Shown: positions 1 through 64,000 of the stretch, piece by piece
Position numbering within the stretch: position 1 is the first letter of the stretch
Layout of the letters: each line of letters begins with the position of its first letter
NCBI GenBank assembly: GCA_000611775.1
Contig: KK106985.1
Span: 2,678,648 to 2,742,647, forward strand
Length of the DNA: 64,000 bases
Direction: 5' to 3'
Source: Umbilicaria muhlenbergii
Taxonomy: Eukaryota > Ascomycota > Lecanoromycetes > Umbilicariales > Umbilicariaceae
Notes under the pieces: generated by a model
Seen by the model: the letters and a program-made list of their open reading frames with translations, nothing else
Told to the model about the DNA's origin: nothing
The model's database searches: none
Program-made: the position numbers and the translations under genes

Positions 1-1813
1 GGCTGTGGGGGAGGCGCGGGGGTGAGTGGGTTGGTAGGTTGACTGGACAGAGGAGGGTGCGGGAAACGGGAAGGTGAGTGGGAGGTGGTTGGATGTGGTG
101 GGGTGGTGGAGTGGGGGGAAAGGGAGGGGGGAAGGGAGAGGTGGCTTACGTTCCGGCTTTTGTTTGGGGGGCGTTGGAGCAGTAGTTGGTGCGTCGGGCG
201 AGCGAAGGAGGAGAGGTGGGGATTGCGAAGGCGGAGGGAATGAGGGCGGAGAGGAGATGGAGGAAGAAGAAGAAGAAGAAGAAAGGGGAGGCGAACATGG
301 TTTGTTTGCGGTGGTGAATGGGGTTATGCTGTATGCATACCCACATGGCTAGGCGTCCAGGCATGGATAAGGGAATTGTTCTTTCATATATGCATTCTGC
401 TTTGCCCAAAGACGTAATCCGCTTCTCAAACGTGGAGATGATAGCAGCACTAATCGGCATTTCATCGGCAAGGCACGTCCTGGTATTTTGCAACACCACT
501 GCCTGCAGGGGCTACCCCACGGGATAGAGGACGGTTCGCTTGGTTAAGATATAATCATGAACAGGGTGTGTAGAGCTTGTCTTTGATGCGGATGAAGTGA
601 AACGACTCGTTGTAAGAATCGTCGAGACATCATGAGTGATCAATAACCCGCACGCATGAATTTCGAGCATCGAGCAGAAATTCATCTGCCGTGTCAACAT
701 CGAAAGGGTCTCGGACGAGATATGGGAAGGGAATACTTTGAACGGCGCGGATATGCGGCCGACGAAACATCGGGAATAGGTAGTGGGACGGGCCAGATAT
801 ATAAGGGAGGGAGGACGGGAGAGATATAAAACAGATGCTCCGGCGCATTGGGGCTGAGGTGTCTTAAGTTAAAAGCCTTGGAATGTAATATTCGCGGGGG
901 AGCGGTAGTTTTTATACTGGACTCTTGCACCAGAGAGGCAAATAGTGAATTAAGAAGTAGTTCTGGGTCACGAAGTAGCCCCTCTTACTTTGGGAAACAC
1001 TTGAAAGGAAAAGAAAATAAAAGCGACCGTTCTTATGAAGACCCTCGCACTACTTAATAGTTAATGATGTGCGAAGAAAGTATAGCAGTAATACACAGAA
1101 TCTACAAAAGTTGAATATATCTAAGGCATGATAAAATTAAGGACACTTCTCAGCTGAGATATACCGTTCATGACACATAAGGCATCATAAGATATCCAAT
1201 GATTAATTCAAGCTGTAGCTTTATATGAAGATCTTCGTTATCACACGAATGCAGTATGAAGTAAAAGTCTCCAGACAACCTATTATATCCAACTTTATCC
1301 AAGAGCCCCTGGCACCCTCCCTGTCCTTTGTACTTTATACTATTACTTCTTGAACAACTTGCCAAGTCACAGATTGAATTCAAGAGAATAAGGAGATCCT
1401 CAACAGCTTAAACACAAAGATGGTAATCACACCACGCCACTAACAACATTCACTTCTCTTACCATCCTCGCAGCGCAAGTTGTAAACTCCCACCCCATGG
1501 AATTCGACCTAATCAATATCGCTTACTCGTCAGCGGCGGAGATGTAATATTTGGCTTGCAACTCCCTCATCTCTTCTCTGGGAAACATTCATTTGACTCT
1601 TGAGAGGGCAATGAAGGTACTTCTACAACAGTGTGGCGGTGTGTGATCCTGTGAGAGGAAATGCTCAAATTTGCCTTCTAAGCATTTGCGGCAGATGCGT
1701 TGGCCACAAGCGAGGGCTATTCCACGTGTACGTGTATTGGTAAAGCCACATTTATCTTCGCCGTGCGGGGACGAATATAAGTCTGATAAGGCAGGTTCGG
1801 TGAACGAGTTGTA
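1..1813. other. no supported gene; purine-rich left end
   Basis: I see no coding region here that I can support. The first 300 bases are strongly G/purine-rich on the plus strand and include a GAA-type run near 259-285. From about 850 onward the sequence becomes more AT-rich. Short open frames on both strands have no recognisable family features. Confidence 0.5.
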
Positions 1814-2234
1814 TCAAGATACGCTTGATTGACTCGATGATCTGGCGTATCTGCTTGTAGGGTACCTTCTATCCCAGTCCGAGGTCTCTCGAGACAGTAA
1901 AGGCTCATCAGCGTATGTACTCCGCCTAGAGGGGGATGGGCGCGGAATCCTATAGGTTGCTGTTGTATGGATTATTCTACTGCCGTCGTTGAAATTGTCA
2001 TCCGATCGTGCCTTGTACAGCGACTCCCTGGACCATGACATCCGCGGCAGTGGCTCGCCGACTTCAACCAAAGTCTCTGCTGCATCAAGGTCGCTTTCTG
2101 CTGCCTATAACGATGGGTCAGCTTAACGTATTGCTCCGCTAGCAGAGAATACTTACTTGCGTGCTGCTTGAGTTCTCTGATATGAGGGTGGTCTCTCAAT
2201 ATCCTCGCCGGTAACAGATATGTGCTTCATCGAC
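1814..2234 (-). CDS. C-terminal exons of an unidentified protein (partial model)
   Basis: Not recognised. Reading the minus strand, an exon of about 2234-2157 encodes a peptide containing LPARILRDHPHIRELKQHA. It ends at a good GTAAGT donor (2156). With an acceptor at 2080 the frame continues as TETLVEVGEPLPRMSWSRES and runs to a stop at 1814-1816. Another AG at 2105 exists but leads to an early stop in this frame. The last ~85 residues are rich in Ser, Arg and Tyr, as in a cytoplasmic tail. A further upstream exon is likely around 2300-2410, because the same strand stays open there (containing SLDAEQPDGSSFQWRR), but I could not fix its ends. No function is proposed. Confidence 0.4.
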
Positions 2235-2429
2235 GAGGTTAACTCGGCAACATCTTCGGTTCAGATCGATCCCTATTGCGACTGCGCCCGGAGAGATTCT
2301 ATCCCTGTACCTGTATTGCAAAGGCAGAGACGCCGCCACTGGAAGCTGGATCCATCTGGCTGCTCGGCGTCCAAGGAAGCAGTATGTTGTAACGTCAACA
2401 GGTGCCTGGCCTAGATCTCCAGCTGGCGA

Positions 2430-2940
2430 AGAACGATTGAAGAACTGGGGTTGGAATTGAGACGAAGAAGATGCAGATCGGCCTGATACAATGGTAGAAC
2501 AGCACAGCTAACTCACTCTACTTGAGAGACTGGGTGGTAATGAGGGGTGTATCTGTAGACCGCGCAGCATAAGATGGTCCATCCTTGTAGCGACATTTTT
2601 CCCCAACTTATATGGAGTTGTGAAAAAAGTGACACAAACATTCGAGCTGTAGGAGTGGTTGACACCGATGATGAATGCTGCAAGCCGAGTTGCAGGACCG
2701 TTGCAGTTTGAGTTGGCTGGGCGGGCGAAATGATAGGGCTTCCCCACCATTATCCAATATAAGCTGCTGTAGCTCGATGGATCAAGATGTCCACGTCTTT
2801 TGCGTTCTGTGAACCGGAGGATCGGCAACTTGCCCAGCGAAAGACAAAGGTCGAGAAAGGTTGTAACTTCACGTATGAACTTCTCCTGCAGATATCTTCA
2901 CCTCCCCTCTCCGATCTTGATAGGCTCGCCATGCTCAGAA
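2430..2940. other. intergenic, nothing recognised
   Basis: Between the partial gene to the left and the SET-domain gene to the right. Open frames on both strands are short and have no family features. Confidence 0.4.
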
Positions 2941-3891
2941 CTAGATATCCCCACCGTCCTTGTCGTCCTTCCCAATTCCAGCCCCTCTCTCCCGCCAAAA
3001 CCCCTTCCCGTAACTAACAACAATCTCATCTCCAACCAAGATGCCCTTCTTGCCCACGCCCTTCCCATCTCTCCTCCACCCCACCACCGACACTCCCATC
3101 CGCAGTTCCCACTTCCACCGCCTTCCATGTCCTCCAGCTTCCTGCTGCCAAGACTCGACCGAAGGGTCTTTATCAAAACGAGGTAACCTGACCCAGTGTT
3201 CTTCGAACTGAGCGTTTGGCGCGGCGCGGATGCCTCGGTAATCGTTGATGAACCTCGCTTCGTTCCCACCGGTTGAAGCGTCGATGCCGATGCTGAGGTC
3301 GCGGTGCAGGGAGAGGTCGTAGTCTGATGATGTTGCTGCTGCGTCCATGTCAATTTGGAAGGCGGTGGAGGCGGTATCGGAGTGCGAGGGGTCGAGCGTT
3401 GCGGGGTCGATAACGGCGTCTTTGATGACGTCTGCGTCTGCTGCTCGATCATTGGTAGTGTGGTTCACGGCGGGCGGCAAAGTGGGTGTGCCGGAGGGGT
3501 GGACGTAGCCCATGTAATCGCAGATCCAACTTTCGGGGGGTAGAGGCTGGGTCGCAAAAAGCCCGTACTGGGTCAAAGCTGGGTGAGTGGGAGGGGAGGT
3601 TATGGGCTGGATGGAGATGTGGGAATAGGGGCCAGTTGCGGGGGTCGGGGGACAGGAATCGGAGGAGAGGGACTGGTTGGGAGGCGGTGTGTGGAGGGTT
3701 GAGAGTTCAAGGGGCGTGAGATTGGGAGAGTAGATGGGACGGGCGAGGTAGGTCAAGTGCGAAGGCCAATTGGCGGGCAGGGGAGGAGGGCAGTTGGTGG
3801 GCGGGTTGTGGGTTGTTGGAGTAGAACTGGGTGGGAAAGATTGTTCGCAGGTTCGGGCTGGAGGAGATTTGGATTTGCGAATTCGTGGCAT
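2941..3891 (-). CDS. SET-domain protein (putative lysine methyltransferase)
   Basis: Single-exon model of 316 residues. The chosen ATG at 3891 begins MPRIRKSKSPP; the frame is open further upstream but has no earlier ATG that I see. The N-terminal ~100 residues are Pro/Ser/Thr-rich. Around residue 110 the text YGLFATQPLPPESWICDY matches the start of a SET domain (GLFA, then a turn into a strand ending in Y). Near residue 213 RFINDYRG is followed by NAQFE, standing where SET proteins have the RFxNHSCxPN knot. Near residue 290 GDEIVVSYGKGFW matches the C-terminal GEEIxxxYG motif. SET domains transfer methyl groups from S-adenosylmethionine to lysine. The HSC core is replaced by DYRG, so the substrate is unknown; fungal SET proteins of this degenerate type are common. 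No post-SET cysteines are visible. Confidence 0.72.
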   Translation of the reverse strand: MPRIRKSKSPPARTCEQSFPPSSTPTTHNPPTNCPPPLPANWPSHLTYLARPIYSPNLTPLELSTLHTPPPNQSLSSDSCPPTPATGPYSHISIQPITSPPTHPALTQYGLFATQPLPPESWICDYMGYVHPSGTPTLPPAVNHTTNDRAADADVIKDAVIDPATLDPSHSDTASTAFQIDMDAAATSSDYDLSLHRDLSIGIDASTGGNEARFINDYRGIRAAPNAQFEEHWVRLPRFDKDPSVESWQQEAGGHGRRWKWELRMGVSVVGWRRDGKGVGKKGILVGDEIVVSYGKGFWRERGAGIGKDDKDGGDI

Positions 3892-4106
3892 GCTGCTGGG
3901 TAATAGTCTGGTTCTGTCTCGTCCAAGAGGCCGCTGCTCGGGTTCGTGGGCCAACTGGCTCGATGAGACAGTGACCCTGCGAGGTTCCCCTCATCGGCGC
4001 CAACCGAGAGAGAGATATCACTTCTGGTCATCGTGGACAACAACTGTGATCCAGAACCCATGATCCTGGAATCACAGTGGCGCACAAGCGTTGTGATCGC
4101 ATATAA

Positions 4107-4376
4107 TCAATTGAGATTGCCACAGGTTTTCATTATTGCTGGCAATGGTGTTGTGTACATCCACTGGCGGCAGAAGTAAAGACGCCCTTCCTGAAGCCAT
4201 TCGATCTCGAGGCCGGGTCGCCACCCGACGGTCTGCGGGATGTACTTGTCGAGGATTCCAGGGCGCGCAATCCAAGGAGTGTTGCTGACACTGGTGCCGC
4301 AGGTATCCGTTTGCTATTACGAACAAACGAAAGAAGATGCATAGCCTCTACCTCTTCCACGTAGTTCGGTAGGCGT
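4107..4376 (-). CDS. C-terminal exon(s) of an unidentified protein
   Basis: Not recognised. The minus strand has an exon 4313-4107 of 68 codons plus stop that reads like real protein: it contains CGTSVSNTPWIARPGILD, then GWRPGLEIEWLQEGRLYFC, and ends KTCGNLN. A short upstream piece (about 4376-4352, RLPNYVEE) joins in frame if a 38-nt intron at 4351-4314 is removed. That is very short for a fungal intron, so the junction is doubtful. An overlapping frame also stays open (IPAAPVSATLLG). The even spread of aromatic residues and the two cysteines favour the frame given here. The upstream part of the gene was not resolved. Confidence 0.35.
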
Positions 4377-4399
4377 CTAGCTTAGACCATATGCTTTAC

Positions 4400-5933
4400 C
4401 TCGCCGAGCAAAGTCAGCTGTTGACGTGCGCATATCAATTGGCTTTTGAAGAAGTTCCCTCAGTACCGCAACACTCGTTCCTGTGGTCGTACTCTCGACC
4501 TCTACCCGCTTGGCGCGCGTCGCGTCGGTCTGGTTATGTATCCTTCCGTTCCGGCCGCCAAGTATCAACATCATTTCGCCAGCACATAATGTTTGTCCCC
4601 GTACTCCTTACGCGGTATTCAGAGCGGCTCTCTATGGAGTATCATCGTTATAGCTCCACTAAATAATGTCGGGGTAGATTGCCTTTATTTGCACGGTTTC
4701 TATGTATAGAAAGCCAATGCAATTAATCTTTGCCCGTCTCGCCAGTAGTGCAAGGTACAGCTCCCAGCTTGGCCCAGTCTTTGTAAATTTCCCGGATGGC
4801 TGCTCGGCCAAGCCCTTGGGCTGAAAGCGATTGGGTACGACGGTGGAGACTCGTACACGTGAAAGACTGGAAAGGAATGTGCAACGGCGAAGCCATTCCT
4901 CGGAACGGGCCTGAGTGGCCCTTCAAACGTGTCTTGTCTCGCACCGTGCGTTTCCGCCCTACGTGACAGGAGCAGTGCACTGTCGCAGTACAACACAACG
5001 AACACCTGCCGCAAATGCACGAGGTTGTGAAGTAAGCCGCCGACGCCGACGCTGTCGATCCACCCTCTCCCTCCGTAGTACTCCTATCCTATAGTTCCTA
5101 TTAGGACTGCTCCGATCACTACTACGTATCTACTCCGAGTATGCCTGAGCGAATTATGATACGAGAATCACAAAGAAGAGAAAAACTAACATTTTGCCAA
5201 ACACCGGCGCTGCCACTACTGAGCCGAAATCCAAAGGTTCCTCCGCTTTTCACGGGCGGAGCTGGCTCAGTATGGTAGTGGCTCAGCTTATCACCAAGCA
5301 GGATTCTCTCGGAAGAGCCAATCATGTCGGCAATGACAGGCAAATCCACAATGGGAAACCTCGTATTCTCTCACCGCCGTAACCGTAGTCACAGTACTCC
5401 GCCGGGCTGAGGAGAGCAAGCGAGAAAGAGATTGGCCTAATCAAAATCACCGCTCCACACGCGACCGGGAGCGCAGACCTCCCCTGGGCAGGTCTCCTCC
5501 GTGCAAGCCTCGACGCCGTAGATCCCAGCGGCTACTGCAGGAACGACCAGGATCACAGCTGTCTTGAGTGCGGCAGAGCTGCGAGAAGCGAATCAAAGAG
5601 AAGCGCACAGTTGAACATGTGCCTGACCCTGCCTGACCCTGCCTCGCCCAGTCTGACCCGCAGCTGCCAAGCCCACTCTTCCCGGCAAGGCTAACTTCAC
5701 TAGCGCGCCAATCCACTGGCGCTCCTATCCCCCAAATACAAAACCTCACCTTCCCTCGCCCGTCCATCCTTCTTCTCCAACCAACACATTCGTTCAATCT
5801 TCAGTACACCGGTTTCACCGATTACACTCGTTTTCACACCTCCTTAATCGCTCTTCCAATCTCACCCCTCACACCTCATCCCCAAACAACTAACTTCCGT
5901 TTTTACTACACGTAAATTAATACCCAAATCAAC
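4400..5933. other. unresolved intergenic or fragmentary coding DNA
   Basis: A minus-strand frame ending at 4723 reads GLGRAAIREIYKDWAKLGAV before its stop and could be a terminal exon, but I could not build a gene around it. From 5600 to 5930 the plus strand becomes pyrimidine-rich (CTT, CCTC and ACACC runs), as expected for the promoter and 5' leader of the cell-wall gene that starts at 5934. Confidence 0.3.
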
Positions 5934-6724
5934 ATGCGTTCCGCCGCCGTTGTCGTCGCCGCGCTCGTCGCTGGGGCTTCTGCCTGGTCAAACGACACCG
6001 TGGTCTACACCACTGAGGTCGTCACTGCCTACACCACCTACTGCCCGGCTGCCACCATGATCACCCACGGCTCTATCACCTACACCGTCACTGAGGTAAG
6101 CTTTTCCCCCAACTCATGTGTTATGAGTCGCGAGAGTGAGAGTCGCGATTTCTGGTCGCGAACTTAAAGACCTCACTTGAAACGCGACTGCTCAATTTGA
6201 ACCATTGGAACTCAGAGCTAACTCAATTCTTCTGCAGGCCACCACCTTGACCATCACCAACTGCCCGTGCACTGTCACCAAGCCAGTTATTACTGCCACC
6301 GCCACGTACTGCTCCACTTGGTACCCCCACTGCATGCTACCGCAGTCTTTTCTGGCAATCTACTGACGTGTGATGCAGCCCATCAACCAGCCCAGCTGCA
6401 CCAAAGGTCATCTCCACCTCATCTGCCGCTCCAGTTATCTCCACCTCGGCCGCTGCCCCAGCTGCCCCGGTCATCTCTACCTCCGCTGCCGCCCCAGCTG
6501 CTCCAGTCACCACCGCCTCGGTCGCTGCGCCCGTCTACCAGAACTCCACCGTCCCGGCTGCGTCGCCAGTTGCCCCCGTCACGACCGTTGCCGGTGCCGC
6601 TGGCCCAACCGCCACCGTCAGCAAGCCCGCCGGCGCCACCTTCACCGGTGCCGCCAGCAAGGCCATGGCTGCCTCTGGCGCCGGTCTTGCCGGTCTCCTC
6701 GGTCTCGCCGCTTACATCTTGTAA
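5934..6724 (+). CDS. small GPI-anchored cell-wall protein
   Basis: Three exons, 5934-6095, 6238-6320 and 6379-6724, give 196 residues with GT-AG introns of 142 and 58 nt. The first ~17 residues (MRSAAVVVAALVAGASA) are a signal peptide. The mature N-terminus carries the fungal cell-wall pattern TTYCPAATMITHGSITYTVT, ATTLTITNCPCTVT and a third cysteine pair CSTCPS. The middle is a Ser/Thr/Ala/Pro-rich stalk with repeats of the type VISTSAAAPAAP, expected to be heavily O-glycosylated. The end (AGLAGLLGLAAYIL) is a hydrophobic tail after small residues, as in a GPI-attachment signal. It would sit at the plasma membrane or be linked to cell-wall glucan. Codon use is strongly C-ending, which suggests high expression. 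This matches many short Ser/Thr-rich GPI proteins of Pezizomycotina; an exact function cannot be assigned. Confidence 0.85.
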
Positions 6725-9245
6725 GCTGGCGCAATATCTACCGGTCGTTCGTCGTGGTTCGAGTTTTCAATTAATTCCATATTTGATACTTGGCTACACT
6801 TGATGGCGGTTGGATATACGGCCGAGATCTGCATGGCATTACGGGGTTCACGGGGTATCTAATTCTTGAGATGGAAACTCGGCGCTTTCTTGTCCATGAG
6901 GAACGGTGTCGCGTTTTTTTTCAACCCTTCGTTGTAATTCTTGAGGCCATGTGTGGACGAAGGGTTCGCTAGTTGTGGGAAATGCATGTGTCTGTGAGGG
7001 GATGTACGCATGAGGTGGCTGTGGTTGTGGTCTGTAGGTGTGAGAAAAGAAAGTTGTGGTTGATCGGATTCATCTGTTCGCTGATGCGCGGTTGCTCGGG
7101 GCGAATAGAGCAATCGTGCGGTCTAATACTAATGGGACATTAATCTCCGGTCATCCTACATCTTTCGCATCGTGTCGAGTGACCTTTTAAAAAAATAATG
7201 TGATATTTTCCCACACTGTAGAAATACAAGTCCGAAACAGTACTTCTCAGCTAAGGCAGCACCACACCAACAAAAAAAAATCCCTCGTCCAGCCAAAGGT
7301 ACGGCAGGTAAGACATCCGGGCCTCGCCCCCAATTTTCCCCCAATCCGCGAAATTGCGCCTCTAAGGTACCTTACCTGACTGAGGTGAGGTGAGGTAGGA
7401 TCACCGCTGCTGCTGCTGCTGTGCCAAGCCAAGCCACCAGCACACCTCAGGTACAGGGGACAGGGAACAGGGACCATGACACAGCGACACGGAACAGGGA
7501 ACGGGGAACAGGGAACAGGGGATTCGTGACGGGTGATGGGTACCTGCTCTAGCGTAAGGTACTTTTGGGTCTTTACGGACAGGGGGAGGAGAAAAGGGAA
7601 ACGAAACGGCCGGTCGCATGGGGGAGGTTGAGCCGAGTGGGCTTGCTTGCTTTGCAGGGGTGGGATGGGATGGTGAAGGGAAGGGAAGGAAGGGGTGCAG
7701 GAATCAGGCAGCGATTGGAATCTTGCCGAGATCTGGATGAATGCTGAAGGATGAATTGCTTGGTTGACGCTGTTGCCTGAGTGCGCGATGTCTGCCTAAG
7801 CGTGTGTCACCGCCGTGTTTCGCTAAGGGGGGTATGGAAGGCTATGGAGGAGGGTATTGTGGTGTGGTGTGGTGAGGATGAGGATGAGGATGAGGATGGG
7901 GGAGCGGGAAGGCTGCGGTTGGAGTGGGGTGGGTAGGATTGGGTTGGGGGAGGAGGGAAGGTAGAAGGGAGGTTGGATGGTGGAGTGGTTGATGGGGGCG
8001 ATGGGGGCGATGGGGGCGATGGGGGTGTGCGGAGGGGTTTTGAGATGATTTGAAGGCAAAGAGTGTTGGTGAGGCGAGGGAGAGGAGGACTGGTCGAGGA
8101 CGGATAGGGGAGGAAGGGGAGAGGAGGAGAGGAGTGGAGAAGAGAGGAGAGAGGAGAAGAGGAGTGAAGAGGAGAGGAGAGAGGAAGAGAGGGGAGGAGA
8201 GCGTTGTGCAATACAGATAGATGAGAATGAAGCGACTGATGGACTATGATGGTAATAAGGGTGTGTGGAGGGCTGGCGGATGGTGGAGGAAGGCAGTTTT
8301 AAGGTGGAAGATGGGAGGTATTTTATGGCGCGCCGATTTCATGGGGCGAAGAGGAGAGGGGATGAGAGGAGAGGAGAGGGGAGAGGCGGGTGGGTTGTGC
8401 GATGCTGAAGATGGAAGATGGCAAATCTTCGTGTGGGGGAATGAAGAGGAGAGGAAAGGGAGAGGTTTTACGATGAAATGGACCAATCGTGCCCGCGGAA
8501 AAGAATCCTTTCGCTTGTCAAAATTATTCTTTGGGGAAGTGTGGACGGGTGGTGGAAGGTGGAAGATGTTTGCATGGCAAAGACGATAGGATAGGAGAGG
8601 ATAGGAGAGGAGAGAGGAGAGGGTTGTGTGACATAAATGGAGCGATTCACGACTACGAAGTGTGTGCGGAGGGAGGGCCGAAATCGTCGTTGAAGGTAGA
8701 GAACCTTGGCTGGGGGCTTTCGGCGATTGTGTCGGCGAACACAGAACAATCAAGGCCGGGTTTCTCGTGCGACTTGCACGCAGATTCTGAAACGAGACGA
8801 TACGACACAATATGAGACGAGGCGACACGAGATAAGTTGAGATGAGACGAAGTAGTTGTGCCTTGCTTTGTGCAAGGTCGCTATGCTGTGTCCCCGTCAT
8901 CCATCCAGCCGAGAAATATCCACCATTACGGCATGGGTAACACGAGGTGGAAGACGTGCGCAAGGAGAGAGATGAAAAACAGAGAAAGGGGAAGAAAAAG
9001 AGCCTCCGGTGATTGTGGTATGCTATCTGCGGTACCCAATCGAAGACGAACAGAAAAGACGGGAAGATGAAGCCCTTGCTGGGATCGAATAGCTCGTGCG
9101 ACTTGAGACCGCGACTGAACCCGCTTGCGATGGCAAGGATCCTTGAGTCTCGGAGCATGGGAATCGGGATGAGGGGTTAGGACGAGACGAAGGTCTTGGA
9201 AAGAGGGGTGGGGGTTGAGGTTCGGGGCGTTTGCGATCTGTAGAG
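6725..9245. repeat. gene-poor, purine-rich tract with simple repeats
   Basis: No gene is supported across 2.5 kb. The plus strand is purine-rich from about 7560 to 8640, with runs such as GAGGATGAG x4 near 7876-7900, GATGGGGGC repeats near 7990-8025, and GGAGAGGAGA runs at 8100-8200, 8350-8390 and 8590-8625. Around 7450-7530 there is an array of GGAACAGG-like units. Long minus-strand open frames here (for example 8244-9158) are low-complexity translations of the polypyrimidine strand. Confidence 0.6.
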
Positions 9246-9351
9246 GGCCCCCTGTTGCAACTACCAGTTGGCACGCACGGCACGGCAAATACTTTCGCTT
9301 AGTGGAGCCGCGGCTACAATCGCGATTCAATTTCTATCCATCACCTCAACA

Positions 9352-10577
9352 ATGTCTTCACCCAATACCCGATCTCCAAACCCACATCAACCACGCTGGG
9401 CAACAGTCTTCCTCGCCGTGATGAACGTATTCAGCACTCTAGCACTATCACCAACGACCCCCCAAGATAGCATTGCGATACTACCCCCGACTCTTCTCTC
9501 TTCTGAGAACTCTACAACGTCGGTAAACTATATTCTCTATGACATCAGAGGACGAAGAGACGGGTGCTACTCTCTCACGGATCCGTGGCGCAGTTTCGGC
9601 GTGACTCCATCGCAGTACAAAGATCTACTGCGGGTGCTGCACAAAGACGATTCCCTTCAACTCTTCGTGGACCACAAGCTTCGGTGAGGCAGCATGTTAG
9701 CCACAAAGTCAAACAAACGCAGTCCACCAATTTTTGGAATTAGATACGATTACTTCCCATCAGCTCAGCAGTTTGTGCTTCGGATGCCCACCTACGTACA
9801 CGAACTATTCCTATCCGATGTCGTTGCAGAAATACTCGGTCAGCTAAGGTCGATTGCCCGCAGTGGATCCCCGCGAGCTGCGTTTGCTCAAGACGTCAGG
9901 CACGGCGGCTCGGCCTCTATCAAATTCGGCGATACTGTATACGGCAAGCATGACCCGGATGCCCTGTTTAAACATCGAAGAGCGCAGTATCCTGGTGTCG
10001 TCATCGAGGTGTCTTACTCGCAGAAAAGGCGGGACCTGCCACGCCTAGCAGATGATTACATCCTCGGATCGAACGGCAGTATTCGCGTGGTTGTTGGGTT
10101 GAACATCGAGTATAGAGGCAAGAAGGCTACACTGTCTATCTGGCGCCCTCAAGCCCACATAAACGATGATGGAACCGAAGTGCTTGAAGCAGAGCCGTCT
10201 GTGATAGATCAGGTATACTCCGCTTTGTCACCTACCTTACAGTTTCTTATACCAACCAGGTGATCTGCGATGAGGACGGTGCCCCAAATCCTGATTCACA
10301 AGCAGGCTTATGTCTCAAGCTCGAAGATTTTGCTGCGAAGGCCGTGGTCAAGGACTATCAGGACTTGCGTGATACAGTTTTCATCCCATACACCGACTTA
10401 TGTGCATACCTTCAAAGTGCCGAGGATGAAGCCTTGACAGTTGAGCAAGAGCAAGGGTTAGCTGACTGCCTAAGGCCGGGGAGGACAAAACGGCGCCGCG
10501 AGAGTACACCGCCGGAGCGGCTCAGATCAGACCATGAGAGAAGGTTTCAGGAGGATGAGCATCAAGTGTTGAAGTGA
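9352..10577 (+). CDS. PD-(D/E)XK-like (Uma2-type) fungal protein, intact copy
   Basis: Three exons, 9352-9683, 9744-10212 and 10260-10577, with introns of 60 and 47 nt, give 372 residues. The core (about residues 135-265) begins MPTYVHELFLSDVVAEILGQ. It then has SASIKFGD, a KHDPDALFKH stretch, the strand GVVIEVSYSQKRRDLPRLA, and RVVVGLNIEYRGKKATLSIW. The order Asp ... Glu-x-Ser-x-x-x-Lys on strands fits a PD-(D/E)XK nuclease fold of the Uma2/DUF820 kind. This family is repeated in many fungal genomes as unnamed proteins; catalysis is an inference. The C-terminal ~100 residues (GLCLKLEDFAAKAVVKDYQD onward) form a helical region with a basic patch TKRRRE. A partly deleted second copy lies at 21474-22132. 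The first exon has a hydrophobic stretch near WATVFLAVMNVFSTLAL. Confidence 0.7.
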
Positions 10578-10718
10578 GCTGTGCTTACTGACTCCTCTTA
10601 TCATGCTAGCTCTACATCAGAAACTGATAGTAGTTAGAACACTTATTAGGATGAGACTTCTGTTACTTGCTTGACACCCTTGCTTTTAAGCGTACAACAA
10701 CATTAATCAGGGAGGTTT

Positions 10719-10852
10719 GCAGTGGCGACATTGTACGTTCATCAGACCGTTGGTGTATCCCTCTTATTAATGTAGCTTACCTTGCAGTAGAGCGGCGAAC
10801 GGTCCAGAAGATACCCTATATGACTGGTATCATGACCGTAACAAGATAGTAG
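10719..10852 (+). pseudogene. fragment of the DUF6590 gene (intron 1 and flanks)
   Basis: This 134-bp piece is nearly 90 percent identical by eye to 23173-23308. It includes the end of exon 1 (GCAGTGGCGAC), the whole of intron 1 with its donor and acceptor, and the start of exon 2 (AGAGCGGCGAACG). There is no start codon or remaining gene around it, so it is a non-functional scrap left by the deletion in copy 1. Confidence 0.8.
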
Positions 10853-11294
10853 TTAAAAGCCTTTTACCATACAGCCCTCATTCATACTCTCAAACAACAA
10901 AGAGCTTATTGTAAAGCCTACACTATTCAGGTCTTCATCCTCATACACGTTACATGCCTTTCAACCAATCAAACCTTTGTCTTCTATAAATCTGTCAGAT
11001 TTCAAAGATGGTATATGTGTGCTTCCATTACTTACTCAACTTCAAGACGTAACCCTGAAGCACCTTCATGCATTTGATCACATTCTCATTGTTCTCTACC
11101 AGTTCCTTAGCTTTCTGGTCATCTCAGTTCAGATCTAGTGGCTTTCGGCCTATCAGACAGTGGAAATGCGACAGTAGGGTATTGCAAGAGGCAGTTGCTT
11201 CTTCAATGAGAGCCCTTGGCTTAGACGGGTGTATTCAGAATCTGAGCTTGAATCGTTAGAATAGTGTCTAATTATCTTAAAAATTAAAGGGAGG
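10853..11294. other. no feature recognised
   Basis: AT-richer than the flanks, no family-like open frame on either strand. Confidence 0.4.
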
Positions 11295-11558
11295 TTAAAC
11301 TGAGTCTAGATAGCAGCTCCAAAAAACATTTCTCCCAGCATCAAGCTCTTGAATGTGCAGAAGAAGGAAAGCGGCCAGGGTCACAACTACCCACATGCGT
11401 TGTTGTCTTTTCTTCATTTCATGTTGAATGCCTTTCAAAATTTTCCTGTCCAGTTCGATCATGTTCAACTCTGGTAGATGGCTGAGCTGATCTTGTATCA
11501 TATGAGGTACAGGTTTGATACCGCACCATGCGGAGCTTCTTTCTTCGACAGTGACCAT
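11295..11558 (-). pseudogene. C-terminal fragment of a fungal regulator-like protein
   Basis: An isolated minus-strand frame reads VPHMIQDQLSHLPELNMIEL, ERKILKG-like text, then QQRMWVVVTLAAFLLLHIQE and a short tail. The pattern 'VPxxIxxQLxxLLExxMxxLExKILKxLQ ... W ... AxFLLL' resembles the C-terminal end of many fungal Zn2Cys6-type regulators. That is from memory of the family, not from a search. No zinc-cluster exon or other conserved part could be found upstream (11559-12760 on the minus strand). I treat it as a leftover 3' exon. It could also be chance similarity. Confidence 0.3.
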
Positions 11559-14489
11559 TCCCAGACTTTCATCGCCAGAAAATTGCCATATACCATTCTT
11601 ACAGTCTGTGCGAGGGCACTATTATACACTCAACCAAAAACGATATCGCTCCATTCATATTGACATCTCATACAACCTCAACCTTGATCATGGTAACCCT
11701 TGCACTTATCTTGACTGTATAGGCACTGAGACAGACTAATCATATTTCCATGCTCTTCATGAATCATCTAAGATCTTATTATCAGTACCGGAACGTTGAC
11801 TGAATGTATAGAAAAGGAAGGCTGCCGTGACTTTGATTACTTACGATTGGAGCAGTGCGAAGAAGATTTTGATTGCTTATTAACACAGCCCTCACTCATA
11901 CACATGTCTTGGAAGGAAGATTATGTTAGTATCGAGTGCTGAAAGGATCATCATTTCAGGTAGATATTGGGGTCTCCTCCTTGCGTCAACTTACGTGTAT
12001 CGCACCATTTAGAGCCAGAGTATGCTCGTTTATGACATCCGCCAACGGCACAGACATCTGCAAAGTGATACTGCTAGTTAGCTAAAGTGACTGTCGTAAC
12101 TCTATAGAATCTGGCTTGGTTGAACTAGCGGCATACTTGCGAGAAGCGCAGTAATGGCCGTATTTGCTTTTGTAGGTGCAGGAATCGCTCTAGCAAACGT
12201 CTAGCAGGTTGAAAATGGGTTAAAAGTTCGAACGTTTTCCTTTATGCTAAAGTGGTTATTTGGATCATCAACCAACTAACGCTCTTCGCAGTACATGTGG
12301 CCTATACCGAAAATGGCTCTCTTGCATCTACCTGTGAAACCAGTTTTCTGACACCTATCTGTTGTATTTGATAGACAGTGCAATGAATACCTAAGCTTTT
12401 TGGCAGAGGCTTACGCTGGTGGCAGTTATAGCTTCCAGAGCTTGGTCGTTCGCTGCAAGTCAAAAATGCACATGTCGAATTCCGAATCGAGACTGCCAGA
12501 AAGTTGCTACGTCCTGTCATGGTGATTGTTAGGATACTAAGATGCTTTTATGGAGAGGTAAGCTTCAATAAGACAAGGATTTGTCTCAGCGTTAACAAAG
12601 CTACTGAAAGATAGAGAAGATTTTCGGGGTTTCGTATACGGTTTTATGGCTGTACACGAAACCGAGTTTCTCGGAGGTACCACATTATTTAAGAGAAGAA
12701 TTTGGGACGCAATGCAAGCCACACACTTGGAAGTGGGGTTGTAGCCAATCACCAGGATCTACAACCTGAACATGTTACACTGTAGTGACTCAATGACGTG
12801 GCGAACTAGCTGGCACCCAAACATATGTCGCAGCCTGATAACTTTTGAACCCAGATCACTTTCGCATAGAACGAGTAGAGGTGAGCTTAAAGAAAATAAT
12901 ATCGTAACCTCGAAAATGAAAATTAAACATTCCTACAGGACCGGACCAGCAATATCCGCCAAGACAGGTCGTAGCAGATCAGGCCGGGTTTATCCATCAC
13001 TGAAGCCTCCGCCAGACATTAACATGAAGACGCGGCTTACTCCGCTCCAGGGTAGGAGGCAAAATAGCAGGCAAAATCGTAGGCATCGGATGAGGGGCTG
13101 AGTCCTAGCAGCAAAAGGCTGAACCGAGCGATAACGTTAATGAATATTATTATAAGAAAAATTGAACAGCTATAGCCGAGTACGAGGCAGCCAAGTCAGG
13201 CTCCCTGTGGCTGCACCCTTCTTCATATGGGGAGCCAGAACAGCTTCCTCCCTGCATGCTTCCCGTGCTCCTCCCGTGCTCCCTCTATAGCGGCCGTGCT
13301 CCCTTTCCCGAACGAAAACGACAATGACCAATCCTAAGTTCGGGGTGTATATACATATTGCAGTCAGACCCCGACCTGAGACGCTCTGAGAGAGAGAGGA
13401 GGGGAGGGGGAAGGGAAGGGCAGGTGCGAGAATGATGATTGTAGGCTAACGATGAGACAGTGAGAAGGAACTGGGGTCGGTGATCACGCGGGAATTTCCA
13501 AAGGGTGGAAGGAGAGGAAGGCGCTTGTAACATATCATGAACCGTGTGGCAAGATGATTAGGGGCTGGAGAGGAAGGGCGCGTGGTGATGCGGATGGGGC
13601 GAGGAGGGTACTTGGAAGGCTGTTGCGTGGACCGTGGTAGTGGGGAGAGACAGTTTCTGGATGGGGGTTGGGGAGTGCGGAAAGGGGGATTGAGAAATGA
13701 GAAACGCTGCGCTGGGGGAGGATGGCGGAGCCAAGGATGCTTTTCCAAAAGGTTGTTTCTTTTCTCTTCTGGGTGATCGTGCGTCGGACACGACAAGGAT
13801 GTATGTGATCAGCATAGTGGGCGATTTACTCGTATTGTCCTTCCCTCCCCAACGACTGCATCTAGCCCAGCACGCGGTTGACATAAAAAAATGCCACATC
13901 AAAATCAAGTTCGAAGACTCTGACGCGCAGAGGCGAAGCCCGTTGCAAATACGGGCAGTGAGGAGTGTTGAGGAGGTCACAAAGAGGCCGGTGGTGACCT
14001 GGGTGAGAAGGGCAGATAAAGTAGGTTTGGTGAGAGGTAACGGCCCGCGCGGAGGAAAAGGTCAGCTCTTAGTTCAGGCCTCAGTCAACGGAAGGAAGAG
14101 AAACTACATGTAGCAAAGACAAGTAACAATAACAAGGCGATGAGGCAGAGGAAGTTGTTCAACGAGTCAAGGTGTACAACCTCAAAGAAAACAGGTTTGT
14201 TCTCCAAGCAGACACCGCAGAGCGATCTTTTTGATATCAAAAGAATAGATAGCTCCCGGTTTGCGGACTGGATCGCAATTATCCAAAGCACATAAGCCCT
14301 GATGACAGAAAGTATGTTGGTATCAAAGACTTTCTTCAATGTTAATCTATCTTTCTCAAATATGAGAAGCCGTGAAATCTGACGCCAGCGTCGAGTGTGA
14401 AGATAGCCCCAAGTCTATACCCCAGCCTAGTTTTCTACCCCATGTATATCCGGTTGAATGTCCGTCATTTCAATCATGAAATCCATAAA
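11559..14489. other. gene-poor stretch
   Basis: No gene supported over 2.9 kb. The 11.6-13.1 kb part is AT-rich with many stops in all frames. From 13.3 kb the base composition rises in G on the plus strand, with a GA-rich run near 13390-13420. Confidence 0.45.
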
Positions 14490-15059
14490 CTATTGCCCAG
14501 CATAATGTCCCCTCTTGTGGCTCTTCAATCTACCCAGTCTCGCGCCCGTCGGTAACGCAGTTCCAGCCCCATCGGTCGAGTTCGCATGCAAGCCCGTCGC
14601 ATTAGCGTTTATGAGAGTGTGGGTCAGGTAGTTGGTCGCGAGTTGAGTAAGAGTGTGGCGGGGATTATCTTCGACGGCGGAGGCCTTTGTGATGGCTGGG
14701 TCCTCTTCCTCTTGTGCGATAGTGGGGGTGGCGGTCACCGTGACGGTCTGGTAGGCTGTTTCCGTCACGGTGGCTTTGCCGCAAATTCCATCGGCAGATT
14801 CTAGAGCGGAGGGGGGGCTGGCAATGGATGAGGCGATAAAGTAGGAAGAGCCAATTGCACCGACGTCAACGTAGGAAGTTGTAAGTCCGCTCGGGGCTGG
14901 CGTAGCAGTGGGGCCGTATGAGAAAGTCGTGTTCGATAGAGGATATGGAATCCCCGTTGCGGTGATGTTGCTGAAGGAAGCGTTCAAGAAGCCTGAGCTC
15001 TGGGCACAAGTAGATGATACGAAGACAGCGAGAGCACTAAGAGCGATAATGAGAGCCAT
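14490..15059 (-). CDS. small secreted protein
   Basis: Single exon, 189 residues. The first 19 residues (MALIIALSALAVFVSSTCA) form a signal peptide with a probable cut after the second Ala-type site. The mature part is rich in Ser, Thr, Ala and Asn. It has several N-glycosylation sites of the NAS/NIT/NTT kind and the stretch KATVTETAYQTVTVTATPTI, which is common in fungal surface proteins. There are only two cysteines outside the signal peptide, and the end is basic (LKSHKRGHYAGQ) rather than a GPI signal. No family is recognised. It could be a wall-associated or extracellular protein. The start ATG is the only one before the hydrophobic stretch. Confidence 0.65.
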   Translation of the reverse strand: MALIIALSALAVFVSSTCAQSSGFLNASFSNITATGIPYPLSNTTFSYGPTATPAPSGLTTSYVDVGAIGSSYFIASSIASPPSALESADGICGKATVTETAYQTVTVTATPTIAQEEEDPAITKASAVEDNPRHTLTQLATNYLTHTLINANATGLHANSTDGAGTALPTGARLGRLKSHKRGHYAGQ

Positions 15060-16180
15060 CTTGTTTGATGTGGTTCCGAAATGGATTGAAGAGAAGGTCG
15101 ATGTAGATGAAAGTTGCTGTCAAAGCTGTAGAGATCGATGCTTGTAACTTAGAGAATAAAGAGTGTATTTTCTTGGAACCACATGCCCAAGCAGACGATG
15201 TAAAGAGTGAAAGATCGGAACGTGACTGTATGCGTTTGATTGCAGAGACGAAGTAGAGAAATCCCTGGTGGGAGAGCACCAGCTAAATATCCTCCTCCCT
15301 CCCTTTCTCCTTCCTCCCTCGCCTCCCCATAAACCTTCCCAAGCAAACACTATGGGACGCCATCTTAGCCTTTTGGCTCAAGGCTGCGGAAGGGGCTGCC
15401 CAGGTAGGATGGGCAGGTCCCCATGAGGTAGCTACGTGGTACGCGTGTCCGCTGCAGGTGCCCACCTTCCAAGCTGGTGCGAGGAGGCACAGCGGAACTC
15501 GGGGCCCCGGGCGATTGACAGACTCCGATGCGGAACTCCTGACTCCTAGATGGGGTAAAAGGGAAAGGTCCGAACTATGGGACTCTCCGTCAGGGCTGGC
15601 CCAGCTTTGGTTCCGTGGTACGTGGCCATGGCGGATCGGAATTAGGAAAAGCTGAAGAAGGGATGAAGTTGGGAGTGGAGAGTTGGTGGCCCGCTTAGTC
15701 CAAGGTTAATGGCTCGGCATTTCTCGTCCAGGCTCCAGCCCAATGATGAATACCCTGGTTGAACCCGAGACATACCGTACGCGTAGGCTGTGGGCATAAT
15801 CGTAGATATCCATGAAGTCGTCAGCGTTGCTGGCTCCCGTCATCAGATATATCGAGCTGTTATCGAATGCCAGATGGAGCGAAGAAGGTTCCGTAGATCC
15901 TCTCAGGTTTGGGCTTAAAATAAGGGGCAGTTTTCAGCTGGGGACGCCGCCCTGCTTGCTTCCACAAGGTGCATATGAATGCAGGTTTCAATCGAAAACA
16001 CATGTGAAATGCCTTGCATGCATAGTAATTCACCGTGAGTATAAGGCGCGTCAACTCATTGGTCTGCACAGTTTCTGAAGAGTTATTACTATATGTTCGT
16101 CGAATGTCGTACGTGACGGCCTCCCCAGACTGACCAGTTGCCTTTGTTACACGGGCCTAGAAGAGGTTTAACCTCCCCCC
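15060..16180. other. intergenic, nothing recognised
   Basis: Upstream region of the minus-strand secreted-protein gene. It holds a CT-rich run at about 15293-15330 on the plus strand. No other gene or repeat was recognised. Confidence 0.4.
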
Positions 16181-17034
16181 CAGTGTGGCGGAACACCCCG
16201 TGTCCGGGAACAAGTCTGTTCCGGTTGCACCACGAATTTTTATGATTCATAAAGCAACCCAGTCTAGTCACAAATCAACTAGATCATTCATAATTCAACA
16301 GTCAATTCATGAATAGACGTCTGTTCATAATGCAACCGAAGAACTCATGTCCTGACTAATGCTGCTTATTTGGGGCGGAGTTTCCCATACGCCACCACTA
16401 CTAGTAGCAAGCCTCCTGCACATTCAATACATAGTAAGCCAGTCGGAAAAAACGAGAAGAAGTATGAATAGTATTGAATTTAATGATTTCTGGGGAGTTT
16501 TATAGAGACAAAGTCAAATTGACTGAGAAAGGAGGACTTCGATGATGAGAGAAAGAAAACAGAAGAAGCAGAACAAGTGGGAGGTCTTATAGACCTTGAC
16601 AAGAAGGGAATTATTCACCGTGGCGCAGTGCACGGGGTTGGTACGGAACCGTGCACCAAAAGTCATGACCAGACGCTAAAAACGCCACCTGCATGCCCCC
16701 CCTGCCTTAGACTTTATTCCTAATCGGGTAATACTTCATAAATCGAAAGAGTTTTATGTTTCAGATAGGTGAGTCAATTCAGCAGCTTTCTAAGCATACT
16801 AACATGCGTATAGGAACTGTACACCTTGACAGCAGCCTCCTCACTGTTGCTACTACTCTCACTGCTGCTGCCGCCGCCCTCACTGCCGCCGCCGGCCCCC
16901 CCCCACTTATAAAAACTGGCTCGTCGCTGCTGCTGATGTTCACCAGCCTCAACCCCTCACCCCTGGCAGCCCAAGTCAACGAAGTGCTGCCAGAATTGGA
17001 GCACCCCCTTACTGCCAGCTAGGCCTCACTGGCG

Positions 17035-17378
17035 CTGTTCCACGCCTCACACGGCCTCGGCCCTCACGTCCTCAAGCCACACGTCCTCATCCTCAGCCTC
17101 TTGTCGGATGTACCTCGCTGTCAGAGGAGGAGGAGACAGGGCTTGCAGAGGAGCTTCTGGCAGTGGATGCTGACTCAGGGCTAGGCAGCTCAGGCCCTGC
17201 TGACGTTGTTTCACACCTCACAACGCCTCGCCCTCCACGTCCTTGAGCCACACGTCCTCATCCTCACTCTCACCCTCTAGCTGGACGTTCCTCGCTGGCA
17301 GAGAAGGCAGAGATAAAGCTTGTTGAGGAGCTTCTGGCAGAGGATGCTCGCCCAGGGGTAGGGGGCTCAGAGTCTTGT
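17035..17378. repeat. ~170-bp tandem duplication inside the Tc1-type element
   Basis: Copy A (about 17038-17208) and copy B (about 17209-17378) share the blocks CCACACGTCCTCATCCTCA and GAGGAGCTTCTGGCAG in the same order and spacing. They differ at many positions, so the duplication is not recent. Confidence 0.75.
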
Positions 17379-17649
17379 CTGGCTTGTTCAGCATATTCAG
17401 GACTGCTTCTTCCTTGTCAGAAGTTACCATTTTGAGACGGCCAGAACAAGGAGCGTCTGCAACATATTCAGTCAATATTATCTTTGATTTCTCTGGATCG
17501 TAGCCTCTCTCTTGAGCAGTCTTCTTCAGGTGATTTACAGAACATATAGACAAGCCTGTCAAGTCTGCAACAATCTTTGTAGGGGCTCCATACTCTGCTA
17601 GGGCAAGGGCTTGAACTCTGGTCCCTGGATCATGTGATTTGACTACCAT
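17218..17649 (-). pseudogene. truncated Tc1-type transposase
   Basis: 143-residue open frame. The first ~95 residues fit the helix-turn-helix DNA-binding part of fungal Tc1-like transposases: ALALAEYGAPTKIVADLTGL, then a recognition-helix stretch, ERGYDPEKS, ILTEYVADAPCSGR and KEEAVLNML. After that the frame runs into Ser/Pro/Glu-rich text unlike a transposase, encoded by the ~170-bp tandem duplication. The DDE/D catalytic domain is absent. Confidence 0.75.
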
Positions 17650-18126
17650 ATTGCTGGATATTGAGTATTCTAACTGACTACGAAGTCTACTACTAAAGGA
17701 AGATATTCAAAGGCTCCCCTTTTCCTCACTGCCTTTTCAGGGTGAGAATCTACCCCCTGCCCTACCCCTGCCCTACTCCCTGCCATACCCCTGTATGTGG
17801 CGCATGCACGAAAAGGCGCTAGTCATGACTTTTGGTGCACGGTTCCGTATACGGGTTAGTATACAATCTAGAAAATACACAACTTCGGCCCGTCAGCCGA
17901 AGCAGGCTTCATCGAGCTGATTACCGCTTCTGGAACGCCTCCACCAGGGGGTGTTCCGCCTCATAAAAAGCGCCTCAGAAAGCAGCATTGGCTGGCTCAT
18001 GAAGCAGCCAGTTCACTGACGAAGTGGCTAGTCAATTCACGAAGAAGCAGTCACTTCATGAAGTATGGGGTGGTTTGTGAGCCAACCGAGGCGATTCACG
18101 AATCTTACATAATTCATGACTAGACT

Positions 18127-18774
18127 ATAACAAGTCCAAGGTACTTTGACTTCTGGGCAATGCACAATCTGTAGACACGTTGATAATTTCATAATACCAC
18201 GCCCGACGCGTTTTATAGCTAATTCTTAATTTCCGAGATCCTTTCGATATAAAAATTACATAAGAATAGTTGTGCTGTTGCTCGATTAAAGTAAGATGTA
18301 CGCCATAAGGCCACGAACAATGTTTCTCACCACAGCACCAACCACGTTACGATCGACTCTGCGCTGAACGATGACTCTAGGTTGTATTGTAATGTGGCTT
18401 CCCGCCGGCAGAAGAAGACTGGAGAGTTGGTAAGAAGAACTTGGAAATCGGGACGTTTCGGGTTAGTATCGGCTAACCCCGCAACATGTTTGCTCTGAAA
18501 AGAACGCGAAACCCGCAAATATAGAAAGACTTGTCGCTTAAGATATAGTAAAGCTTTTGCGCTCCTTAACAAGAGGATGTAAGCTGACGATAGAGTCTTT
18601 GAAGTTCTAATAACTGATTTCGAGTATTGTAGCCACGTTTGCGTCAATTTATGACAGTTGAAATGGAGTCAATCCAAGGCCGTTTAGCGTATCTATAATT
18701 CTCGCGCGAATAAATACAACGATTCCTGGCACCCCTCGTTCGCGAATCGTTTCGTTTCGTTTCTGAATCCGTAA
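18127..18774. other. intergenic, nothing recognised
   Basis: AT-rich sequence with no family-like open frame. Confidence 0.4.
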
Positions 18775-19145
18775 ACTGGGTGGCATATAGTGGATCTCGC
18801 ATGCGGAACAGGACTGGTCACTTTTGCTGCAGCTCGATAGTTGGACCTTCGGGCTCTGTAATAGGCGTGGGTGTTAGAGATGGCATGTTGTCGGTTGCAA
18901 GAAACGAACTCTCCCGATTAAAGAGCCAGGAAAGTTGTTGGGAGAATGTTGAATTTTACCATCACATCACTAGGCTAAAGGAGCTTGAACCGATCCGGGG
19001 AAAGAAGTTTGATGCGATTACTTACATTAATAGTAGATATCAGCGATAGAACGAAAGTGCAGAGTTTCACATCGCAGTATCTTGAGACAATGAAACACGG
19101 TGGTGTTCGATTCTTAATATTTTACAGTTCAAAAGAGCGTCATCG
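18775..19145 (+). pseudogene. SAM-dependent methyltransferase remnant
   Basis: One frame (from 18790) reads VDLACGTGLVTFAAA, the class I methyltransferase motif I. The next frame then takes over without a gap in meaning: SIVGPSGSVIGVGVRDGMLS, VEFYHH, LKELEPIRGKKFDAITYI. A third frame later reads SFTSQYLETMKHGG, like the 'L.PGG' strand. Colinear family text spread over three frames within 370 bp, with no start codon or splice sites to join them, indicates a decayed host gene of the UbiE/COQ5-like methyltransferase type. The first frame break lies near 18830. The N-terminus and C-terminus are missing. Confidence 0.72.
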
Positions 19146-19343
19146 GCGCGATATATGCTATAAGTAAGGCGTGTTGAAATGCTTTACCAAGGTGTTTTCC
19201 GTGACTGTTGAAGCCAGGAACACAGAATCAAATACAGCCAGTATTCCCAGAATCAATTTGACCCCCGATTTCCCACATTTCCTTAGTAATCGTCTCCTCG
19301 GGAGATCACCTCCTTGCAATTGGGCCGGAGCAGAACGGTCTAT

Positions 19344-20881
19344 TTAAAAGATTGCGTCAGCATATTCCGCGGTCTTCAACTCGTGGACCATACTCACATG
19401 CTCAAACTGTGCGACATAAGAGCCAGGAACATCGACCAGCGGTCCATAGGACTCAATAATGCCATTCGAGACGAGCGATCTCATGCCGAGGTGGTAATTC
19501 TTCACTCCAATGCGCTCAAGGTAACGCCTGGAGAAGACCAGAGTTCCGAAGTTCTCATCGATCGTCTTCAGCAGCGACTTGGCGGAGGCATGATGAAGAC
19601 CAGCAGCGCCGGCATGCTCATTGCGCCCGTAGCCGTAAACTCCTACGTCATCTTTGACATAAGCTTTGCCAGTGCTGCCGAAGGTTTCGATGGCGAACAC
19701 ATCGCCTTCTTCCATGCGTTGGGTGGTTCGGGTCTTGACGAAGGGGACTTGTTTGTCGCCATGGATCTTGTAGCGCAGGATGTTATGGCCAGTGATGTTC
19801 TGAATCGCTTTGACAGGGATGATCTTTCGGTTGAGCTCGACTTCGTAGCTCTCCATTACTTCTTGGATTGCCTCACTGATGTGATCCATCCGGGAATCGA
19901 TGCCAGCTTCCTGGGCGTTTATTTAGCTTTGCAGACGCCATGCAGGGCAGATTCGCTTACCTTGAGCCCAGTATTGGTGGCTGCCTTGACAGCCGCGAGC
20001 AGATTATCGTAGGCCGGATTGAAAGCCACGGTAAAGGCGCTATCGACAATCCTGCCGCTGACATGAACTCCGAAATCCACTTTCAGGAGATCGTCGTACT
20101 GGAGGATAACCTCCTTGGCTCCAGGATTGGGAGTCCAGTGAGCAGCTACGTTGTTCAAGCAGAGCCCAGTCGGAAATCCCATGCCGGCTTTGAGAGCGTC
20201 TCCGGTCTCAAGACCTTGGTGGTTGGTCAGTGCCCGAACGCCATCCTCAATCTCTTGGGCAAGCTGGCTCATGGAAACGCCGGGCTTTGCGATCGTCTGC
20301 ACATACTGGCGGACCTGGCGATGGACTTCGGCAGCTTTGCGATAGTCATTCAGGAACTCATCATCCATGTTGTTCACGACGAATAGGTGACGAAGTTCTT
20401 CAGCCGTGGTGCGCCGAAGATTGTCATTGTCGGTGATATATTCGACAATCTCGCCCTCCGGATATCGCTGATCGTGAAAGAGGTTGGCGAGTGCAACCCT
20501 CGGAGGAGTCGTCTGCTGTCCACCCAGTGCCTTCCTTTTCTTCTTCTTGTTACTCTTTCTTTTTTTTTTCTTGCCTTCTGGGGTTAGCTTCAAGTGTGTA
20601 TTAACTTCAAGTTGGCTTACTATTGTTGGGCTGACCACCGGACTTCAGGTCAGCTCCAATCTTGTCGTCGTCCTCGTCCTCCCCGTCTTCGTCTTCCCCT
20701 TCGAGTGCACCATGAAGGAGTCCACTTGCTGCTGCTGGCTTGGGAGGATTGACGGCAGCAATTGCAGCGCGTGCCGATGACTCTGCTCAAGGTGTCAGAA
20801 TAGCTTACAACGCAAAGCAAATACTTTTTTCCCCATACCATTTGGACCTCTACCATGATCATCTGGTGTCTTGGATCCCAT
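19344..20881 (-). CDS. MAP2: methionine aminopeptidase 2
   Basis: Four exons, 20881-20839, 20782-20621, 20577-19961 and 19910-19344, give 462 residues with all junctions in frame. MetAP2 removes the initiator methionine from nascent proteins in the cytosol. The N-terminus has the usual acidic run ([14 protein letters not shown]) followed by a Lys-rich block ([15 protein letters not shown]), as in ribosome-associated MetAP2. The expected metal and active-site residues are all present: His215 (CLNNVAAHW), Asp236 and Asp247 ([17 protein letters not shown]), His316 ([10 protein letters not shown]), Glu349 (FAIETFG) and Glu444 (QFEHV). The last ~18 residues ([17 protein letters not shown]) differ from the common ending of the family (HTxxLRPTxKEVVSxGDDY). 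Fungi often keep two or more MetAP2 paralogues and this is probably a diverged one. Confidence 0.92.
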
Positions 20882-21473
20882 GATCGGCTTCGACTCGTAG
20901 TCATAAGGTTCCTTAGGTCGTCGTTGATGCCATTAAAGGTCGGCTTCGAAGAGATCGCAAGGGAGCGAGGTCGCCGGCATGTCTTGGCACACGCTTTACC
21001 ATTTTAGGCGATCGGCGCATTGGCAGGACGCCTTGGTCGTCATCAACCAGGGAGGATAGGTCCGGCACCTCTTTATGCGATGAAAGAACCGATCGAGGAC
21101 GAGGCTAAGCCCCACGTAATTTTACCGCTGAAAGCCGAATTCGCGTCAGATAGAGCCTAAAGGACATAGGTATTCCGATTGTAGATTGATAACGGAATAG
21201 AGTAGAGTATTAGAAGCTAATATGTCTAAGTCGTTCCATCACGCTGGGTTTTCCATTATAGGGAGGAGGTTACTGCCATTCAGTAATGGCCGCCCTTTGG
21301 TCAAAATACAGTACCTTAGCATTTCTGGATAAGGCATCCAGGTGACCTCCTGCAACAAACGCACGAGGAATGGGAACTCTTTATTATCACTGCGGAGTAC
21401 AGAGCTCAATGGCTTGCCAAGTTTACGGAATTCATAACCTTAAGGACTGATATCGGTGCTTTGTTGGGCGGAA
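20882..21473. other. upstream region of MAP2, nothing else recognised
   Basis: No gene supported. The MAP2 promoter must lie in the left part of this stretch. Confidence 0.4.
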
Positions 21474-22132
21474 GGCCCCCCTGTTGCAACTACCAGTTGG
21501 CACGGCAAATACTTTCGCTAGTGGAGATCAACAGCCGTCACAATCATCGCGCGTCGATCACATACAATAATAATGTCTTTATCCCACACCTAACCACTCC
21601 AACCTGCATCAAGCACTCTTGACATCGGTCAGCTTGCAGTCATGAGCATATCCAGCGCTAAACCCTTACCGGCGACCCCCCCGGACAGCTCGAATACCGA
21701 TCCGCAAGCAGGCTTACGTCTTCAGCTCGAAGACTTTGCTGCCAAGGCCGTGGTCAAGGACTATCGTGACTTGCATGATACAGTCTTCATCCCGTTCACA
21801 GATCTAAGTGCATACCTCAGAAATGCGGAGGATCGAGCATTGATGATCCAGCAAAAGCAAGGGTTAGCTGACTGCAAGTGCCTAGGGCCAGGGGCGAGAA
21901 AACGGCGCTGAGAGAGTACGCCGCTGGAGCAGCTCAGACCAGACTGTGAGAAAAGGTTTTGAGAGAATGAGAGTCGAGCATTGGAGCGAGCTGCGCTCAC
22001 TGACTCATCTTATGCTAGCTCAGCATCAGAAGCTGACAGCGGCTTAAACCCTCATTAATATGAGACTTCTATTACTTGCTTGGCACCCTTGCTTTTAAGC
22101 GGACAACAACGTTGATCAGAGAGGTTGTGCAG
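21474..22132 (+). repeat. copy 2 of the duplicated segment, internally deleted
   Basis: It matches copy 1 at both ends. The 5' match is 21474-21690 with 9246-9470, and the 3' match is 21700-22132 with about 10285-10722. The ~0.8 kb in between, which encodes the nuclease-like core in copy 1, is missing. The similarity to copy 1 ends at the GCAG at 22129-22132. Confidence 0.8.
21642..21911 (+). pseudogene. remnant of the PD-(D/E)XK-like gene (N-terminal leader joined to C-terminal helix region)
   Basis: An 89-residue open frame begins MSISSAKPLPATPPDSS and continues into GLRLQLEDFAAKAVVKDYRD, FIPFTDLSAYL and a basic end (GARKRR). The second half is clearly the same as the C-terminal part of the gene at 9352-10577. 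All of the putative nuclease core is absent. The frame remains open, so a short protein could still be made, but it would lack the domain. The family's usual upstream ATG near 21572 is followed by early stops. Confidence 0.65.
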
Positions 22133-22752
22133 CGGATTTGCATCGATTTTGCATATAGTTTTCAATATGAGTTCGCGCTGAATCAAGCTATATAAAGCTA
22201 TACAGTAGCAGCGGTGTTGAGGAGATGGTTTCTCATTTCCATATATATGATAGTTATACCTGTGCTTGTTTATAAAGCTACAGCGTTCAAAAGCACTTAA
22301 CAGCATGCACTTGATCGTGAAACTCTGCAAAACGTGTTGTCTACAGCAGTCGCTGTAAAGAGGCTTGTCAAAGCACAAAATAGAAGGGTTCAACACTACC
22401 GTCTTAGATCTTGATGTGGAACTTTTATGACCACATGTCTATGCTACATGACAAGCACATGACATTCCTTGCAGCAGGCATTGCGAAGGGCTCCCCAGCT
22501 TCTTATTTTTATTTGATTCGCCTGGCGAGCCTGTTAGGACTGTTACATATGTAATCCGTATATGCACTCTCATGAACGAATCGCTTGCATCCAGGCGCCA
22601 GAGTGCAGCAAGATTGCTCGTCATGCCTGAATAAGCTGTTACCTTCGCAAGGCCTCCGCTGCGCCACAATGTTCAGAAAGTGCAGAACGATGCATGCGGT
22701 TCAAAAGACGCTCACACACAGTTATCTGAAGCTATTGCTTTGTTGATTTACA
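22133..22752. other. upstream region of the DUF6590 gene
   Basis: No gene recognised. This is the stretch, together with most of exon 1 of the following gene, that is missing from copy 1. Confidence 0.45.
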
Positions 22753-24219
22753 ATGGCCATAGGCTGGTCCGTCGGCGACATCATTGCTTGCGGCCAGCTA
22801 GCTTACAGACTCATCCAAGCTTTACGAGACAGTGGTGGAGCAAAGACAGACTACCAAGATCTGATCAACGATCTATCCAGTATACACAGAACCCTGCTGG
22901 AAGTTGAGCAGATGCATCATGCGAGCCAGCTCACTACGGCGACTGTCAACGCCATCCTTTTTGAGGCTCACTCGTTGACAAAGATCATGGATGAGTTTCT
23001 AGGGACGATCCAAGCTTATCATAGCGCTTTATCTGGATTGCCCGCTGGAAGCTCAAGCAATCGATATCGGGACTTGGTGAAGAAGTTGCGTTGGAGTTTC
23101 TCCGAGGCTGACGGGATTCAGGCTTTGAGAAAGCGGCTGGCTTCCCATTTGCAGTCTATTACTACTTTAATAGCAGTGGCGACCTTGTACGTTCATCGGA
23201 CCGTTAGTGTATCCCTCTTATTAACGTACCTTTACTTGCAGTAGAGCGGCGAACGATCCAGAAGATACCCTTTATGACCGGTATCATGAGCGTAACAAGA
23301 CAGTAGTGGAGGACGTCGACACTCTTGTCGTGTACAAGCATATCTCTAAGGGTGCAGGCGGGCCAGAAGATGAACCAACCGAGCTTATCGAGCCATGTAA
23401 GCCCAGGAGGAGACTTTTCCCTTTCAAATGGCACCATCATCGCAAGCCTGATTTGTTGCTAGCCTACCAGAGGGTGAAACAACCCGAGAAATTCTTCCGC
23501 CTCGGGCAAGTCTTCCAGATGATAGACAGCCTTAGCGAGCCAGATCCCAGGGAGGGAACGTATATATCGTACATGAAAAGTTGCTACATTGGCGGTCATA
23601 GGGTTAGGCGTTTTGTCGTTGTACAAGAGGGTACAAAAGCAAGCACCTGCTTGTAAGTTCTGTCATCCCCTTGGGAGTTCCCCCAGGCTTCTCTACCTAA
23701 TAATATAGTCCACTGATTTGCACAAGGAAAATTGCCACATTCGCCGGTCAGGGCTGCGCTCATCAAAGGCACAAGAGTGACTTCGGCATCGTTCACACAA
23801 GTAGACAAATTCCGCATAAGCTACCAGGCGAAGAAGCGATGACCAGGCTACCAATACGAGTAAAAGCCGCTCATCCTTCCGCCGCACTGCACCGAGCATC
23901 GAGGGTCAACTATGGCGCTGTATACACCGTAGCCCACAGTGTTCGAGTGAAGGCAGTTGGCTTGGTTCACGTGGACTCGATGCTGCGATTGATAGAGAAC
24001 TTTGAGAAATGGAAAACCGACGGGCAGGAAACACATCCAGAACGCGAAAAGAACGAGCCACCCGTTCAATCTCTTGAGAACTCCTACATTGAACGAGCAC
24101 CAGAGGTCACAGATCCAAAACACAGCTCAGACACATCCGTTCTCGAGATGATGTCCAATGGATATGATCAACAACTCACGCAGATGCAACCAGACTCCCA
24201 ATTTGTTGAACCGGCCTGA
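22753..24219 (+). CDS. Helo-like N-terminal domain plus DUF6590-type protein
   Basis: Three exons, 22753-23186, 23242-23652 and 23727-24219, give 445 residues in one frame. Residues 1-145 (MAIGWSVGDIIACGQLAYRL, then TDYQDLINDLSSIHRTLLEV) match the helical N-terminal domain found on many fungal STAND/NLR-like proteins (Helo-like_N). Residues ~225-390 match the fungal domain DUF6590: KFFRLGQVFQMI, RRFVVVQEG, the strand KIATFAGQGC after intron 2, FGIVHTS, MTRLPIRVKAAHP, then RVNYGAVYTV and KAVGLVHVDSM. The tail is Glu/Pro-rich. No NTPase or repeat domain is present, so it is not a full NLR. DUF6590 has no known activity. Intron 1 and its flanks are copied at 10719-10852. Confidence 0.75.
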
Positions 24220-24454
24220 TTGAGCCTTTTATGGGGAGATGCAGGAGTTCGAGCCGCTCTTCCATCGTGGCTTGTTTCTACACACCTCGAATCCTAGACT
24301 GGTAATATTCAATCCGAAACTCAGGCACGAAATCAGGCCACGTCCACTCTTCAACGAAGCCCTATCTCACGATTCGACATAAATGCCAAAAGCATACCTA
24401 TACACATATACAACCCTAACACAACCCAACATCCCACCCCGTCGCACCCCATCC

Positions 24455-26954
24455 CTACAACTTCGCCCTCCCCTCCGTGGCCCTATGCACCTCCCCCCCC
24501 CTCTCCCGAAAATACTCCCCCACCTTCGCCCTCGCCACCGCCACCACCCCCGCATCCTCCACCGTCGCCGGAACCTGAACCTCCTTCTCAAACTCGCCAT
24601 GCACCGCATTCTCCACCAACTCCCTCAACACCCTTCTCAGCGTCTTGCCCGATCGAGTTTTCGGAATCATTCCTTTCCCCTGCACGATTCCGCCGAGGGC
24701 GGCGATGGCGCCGATTTGGGTCCGCACGAGGGACTGGAGTTCGGATGTTAGGGCGGGGGTGGGGATGGCGGAGGAGGGGTGCGTGGGGGTGGAGAGGGTG
24801 ATGAATGCGAAGGGGAGGTGGCCTTTTAGAGCGTCGGGGATGCCGACGACGGCGCATTCGGCGATGGAGGGGTGCGAGGAGATGGCTTGTTCGATGGAGC
24901 CTGGGGGAGCGGGTTAGCCGGTTTGTTATTATGAAGGGGAAAGAGCGAGGGGCGATGGGAAAGGGGGGAGTTACCGGTGCTGAAGCGGTGGGCGGCGACG
25001 TTGATGATGTCGTCGCTGCGAGACATGATGTGCACGTAGCCGTCTTCGTCGATCATGCCCGCGTCGCCCGTGTCGATCCATTTGCCGTCGAAGCGCTTCA
25101 TGTAGCCCTTGTAGAAGCGCTCTTCGTCGCCGAAGAGAGTGGTCAGCCCTGTGGGTGCGAGCGGGATGCCCATGACTATGTTGCCCATTTGCCCTCTTTT
25201 GACTTCGTTGCCTTCGTCGTCGACGGTTCGCACGTCGAAGCCAGGCATTGGCTTACCGGCTGATCCGGGTTTGACGAGGAGGGGCTTATGGTGCGTTTTG
25301 GATTGGTGGTCCTTGCCGACTGGGGCGGACAGTGCTATGCCGGAGATTGGGGAGCCGGACTCAGATGACCACCAGTTGTCGATGACTTGGGCTCCTGGCG
25401 CGCCGTATTGCTCGAGCAATTTCTGGTACATCTTCACGATACTCGGCTCGCTTCTTTCGCCGGCGAGGAAGAGCGCTCGCAGATGCCTTAGCCCATCTCG
25501 CTTTCCCACTTTCTCGAAGAACTCGTTGTCCGGGTCATCTCGACGGATGGCACGGAGGGCAGTCGGCGCGGTACTTAGGATATTGACTTTGTATTCTTCA
25601 AGGATTCTCCAGAACGTCCCCGCGTCTGGTGTCCCGACTGGCTTGCCTTCGAAGAGTACAGTTGCCGCGCCGGCTAGGAGAGGGGCATAGAGGATGTAGG
25701 AGTGCCCGACTACCCAGCCGATGTCTGAGGCGCAGAATATCACGTCGCCGGGGCCGTGGATGCCGAAGAGGTATTTGATGGAGAGATTGAGGCCAACTGC
25801 GTGACCACCGGCTTCTCGGAGGACGCCCTTGGGGAGGCCAGTTGTGCCTGTTCGTATGATTATCAGCATGTAAGCCTAAGTTACCCCTTTCTAGAAGTCC
25901 ATGAGTTGCCTCAACGTCGAGTGATAGTGCCTGCCACCGCTATAGATTCACAGCCAACTCAGGACATCCGCGTCCTCTCAACGTAGACAACGGGTTCTTA
26001 CCACTCGTATAAATAATGTATACCCCATCATTACTCTTGACCGGCACACAATCTGCCTTGATACCCCTATCTTTCGCACTGCTCACCAGTTTCTGCCAAT
26101 TCCTCTCACCATTCTCCTTCACCACCGGATCCCACCTGGATTCCTCCCGCTGCCATATAATTACCTTTTCCGGCTTGAAACTGCTCTTCTGCACTGCCCC
26201 CTCGATGAATGGTTTGTAATTCATAGGCGCTTTCGAGCCCTCGATTCCACAGGATGCTGTCATGATTACTCGGGGCTTGGATGCTTCGATACGCTGGGCC
26301 AATGATGCGGGGGCGAAACCGCCGAAGACGACGGCGTGGATGGCGCCGAGGCGGGAGATGGCTAGGAGGGCAAAGAGGGCCGCTGGTATCATGGGCACTG
26401 GCGAGGTCAGCTGCAATTGTAGGGAAAGCTCGGACAGAGTACTAACTGTAGAGGAGAACTACATCACCCTTCTTCACCCCCTCATCTCGCAGCACACCAG
26501 CAAGTATCTCCACTTCACTGAGTAGTTGCTTGTATGTGTACTTCTCCTTTCTTCCAGTGACCGGCGAGTCCCAAATAATCGCCGTCGAGTCGCCATTACC
26601 ATTCTTGACATGCCGATCCACGCAATTGTAGGAAGTGGATATCTCGCCGTCAGGGAACCATGTCCAATGCGGATGACTGGTGCCGCTAGGAAGCTTCTTG
26701 GTGGTTTTCTTTAAGCTGCTGGAGGGCTTCTTGTGCCAGTGCAACTGCTCAGCATGGTGGCTCCAGAATGACTCTGGGTTCTTGACAGACTGCGATTGAA
26801 CTTCGTCTTGGATGTGGGGCGCCATTGTGGTGAATCGTCTGAGCCCTTCTGTCCGCCGGTCTGGAACTTGTCGGCTTCGTTTTGCGCAGATGTCGGCGAT
26901 GCGTGTAGGAGCACAAGGTCTACGGAGCAAGGTACGAAAGGACGAGAAGGCCAT
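24455..26954 (-). CDS. acyl-CoA synthetase, ACSS3/propionyl-CoA synthetase-like
   Basis: Four exons, 26954-26447, 26397-26002, 25847-24975 and 24900-24455, give 740 residues. It activates a short-chain acid (propionate or acetate are the family's substrates) to its CoA thioester through an acyl-AMP. Visible motifs: YTFKQL-like start of the ACS N-terminus (KYTYKQLLSEVEILAGVL), YMPMIPAALFALLAISRLGA, the AMP-binding loop YTSGTTGLPKGV assembled across intron 2, DIGWVVGHSYILYAPL, WWSSESGSPI, DTGDAGMIDEDGY, the hinge motif SRSDDIINVAAHRFSTGSIE across intron 3, and the catalytic Lys in KTRSGKTLRRVLREL. The VAAHRFSTG and DALKGHLPFAF text favours ACSS3/PrpE over acetyl-CoA synthetase. The first ~43 residues are Arg/Ser-rich without acids, like a mitochondrial targeting sequence, and a second ATG follows at MAPHIQDEV. 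Confidence 0.9.
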
Positions 26955-28584
26955 GCATGATCAGATCATGATCTGTAGACCATGACCTTCGACGGTATGC
27001 ACTGTGCATGGCTGGGCCCGGACTGACGGGTTCCGCGGACTGGTACCTTATTGCCGGAGATGGAGCGTGCCCTTGTTCCCCGCATTCTCGCTAGTTTCGG
27101 AGATGCCATCAGTGCACCACCAGACAACGTCTCACGTCATGCCTCCAGCAACTGGCCCTCCAAAAATGGAATCGTGTGGATAACATAAGGACCCATCAGC
27201 GACCCAGGGAGACGTCCAGATCAGTAGGTGGAATAGCGAAAGGAATAACAAGGGCCTTCGATTTCCATTATGGCGTTAGATGCACTAACAGCTGCAGTCA
27301 CGAATCTCGCCGGCCACATTACCCTATACATTCAATTCATCTCATAGAATATTAAACCATGCGGGCCACCATGTACCTGCAGATATCAGGAAAGGCAGTA
27401 CGAGGATAAAATCTGCTACTGCTGACTCCCAGCGAGGATGGAGATTTAGACTACTAGGTCTGTGAGCAGATTATTTGGCAGTCCTCCGCCGGGGGCCCCC
27501 TCAACTACTCAACAGCCAAGACAGATTTTGGAGCACGTTTAATTTCAAAGATAATAGGAGTCAAGGATCTCTACAACATCCACTGCAAAGACCGTCCCAC
27601 GCCCGCATCGCCAGTTCTGCTCACCAAAAATGGCCCACTAGTAACGGTGCATTCAAATGTCCGTCTCTGCTGTCATATCATCAAGATAGTCCTCTGCTCA
27701 AGACTATGACTTATTTTGGTTTTTTAACTGTCTATAAAATAGGGTAAAGACACTCATGATTCAACATGAGGCTGTCAGGCGCCCGCCGAGCCATGTTGAG
27801 TACGCTAGACCCCATCGAGCGAGGGCACTAGTAGGCGAATATGTAGCTGCTTCTTCGCTCGCAGAGCTTCTAGTTCCTCAGCAGTCAGTCGTTCTAGCAA
27901 TTATAGGTCTAAACACGCTTCTAGAGCCCCTTTCCAGTGAGTCGAGCGCTCGACCTGCTCTCGACGAGGCCTATAGTTGCTCGCCGCCCTCATGGCCCTG
28001 TCGCAGCACCCCTTAGCTTCGCCTTAAGAACTTAAATACATTACTTTCACTGTTGTACTCTTGAGGGGACACCAGATCCTCAGCAGAAGACAGTCACTTA
28101 TCTTGCTCATAGGGCTGTCACCTAGTTTGATTAGTCAAGCTGATGCAGAAAATCTGAATTCTCAACGGGAAACTTATTCATAGTATCACTCAAGCCAAAA
28201 CCAGGCAAAAGGCAATCGCGGCCAGTGCGAGGTAGCTGTCTTGTAATACTATACAAACACCATATCATGAAAAGCCAAACACCAGACACAAAGGAGGACG
28301 CTGGGTCCCGTCCGAGTCGCCAGAAATTGGTTGATCAGGAAAGACGTCTCGTTCATTGGATGAAGAGAGAATCTTCCTGAGGAAAATCCTGCTCTTCTAT
28401 GCGAGCCTGACTAAGCTAAGCTAATCCACATTCGGAATCCACTACCAACAGATGCCACAACTAGATTCGGCTACAGAGCCTATAATCATGCAGGTCTTAA
28501 AAATCTTCAAAAAAGAGTTTGATTTTGAGAAGAGCTGTTTTGGGTTAGTTATTTATGACCACTAGCGCCGGGAATAAGGATTAG
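26955..28584. other. gene-poor stretch
   Basis: No gene supported. A 27475-27747 open frame and a 27756-28016 open frame have no family features. The latter, read on the minus strand, gives LTAEELEALRAKKQLHI, which could be an old coding remnant, but I cannot name it. Confidence 0.35.
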
Positions 28585-28697
28585 CCTACGGGGATTCGAA
28601 CCCCCGAGGATTGCTCCACGAGAATACGGCTCATCTGAGGACGAGTAAGATATAAATCTTGAGTCACGCGCCATAACCACTCGGCCATCTTCCCATA
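28585..28697 (-). tRNA. tRNA-like locus (Leu-CAA-like), possibly a pseudogene
   Basis: The minus strand has a perfect A box (TGGCCGAGTGG) and B box (GGTTCGAATCC) about 75 nt apart, and a TTTTTT run about 65 nt downstream that could end Pol III transcription. The D arm GGCCGAGTGGTTATGGC and a loop with CTCAAGA suggest a long-variable-arm tRNA such as Leu(CAA). However, the presumed acceptor strands (GGGAAGA and GTAGGCT) do not pair, the T stem has one mismatch, and the anticodon stem closes only if a short intron is assumed. It is either a decayed tRNA gene or a tRNA-derived piece. Confidence 0.4.
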
Positions 28698-28890
28698 GGT
28701 GAGGTTATTGAACAGCGCGCTTATTTTGACTTATAATATAATTAACCATTGCTTCCCGTCATTAAGCGAAACTATAATCTCTTGTGTGACACGTACGAAG
28801 CAAAATTAAAAACTATACCAAATGAATTCTCGTACTTGAATAAAATGTAGCACCATCAGAACGGTTTCTAATTCTACAAAACCTGGTGGT

Positions 28891-29182
28891 AAGAGAATCG
28901 GACATAAGTCATGCATAGAGAGGAACCCCCCGGGCAAATCTCCTAATGAGCTGTTGCGAATTTCCAAGTACCGCTATAAGTGGTAATCTCCAGCCGAGGC
29001 CCCTCCTGATATCACAACAGTGAAAGCGATACATCTAGGTCCTTGAAAGGTAAGTGGAAAAGATTCGCAGCTTCTACTATTGCTGCATTAACTGATCTGT
29101 CTTGTTTGTTGAGTGGTTGAGGGGCCCCTCAGCTGAGGGCTGGCAGTTCTCTCTCTATGCATGACTTATGTCCGATTCTCTT
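28891..29182. mobile_element. 292-bp MITE-like element with perfect 32-bp inverted repeats
   Basis: 28891-28922 (starting AAGAGAATCGGACATAAGTC) is the exact reverse complement of 29151-29182. The 228-bp inside has no open frame. It contains two further related blocks in inverted order (AGCCGAGGCCCCTC near 28994 and GAGGGGCCCCTCAGCTGAGG near 29120). Perfect repeats suggest that it is fairly young. I see no clear target-site duplication; a TA/TG pair directly at the ends is the closest candidate. Confidence 0.75.
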
Positions 29183-32100
29183 GCATTAGATTGGTATTTG
29201 GTCTATCTACTGTGCAGTTTTCCCGGTGATTCGCCTTCATGTTGCTACTGAATTATTGTTGCGTTTCTAGGTAATCAAGGGCTGAAGATGTAGATTAGGT
29301 GACCACTTTATTGGCGATTTTTTGGCTAGCCGCTGAGTGGTACGAGTAGGGCACCCTCAACTACGCAAAATCAGGACATATTTGATACACATCCAATACA
29401 CGAATGTAGAAGCTATTGATCTCTACAGTATCAACTTTCAAGGATTTACACATGTTACTTTTGCTACCGCATTATCGAGAGAGTTCTCAGCTGGAGACTG
29501 CCTTTTATTTTGCCCATACACCTGCGCTTTAGGTTAAGTGATCGAAACCATTCTTGCGGCCGCCCCAGCGTCAACAGGACTGGAGATATAGCACTTTTCC
29601 TATGGAATCCAGCATCGCCTCGAAGCACGCGAAGGCCATCCGCGAGGTATAATGTACACGCCGCGGGTTGGTTCAATCTGATAAGAGCTTTCACCACAGA
29701 AAGCATTGTGGTGTATGCGCGGCGTCCCCTGTTGAGAATATGGTACTTAGAAGATTCTCATTGAGGCTTAGTAACCTGATGGATCAGTACGAATGGGACT
29801 ACATTTGAGGTATCCAGAGGGACTTGAAAGGATGATTATGGTAAAGGTTTACTTTAAAGTCTGAACACGAAAGCGTTTACACGGTTGCTAACCGGAATAA
29901 AGAAAGGTGAACACTGGTAGAGCTCTTTACATGCCCTTCATAGGGAAAACATGTACAGCAGTAATCGAAATCTGTCTAGACTCGACTACAAAATCTGCGT
30001 GCTGTACATGTATAATCGAGCTGGTATTCATTCAAGTAGGGTAATCGTAACTGCAGCCCTAAAGCCCTTTGGTGGTACTGATTCCACCCCCTCCCTAGAG
30101 ATAAGCTTATCGGCCTGACACATACTATCATCCTCAACTCCTGGGGCCCTTCAACACCGCGGGTTAGTCGTGCAATCTCAACGTGCCACCCTTTGCCGTC
30201 TTCCTCAACGTTATTGGCTTCTCATGTTTCTTGCCCGTTTTCACGCCCGTCCCTTTGCCGTGCCATTGCCGTTCCCTTGCCCGTGCCGTTACTGTGTCAC
30301 CGTTCCATTCAATGATACATTAATCTATTCAGCTCTCGACAAACAGCCCGCTGGATATATTAAGGCAAAACCGATAGGATTCGACAAAATCTCACATGAT
30401 TGCAACTCCATGCAAGCTGCCGCACCTAGCGTCCCATCCTCTGCGACCCGCCCCCAAAGTTGCCATCTATCCCACCACACCAGTCTCGGCTCAAAATCCT
30501 GTTCGCCTTAGGCATTTGAACATTCATTTAGGGCAGCACGCGCCAAAGGGATGGATGGATTCAGAAGTTTGTTTCGTAGGTCAGGCCGCAATAGGTATCG
30601 TGACGCGCTTAGGGAGTGGATTGCGCAAATCGGAAGCAGACGACGTTGGTTCCGACGCAGCAATGGGTATTGGGTGGGTGTGCTCTCTTGGCAACCTACC
30701 AAAGAGGGCGCATGGCAAAAGTCGACTCCGTACGGATGTGGATGTATGCCTCGAGCGTTGCCGCCGAAAGGGGAAGGGCATGTACGCAGTGCTCGTACGA
30801 CGCCAGCCTGTCGGTAAGCTGGCAGGGCCGCCTCGGCCGGGGGATACCAAAAGAGACTTTTCGCTTTGCATTGCTGGGAAATTCCAATTGTCCACTCACG
30901 ACGGCAGAATCCGAAATAATGATTTGTATTTTTTTTGGTTGCGGATTTTGTGGTGGTCGGCCCATAAGTGGTACGTCGCAGAAGGATCGAAATCCTAGGG
31001 TGTACGCTCGCTACCGGTGTCAAGCCCGCTAATAGGCACTCGAAACACAGAGGTACAGAGGCCCCGGTGGAAATGGCTTGAGCAAAAGGCCTGAGACCAA
31101 GTGTGTGATGGGCGGCGTATGGCGTTTGTGACGGTCTGCAGTCAACCGTGGCGTCGGCATATCGCTTGTCCATGCTCCCAGCTGAGATGCGATCCGTCCC
31201 GCCTTTGAGAAAACGGGCTACTGTTAGCTACTGTACCCTCACATGCGGTTCTCACACCCTCCCAGCTGGAAGCGTCCGACGCTTACAGGTCTGCCGTGTT
31301 ATCTTCGTGCTTGGGCATGCTGGGACGATGCGTGCGGTGGCGCTGAAGGCTTGATAGTGCCGGCCCGAACGTCTGTCAGTTTGTGCTCACTTGGCCGAAT
31401 GAGGAAGCCACTTTATGCCGATTGCCTGCCCTGTAGCGGGCCAGGGAGGGCGGTGATGCGAAGCCATGTACGAGGGCACAGTAGCCATGCTCCTCTAGCC
31501 ATGTGCAGGCAGGAGCTCTGCGTGGTCGGACACTGCATGCAGATGCAGATCCAAAGCAGCTCTGCAATGACAGCAAGGGTGTTTGACAGCTTGACAAGGC
31601 CGCAGGGCTTACTCAGAGTCCCTCCGTTCGTACGAGCTGCCAGTCGACAGTCGCATCACAAGGATGAGTGCAGCTAGGGCCAAGGTACGGCTCTACGGTT
31701 GAGAGTGCAGGGAGGAGTGAGGGTACAAGGACTCGTACATAGCCGTGACTACAATGGCAGTGGTTATGTAGGATTCCTAGAGGCATCCAGGTTGATCCTT
31801 GCTTGTTGGCTATTTGTAGGCATTTTATACGGAGTACGGGAGTACACCACAGGATCTCGACGGCTCAGCAGCATCAACAAGACCAACGATGTTAGTACGA
31901 GTAATCGTGAATCCGTCTGAATGGCACGGATGGCTCTAACTATGCGGCGACGTTGTGTTGCGGTTCCTTCAGCGGACGGACTGTAGGACGATCCTTGCTA
32001 GGGAGAAGGGATAGGGATTACTTTAGGGAGCCGGCTGACGGAAGGATTTTTTCTAGTGCATTTCTAGTGCGCCCATTTCCTGCGATTTTACGTGATGGAT

Positions 32101-34016
32101 TGGTTTGAATTGGTTGATAATATCAACATTAATATTAACATTAATATTAAATATTAAATTAATTCGAGCAGCATTTTCCCAATATCATTGGAATACGATC
32201 CTTCAACACCACTTGCCGTACTCGTGCAAGTAGTCCTCGTGCGAGTCGTGCCCGCATGTGGCATTCCTTTTACCAGAACCTATCAATGCAACAATACCTC
32301 TAACCGCTGCCATTACTACTAGAGGTACGTCGGCATGAAAGTTGGGTGATGCAAATCCACAAACGACACCAACGTCCAACAAGATTCGACTAACACTCAA
32401 CCTAACATCACCTTCCCCAACTTACCCAACTTACAGGTTACCACCCGTCCAGACGCCAGACACACCAGTTAGGGATTAAGGATGAATGGATGAAATTCAA
32501 AAACCCTTCCCAAAGCCATTGCAAAGCCTTTCTTTGACACGATCCCAATCAGCCCCTCAGCCTTGGTTCTTTGGACTCGCTTGCAAAGCTCGCCGGTGCT
32601 AAGAGGCACGACGGTTCTGACGGCTCACTGCCCCCTAAGCAATCCCAAGCAGGCCTCGTTCATTCCTAGCCAGCCAACCGGCCCAACCCTCGCCTTTAGC
32701 CGCGCAGTAACCCCCGGCCCGGGGGCCCAGAACTTTGACCTTTGCCCTTTTTCCTTTTCCTTTTGGACCCTCCAAGCCTGCGTGCAAAGGCGAAAGGCGA
32801 AAGGCTCTGAATTCTGAAAAGGCGGTCCAGGGGTCGTGGTTGGATGGGGCCCTCCATTGGGAGTCGGGACGCCTTAGGCTGCATGTCGAGCTGCTCCGTT
32901 CCCTTCGTAGCTCCGGTAGCTCCTGGGTCTCGGTGCTTTGACTTGTGGGTACCAGTCAGGGTGCCAGCCGGTGCCAGCCAGGCTGCCCCGCGCACCACCG
33001 GTGACATCCCTTTAAACCAGCTGCAATCGGGTCTCGACAATCGCTAATCCAGTCGAGATTCGAGGAGAGCACGTTGCGGACCTCGCCAGCTTTTTCGTCC
33101 TGCTTCTTCATTAGCTACCGTCGAAAAGGCCACCCCACGCCCAGTCCAGAATCCGACCCATCACCACTCACCAGTGTCCGTCAGCATCCGAATCCAAATT
33201 TAAACACAAACAAACACCAATGACAGGATATACATAGCTTTGTCATCGTCATTTCCACGTGCTCACCCGGCAGACGTTGGCTTTTGGGAGCCCAAGTCCA
33301 TTTTCGGAGCTAGATCGTGGTGATTCGTGACGCTGGTGAAAGCTCTCGGGCGAACAGATTCCCCTGTCTCACTTATCTTTATTGTCCGTCTATCATATCA
33401 TCTCCTGGTTGGCTGCTCGCTCTTCATTTCTACTCCTTCTGGTACGAACACTTGAGAGGATTCGGTCCGGCATCTCGTCCTTGAAGCAAAGCTTCCTCTC
33501 CGATTCGTTAAGACCGGGTGCAGAGCACAGGCAAAGCAAGCTTGCAGCTCGAGCCATCCGCTTGGAGCACGGCCACGAGTTTGTTGCTGCAAGGTAACAT
33601 CGCCGGCGGTGCTTCTTCGTATTGTCAATATTACGGTGGTCACCGCCTGAGTGTCGACAATTGCACCCTTCACCCTTCACCAAAGGTCCATCAGCGGAAC
33701 TTTACCTGCCTCGATCCATTGGCTTGGAATCGGCCAGCAAAGCTCCGTGTCTGACCTTTCTATCCGATCGTGTGCTTCAGGAAGACCTTTACGAGGTCTA
33801 CTTGCACTTCCGATCCCCTATTCATCAAGCTTGCCCTCACGGCAGCTACATCTTCTCACCGCCCACATATACTTCAGTCTGTTCGATCGCTGTTCTGTAT
33901 ACTTTCATCCTTTTCACCTGCGAAGAAGAAGCCTTCCCGTCAACTACATACAAGCTCCTAGGATTCGGTCTCCTGCTACTCATCTCTAGCTTCTGGTCGA
34001 AAGCCGCGAGACCATC
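29183..34016. other. gene-poor stretch upstream of ras2
   Basis: No gene can be supported. At 30170-31680 several fairly long open frames overlap on both strands (for example 30396-30998 plus and 30508-31173 minus). None shows a family motif, and they probably reflect GC-rich sequence with few stops. 32110-32165 is a simple AT-rich run (ATTAATATTA type). The region 33050-34016 is probably promoter and 5' leader of ras2. Confidence 0.4.
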
Positions 34017-34815
34017 ATGGCAGGGAAAATGACGCTGTACAAGTTGGTGGTGCTGGGGGATGGAGGTGTTGGGAAGACGGCATTGACCATACAGGTGAGT
34101 AGACTGCCGACCGAGCTGTTCTGGCACAACTGTCACCATGCTTACGATAACCCAGCTATGTCTGAATCACTTCGTAGAGACTTACGACCCTACGATCGAG
34201 GATTCGTATCGCAAGCAGGTCGTCATCGATTCCCAATCGTGTATGCTAGAGGTACTGGACACCGCCGGACAAGAAGAGTACACGGCGCTTCGAGACCAAT
34301 GGATCCGAGACGGAGAAGGCTTTGTACTCGTCTACAGTATCACCTCGAGATCGTCCTTCACGCGCATACAAAAGTTCCACCATCAAATCCAGAGGGTCAA
34401 GGAGTCATCAAGCGCCAGCTCGCCAATCGGAGCTGGCTACCTCTCATCGCCCATACAATCCCCTATAGTCGGCGGCGGCGGTGGCCAAGCGCCCGTGATG
34501 CTCGTGGGCAACAAGAGCGACCGCGTCACTGAACGAGAGGTCTCCACGCAGGAAGGGAGTGCGCTAGCGAAAGAGCTGGGTTGCGATTTCGTGGAAGCTT
34601 CGGCGAAGAACTGCATCAATGTTGAACGGGCTTTCTACGATGTGGTAAGGTTGTTGCGGAAGCAACGACAGGAGTACACGCGCCTGGAGCGGCGAGGCAC
34701 AACTATGCCGGGGCTTGGGATGGCTGGAGATCGGGACACAGGAGGCCACCGGTCGCTTGGTCGGTCGGGAAATGCCAGAGGTGGTCATCGGGATAGGAAA
34801 TGTGTTATACTATAA
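34017..34815 (+). CDS. rasB: Ras GTPase, Ras2/RasB type
   Basis: Two exons, 34017-34094 and 34156-34815, with a 61-nt intron, give 245 residues. A small membrane-bound GTPase that controls polar growth and morphogenesis in filamentous fungi. Motifs: P-loop GDGGVGKT (14-21), effector loop YDPTIEDSY (36-44), switch [10 protein letters not shown] (from 61), NKSD, and EASAK. Between strands there is an insertion of about 27 residues ([17 protein letters not shown] and a Gly run). This is the hallmark of fungal RasB/NC-Ras2 proteins and is absent from RasA. The C-terminus is basic and ends in the CaaX box CVIL; a final Leu usually directs geranylgeranylation. There is no activating change at the P-loop Gly positions. 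Confidence 0.95.
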
Positions 34816-36092
34816 TTTTTACGCGTTCTAGGGAAGACTTCGGGACTACCATCTCTCTTGCTCCGTGCCAGCACTACGTGGGCGCGAGGCGGCGGAGAGA
34901 AGCCTGGCCTGCGCGCTGCCACCTCTTGTTCACGCAGTCGAGGCACGCAATTGGAGCTGTGGACGAATTGGTTCCAATCGAGGTCTCGACTTGCTGCTCA
35001 CTGCTACGTTTTTCCTATACGATAATCTTATACCCACGCAAACTTTTCGCCGCGTTCTCATACATAATTTTCAACAATCTGGACACCGACAATGGCCTTG
35101 GACACCGACACTCTACACAGTCGTCAAGGAGATAGAAACAGGAACACGAACATTTGGTTGGAGAAAACAAACATTATATATCTGCGGAGCGTTGGGGAAC
35201 GGGCGGAGTACTTGCATCAATCAATCAATTGGCGAGGGAAATGGGCGCGGGCGTTGGAATAACTGCTAATGGCGCTGGGAGAGGCACCGGGACTCTCACT
35301 GGATGGATGGGAGTTTGGGATCCGCCACGAGATTATGAATCGGCCATGGTTTGTTTGCGGTCTGGGAGGGATCTGGTCTGGGAGGCCATTTTACTACAAG
35401 AAAAGTTTTGAAGGGGGGTGGCGCGTGCTGCGGATGGTGGTGGCGGGCGGAAAGAGACTAAAGAGCGGAGGGATTGGAGGGAGTGGAGAGAGGATAGGGG
35501 TATTAGTGTCGTTACTTCACTGTACGTACGCGCTTTTTGGTGGGAGCTGCTTAGGATAGGGATATAGAAGAGGGGCTCGTGAATGCGCGTTGAGAATTGG
35601 CGCCTTGGATTGCTGACCTAGCGATTACGAATTTGCCTGGGGAATTATCACTCTGCCCGCCCGCGTTCTCCCACCCTTCATTGTTTTCTGTTCGTGCCAC
35701 AATTGCTGCAAGCAGAACTTCCCAGCACCGGCTATTTTCGTCGCACACGATTAGGGGAAGTTTTTCCATACGAGCATGTTAATGTTAGCGGAGGAGTGAG
35801 CTGAGAGAGAAAGTCTTCTTTTCTGCGGTTCTTGACGTTTGTCAAGAGGTACTTGCTTTTTCGTACGAGTGCTAGTGGAAACCATTCGTCAAAGGCCATA
35901 TCGGTTCCGGGGATGTTTCGCTTCTTGATTTTGTCGTTGATAGTTGGGCACGCATCTCTCGCGCATTTCTGGGGTCATGGGTCGGTTTCGCTGTCGCTGT
36001 CGCTGTAGCGGCTGTTGAAAACGTCGGTGGTTCTTAGTCAAGCTTACAGTAAGTTAAGTTTGAACGACAGTAGCAGCGACAACCGAGACGGC
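34816..36092. other. 3' flank of ras2 and intergenic DNA
   Basis: No gene recognised. Confidence 0.4.
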
Positions 36093-36960
36093 ATGGATAC
36101 TGGCGTATTCTGCACGATCGAAGTATCCTCAGTAAGGTAATGAGTCCACCCCGCTAACTTCAACTGAAGAATATCCGCTCGCTTGCCCTCAAAAGCTCGC
36201 GCACAACACGATTTGTCAGCTAGCTGCTCGATGACTTCCTCACTATGCGACGAGACATCAAAATGAACAAGTGCCGGGCTTCTGGTGAGTGGGCTCTCCT
36301 GGATGGTTCTGATAGCGAAGAGGATATTCCGGAGTGGGTTTGATGCGCAGATGAGTTGGGGTGAAGTTGTTGTTTCCTTGCACTAAACACACTCTTGCTT
36401 TTACGGGCCGAACAATATCCTGCGACTTGTCGTTCCACTGCTGGATATTCCCCAGATTTCTCTGCTTGGAACTGTTACTTTTATCGATGGACCGCTTGCG
36501 ACGGCGTACGCAAGCAACATCTCAGCGTATGTCTCCCATCCAGACTCTGCATCATCCACCCTCCACCTGCACCTCCACCAAATAATGCCCCACCCATCCC
36601 CCGTGCTTGCTATCCCCTCTCTATCCCCATCTCCGCCCCCATCGCCTTCACCGCCCCTCTCACTGAATCCAAACCTTAAATCGCCATCACCATCACAGTC
36701 ACAATCCCCCACGACTTCCTCATCGCCAACTATTACCGTGCTGCGTGCCGAGAACACCACAGCGGGCTAACATCAAGACCGTCCGTATCGACTTCCATCC
36801 GACCCGGCTCGGCTCGGCTCAGCTGGTGGTATTTGATGCGAGTGTTGAGGAGACGGGCGCGAATAGGGGTGTGGACGAAGTTTGGGCCTTTTGGGGTAAA
36901 CGCAAGAGTATGGACAGAAGTCATGAACAGCGAAAGAACAGATACCACGCACGAGGACAA
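36093..36960 (+). pseudogene. decayed paralogue of the DUF6924-like gene at 40302
   Basis: Five short segments match the gene at 40302-41173 in the same order, but in different frames. These are MDTGVFCT at 36093 (versus FGVFCT); LLDDFL at 36224 right after an AG (versus ILDDFL at the start of exon 2); LCIIHP near 36550 (versus LCIITHP); HDFLIAN near 36700 (versus HDAFIIAD); and NIKTVRIDF near 36775 (versus LESVRIGF). The first exon ends in a good GTAAGG donor at the same place as in the intact gene. Between LLDDFL and LCII there are about 260 extra bases. A spliced frame of 155 residues (36093-36131, 36224-36337, 36456-36770) can be written. It has a Pro/Ser-rich end unlike the family, so I regard it as a chance frame. 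Confidence 0.55.
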
Positions 36961-37529
36961 AACAAGTGGCCGTCCCAACTAGCCCCCGAGGTCCCTCTCA
37001 ATACTACGATGGCGAGGGCGATATATCTAAATTTCTGAGGTGAAAGTTGGAGGGTTTCGTGCTTCGATCATGTCTGTGTTAACCGGTTCGTAGGATCTGT
37101 TTTGGGTGCTAGTTCGTTGAGGGGGGATCTCAGTTGTCGCATGTCTCTTATTCCGTTCACACACCTTTCAGTTGATTTTTGCTATGTCCGGTGGTGGAAG
37201 ATATTCCTCTCTGTTCATGACTTCTGACTGATTCTCTTACCTAGCCCACCCGAACGGCATGGAGATGCGAAGGCGTGGACGAAGCGACTTCTGGCGAGGG
37301 ACATAGGAGAGAGGGGTGCGGAGGCGTTTGAAAATCTGTGGATAGAGCCAGGCTTTGTTGGAGAGAAAGAGTGTTGATAAAGCTACGAAAACCCCACCCT
37401 ACTATAATCACAAAACCCCACTCCTCTCTCACAGCCGCTATCTGCCTCCCTCCCCGCCCTCTCTTCCACCCCTCCACCACCAAAATCATCCTCGACCCCA
37501 TCCCCCTGACCTCCATACTCCCTCCCCCC
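36961..37529. other. intergenic, nothing recognised
   Basis: No gene supported. Confidence 0.4.
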
Positions 37530-38481
37530 TCAAACCTCACCCACAATCTTAACCACGCTCCCATCTCCCCCCTTGAAGAGCTCCGTTCCCTTCCCCACAA
37601 GGTCCTCCCTATTATCCATCAGCATCAAATGTGTCGACCCGTCATCCGCAACAAACGCCCGCAGCGGCACCGGTCCCTGCGGATTCGGATCCGCGGGCTC
37701 GAAGTCAGAAGAGTTGCCTCGTGCAATCACGCTACCGCCGTACCGGGCGCTGATGAAGCTATTGCCGGACAATGTGAATTCGCCGCCGTCGTTGGCGCAG
37801 GAGGGACGGGTGGCGCAGTATCGACTAAGCGGGAAGGGGGTTAGTATCGGGGATGGGCAAGAAGAGGGGGTGGCTTTGTGTTGGTGTGGGATGGGAGGAG
37901 AGAGAGGAAGGAGGAGAGGGGATACGTACGCGCCGCCGTAATTCTCGATAAAGATGATGTATTGGTCGCCGGATCTGAGGCCTTGGCTTCGGATGAAGTT
38001 TCCTAGCTGGCCGCCCTCGCCTGTATTTTTTGGACTCAGCAACGACACAAATAAGGAGAGCCATGGGAGCTTGGTTCAGCCAAATGGAGATCGAGCGGGG
38101 GTGGGACTCACTGCTATTCTCGGTTGGGTCCACGCATCGCAGAATAGCTCCCGCGCCGCCCTGGGTCGTCGACGCAAAAGGGAATTCGTCGCAGGAGGAG
38201 CCGAAGGCATTGTAGGGGCTCACTCCCGTGCGGGCGTTGCAGGGGTTCTTGCTGCAGCCGGATTGGTCGCGCCGCTTTTTGGCATTGTTCTTGTCGGAGT
38301 CGTAGGTGAACTTTGAGTTGCCGGAGAAGAGGCCACGGCAGACGGCTGCGTAGCAGTAGTTGTTGCAGGTCGCGAGGGAGTTGGTGCAGTCCCAGGTGAA
38401 CTCGGGGGTCGCGGCGCTGACTTTGGATATAGACCCGAGGGTGATGGAGAGGGCTAGGAGATAGGCTGGGATGATATACAT
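37530..38481 (-). CDS. secreted NucA/NucB-type deoxyribonuclease
   Basis: Three exons, 38481-38112, 38020-37930 and 37824-37530, give 251 residues. A signal peptide covers the first ~23 residues (MYIIPAYLLALSITLGSISK). The mature N-terminal part is Cys-rich (DCTNSLATCNNYCYAAVC). The core of the DNase_NucA_NucB family is present: SSCDEFPFASTTQGG, then CVDPTENSSEGGQLGNFI across intron 1, and ENYGGARYC across intron 2. CDE(Y/F)PFA carries the Asp-Glu pair conserved in this non-specific, secreted DNase family. The C-terminal ~95 residues (SFISARYGGSVIARG onward) have no family I recognise. The likely role is extracellular DNA breakdown or defence. Confidence 0.85.
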
Positions 38482-40301
38482 CTTGGTATTGAAAAGGTGG
38501 GATAGATCAGTGAGTAAGAAAGCGTGGGAATGGAAATGAACTGATTAGGGCAAGCAAGAACTGGAGCGTCCGCTCTGGGGGTTTATACATCTTCCTGAGA
38601 AGCGGAATGTGTTCCAATGGCTTCTGGTGGTCAGTCGTCAGGCAGTAAGACAGGAGTTAGATCAGGGGGATCACGAAGGGGGCAGCGGGATGGTTGACTT
38701 CCATAGCCACGAACGGGTTCGAAGGTCTCCTGGAGTAGATGCCGTGGATGGATGACCTCCATAGCCACGACAGGTTTCGAAAGCCTCCTGGAGTAGATGC
38801 CGTGGATGAGGATTGCACCTTGTACCGTGGCCTCATACAAGTTTCTACTTTCCGTGGCTTCTCACCGTGTTCCGCTTAGGGTAAGACATCAGTGTTTGGA
38901 TGCTGAACTATCCAACGTATTCGAATGCAACATCACTCAAGCTCGAAGGAACCCCGGTCCAACACTGTTGACGCAAGCGTCTTGACCGTTTCCGTGGTGG
39001 TCTACCTTCTCTAACAGATGGCCTTGAAACCTGGTTCTTTCTGGCCTTGATGTTGGAATTGCTCATCTCAGACGTTTGACCTCAATCGTGTTACTCGGGA
39101 CTGCGGCCATGGCATCCTTGGGTATGCGAATGGGTTGCACGGGGTGACGGGTGGTGAATCCATTCTCTCGGATGACGACCGTTTTCGAAACGATGGCATT
39201 ATTCATCGTGGTCGAAGTGGTGTCCAACAGCCCCTCGGTTGGATCATGGGATCTGCAAAGCATCCTGCCACAGGGTGGTCAGCCTAAAGCATGATGTGGC
39301 CGGATTCCTGGTTGTACCAGCATCGCCATTATGTCTAATGTGCCATAGGACGGGTGCATAGAGCTCTGACTGTCTTGCGATGGCGGAGCTTTTGAAACGT
39401 AATTAGATTCTCCATTGCCAGCCTACACAGATTACCTGTTCATGGAAGTGATCTGTACTAACGAAATGGAAATGCGGAAGACCTATCAAAGCGTCATCAC
39501 GTTGACAATTAGACCCCCGCTGAGTCCCATCAGAGGGGGAGAGACATCGATGGCGCACGATACAGTGGGGGTACACAATCACCCAAAGCGGGAATGGAAA
39601 AGATGCAAATAGACCACGGGAAGATGAGAAACGTGCAATTGCGGTACAGAGTACTGCATCAAGGATCAAGAACGAAACTCGGCGCCGCCGCAAGTAGAGC
39701 AAGCTCATGGGCAAAAACGCTAGCACTGTAGGAAAGGAGGAAGCCATCCATCAGTAGCAAAAGCTGCTACAACCCGCTCGGGAAGGAGGCCCAGCTTGAC
39801 CCCATCGTTTGTTGTCCACGAGTATCAGAACGGGCCGACCCCCTCGGCCATTTGTTAAGGTTGTTTAGTATGCCGCAGTACCATCTAACGACCAAACCAG
39901 AGGATGATGAGTCATGTGGGGGCACCTATTGGTCTATTGGGCCATATTTTCCGTGTGATGTGGTGTGATGTGGTGGACGGTACAGTAGCTTGTAACTTGA
40001 GGCGATGAACGCGGCATGGCCATGTGGTGGGCCCCACGAACCGTAAAACAGCCGGCGTACATCGATTGACGATCCTTCGCTCCTTGTTACGAACTGAATG
40101 GGTGACGTCTCCCACGATCAAACGATGTGGACATTCTGGTCCGGTTCATCCCAAGGCGTTCGGCCGTGTAATAGAGGTCTTTCAGACCGCATAAAAGGCC
40201 TGGCGATAGAACTTTGCTCTGCGCTGCCACATCTCATATTATCTCGTCTTCCACACATATCTACCTTCATCTAGGGCAGAACGCAAAGCAAGAAACAAAA
40301 C
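38482..40301. other. intergenic with one short tandem duplication
   Basis: No gene supported. Contains the 58-bp tandem duplication at 38690-38805 (listed separately). Confidence 0.4.
38690..38805. repeat. 58-bp tandem duplication
   Basis: Two adjacent 58-bp units (38690-38747 and 38748-38805) share CCATAGCCACGA and CTCCTGGAGTAGATGCCGTGG and differ at about nine positions. No open frame runs through it and it lies roughly 200 bp upstream of the NucA/NucB gene. Confidence 0.85.
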
Positions 40302-41173
40302 ATGGGAGGTGAACTTTTTGGCGTGTTCTGTACAGCAGACATTTCCACAGAGGTAAGTTCATTCTTGGCTTTGACGTTAGGCAAAACAAGGGGCAGTCTT
40401 CTTTCCAGGACGCTCCCGTCCATGTTTCTGTTAGCAACGAGAATCTCGAGGAGGATCACAAGTGCAGTTGTGGAGATTTGAAGCCACTGAGCTCTAGCAC
40501 TATGCTCTTGCGTTTACTGAACGACGATGTGCTGTTCATTATCGTTTCACTGCTGAAGATCCCCGGGTTTCTGTGCTGTAAAAGTGCAGATGTATTTTGA
40601 TTGCTGCCGTTCAATTGATCAATCATCCTCGCCTATTCCTTTTTTTGACCCTCGGCGTCTCTAACGCTAACATCTCCTCAGATCCTCGACGACTTCCTCC
40701 ATAAAGCATACTCGCACCCATCTTCCATCGACACCCCTCCATACCTCTGCATTATAACCCACCCCAACCTCTCCTCCTACCACCCCAACGATGTCTCCCA
40801 ACCGCCCATCCCCCCCTTCGACTCCCCATTCCTCGGCCTGGACCCCGCCTCCATCGCCGCTCTCCTAAATGAGAGCGCAAAAGACACGGCTATTGACCAC
40901 GACGCCTTCATTATCGCAGATTCGCGATCGGCTACCGACTCATCTGTGCTGCTCGTCACAGTCGACCAGGACGCCGAACCGGCTCAGCTCGAGAGCGTCC
41001 GGATCGGGTTCGAACTAGCCAATGGCCTTGTTTGCGCTGTCAGTGTTGGTGCGAGGGGGATAGAGGAAGCGCAGGGGGATGTTGGTGGTGATGGTGTGTA
41101 TCGAGGGGATCCCTCGCCGCCGACTGGGGGGCCGCAGAAGGGGACGCCGGCGCCGAGGAAACAACTTCCTTGA
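40302..41173 (+). CDS. DUF6924-like fungal protein
   Basis: Two exons, 40302-40352 and 40682-41173, give 180 residues. The intron (40353-40681) is unusually long at 329 nt, but both ends are good (GTAAGT and CTCCTCAG, with CTAAC before it). The protein starts MGGELFGVFCTADISTE and continues ILDDFLHKAYSHP, PPYLCIITHPNLSSYHPND, FIIADSRSATDSSVLLVTV and SVRIGFELANGLVCAVSVG. The series 'FLIAD.R...D.TVLLV ... VR..FELAN' is like the uncharacterised DUF6924 domain. This assignment is from memory and needs a profile search. The last ~30 residues are Gly/Pro-rich. No signal peptide. A decayed relative lies 4 kb upstream at 36093. Confidence 0.65.
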
Positions 41174-41792
41174 TGGATGGGGCATGTGAAAGGAAAAGAG
41201 TATAGCGATCCGGAAATGGCATTGCACAAGTAGTCAAGGTGGATATATTATTGCAATGGATGCTCATCTCGGGCCCGTTCAGAAGACAGCCAGCGGAAGG
41301 TAAGCTACGCAACTGGTCAGATTTAGTATATGAGGGGTGAAGGAGATCAGAAACCCGACTATGCCACAGCTGCTCAAGTGTTGAGAAAACTTGTCAATTG
41401 ACAGCTTCTACAAACAACAATCAGAGATGACAGAGGACCCACCATGTGTGTGGTTACACCTTCCCCATGAACTGTTGGAACCAGTCAGACAAACACCATG
41501 CAACAGCGCATTGAATTAACAAGGCGCCCCTCAGCACATTTAGATAAACGTAGAGTGTAGACCGTTAGCTGTTGCGATCTGTTCATCTACACGCTGCTAG
41601 CTGCTCATGGACGGGACCCTCATCTCTGGTTTAGCTCTAAAGGAATGAGCAAAGTATTAGCGCTCATGGCGTACTTCCTAGCTAATCTATCTGCATCCCC
41701 ATTACACCGCCACTAGAGGTAGCCAGTCGAGCAATCCAGAATCCCCCTCAGCCACGCAAAGCCCTCTCATCCGTGTCAGCACACCCCCCACC
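41174..41792. other. convergent intergenic region
   Basis: Lies between the 3' ends of the DUF6924-like gene and the dehalogenase gene. Nothing else recognised. Confidence 0.45.
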
Positions 41793-42605
41793 CTACGCAT
41801 GCCCGACCTTGAACCTCCTCGCCACCTCCAAAAACCCCCCTCCACTATCCGTCTCATGAAGCCCCACCCACATATCCACCCACCCCTCCTTCTTCGCCCC
41901 CTCCACCTCCTCCTCACTCCACTTCTCCTCCCCCGCCCTCTCCACATAAATAATCTGCAACCCGCACTTCCTGGCCGCGGCCAAATCCCCCAGATGCGTC
42001 GCCACCATCGCGCACTCCCCCGGCTCCAACCCGAGCTTCGCCACCGCCCCCTTGTAGACGCGCAGGTCAGGCTTGAAGGCCCCGAAGTCCGTGGCGCAGA
42101 AGATGTGCGTCCACGGCAGCGAGGCGTACGCGGCCATGTCGGACAGCAGTTCGCGGTTCCCGTTCCCGAGCGTACACGTCACGAAGCCGAGTTTATTCAG
42201 CTCGGCCAGGCCCTTGGAGCTGTCGGGCCAGGCGTCGAGGAAGTGCCAGGCGCGGGAGATTTCGAGGATTTCGTCGTCGTGCCAGAGGCCCTCGAGGTGC
42301 CATTCCCGCAGCAGCTTGATCAGGGACGCGTGGTTGTGCTGGTCGACTGTTGTGAGGGGCTGCGACGGGTCGTGCTTGGAGGTGAAGACGAGGTAGCTGT
42401 CGCGCCACTGTTGGGCGAAGAGGCCCCATTCTGTGGGGGTGAGGTTGGAGGCGGTGAGGCGGACGGTGCTGGGGAGGGAGGAGGTCGCGGAGGAGAGGGC
42501 GGCGCTGGAGTGGGCGATTAGGGTGTTGGTTATGGTGGTGCGCCAGTCGACGACGGTGCCGAAGACGTCGAAGAGGAGGGCTTTCGGGGGATTGGTGAAG
42601 GACAT
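41793..42605 (-). CDS. 2-haloacid dehalogenase-like HAD hydrolase (type II)
   Basis: Single exon, 270 residues, the usual length for the type II haloacid dehalogenase family. Motif I is LLFDVFGTVVDWRTTI, with the nucleophilic Asp followed by FGT and the WR pair typical of fungal members. Motif II is CTLGNGNRELL. Motif III is the Lys in ATDFGAFKPDLRVYKGA. Motif IV text is MVATHLGDLAAARKCGL, in which the usual acidic pair is reduced to the Asp after Gly (normally VAxHxxDL). The cap helices include TPTEWGLFAQQWRDSYL. Type II members hydrolyse L-2-haloacids with inversion; in fungi the true substrate is usually unknown. Codon use is very C/G-ending compared with neighbours. Confidence 0.9.
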   Translation of the reverse strand: MSFTNPPKALLFDVFGTVVDWRTTITNTLIAHSSAALSSATSSLPSTVRLTASNLTPTEWGLFAQQWRDSYLVFTSKHDPSQPLTTVDQHNHASLIKLLREWHLEGLWHDDEILEISRAWHFLDAWPDSSKGLAELNKLGFVTCTLGNGNRELLSDMAAYASLPWTHIFCATDFGAFKPDLRVYKGAVAKLGLEPGECAMVATHLGDLAAARKCGLQIIYVERAGEEKWSEEEVEGAKKEGWVDMWVGLHETDSGGGFLEVARRFKVGHA

Positions 42606-44893
42606 GGTGGGGTTGGACCGCAGGGGTGGGGGTTTGGGCTACGGTGCTTGGTCAGTTGGATTGTTGGTGATGAGCTTGCGAGGATGGTGCAGCTGTCCGA
42701 AGTCAGCCTTGTGGTATCGTGGCAGACACCCCGCGAGCCCGCTTGAGGAAAGGCCGAAGTTTGGCATCGGAAGGTTTGTGAGACTAAGGTAGGGATTGTT
42801 CTGTGACGTCTTGATGACTCGGACGGTTTTAAGATGCTTCATTGGGCCTAGTTTATCTTACTCCGACAAAAGCAAGCCATACTTGAGACACGTGCTTGAC
42901 AGTTGACACGATGTCACTCGAGATTGCCTTTGGGGGAGAGTGGTAAGACTTAGCAGGCGCCGGTTCGAAAACAATGGCTGTCCTCGACCAGGGTACTATA
43001 AAATTAAGAAAGGCGGAGGCCTCTCCTCAGTGCTAGTGCGTGTATAGCTTCAATGTTGACCTTTTCAGAAGGTCCCCATCTGGAAACTGCAAATTGCTTT
43101 CCCCGGGGCCCTTGCCCTGTCTCGGAGCAATTGGTGTACTCCCCGAGGTAGGGAGATTGTGATTCAGACCTTCCCCATGAGGCTGTCTGCCCTCCTGTTT
43201 GTCGCGAACTGGTAGAGTCTCGATTCCGCGGTGCTGTCTAGTTTGAGGGTTGGGAAGTTGCAAAGAAGCCGAAGCGGTTGTGTAACCATACTCAGCGGTG
43301 ATCATTGCCAGTACGATGGAGCTTGCATCGGGATTGTCGGACTCCCCCACCGTATCCCCTCGTGCCACGCAAATATGCTTGTCGTTCCCATGTGGCTCTC
43401 ACGCATTTGGTGGCCATCACCCGCGCATGCAGTACTCCGGTCTACGGAATATATGGATTATTGAAGACGCCGGGCTGGATTTCACGCCTTAAGGTTGTTC
43501 TCCCGTAGCGTCAACACTTGTTCCTCGACTCCTCCGAGTGCAAGGGAGTCACCATAGGAATTCTTCCTAACGTAGAGATGGTGCGCGCCTCCATAACTAA
43601 TGCGGAAGCCAGGTCCTTAATCCGTGGGTTTCTTCAACCTGGCCTCACGGATCGGTCCTCTTGTAGCGTCCTGAGTGCTGCAAGAGCAGCCGACCCAAAC
43701 TTTTCGAACAGACCCTCATTCGATATCAAAGTCCAGGCCCGCCACTGGACGTTGACCAGCCTCATTGCAGTGTTTGCAGGCCTGAAAACAGCTCATGAGG
43801 CATGATTGGAAACACCGTCTGTGCGATGTGACAATCCTGCATACCGCATTCCGACTGGCCATTGTTCTTCGGAGTCTACTGGGAAAGACTGGATGAGAAC
43901 AAAGCGTACCAAGCAACTAAATCTCAACGTCCCGGTCCCTGGCCAAAGCCTGGTTCCAGGGCAGAGGAAGGCCAGAGCGCCCCGGAAGTCGATCGCAAGT
44001 GGACTGCTGCAAGCCTGAGGAAGCCGGTGGATCTCGTTAAAACACGCTATCCGAAGCCTAAGCTTCAGCGCCCAAACAGAGCCCGTCCCCGTCCCCCGGG
44101 ACCGGGGGGGGATGAGCGGTTCTTGTTGGGATGGGGAGCGACTGGTCGAGATTCACTCGATGCACTCACTCACTTTTCTCTGCTGGACCAATGCCTGGGC
44201 CTGTTTTCAGGCTGAGCGCCAATACATCACTGCACAATCCTGGCACACGCCGGAAGATGATCCTAGCTCGTGGGGGGTTTCGTACCACCACCCAAGGTCT
44301 TCCCCGGCTCCAAGCTCTTCGACAGCTGTTCATCTTAACTCATCCAGATCTCTTACCCGGCGCACTCGAAACGACAGACGTAGATACCCGTTGGTAGCGA
44401 TGGTGATGCTTTTCATCTCGAAGATCCCGAGGTGCAGTGTCGTCAATTGACCGATGCACCTTGACCCTACACGGTGGAGGTGTTAGTGGGGCTATGTTTC
44501 GGTAGTGTGCATCCGAATGGTTGAGGTACGGACGGGCATGAGTCTTCCAACCTGGTGGCGAGGGTATTTGGCACCGGCGATGGTGGCAATAATATCCTGT
44601 AACTTCCTTGTGATGAGTCCTAATTACTGATGGTAGATCCAGCGCACGCCAGCTGAGGTACACTGGTACCCTTGACGACTACGCCAATCCCCCCATTGTC
44701 GACTACTACCATTCCGCCGCAATTATACTTGTCGGCAACGCCAGAGATCCTCAATCCTCATGTCAGACTTTTCAATAAGCTGTAGTTTGAGGCGTTAAAA
44801 GGTTCGAGCACTCATCAAAGGGATCCTTGGATCTGTACTTTAGCCGCACGAATACCAAAGCCTTCTGCACCGCGTATATCGCTGGCCCGCGCC
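42606..44893. other. intergenic, nothing recognised
   Basis: 2.3 kb without a gene that I can support. Open frames are short, on both strands, and without family features. Confidence 0.4.
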
Positions 44894-47800
44894 ATGGCCC
44901 TCAGCAATCGACACGATGTTGCGGGGCAAGCTCTCCCTACGCCGACAGACACTCCACATAGAACCCCTTCTAAACGCCTGTCGCGCGAACCGCCACACAA
45001 TCTATCCTCGTCGCCAGTTCTTTCATCTTCTCCACCTCAATCCTTCAGGGCAGATGATCGCCAAGTCAATGGACATCAAGGCAACAAAGACAGCAGCAAC
45101 GACGAGTCTATATCCATCCTTGACCCCAGAAGGTTTACCCCAACGCTGCACGCCTCGCTCGTTTCAGAGATCCTATCCCTGCGGAGGGAGATCGAGAGCC
45201 AGAACAAACTGGTGGGAAATCTAGAAGAGAACCTTCACAGCGCCAGGATTGAGAACGAGACCTTGAATGATAGCCTGAGAAGCAGTGCGAAAGAATCGAG
45301 GTCTATCAAGAGGCAGATGCAATTACTGGAGGGTGGAACACTCTCGGCTCTGGGTGACCTAGCCAGAGAGAGGGATGAGGCTTTTGAAATATTGGCCGAT
45401 ACAAGGAGACGATTGGAGGCATCCCAGAAAAAGCTTCGTGGCCAAGAAGAAGATGCAGAAAGGACCCAGGCTGTCTGGGATAGGGATCGGCAGCTCTGGG
45501 ACACCGAGAGGCGCAAATTGGATACCAAAGTGCATGTCGTGGAGGGGCGTCTGAAAGCAGTCCTCGCAGAGGTGGCTGCCGGGCAAACCAATGCCAAGTC
45601 TAATCTGGGCGCAGGGGATGAAGTCGAAGAAAGGTACCCCTTTAGCCCCATAAGACGAGGAAGCGACACCGTTAGCAACCGCTCCAACAGCATAGAGGAC
45701 CGACGATGGAGAAATGGCACAAAGAAGGGCTTGAGTCGAAGCCCAACACCTAACGGCTTTCCTAGCTACGGAAATCCCAGGCTGAACGGTGTCAGCCTAG
45801 CTGAGGAGCTCGAACTTGAGGATGAAGCTGGAAATGCCATAGAAGAGAGCGAAGATGACGACGACAATGCTTCCCTCCATGAAAGACTTGTCGAAACTCA
45901 ACTCAGATCTCGATCTTTTTCTGCCATGTCTTTTCGGCACGATAGGAAGGCCAGAAAGGTGCTTGGGCTTCCCACAGACGAACCCGAGAACCTGATCGAC
46001 AATCAGATTACGGTGGCACGGGAGGAACGGCATGTACAAGAACGAGATACGATCATCCCTGAGCAGACGCCGGCAGCACTACATTATACAGATACTGCAA
46101 CTCAGTTCTCTCCACCTCCGTCACCGAAATTGCAAGCCAGTCCGCCGAGGGAGCGGCTAAACAATGAGCAACAACCCGTGACTGTCGAGCATGCAGCTAA
46201 TCAACGGCGGAAACGCGTATCGATGCAAACGGCGTTAAGCAAACCTCCTAGCTTGTCGGCTCTAGCTATGGCGCCTCCGGAAACCAAAACCGCCGAAGAG
46301 CCGATCAGCCTGCCATGGACCCCAGCAGCGCTGGAGACTCGTTTGGCTCCTTCTGCAATTGTGATGCCACCAGTCATTGGAATGAAGTCAGTGTCAACTC
46401 AGACAAGTGGTGCTGAAACATTATCATCATCTATGGATGCATCTACCCGGGATGGCCACGCCTCCCCAACCACAGTACCAACGATAGCAATACATCCGCC
46501 AATTTCAGGACCTCATTCTAGGCAACCTAGTGCTGTTCTTCCGCCTCACACCAGAAACATCGCTTGCCAAGCTTCGATCCGACTACCTGTCAGTTCGAGA
46601 TCTGTCCAAACCGAAGAAATTCGGGTTGACAAACGAACGTTCAAATTACCACCCAATTTGCTACCTTCTGCAATCTTATCGAGGCCACCATCACCACCGC
46701 CAGAGTCGGAGAGACTAGAAGAGGCGCAACGACAACTATCGCCGCCCGGCCAGTTGCCGCTTACGAGTCCTCCGGCACGAGAGCCTCCTCCTCCTCCTCC
46801 TTCCCAACAATACTTGGCCGCTGGTACACAGGATGCCTACCCGGGTAACAATGACAATGGGCCCCTAGCCAGTAGTGCACCGTCAAAGCTGAGACGACCG
46901 GTACGGACCGGTAGTTTATTCGCCGGGTTTGATGCCGCTGGTGATGAACGCGTTGAAACCTTCAAGAAGCTCGATCTGAGTGACGATGATTCCACCTTTC
47001 GAGAGCCGATCCGCAAGACCTTGTCGAAAGTACAAAATTCTTGGAAGCTTGTACCTCAATCAGAGGCGAATCCTCTTCTCAAACAACAAGATTTCGCTCC
47101 GAAAGCTGCAAACCGGCAGGATTCAGACAGTCACGTCACACCCACTCCGCAAGGACGGGCTATACCCAGCATTATCCCTCGAACTCCGGGAAACAGTACC
47201 ACCGTACAGGCGGTTGCCAAACTCGGAAGCTCGGAGAGACCGCCAAAGTCAGGAAACCCTGGCAAAGAACCAGACGTCCGACGTACTGCACTAATATCGA
47301 GTGGTGTCGCCGCGCACTCACAAGGTTCAAGGAGCCCCAGCATACCCTCCTCCGCGAGCACAGGCTCGCCTCCTTTCCCAGTCCCTACAAGATCCAGTTC
47401 CAGACAACCTCTTGGATCAGGTGATGGGACTGGTAGCCCGATGCCTTATGTTACAAGTTTTCTCGCCAGCCAGCGCAGGCAATCCGAAAGGCTTTCAGCA
47501 AAGAAACCTACTCTCTACACCATACCATCGGCGGGAGTGTTACCGGAGTCTGCTAAGCATAGTCGGCACGATAGTGGACGTCAGTCACCACGGCCGGTGA
47601 CTTTCCCCGCAGCAGCACCAGATAGCCCACGGTTGCCGCCACCATTACCGAAGAACGATATAACCACTGATTACCCACCCGATTCTAAACAATCCAGGCA
47701 GCCTCATCAGTGGTCCATAAAGGGATCCGACGCAGCTACTGCCTCCATTACAACTACGGTGGATCAGCCCAGTGTTATCGATGCAATCGCCCAGACAATG

Positions 47801-49162
47801 GTTGGCGAATGGATGTGGAAGTATGTTCGACGGAGGAGGTCGTTTGGGATGTCCGAGTCTCCGCAGGCAGAATTCGACAACGGTCGTAACAATGGAGAGG
47901 GTACGGGCAATGGCGCCAGACATAAGCGTTGGGTTTGGCTTGCGCCGTATGAGCGTGCAGTCATGTGGAGTAGCAAGCAGCCCACGACTGGACCGGCGCT
48001 GCTTGGGAAGGGCGGCCGGAAACGTAAGTTGATCACAGAATGCTCAGCAGGTGGTGCTCACACGATATGCAGTTGCCATTCAGTCCGTCCTCGATGTCAA
48101 GGATGACTCACCGCTACCCAAAAACGCTGGTCCGCACGCCATGTTCGCTCGATCGATATTGGTCCTGACGCCTCAACGGGCGCTCAAATTCACGGCGACA
48201 AGCCGTGACCGTCATTACGTCTGGCTCACCGCCCTCTCCTTCCTAAGTCACTCTTCTCTCGGCGCCCACGATCTCCCAGCCCTCCCCCCAATCCCTCAAC
48301 AGGACTACCGACCCAGTTCCCGCCAACAACAAAGCGTGGCATCAGCGCGCCGCAACTCTATCCGTGACTCCATTCGTGTCGCCAAAGCTAAAGCCCGCCC
48401 AACCGTCGCTCATTCGAATTCCTCTCCCGCCGGCACCTTCCATAGTGGAGACACCATCCACGAAATCGACACCTTCCATATCCCCCAGCTTCTCGACGAC
48501 TCCGGGCACGAAGCTGCAGCCGCCCCGCATGTGCCTCGTTTCTCGAGCCACACCCGCCAGCGCAGCAGCACCGGCCCTACACCCGTCACCTCCACCACCG
48601 CGCTCAATCGATTCTCGAACAGTCACAACAACCTCACGGTCCCGTTGGTGAGCTCCGTGCCTCCGGAGAGCGGCCAAAGCATCCACAGCGCCAGCTCGGC
48701 CACCGAATCCACGCACTCGTTTTTCGACACCGCGGCGCTGGACCAGCTGGGGAGTGGAAGTGGGGTGGCGAGCGGGGCGGTGAGGCGCGAGAGTGGGACT
48801 AGTGACGGAGGGGGTGGGAGGGCGACGCCGAATTTCATCGATGCGGTAGGGACGGTGAGGATGGAGGCGTTTGTGGAGGGGGGGAGTGGGAAGAATGAGA
48901 AAGAGGGAGGGAAAGAGAAAGGGGAGGAGGGGAGGAGTGGGAAGAATGAGAAAGAGGGAGGGAAAGAGAAAGGGGAGGAGGGGCATGAGGGGGGCCAGAA
49001 GAGTTTGGGGGGACCCGGGCATGCGAGTGGGAGTCCTCAGGGGAGACGGTGGGGGAGGTGCCGTTGAAGGTTCGGGGCGGGGGCACGGGGTGGGACGAGG
49101 GCACGGGGTGGGACGAGGGCACGGGGTGGGACGAGCTGGATGATCCGTTTGAGGGGTTCTAA
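44894..49162 (+). CDS. num1: Num1/ApsA-type cortical anchor with PH domain
   Basis: Exons 44894-48023 and 48073-48885, plus a probable last exon 49041-49162, give about 1354 residues. It anchors dynein and mitochondria at the cell cortex and controls nuclear migration. The N-terminal part has RFTPTLHASLVSEILSLRRE followed by a coiled coil to about residue 230, the signature of ApsA/Num1/Mcp5. A long Ser/Pro-rich disordered middle follows. The C-terminal PH domain (Mcp5_PH type) starts near residue 960: MVGEWMWKYVRRR, KRWVWLAPYERAVMW, LLGKGGRKLAIQSVLDVKD across intron 1, RSILVLTPQRALKFTATSRD and YVWLTALSFL. The frame reaches a stop at 49067 if unspliced. Removing 48886-49040 instead joins to GETVGEVPLKVR, three GTGWDE repeats and the end DDPFEGF, which looks more natural. 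It is shorter than Aspergillus ApsA and lacks visible tandem repeats in the middle. Confidence 0.9.
48882..48988 (+). repeat. ~51-bp tandem duplication near the 3' end of num1
   Basis: The unit, starting GTGGGAAGAATGAGAAAGAG, occurs twice back to back and is nearly identical. It would lie within the proposed last intron (48886-49040), or, if unspliced, encode a twice-repeated SGKNEKEGGKEKGEEG peptide. The same region ends with an 18-bp unit (GGCACGGGGTGGGACGAG) repeated three times at about 49083-49136. Confidence 0.8.
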
Positions 49163-50828
49163 ATTGGGGATGAGTAGGAGTCAGAATGGAGTGGGAGGAT
49201 ACAAAAGACTGGGATGACGGTGGACATAGGGAATTGGGTTTGCAATCTTCATGTTGGGGAGTTTTTCTATTCGAGCGTTGGGGGAAGGCAAAGCGTGGCG
49301 CATGTGGGGTCGAGAGATTGATACCCCATATCTTTGTTCTTCCTTTGGGGATTATATATATTTCAGCGGGATTGGTGAAACTGGGCTGACCACCCCGGTT
49401 TGGGGGATTGTTCATAACATTGGCACTGCTGTGATCACTAGGCTCTCGGGGATCATGTTGATATATCAGGTCCACTGAAGTAAATGCTAGGAACACACTG
49501 CCTACAGGGCGAGGGAATCTGATGATGCTCCTTGATGGAATCCAATGTGGATACCTCTACTCGAGCGACTACTGAAGACTCACATGACCTTTATCCCCGC
49601 AAGCCCGGTCTCCCACTATTCCCGGCCACTGTTCGCTATACATAGAAACCGGCCAGCTCGGCGCACCTGCCTGAAGCGTCGCAATCCTCCCGGACAGTCC
49701 CCCTGGACCCACCTCGACCATCATTCTCCTCCACTCGATCCGTCATTCGCTCTTCTTTTGTGATCCACTCGGTGGCGCTTGATATCAGTCCCAAGACATC
49801 CGCGCCTCGAGCGTTGGGCGACCGGAAACAGAATGCTGCCCGACTAAGTTGCCCCCGCGGTATCGGAGAGTTTCAGACATCACATTGGCGCGGCGAGGCA
49901 GCCAATGTGCGGGCGTCCTGGCCGGCACGTCAACGGAGCGGTGTGACCACCAGACGGAGAAGTGTGCTGCGAAGAGGGACTGACTCTGGCTGAGTGATTC
50001 ATGATGCGCTCCACTGGTGGGCGGTGACTGCGACGGGCTCCACATGTGAAAGTATCGTGGAGCGGCTGGCGGGACTGACTGGGTCTTTTTGACGGCACTG
50101 CTTTCGTCGATACTGGTATCGAAGGCCGTTATCTATGTGCAGTGGACGCTGTTGCAAGCATCACGGACTCCCTTTGAGCAGCGCATCTCATCGCCGAGCA
50201 TCAGTCGCCACGAGCGCAGAGCAAAGCGCCCCACTAGACCCCGCCACGTCTGGGAAGCATGGGCATGGGCAGGGGCAGGAGCATGTGCATGGACAGGGGC
50301 GTTGAGCCGTGCCATCCCCCCGCTATTCTCGCCGTGCATGCATCCTGGACGCCACCAAGCAGGAACTCCCCGTGTGATTGGCGGCCACAACAACCTTGTT
50401 CTCTAGTGCAGGCCCGATACTGACAGGCCTGCACCTTTTCCCACTCGGGCATCCACATCGTTGCACTCTTGGAGAAAGCGCATTGCCCGATTGAATCTGC
50501 TGTCTTGGGCGTTAGTCTTCACATGACAGCATCCACTGGAGTCTCTACTGAAGCACCGAGACACGGCTGCTTCGGAGATATATCGTCGCAGGCCTCTTGT
50601 GAAGTGCTGGCTCTCCGAGGTTTTCTCCGACGACTGTACATACTTATACCTATCGACCGAGGACTTCTTTGTGTTTCCCTTCTCTTGTGGTTATGGCTCG
50701 AATAGCGGTAAGTGGCGAATATCTCGTGGTTCCCTATTTCACTAATGCCTCGACAGGAACCTTTGCGATAACGCTCAACGAATCTTGTACTTGTTCCCTT
50801 CCTCGGCCTGTTACACCACGCTCCATAT
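49163..50828. other. intergenic, nothing recognised
   Basis: No gene supported. The last 150 bases before 50829 are pyrimidine-rich and may be a 5' leader. Confidence 0.4.
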
Positions 50829-51845
50829 ATGCCTGCCATGTCGTTGAAAGACTTCGACGGCACCTCTACCGGCTCAGGCATGCCTTCTGCCAGTCACGAC
50901 AATACCGCTTTAATCAAGATCCGCACATCGTCAAGCGACTTCTCAACAGCGACGACTTTCTACTCAGCACCGGAAGCTATTCAGAAAGACAGTCACAACG
51001 GAGGAATAGAAACGGGCGCCACTCCGCAACCATCCAAGACCAGGCACGACAGTGGCTACGGCGAAGTCTTAGCCCAGCAAACCAGCACCGTATCGTCGCC
51101 GCCCAGTCGACAGACCTCGACGGACAAAACCGCCCCTCAAGCGCAAACCAAGCGCGACTCTCCCCGACGTACCCACCCCAGATCCAGCCATTCCCACACC
51201 AGCACCTCCTCGTCTTCGACCCGTCGAAGCCCCCACACCCGCACCACCAGCCACTCCACCATCCTAACCCCCTCCCGCCAACCAACAAGCCGACACAGCT
51301 CATCCACCATCCACGCACCTCGAACCTCCCCTTCCTCCTCCCGCGCCTCCCCTTCTTCCTCCCGCGCCTCCCCTTCTTCCTCCCGCGCCTCATCCACCAC
51401 CCTCACCCACCCCCCACCCAGCTCCAACCGCCCGCGCCCTCTCCTGTCCAGCCGAGCCAGCAGCACCGCATAAACCCGACCCACCACAAACAAAGAAAAA
51501 TACGCCCACAACAACCGCGACTGTCGGGGCCTCCGCGGCTGGTGGCGCAGGTGGGCGCCGCGTTGGTGGCGGGGGAATTCTTCTCAGGTGGGGTTTTATG
51601 ACGTTGGGGATGCGGAGGGGGGGGGTAGGGGGGATGATGCGGGGAGCGTGAGGAGGTATCGGGTTGATGTCGGGGCGGAGAAGGAGGAGGAAGGAGAGGG
51701 GGAGGGAGAAGAGGGGAGGGGGAGAGGTGATGAGGAGGTGAGGGAGGGGGAGGAGAAGGAGAAGGAGAAAGAGGCGAGGAGGTCGTGGAGTTGTTTTGGT
51801 GGAATGGCGAAGGGGATGGGGAAGGGGATGCGGGATCGGTCGTGA
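50829..51845 (+). CDS. Ser-rich low-complexity protein, structure unresolved
   Basis: Not recognised. A first frame (50829-51475) starts MPAMSLKDFDGTSTGSGMP and contains STATTFYSAPEA and KTRHDSGYGEVLAQQTSTVS, a style common in fungal disordered proteins. It goes on with a four-fold heptad SPSSSRA (near 51310-51390). Later sequence looks coding in other frames: TATVGASAAGGAGG at about 51515-51550, then GFYDVGDAEGG from 51588, an acidic and basic low-complexity run, and the end RSWSCFGGMAKGMGKGM with a stop at 51845. Two frame changes are needed. One could be a 37-nt intron ending in TTCTCAG at 51587. The other lies in the Pro-rich part and may be an unrecognised intron, a real frame break, or a sequence error. 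Confidence 0.45.
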
Positions 51846-53513
51846 GGGTTGAGGGTTGAGGCTTGAGGCTTGAGGGGGCGTGGATCGGGATACGGAATAT
51901 TGATGGCGTTTTTGCATAGCTTGGGTCCAGGCGTATCAGCTGGGATGGGATGGGATGGGATGGGATGGGATTGCATATGGAGGGTGCTTTGATGGGCGGT
52001 TGCATACAGCATGGGAGTCGAGTGAGTCGAGGGGGTTGAGCGCTGTTGATAATGCGTGTTGCGTGTTGCGTGTTGCGATGATACCCTCGGGGATTTTTTG
52101 GTGCGTGTTGTTATCGACAAGAGCGAGCGGGCGATCGAGCAGTGGAGCAATCGAGCAGTGGAGCAATCGAGCAGTGGAGCAATCGAGCAGTTGAGCAGTC
52201 GAGCAGTCGAGCAGTCGAGCAGTTGAGCGATCGAGCAATCGAGGTATCAAACAACCAAATCATCCAGCAGCCAAGTCACCATGTCCTTTTTCCACCTCTT
52301 TTATCGATCATGCCCTCAGCCACTCTCTCTCACCCCCTCGTCCATCTTCACTCCCTCACTTTGTTCTTATTCCCTATCCCTTATCTCCCATCCCTTATCT
52401 CCCATCCCTTATCTCCTATTTCCCATCTCCCATCTCCCATCTCCCATCTCCCATCTCCCATCTCCCATCTCCCATCTCCCATCCCCCATCCCCCCTGCCT
52501 CATGCCCCACCCCTCATCTCACACTGTCAGTCACCGTCACCGTCACCATCACCAAATCCACGATTACCTTGCCCTCACCTCTTCCCCCTCACTGCTCTGT
52601 CGTTGTCTGGACGTCCTGCCTGAGGTAGACAGACCCCTCTTTTTCTTGATGGTGGTCTGGTTCTCGAGGCCGCTTGTTTCGGACCAGGTTGTGTCGGAGC
52701 AGAGCAGAGCAGATCATCATGGCGCTGCTTCTTTTCATGCGGTCAGCAGGTTGCGTCTGGGCTGGGGGGTTGGGGCTTGAGAGTTGGGAGTTGGGAGTTG
52801 GGAGTTGGGAGTTGGGAGTTGAGAGTTGAGACTTAAGGCCAGGGGACAGGGTAGGGTAGAGGCGGGAGGGGTAAAGTGTGAGGGGTAGGATGCAGAGCAA
52901 GGCAAGGGTGAAGAGCGGGTATGGGACTGAAGGGGTGAGAACGTGAGGGGAGGGGGTGTGGAGGGATGGATTGCAGAAGGGAGGCAGGTGAGGTTGTGGA
53001 GTTGAAGGGAGGTTGATGTGATGGGACAGGTGTTGTCAGGAGTTGATGTGAGGATTTTCTTGTCATGATGGGTATGGATGAATGAATAGATGGATGGATG
53101 AGGGATGAGGTGGGAATGGCAGGATGGAAGGCGGGATGGAAGACGGGATAGATGACGGGATGGATGGAGGAGGTGAGGGATGCGGAGTGGGGGAGTAGGA
53201 TTGTCAATAAGAGCCCTTCAGTCTATTGATGACTCTGGAATCCCAGTTCATGCAGTATCTCAACATGAGGGATTTTGGTATCTGCATCAGGTGAGTTAGT
53301 CTGTTTGCTTCGGTGGCTTATTTACTTACCAGTTCCGTGTGGAGAAGGGTTGTGGAATGTTGGTCGGATTGGATTGAAAATGTTAGGCTACTTTACAGCT
53401 GCCATAACATCCAGTACCATGCCCATTTCCTATATAAGGGAGTTTGTGACGTTCCGACGTAACCAATGCCGTAGCTCATGCTCGGCTGCATCACCATGGA
53501 GTCCCTCCTCCAT
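51846..53513. repeat. minisatellite and microsatellite cluster
   Basis: No gene. Arrays in order: TGGGA units at 51941-51971; GCGTGTT x3 at 52053-52076; 8-bp GAGCAGTG/GAGCAATC units at 52131-52243 (about 14 copies); CCCATCT-type heptamers at about 52377-52494; GAGTTGG heptamers at 52781-52830; and GATGGATG-type units at about 53080-53175. The intervening sequence is also skewed: pyrimidine-rich plus strand at 52260-52620 and purine-rich at 52780-53200. Confidence 0.85.
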
Positions 53514-56409
53514 TCAAACAGTGTCTCCCGGCTCCACACGATGGTGACGGTGTGCCTGCGACGCTGCGTACGTCGCAAGGAAAAGGCCCAGACTAAACAT
53601 CAGCAAAGAGAACCTGATCAGATCATCTAGGAACACTCCAGTGTTGTGGGAGCTGGACAGTCCTGCTGCTCCGCAGTCGAAAATTATGCCCAAGAGCAGG
53701 GCGATGACTGCATAACTGAGACACGGACAGTATTAAGTTGCGATGTTGCAGACTTGGGGTTATGAGGTAGCATACCCTTGAGTCATATTGTATTTCCCAA
53801 TCTGCGAGCTGGCATAACTCCACATGAAGAAGACGCCCAGGGAAAACGTTCTATCCGCATTGTGAGTAGAGTATGAGACGGCTGGAAAATCATACGACCT
53901 ACGTCCATAGTACCATCGGGGTCGTTGTCTTGTCATTACTAATTCGTAACCAGACAAACCCAAACACTGCCATCATTGTTGCCGAAACGCGCAAAGGGCC
54001 AAGTCTCCGGGCCAGAAGATGACTTGTCACCGCAAGGAGCACGCCAAAAACTGCGAACGGCCAGGAGGAAAACGAAGGCACACGGGGCCCGAAGGGCCAC
54101 TCAGAGCTTGTCTTCAGCGCCGGCGAAAGATTGTTCCCGGAGCTCGAAGCAGACGCCTGCCGGAGTGAAAGGGCAAGAACGAATGCCCGAATCGCCCCGT
54201 TTGATAAAGAAGATGAAGCTTTCAACCGGCGATAAGCCCAGGAAGTGGGACCACCGCCTGGCTTATCGTCCTCAGTTGCCATGCGGTACCGACCCAAATA
54301 TTTCGTAGTCGGGAACGGCTTTGACCACCTATCGTGATGTGTCCATTGACTAAGAGAGGCAAGTCGAACACCGAGCCACGATGTTCTTTTGATACGTGGC
54401 GCAGCCATGGACGGCACTTCCATCGATCGCTCATCATCGTCGACCCTAGTATCCTCAAACCATTTTTCGGGGAAATGCCCTCGGCTCCAGACTTGGCCGC
54501 GGATAACAAAATCTTCAGGCAACGGTCGGCCGGCCTTTTCAGCGGGCCAGGGAAACTCCTCATCCTCGACAGTAGAAGTGATCTCAATGGCCTTCGCCAA
54601 CGTATTCAGAAAGGAAGTAAGCTCTCTCCATGGAACGTCCTTCTCGCCTTGTAGAGCTGGCTTGAAGACAGTCATGATGCTTGATTGAGCAGTAGTGAAT
54701 GATTGAACACAGGTCAGAGACCTTGTATAGAGGCTCAATTGTTCAAAGGATCCCGGGCGGGCAAGTATGGCCAGATGATGATATAGACGCTCAATATGAG
54801 GGTTCTTATCAGCTGCTTTACTATACCAAAAGTGAGCGGCTCCGCTCCAAACCTCATGATCATGTCGATCAACGTCTTCTATGGCCATGCGGTAGCGGGC
54901 GAAATCTCCAAGATATTCAATCCAGGTATCCTCGAAGGCTGTAACAGTCTCATAAAGCAACACCATCATTGAGTAGGCGATGTAAATAAACGTGAGCATA
55001 TGATCCAACGACTCCGGAAGCCGATGACGCAAAACCTCAAGGAATGAATGAATCGCGTGGCGCCACATCCTTCGTGGCATAGAATATTGGGCAGCAAGGC
55101 GGGTTAACGCAGGACCTGCAGATGGATGCTGAGAGGCAAGAAAGAAGTCATGATGCTCATGCAGCAAGGCCCTGTGTAAGGCAGTAAGAGCCTGCCACTG
55201 CTCATTATTCAATTTAGTCTGTCGTTTGGGATGCTTCTCCTGGGCTGCGATTGACTGCTTTTCATCCACATCCACACATTTAGCCTCAACCATCACTAGG
55301 CCAGCATAAATGCCCTTGACTTCAGCGGCCAACTGTGCATGGGAAATAGGTCGAGTTTCCGGCTGAAGCAGCACCTCAGCTGGAGGCGGTCTCGTCGGGC
55401 TTGCTTGGAACGGGTTTGAACTCTGCGCTGGCTGTGACTTTTCAGGTGCAGATTTTCCAATTTGCATGGGCTTCTGTGGACTTGGCGAGGAGTCTTCTTT
55501 CCCCCAGCTTCGTTTGACGTTCGCACTAGGGAAAATGTGGTGTCTGGGTGGACTGTCCAAGCCACGAGCATTGCCGTTGTCCCCAATGGCCTGACTGTGA
55601 GAGGTTGTAGATCCAAATGAACTACCTCTGCTCGGGTCAGACAGTCTGCGGTTCAAGCCAGCTTTTGAACGGTCAAAATTCGGATCTTTACCCAGGGTAG
55701 CTCTTCGACCATGTTCAGGGTCGAAATTTGGGGAAGGCCGACCAGAGAGCGCTTTGGTTCGCTGACTACGTATTGTTTCGTCCCTTTTTTTAAGCTCCGC
55801 GTCTGACAAAGCTTCATCCTTAACAGAGGCTCTCTTTCGTGGGTTTGATGAAGGTGATGGTGTGAGTCGGCTCTGTGTTTGACTCAACGACAATTTCTCA
55901 AGGCCCCGAATATCTTTTTCCGGTTGTATAGCAATTCCAGGAGCGGAGCCTGGTCTGTCTGACCTTGACATAAGTTTCATGTCCTCGCCGAAATTCTGTT
56001 GCATTGAATCATTGGACGAGGCTTTTGAGCCGGTCACCCGTGGTTCGCGCAAGATCTTCTGACGCGGCGGCTTGCTATGGATAGATCATCATGGTTAGTA
56101 CGTGTGACACTGGTAAGGCATCTTCAGAGCTGGAAGTGCTTGTTTGAAGAGCTGGCCTTAGGTCATAGTAACGTACACCTTCAATATTGCATCCTCACTG
56201 AACTGCCTCCTCTTCTGGCCCTCATCGCCTTTGAGGTTGGATTCTAGGTAATCCATGTGGGACTGTTTGGCGTGGTCCCACAGCTTGGGTTCATGCGGGA
56301 ACCAAGCATGACTGCTGCACAGCGGGCAAATATATTCCCTTGCTGACTGGCGCCTCAGCCAATCCACGAATCCTTGGTATACAGGATGAGGTTTCTCGGA
56401 GGATGCCAT
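53514..56409 (-). CDS. EST1-domain protein with N-terminal zinc finger and C-terminal membrane helices
   Basis: Four exons, 56409-56177, 56074-53903, 53850-53776 and 53715-53514, give 893 residues in one frame. Residues 25-50 (CPLCSSHAWFPHEPKLWDH, then AKQSH) look like a C2H2-type zinc finger. Residues 80-310 are Ser/Pro/Arg-rich and disordered. From about 340 the EST1 DNA/RNA-binding region (PF10373-like, TPR-type helices) is visible: WQALTALHRALLHEHHDFFL, RMWRHAIHSFLEVLRHRLPE, DLARYRMAIED-like text, VWSGAAHFWYSKAADKNP and LYHHLAILARP. The last ~180 residues hold at least four hydrophobic segments (WPFAVFGVLLAVTSHLL, ATMMAVFGFVWL, FSLGVFFMWSYA, YAVIALLLGIIF, and SLLMFSLGLFLATYAA). EST1/Ebs1/SMG families act in telomerase or mRNA decay, but membrane helices are not part of that. 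The role here is unknown. Confidence 0.8.
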
Positions 56410-57737
56410 TGAGAGTTCCCTGGGGTATTGTCGTCACTGTGGGTGCTTCAAGTGAGCACAGTGGGAAGGCGGAGCTCGAAGAACAGCAGTGACATGTATA
56501 ATGCGACAAACGGGTAGAGCGTTTCCACAATGTTTTCGATGGATACGACGCCTCCTGCTCGATATTGTCAAATGAGGTGGCGCTGGCCGCGCGAGGCTCC
56601 GAGTCAAGTTCAGCCAGCTCAAGGGGAGCAGACGACGCTGCAAGGCACCGATGGACCCGAAAGGCAAGATGCTCGTTGATGCTGTCGGAGTGTAATTTGG
56701 TTGCAACCGGCAGTACAATGGTGATGTGCTTGTGTGCTTGACTCGAGAACGTTAAGGAGGAGGGGGGTGACGCTCTCTCTTTTATTTGGGAGTAGACGGC
56801 CTCGATAGTGGCGTAGCAGCTGGTTTGTATTCACACAAAAGCACGGACCAGTTCGTGACAATGTTGGCTTCGGCAAAGGATGCACAGATGCGTCCTCCCC
56901 CTGAGAGCTCCTCTGCCCGAGCGGTGTAAATGTAGTGGCTCTCGTGAGGCGCTAGGGACTGAGCCTCGCACTGGAGAGGCCAGTTAGCGAGCTTCTACCA
57001 AAAGCGGGTCCTCGTACGTCTACCATTTGCGTGTTCAGGCAACTTTCTAAGCAAGTGACGTGTTTCATTGGTCTCGCCAGTGCCAGTGACAGCCAAGCGA
57101 CTGGCAAAGACAGATTCTCTAGATTCCGGTGCTGATCTGCGGACTTACCTTAGCTTTGAACTCAACAGAGACTAGAGGCATTGAGAGACGCAGGCTCAGG
57201 AAGGTAGTATCTGCGGACTTAGTCATCAATCGGTGAAGGTACAGATCCCGCAAGTCTGATTGGTCGGGCGGCATACTCATATATGAAGTAGGCAAATGGC
57301 AGACTTTTGGGCAGCGCCTCGTAGTATCTATCAACGCGAGCAAATACAAAAAAACATTCATTATTGACACGGATACAGAAATAGAGAGCTCGATTGCTTT
57401 CATAGCCAGAACCAGCCTTATATCCGTTGTAGTAGTGAAGCCACCTCTCCCAGTAGCAGCGGCGTGGGGTGAGGACGGAGGCGAGGGGGGAGGCTCTAAT
57501 CGTGCCACACACCAATAATCGGTTTCGCTTATTATTTGGTGTGTGGCACGATTAAGGCTAGCGAGTTTGAATGCAAGCCGACTTGTAGTGCGGCGAAGTC
57601 AAAGCTGCGATCCTTCTCTTGCTGTCAACGAAGCGCCTTTCTGTAGGCTGTCTTCATTCCCAAAAATCTCCTTTGCGACATCGTTGCACCAGACGATCGC
57701 AGTGGCATGTGACAACCTTCTCTTTGAGAGCCGCAAC
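56410..57737. other. intergenic; contains a long perfect hairpin
   Basis: No gene supported. A minus-strand open frame (57119-57508) has no family features and ends at the hairpin at 57497-57554. Confidence 0.4.
57497..57554. repeat. 18-bp perfect inverted repeat (hairpin)
   Basis: 57497-57514 (TAATCGTGCCACACACCA) is the exact reverse complement of 57537-57554. The 22-base spacer itself begins ATAA and ends TTATT, so the stem can extend by a few pairs. No T-run follows on either side, so it does not look like a Pol III terminator. Confidence 0.9.
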
Positions 57738-58513
57738 TATGGTACCATACCTTGCGACAGTGTCATATCTACCTTCCATCCTCAGTGCTGTCCTCATCGG
57801 TCATTATGACCCTTCACATTCAGCAGCACAACCTTCAGGCTTGGAGGTGATACTTTCCACTCATCTTCCTTCCAAGGTACTTTGCTCAGCAAACAGGAGA
57901 ACCTAGACAATTCAATGTATGCTCACCTCATCTAGTTTTTTCATGGACTTGAAATGCCAACCTTCATTCTACATCCTTCACCCGGCCTCTATGCTATTGC
58001 TTGCCCGATTTACGCTCTCACCACCTTGTCATTCTATCAACTACACAAAGCAGACCACTACCAAGACCACTACCTTACGACCGGTGTCATCTTGAGCCTT
58101 TTATCCAGCCTCCTTCTTCCGACACAAACTTCGATCCCCGAGAGGTTGCAAATCTGTCTACCATTCGGTGTCAGCCTGGCGCTGCTCGTGAGTGCTATGA
58201 TGCATAGGTTACTGAGATCTCCACGGCCGGAGCCTAGTCAATCCAATGAGGAAACGAGATACCCAGACGAGAAGTACTCTTCAGGTGCTTGAGAAGGAGG
58301 CTTCGAGGAGACTTGGACCCAGCAATAGGCAGGAGGACTTCGCGTGCTATCTACTTTCTAAAGGGGTTGTTCCCACTCTACATTGCATGGAGCGTGGCGT
58401 TGGCGCTAAGGGCTTGGAATGGTTCTCGTCATACGTCCTTCAGCGTAATGGTCATGTCGACCGTTGGGGCTGCACACACAGCGTATGTTGCGGATGCACG
58501 CTCGGATTGCTGA
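57738..58513 (+). CDS. probable multi-pass membrane protein, exons not resolved
   Basis: Not recognised. Three blocks look like one membrane protein: MVPYLATVSYLPSILSAVLI from 57738; FHGLEMPTFILHPSPGLYAI with ALTTLSFYQL, TTGVILSLLSSLLLP and ICLPFGVSLALLVSAMM (about 57940-58225); and GRRTSRAIYFLKGLFPLYIA to a stop at 58513. The first two can be joined by a GT-AG intron (from the GTGATA after GGCTTGGAG, or from a later GT, to CATCTAG at 57931). The last block is in another frame, so one more intron or a frame break is needed around 58230-58290. It could be a pseudogene. Confidence 0.35.
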
Positions 58514-59492
58514 CCGTACAATACTTGATACTTCTACTTTTGAGTTATCAGTCGGAAAGAAGTAACCCTCATCTGTTCTCTCAAAGCTTCTTAGATCTCC
58601 TTTCTGTAGACCGACTCATGACGACAGTGTGTTTTCGAACAGGTAAAGAGCCGCCGTGATCATGGTTTACGGACCCTCAATATACGTCACAATTTATGCC
58701 GGGGATTTTCAGCAGCGAAGCAAGAACGAAGAGCAAATTTGTTCAGAAAAGGCAAGGATGTAGTCCCACAGTTCAACGTCTTCAATTTTCAGCATCTGCG
58801 GGTTTAGCTTTGAAACTCTCTATCCTAACTGGATATTGAATGAGGCCTCCTCATCAAATCTCTGCTACTTATTCCCATGGCTCGCCCGAAGGCTTTTCGA
58901 GCCATTACCCCAGCGGTGGCAACACCATAAGCTACATCAAATCGAGACAGCTCCCTGCTCGTACCACACTCAACTATCTCACCTCTACGCAGAGCTCATG
59001 CTAACAATGGGCTCAAGGCTACCGATAGTCACGATGGCCTTGGCAGTGTTGACCGCCGAACCAAACAGCCTATACCAAAGCTTGCACACAACGACAGGGG
59101 TAGAGCCAGATGCACCACTCGACTATTGACGAAAGCCATCACAAGGCGAGAGGATCCACACATCAACGACGATAATGACATTGTTATGTATACAGAATCA
59201 TCCGCCATTATCCAAGTATACCGTGCGAATCAACACCAAAACCCCACCACAACGTTTCCCTCCCCACAAAAACCCCAGCCCGCATCCCGCTTACGATCCC
59301 AAACCCCTCCTGCCGTTCCCCTTCATTTTACCCTCTTTATTTACCCCATCGGCTACCCCCGGCAATTACCCCTCTCCCCTACCTTCCCTTTAGGCCCTCC
59401 AATCCTCCATCCCCTCACCCCCCCATCTCACCCTTTCCTCCCCGCTTCCCCTCCCCTCCCCTTCTCCCTTCCCCGGCTTCTCCTCCCCACAT
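58514..59492. other. intergenic, pyrimidine-rich toward the right
   Basis: No gene supported. 59220-59490 is C-rich on the plus strand. Confidence 0.4.
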
Positions 59493-60768
59493 TCACGAAA
59501 TACTCACAACACAAGGCCCCGCCAACATTCCCTCCGTCAACGCCGTCACATTCAAGCCTCCCTTCTGCGCCGTGAGGACCGCAAACGCCAACCCGCTCAT
59601 CCCCGGCGGTGTTGTTGTCGCGACTGTTCCATCGTCTCCTACGGTCGCTTCGGTGTAGATGGGCGTGTTGGCTTGGTTCAGCCAGCCGATGTAGAGGGGG
59701 GTGAGGGGGGAGGAGGGGGCGGAGGAGGTGGGGAGGAGGAGATGGTAGGGCGGGGGCAGGGAGAAAGTGATGCTAGGGAAAGGGGGTGGGGTAGTCGTGT
59801 CGGCGGTAAGGAAAGAGGAGGTGGAGTTGGTGGGGGAGATGGTGGTTGAATCGGCCACAGGGGAGGTCGCATCAGCAGTCGTATCCGCACACCGCCGACT
59901 CACACCGGAATCGGTAGACGGCCCAATCCTCAGCGGCGGAAACCACGCAAACTCCACCGGCGTCGGACATGACCCCGGCACCACGTACGGAAACACAAGA
60001 TTCAGCGCCCACGTCGTGGAAATACGCGTGTCGAAGGGGGATGGGTTCGGCACTTGGTTCGACGCCGCGCTCCGGAAGAAGGCGTCGTGGCGCGCTTCGA
60101 CTGTCACGAGGGAGGTCAGGCTGGGGAGGAGCGAGGGGGCGATGAAGGCGAGGGTGGCGGCGATGTCGAGGATGGCGCCGATGTTGACGGTTGTTAGGAC
60201 TTGGGCAAGGGAGAAGAAATCGGACGTGTTGGTTACGGGGAATTGGTAGGTGCAGGGTGGGATGCTGGAGTGGTTGTAGGCGGTTAGGATGGAGGTGAGG
60301 GTTGCGACGTGGACTTGTTCTTGCTGGACGGTTCGTTTCTTTCTTTAGTATGGACGAGGTGGGAGGGATGGATGTGGTGAAGGGGAGTGAGGGCTGTGAC
60401 AATGTTGGTGATGCCAAACAGAGACATACAGCAGCGACTTTCCGGACTACCTCGAGCGTCCCCGCCGGATAGCCATCTGTACCCCATTCCGTCAGATTCT
60501 CCACCCCGGATTTGAAGAAGCTGGCTTCGAGGTTCGCGAGGAAATTGGCGATCCAAAACTGCGCGATCACTATATCGGTCACCTGTGCCGGCAAGGGCGC
60601 GTTCGGTACATCACCGCCAGCAGTGTCGATCACGCCCTTCGGGAGAGTGCTGTTGGAGGGGAAGACTAGGCGGCCGGTGCTGTTGGAGGAGGCAAGTTGG
60701 TGGGGAGCGGCGAGGACGATGGAGGAGGAGACCAGCAGGAGGAGGGAGGTTAGGGTAGAGGAATGCAT
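59493..60768 (-). CDS. Rds1-like secreted protein with ferritin-like domain
   Basis: Two exons, 60768-60430 and 60323-59493, with a 106-nt intron, give 389 residues. A signal peptide covers about the first 20 residues (MHSSTLTSLLLLVSSSIVLA). The Ferritin_2 domain is clear: TDIVIAQFWIANFLANLEAS, FFKSGVENLTEWGTDGYP, EVVRKVAA joined across the intron to QEQVHVATLTSILTAYN, then IPPCTYQFP, IGAILDIAATLAFIAPSLL, VTVEARHDAFFRSAASNQVP and a long Ser/Thr/Pro-rich part. Glu and His positions of the four-helix bundle are kept (NLEASFF, EQVH, EARHDAF). Family members such as S. pombe Rds1 are stress-induced surface proteins, but metal binding has not been shown here. The C-terminal half has several Pro-rich runs. 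Confidence 0.88.
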
Positions 60769-61429
60769 GGTTTGTGTGATGCATCAGATGGAGATTGGGA
60801 GGTGGGGAGATGGAGGTTATGAAACACTTGGGAAGAAGGGAGTGGATAGTCTTCTATGAAGGACGTGGTAGATGTGTTTCAACGGTTTCTTTAGTACATG
60901 TATCGGCTGACAGGCAGGAAAACATATAGTGAAAACGGGCCTTTACGCCGACGACCTTCTGTGTATTTTTCATTCATTCTTGCTGGATCACACAAGGAGC
61001 TTTCACTGTACACTGCACACTTCAAGCGGCCAGGCACCGACAACATGAACCCATGTCAACGTTCCTGTTGCACAAGAGGCTATTTTGGTGAATGCTGATG
61101 GTAGTGGGCCATGGCACATGGATACCATTCCGATCTGGTCCAGATCCGTCGAGGGATAAGTTGCTGTGGTTGCTTCGCATTAGCATCTCAGAACATGGTG
61201 CTAGGTGTAAGCATCTCAAGTCAACTCGAACGCGATGATCTTAGATGTGAACATAGGTTCGGCAGCGTTGTATGTACTATAATGTCGCGCTCCATATCGA
61301 TTCCGAGCAAAAGACACCATCGGCGTCTTGGAAATAAGAAATGATAGATAGATCAAACGATGTACTTATGGATAAATTATCTGGATATTCGAGCATCAAG
61401 TGCGAACCCTCGATCTCATCCAAGTATAT
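60769..61429. other. intergenic, nothing recognised
   Basis: Upstream region of the Rds1-like gene and 3' flank of the permease gene. Confidence 0.45.
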
Positions 61430-63262
61430 TCAGAGGGTATAGATAAACTCTGGATTCTCCCTGTCCGTCAGATCCAACCACTCCTGGTTCTCCAACTTGC
61501 GATAACTCGGTTGTGCCCTGAACGCAGCCTTCTTTCTGTTCTGATGCCGACAGTACCACCAGATGAAAACCAGGTCCACGATACATGCAGCCCAACAAAC
61601 GATGATAGTAATCTCGGCGGGCTCGTAGCGTGGAGCATCCTTTGGGCGAAATGTCTGGGGTCCTAAGAAGATGCGGTCAGCTACACTCCCCGATATGATC
61701 GAAGAAGCCAGACATACCAATGATATTGCCAGCGCAGTAAGAGATGAGGTATATCGCAGCCACAGTGGTTTTCTTGGTGTATCCAGCGACGTTTGTGGCT
61801 ATCAACGACAATAGCGCGACAAAAGGCGTTGGACTGGCTTGGGTCATGTAGTATCCTGCAAGACGCCCTCCGTTATTCGATAACGGTAAAGCAACAATGA
61901 GGAGCATGCCAGTGATCGCAACGACCATCCCGGAGCAGCTGATTAGAATTCTATGGCCGAATCGATCGCCAAGATACCCGCAAAGGATCAGGGACACGAC
62001 TTCCACCGCACCGCCCGGAGCACCGTAGAGTAGACTTTCCTCCGGAGTATAGCCGAACGATACGATGAGTTGACTGAAAAAGTTCGAGATACCTCCATTG
62101 GGAATATCGGCCGTACAGGCGTAAAATGCGAAAGCCCACGTCATAGGGTCGGTCAGCGCCTCTTTCAATTGATACATCTTGAAATGTTTGTTCCCTATGC
62201 CTTGTTGGTTGATGCGCACGCGCTCAACTGCGAGTCTGCGATCGTCTTTGCTAAGCCATCGAGCATTAAGTTGATTGTCTGGCATCACAAAGAGGAAGAT
62301 ACATCCAACCGCGGAAGTCAGGAGGCCAGTAACAAGGAAGACGATCTTCCAAGGAGCAATGGTGGAGCCGTGCAGGCGCGTGCCTTTGGCGATGGCATAA
62401 GCTACTAGGCCTCCGAAGATCTGCGCGAAACCATTGAAGCTGAACCAGGTGCCGGTTCGTAAACCTTGCTCTCTCTTCGTGTACCACTGTGGAGGATTAG
62501 CCCTTGTGGCTCCGGGTAAGCTCAATCATTTAGACATGCCTGAGAGGTAAAAAGCGCGAAACCAGGTGTAACAGCCGCCTCGAACACACCCAGGAAGAAT
62601 CGAACCACGACAGCTCCTGCAAAGTTCTTGACTGCCGCCATGCAACAAAGTACCAAGCCCCACATTATGATACATAGCGAGGAATACTTGGCTAAGGGTA
62701 GGCGTTGTAACAGTCTGTTGGTCGGGTATTCCCAAGCAAGGTAACCTATACTATTGTAAGCTCCAGTTCGTGTTCAATTGTGGATCGGAGGACCTCCATA
62801 CCGAAGTAAAACATACTGCCAAGCCATTGGTAGTTATCACCCTTGAGTCCAATGTCCTTGCGAATTCCCATGACACTGGCATACGAGAGGGTGGTCTCTA
62901 GAGCGTTTATCAGCTTATCAAGCCATTGACAGTGTGAGACATTGCACATACTGTCCAAGTAATTGAGACCATAGATCACACAGAGAAGCTGTACGAATGT
63001 TATCAGCATCATCCAGCCCAAAATTCCTTAACCTTGGGTGTAGATATACTGGCATGAGATTCAGGTCAATCTTCCGCAACAGCCTCTTATTCGTTGCCTC
63101 GTCCAAGACCAATATTTCGCCCTCACGGCCAGCAAACGCCTTCATAGCCTCGTCCGCATCATTGGCATGTTTCAGCACCTTATCGGGAGCGGTGCCAGTG
63201 ACCTTGGGGGATATGGTCTCCTTCTCCATATCTAGTGGGATGGCAGCCTTTTCCGAAGCCAT
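61430..63262 (-). CDS. MFS anion:cation symporter, Dal5/allantoate permease-like
   Basis: Six exons (63262-63050, 62988-62952, 62897-62802, 62745-62540, 62486-61718, 61662-61430) give 517 residues, in frame throughout. A plasma-membrane transporter of small organic anions (allantoate, ureidosuccinate, nicotinate-type substrates in this family). Signature text: LLRKIDLNLMPLLCVIYGLN, NYLDKTTLSYASVMGIRKDI, QWLGSMFYFGYLAWEYPTNR, NFAGAVVVRFFLGVFEAAVT, SQWYTKREQGLRTGTWFSFN, GYLGDRFGHRILIS and AGNIIGPQTFRPKDAPRY. Twelve hydrophobic segments fit. The N-terminal 65 residues and the C-terminal ~45 are cytoplasmic and charged. Intron 4 (62539-62487) has a GC donor (CAG/GCATGT) instead of GT; its use is required to keep the conserved SQWYTKRE join. 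Confidence 0.93.
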
Positions 63263-63749
63263 TGTCCTTAACTTCTGGAGGAGGCTTCAGCGATGGCTAT
63301 ATAGCCACGGCGTGGGAGGTGAGCAGGAAGACAGTATCTCCCTAATCTTGGACAATCGCAACTCGTTATCAGTACGGTATCGGCTTGCGGTTCGGCCTTG
63401 ACGTAGCACAGCGCGCATGCTGCATATCAGACCTGGTGTGTTCGAGCCCATGCAAGTAGACGCCATGATCGGCAGTTGTTATGCCTGAAGGCAGATAGTC
63501 GTGGCCCTCGTTGGTGGAAGAAAGAGGGGAAATGTAGGTGTTCGAGGTATGGCCAAACAGGAAGGTCAGGGACAGCTTGGCAGCATTAATAAGCAGAGTC
63601 GTCGATAGCATGGCTTGACGCGGCGAGGAGGAGCGTCTGTACTCTTTCAAGCTCGCCGTGCGTAAGGATCGACTCGTGTAGTTGAAATTGGCACCCCAAA
63701 CCTGCGATCATATGGTTCCTCAAGGAGCGGGATACAGCACTAGGAGACG
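63263..63749. other. short intergenic region
   Basis: Divergent space between the permease and the partial gene at the right edge. Nothing else recognised. Confidence 0.4.
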
Positions 63750-64000
63750 ATGGATATATCCCGTGTAGCTCTTTCCATGGCCATTACATCTGTCACTGCG
63801 TTTTTCTCGAGCGTTGAAACAGCCACCTTCGAGCTACTGCTCCCTCTATCGAGTCAGGTTTCTCCATCGCATGCCAAGTCACGAGCAGGAGAAGAGCTCG
63901 CGGGCATTTATGACGGTGCTTTGAAACGGAATCGGAAGAAACCCACCGCATATCGCGTTTCGAAGGAACTGATTTCGCCGTATGTGAAAACTTTCTTTGC
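63750..64000 (+). CDS. 5' end of a gene cut by the window edge
   Basis: An ATG at 63750 opens a frame that stays open to the last base (83 codons). It begins MDISRVALSMAITSVTAFFS and continues ETATFELLLPLSSQV, KSRAGEELAGIYDGALK and AYRVSKELISPYVKTFF. A second ATG (MAITSV) lies nine codons in. The even mix of residues and the lack of stops suggest coding, but I recognise no family. Confidence 0.45.
   Translation, partial: MDISRVALSMAITSVTAFFSSVETATFELLLPLSSQVSPSHAKSRAGEELAGIYDGALKRNRKKPTAYRVSKELISPYVKTFF

Follow-up and report, generated by a model that had tools for sequence, protein, structure and literature searches.

Partial segmental duplication followed by non-functionalisation of the duplicates is a general pattern. 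The locus described here shares its features: the duplication edge truncates one copy, redundant sequence has suffered deletions and stop codons, and each gene is left with one apparently intact copy. The only difference that we found is an uneven divergence between the duplicated pieces. Two genes are involved. The first gene encodes a putative member of the PD-(D/E)XK superfamily, in which the classical motif has E-x-K, while the family found here has E-x-S/A. The second belongs to DUF6590 (PF20233), a domain of unknown function of which there is no mention in the literature searched.

Both genes lie in a window of 64,000 nucleotides of Umbilicaria muhlenbergii (C5:2678648-2742647), which ends approximately 74 kb short of the end of contig C5. 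The genome comprises 34.8 Mb in 7 contigs, and its short GT-AG introns and genes suggest a filamentous ascomycete. The arrangement most probably goes back to an ordinary, partial segmental duplication and subsequent decay of the copies, rather than to selection for a working pair. If this reading is right, the locus is a small, clean case of duplicate decay in a fungus with little wider import. It would illustrate that a complementary pattern of losses can arise when the edge of a duplication cuts one gene, so that such a pattern alone is no sign of pair selection.

Two damaged copies of one segment

The intervals 9244-10853 (copy 1) and 21473-23307 (copy 2), both on the forward strand, constitute one collinear segment in direct orientation that is present as two damaged copies. 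BLAST of the window against itself links them by three collinear direct matches: 9244-9307 with 21473-21526 (83% identity), 10287-10725 with 21693-22135 (80%, E 9e-109) and 10719-10853 with 23173-23307 (91%, E 2e-48). In the gapped alignment the first match continues across the start codon as far as 9463/21681, and visual inspection extends it to about 9472. The original prediction that both intervals are the same segment is borne out by these alignments, in which the similarity is collinear and not limited to short patches. Its coordinates and deletion sizes (approximately 1.04 kb in copy 1 and 0.8 kb in copy 2) are correct within a few bases. Genome searches with either copy, which score the best candidates only, revealed no third place for the segment among the matches listed. 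The 135-base piece that forms the third match, searched alone at E<=10, was found only at the two known places among the matches listed, and does not match many genomic sites equally well.

Copy 1 contains an apparently intact nuclease-like gene (9352..10577, forward strand) with an open frame and GT-AG introns. Its three exons (9352-9683, 9744-10212 and 10260-10577) yield a predicted product of 372 aa by conceptual splicing. The core of this gene, including both introns, is absent from copy 2. In the gapped alignment the missing stretch corresponds to 9473..10283 of the forward strand (approximately 0.81 kb), with edges that are uncertain by about 10 bases and a left edge placed partly by eye. 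It has no counterpart elsewhere in the window at E<=1. What remains in copy 2 is a pseudogene remnant (21573..21989, forward strand) that consists of the 5' end and a part of exon 3. Six codons past the position equivalent to the start codon the remnant carries a stop, and its exon 3 part has another two in frame.

Copy 2 leads into an apparently intact DUF6590 gene (22753..24219, forward strand), with exons at 22753-23186, 23242-23652 and 23727-24219 and a predicted product of 445 aa after conceptual splicing of the three. According to the gapped alignment, a forward-strand stretch of 1,044 bases (22129..23172) is absent from copy 1; it comprises the upstream region and 420 of the 434 bases of exon 1. 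This placement is equivalent to 22133-23176, as the tetranucleotide GCAG is found at both edges of the stretch in copy 2 and once at the junction in copy 1. The DUF6590 remnant of copy 1 (10719..10853, forward strand, 91% identical to 23173-23307) begins with the equivalent of the final 14 bases of exon 1, continues through intron 1 and ends after 66 bases of exon 2. Here the homology stops, at position 10853. The remaining 0.9 kb or so of the gene (23308-24219) has no counterpart in the rest of the window (best blastn E 0.17), and a sensitive tblastn search with the protein over 10854-19000 gave nothing convincing of the missing part (best E 0.70).

The simplest reading of this truncation is that the duplicated stretch ended at 10853 and that the DUF6590 gene of copy 1 never worked; a once complete gene may also have been truncated later. 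We propose that the ancestral neighbourhood of copy 2 contained both genes in complete form, the nuclease-like gene ahead of the DUF6590 gene, and that this place was the donor. A piece of approximately 2.65 kb would have been copied to a place about 12 kb away. It would have started roughly 100 bases before the start codon of the nuclease-like gene and reached 66 bases into exon 2 of the DUF6590 gene. The new copy 1 would have carried a whole nuclease-like gene and a truncated DUF6590 gene. A deletion would then have removed 1,044 bases from the dead DUF6590 fragment of copy 1 and left the GCAG overlap at the junction, as end-joining at a short overlap may do. In copy 2, where the nuclease-like gene would have been redundant, approximately 0.81 kb of that gene would have been deleted and stop codons gained. 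Because the DUF6590 gene of copy 1 would have been dead on arrival, its internal deletion needs no selection. The single observation that points to the direction of copying is the truncation of copy 1; the order of the events and their neutrality are likewise proposed. With one large loss per copy, the losses would be expected to hit different genes about half the time.

The DUF6590 gene and its N-terminal domain

The membership of the second gene in DUF6590 is clear: the protein reaches 124.8 bits (cut-off 27) over profile positions 2-151 of 152, in a version that is four residues shorter at the first splice site. The profile search returned five rows, two of which are exons of the window gene. 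The others mark further DUF6590 places at C2:1779029, C2:1782157 and C5:1695656, the last of which is marginal (28.4 and 26.9 bits in two runs, with the cut-off at 27). The region C2:1779029-1787968 holds two neighbouring DUF6590 matches; at a distance of approximately 1-5 kb there are ORFs that carry DEAD and Helicase_C domains and a weak Piwi match below the cut-off.

Exon 1 (22753-23186) encodes a domain with a weak likeness to Rx_N (E 0.00033) and SesA (E 0.094), both below the cut-off. Outside the window, 13 rows were listed for this domain at E<=0.1, nine of them at E<=0.001. The domain sets the window gene apart from the DUF6590 ORF on C5, which has no convincing match to it (best blastp E 0.45). 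In the C2 stretch, only residues 230-374 of the window protein are matched.

These observations bear on an alternative in which copy 2 acquired the 1,044 bases, with the upstream region and the N-terminal exon, by insertion, with no loss from copy 1. Such an insertion would agree with the arrangement of GCAG, which is found on either side of the stretch in copy 2 and once in copy 1, and with the lack of a convincing N-terminal match at the other DUF6590 places. However, the end of exon 1 and its splice donor still have counterparts in copy 1. In addition, the match to the N-terminal domain passes the position of the copy 1 junction (residue 141), at low identity, in five of the six loci fetched out of the 13 rows listed; in the sixth it ends at residue 132. 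There is also no inverted repeat with arms of at least 40 bases in 8500-24500. Because the homology passes the junction at five of six loci and copy 1 retains the exon end and splice donor, loss of the 1,044 bases from copy 1 is the better reading, and we regard the insertion as unlikely.

The nuclease-like family and the neighbourhood of the two genes

The nuclease-like gene has relatives at four other loci of the genome (C3:1806628, C2:6437897, C5:2535106 and C1:2309024), with similar exon breaks. The matched exons at C2:6437897 and C5:2535106 are free of stops; the matches at C3:1806628 and C1:2309024 contain stops, which may lie in introns. Three of the four loci were aligned over exon 2, where they are 51, 54 and 40% identical to the window protein; C5:2535106, which scores the same as C2:6437897, was omitted. 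The motif P-D-x15-E-x-S/A is present in all four aligned members, with P71, D72 and E88 invariant. The members at C2:6437897-6439138 and C5:2535106-2536347 sit in a 3.4-kb unit that is 98% identical between the two contigs. The unit ends in a stretch of approximately 442 bases that recurs in the genome, and of at least 42 rows that a search with the unit gave, at least 36 match only that stretch.

The PD-(D/E)XK-like label given in the original prediction is carried by this motif, whose P-D...E part is present, with E-x-S/A in the place of E-x-K; a profile match to a known member family was not obtained, and neither profile nor fold searches confirmed the assignment. The protein matches no Pfam family above the cut-off and no PDB sequence at E<=10. 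Comparison by hhalign with a profile of 12 bacterial Uma2 (PF05685) ORFs gave an alignment of only ten columns, located at the expected motif (probability 0.3%, score 15.8). Of 20 column shuffles, 19 scored lower (10.0-15.3) and one scored higher (19.2), and the comparison is not convincing. The match falls on the P-x-x-I-x-E-V part of the family's motif, which we read as a likeness to Uma2. A structure model predicted from the single sequence of exon 2 has low confidence (mean pLDDT 44) and gave no PDB fold matches at E<=0.001. Among viral contigs, 54 pattern matches were found and none was confirmed as a relative. One of 40 pattern matches in genome contigs, in a Luteibacter contig, was confirmed over 22 residues, which we judged to be chance.

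The original prediction left a choice between chance decay and selection to keep one of each gene, and held that frequent adjacency of the two genes elsewhere would support a functional or mobile pair and its lack a local accident. Within this genome the two families do not recur as neighbours. No DUF6590 match was found near any of the four other nuclease-like loci (10 kb fetched for each, E<=1), and no nuclease-like match in the stretches fetched for the three other DUF6590 places, counts that are for one genome and in which short exons can be missed. The genome-wide match lists of both families place none nearby either. By the reasoning of the prediction, this argues for a local accident.

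Selection for the pair would mean that the whole pair was duplicated and that one working copy of each gene was kept. One apparently intact copy of each is indeed found within 15 kb, and the collinear copies show that the genes were neighbours before the duplication. This part of the prediction holds locally. Across the genome it does not, since the nuclease-like family has four other loci, and "exactly one of each" is therefore a local description only. Moreover, copy 1 also lacks the last 0.9 kb or so of the DUF6590 gene, which the edge of the segment cuts off, the adjacency is found at none of the other places, and ordinary selection on each gene alone would yield the same picture. Decay fits these results, and we consider selection for the pair quite unlikely. 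Conserved adjacency in other genomes would indicate a partner for the domain of unknown function.

A mobile element as the carrier of the segment, or of the nuclease-like gene, is very improbable. The nearly identical 3.4-kb units with their recurrent end are suggestive of such an element, but the window segment is found at two places only among the matches listed, and 8500-24500 contains neither an inverted repeat of at least 40 bases nor a direct repeat of that size joining the ends of the segment. Least probable of all is a conserved two-gene system of the lineage, formed by the nuclease-like protein and the DUF6590 protein with its Rx_N/SesA-like domain, in which the reciprocal losses would reflect selection for one working unit split over two sites.

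Divergence between the copies and other features of the window

Partial duplication and decay does not explain why the pieces have diverged unevenly. The DUF6590 piece is identical at 123 of 135 positions, compared to 353 of 429 ungapped columns for exon 3 of the nuclease-like gene and its 3' flank (Fisher p 0.014). Within exon 3, synonymous differences amount to 0.31 per site, against 19 of 136 positions in the 3' flank. This counts against a single event with even neutral decay, because more even values would be predicted. Two explanations offer themselves: separate histories of the pieces, through gene conversion or multiple events, or unequal constraint on the sites.

A simple count for exon 3 puts dN/dS between the copies at 0.43, so that for some of their history both nuclease-like copies may have been functional. 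This value may or may not reflect purifying selection on the copy 2 remnant, as transitions dominate (42 of 57) and the differences, in a separate alignment, are spread almost evenly over the codon positions (22, 17 and 21). Repeat-induced point mutation was rejected as the source of the divergence: in exon 3, C>T plus G>A changes number 18 from copy 1 to copy 2 and 24 in reverse, which gives no direction. TpA/ApT ratios are 0.91 for copy 1, 0.79 for copy 2 and 0.71 for the window as a whole.

Comparison with the out-paralogues gives small differences between the copies at conserved columns. Of the 19 columns in which three out-paralogues agree, 18 are retained in copy 1 and 15 in copy 2; for the 54 columns in which two of three agree, the numbers are 32 and 29. 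Polarised in this manner, 13 differences are changes in copy 2 and eight are changes in copy 1.

The last 10 kb of contig C5 form an AT-rich contig end with 30.6% GC; no telomere repeats (TTAGGG/CCCTAA) were found in these 10 kb or in the first 3 kb of the contig. Between the two copies of the segment, self-BLAST shows a tandem duplication of approximately 180 bases with 77% identity at 17016-17370. An ORF on the reverse strand at 17221-17706 has a weak HTH_23 match below the cut-off, and is possibly a relic of a Tc1/mariner-like transposase. Further downstream, self-BLAST shows a short inverted repeat between 28891-28926 and 29146-29182, with 97% identity over 37 columns.
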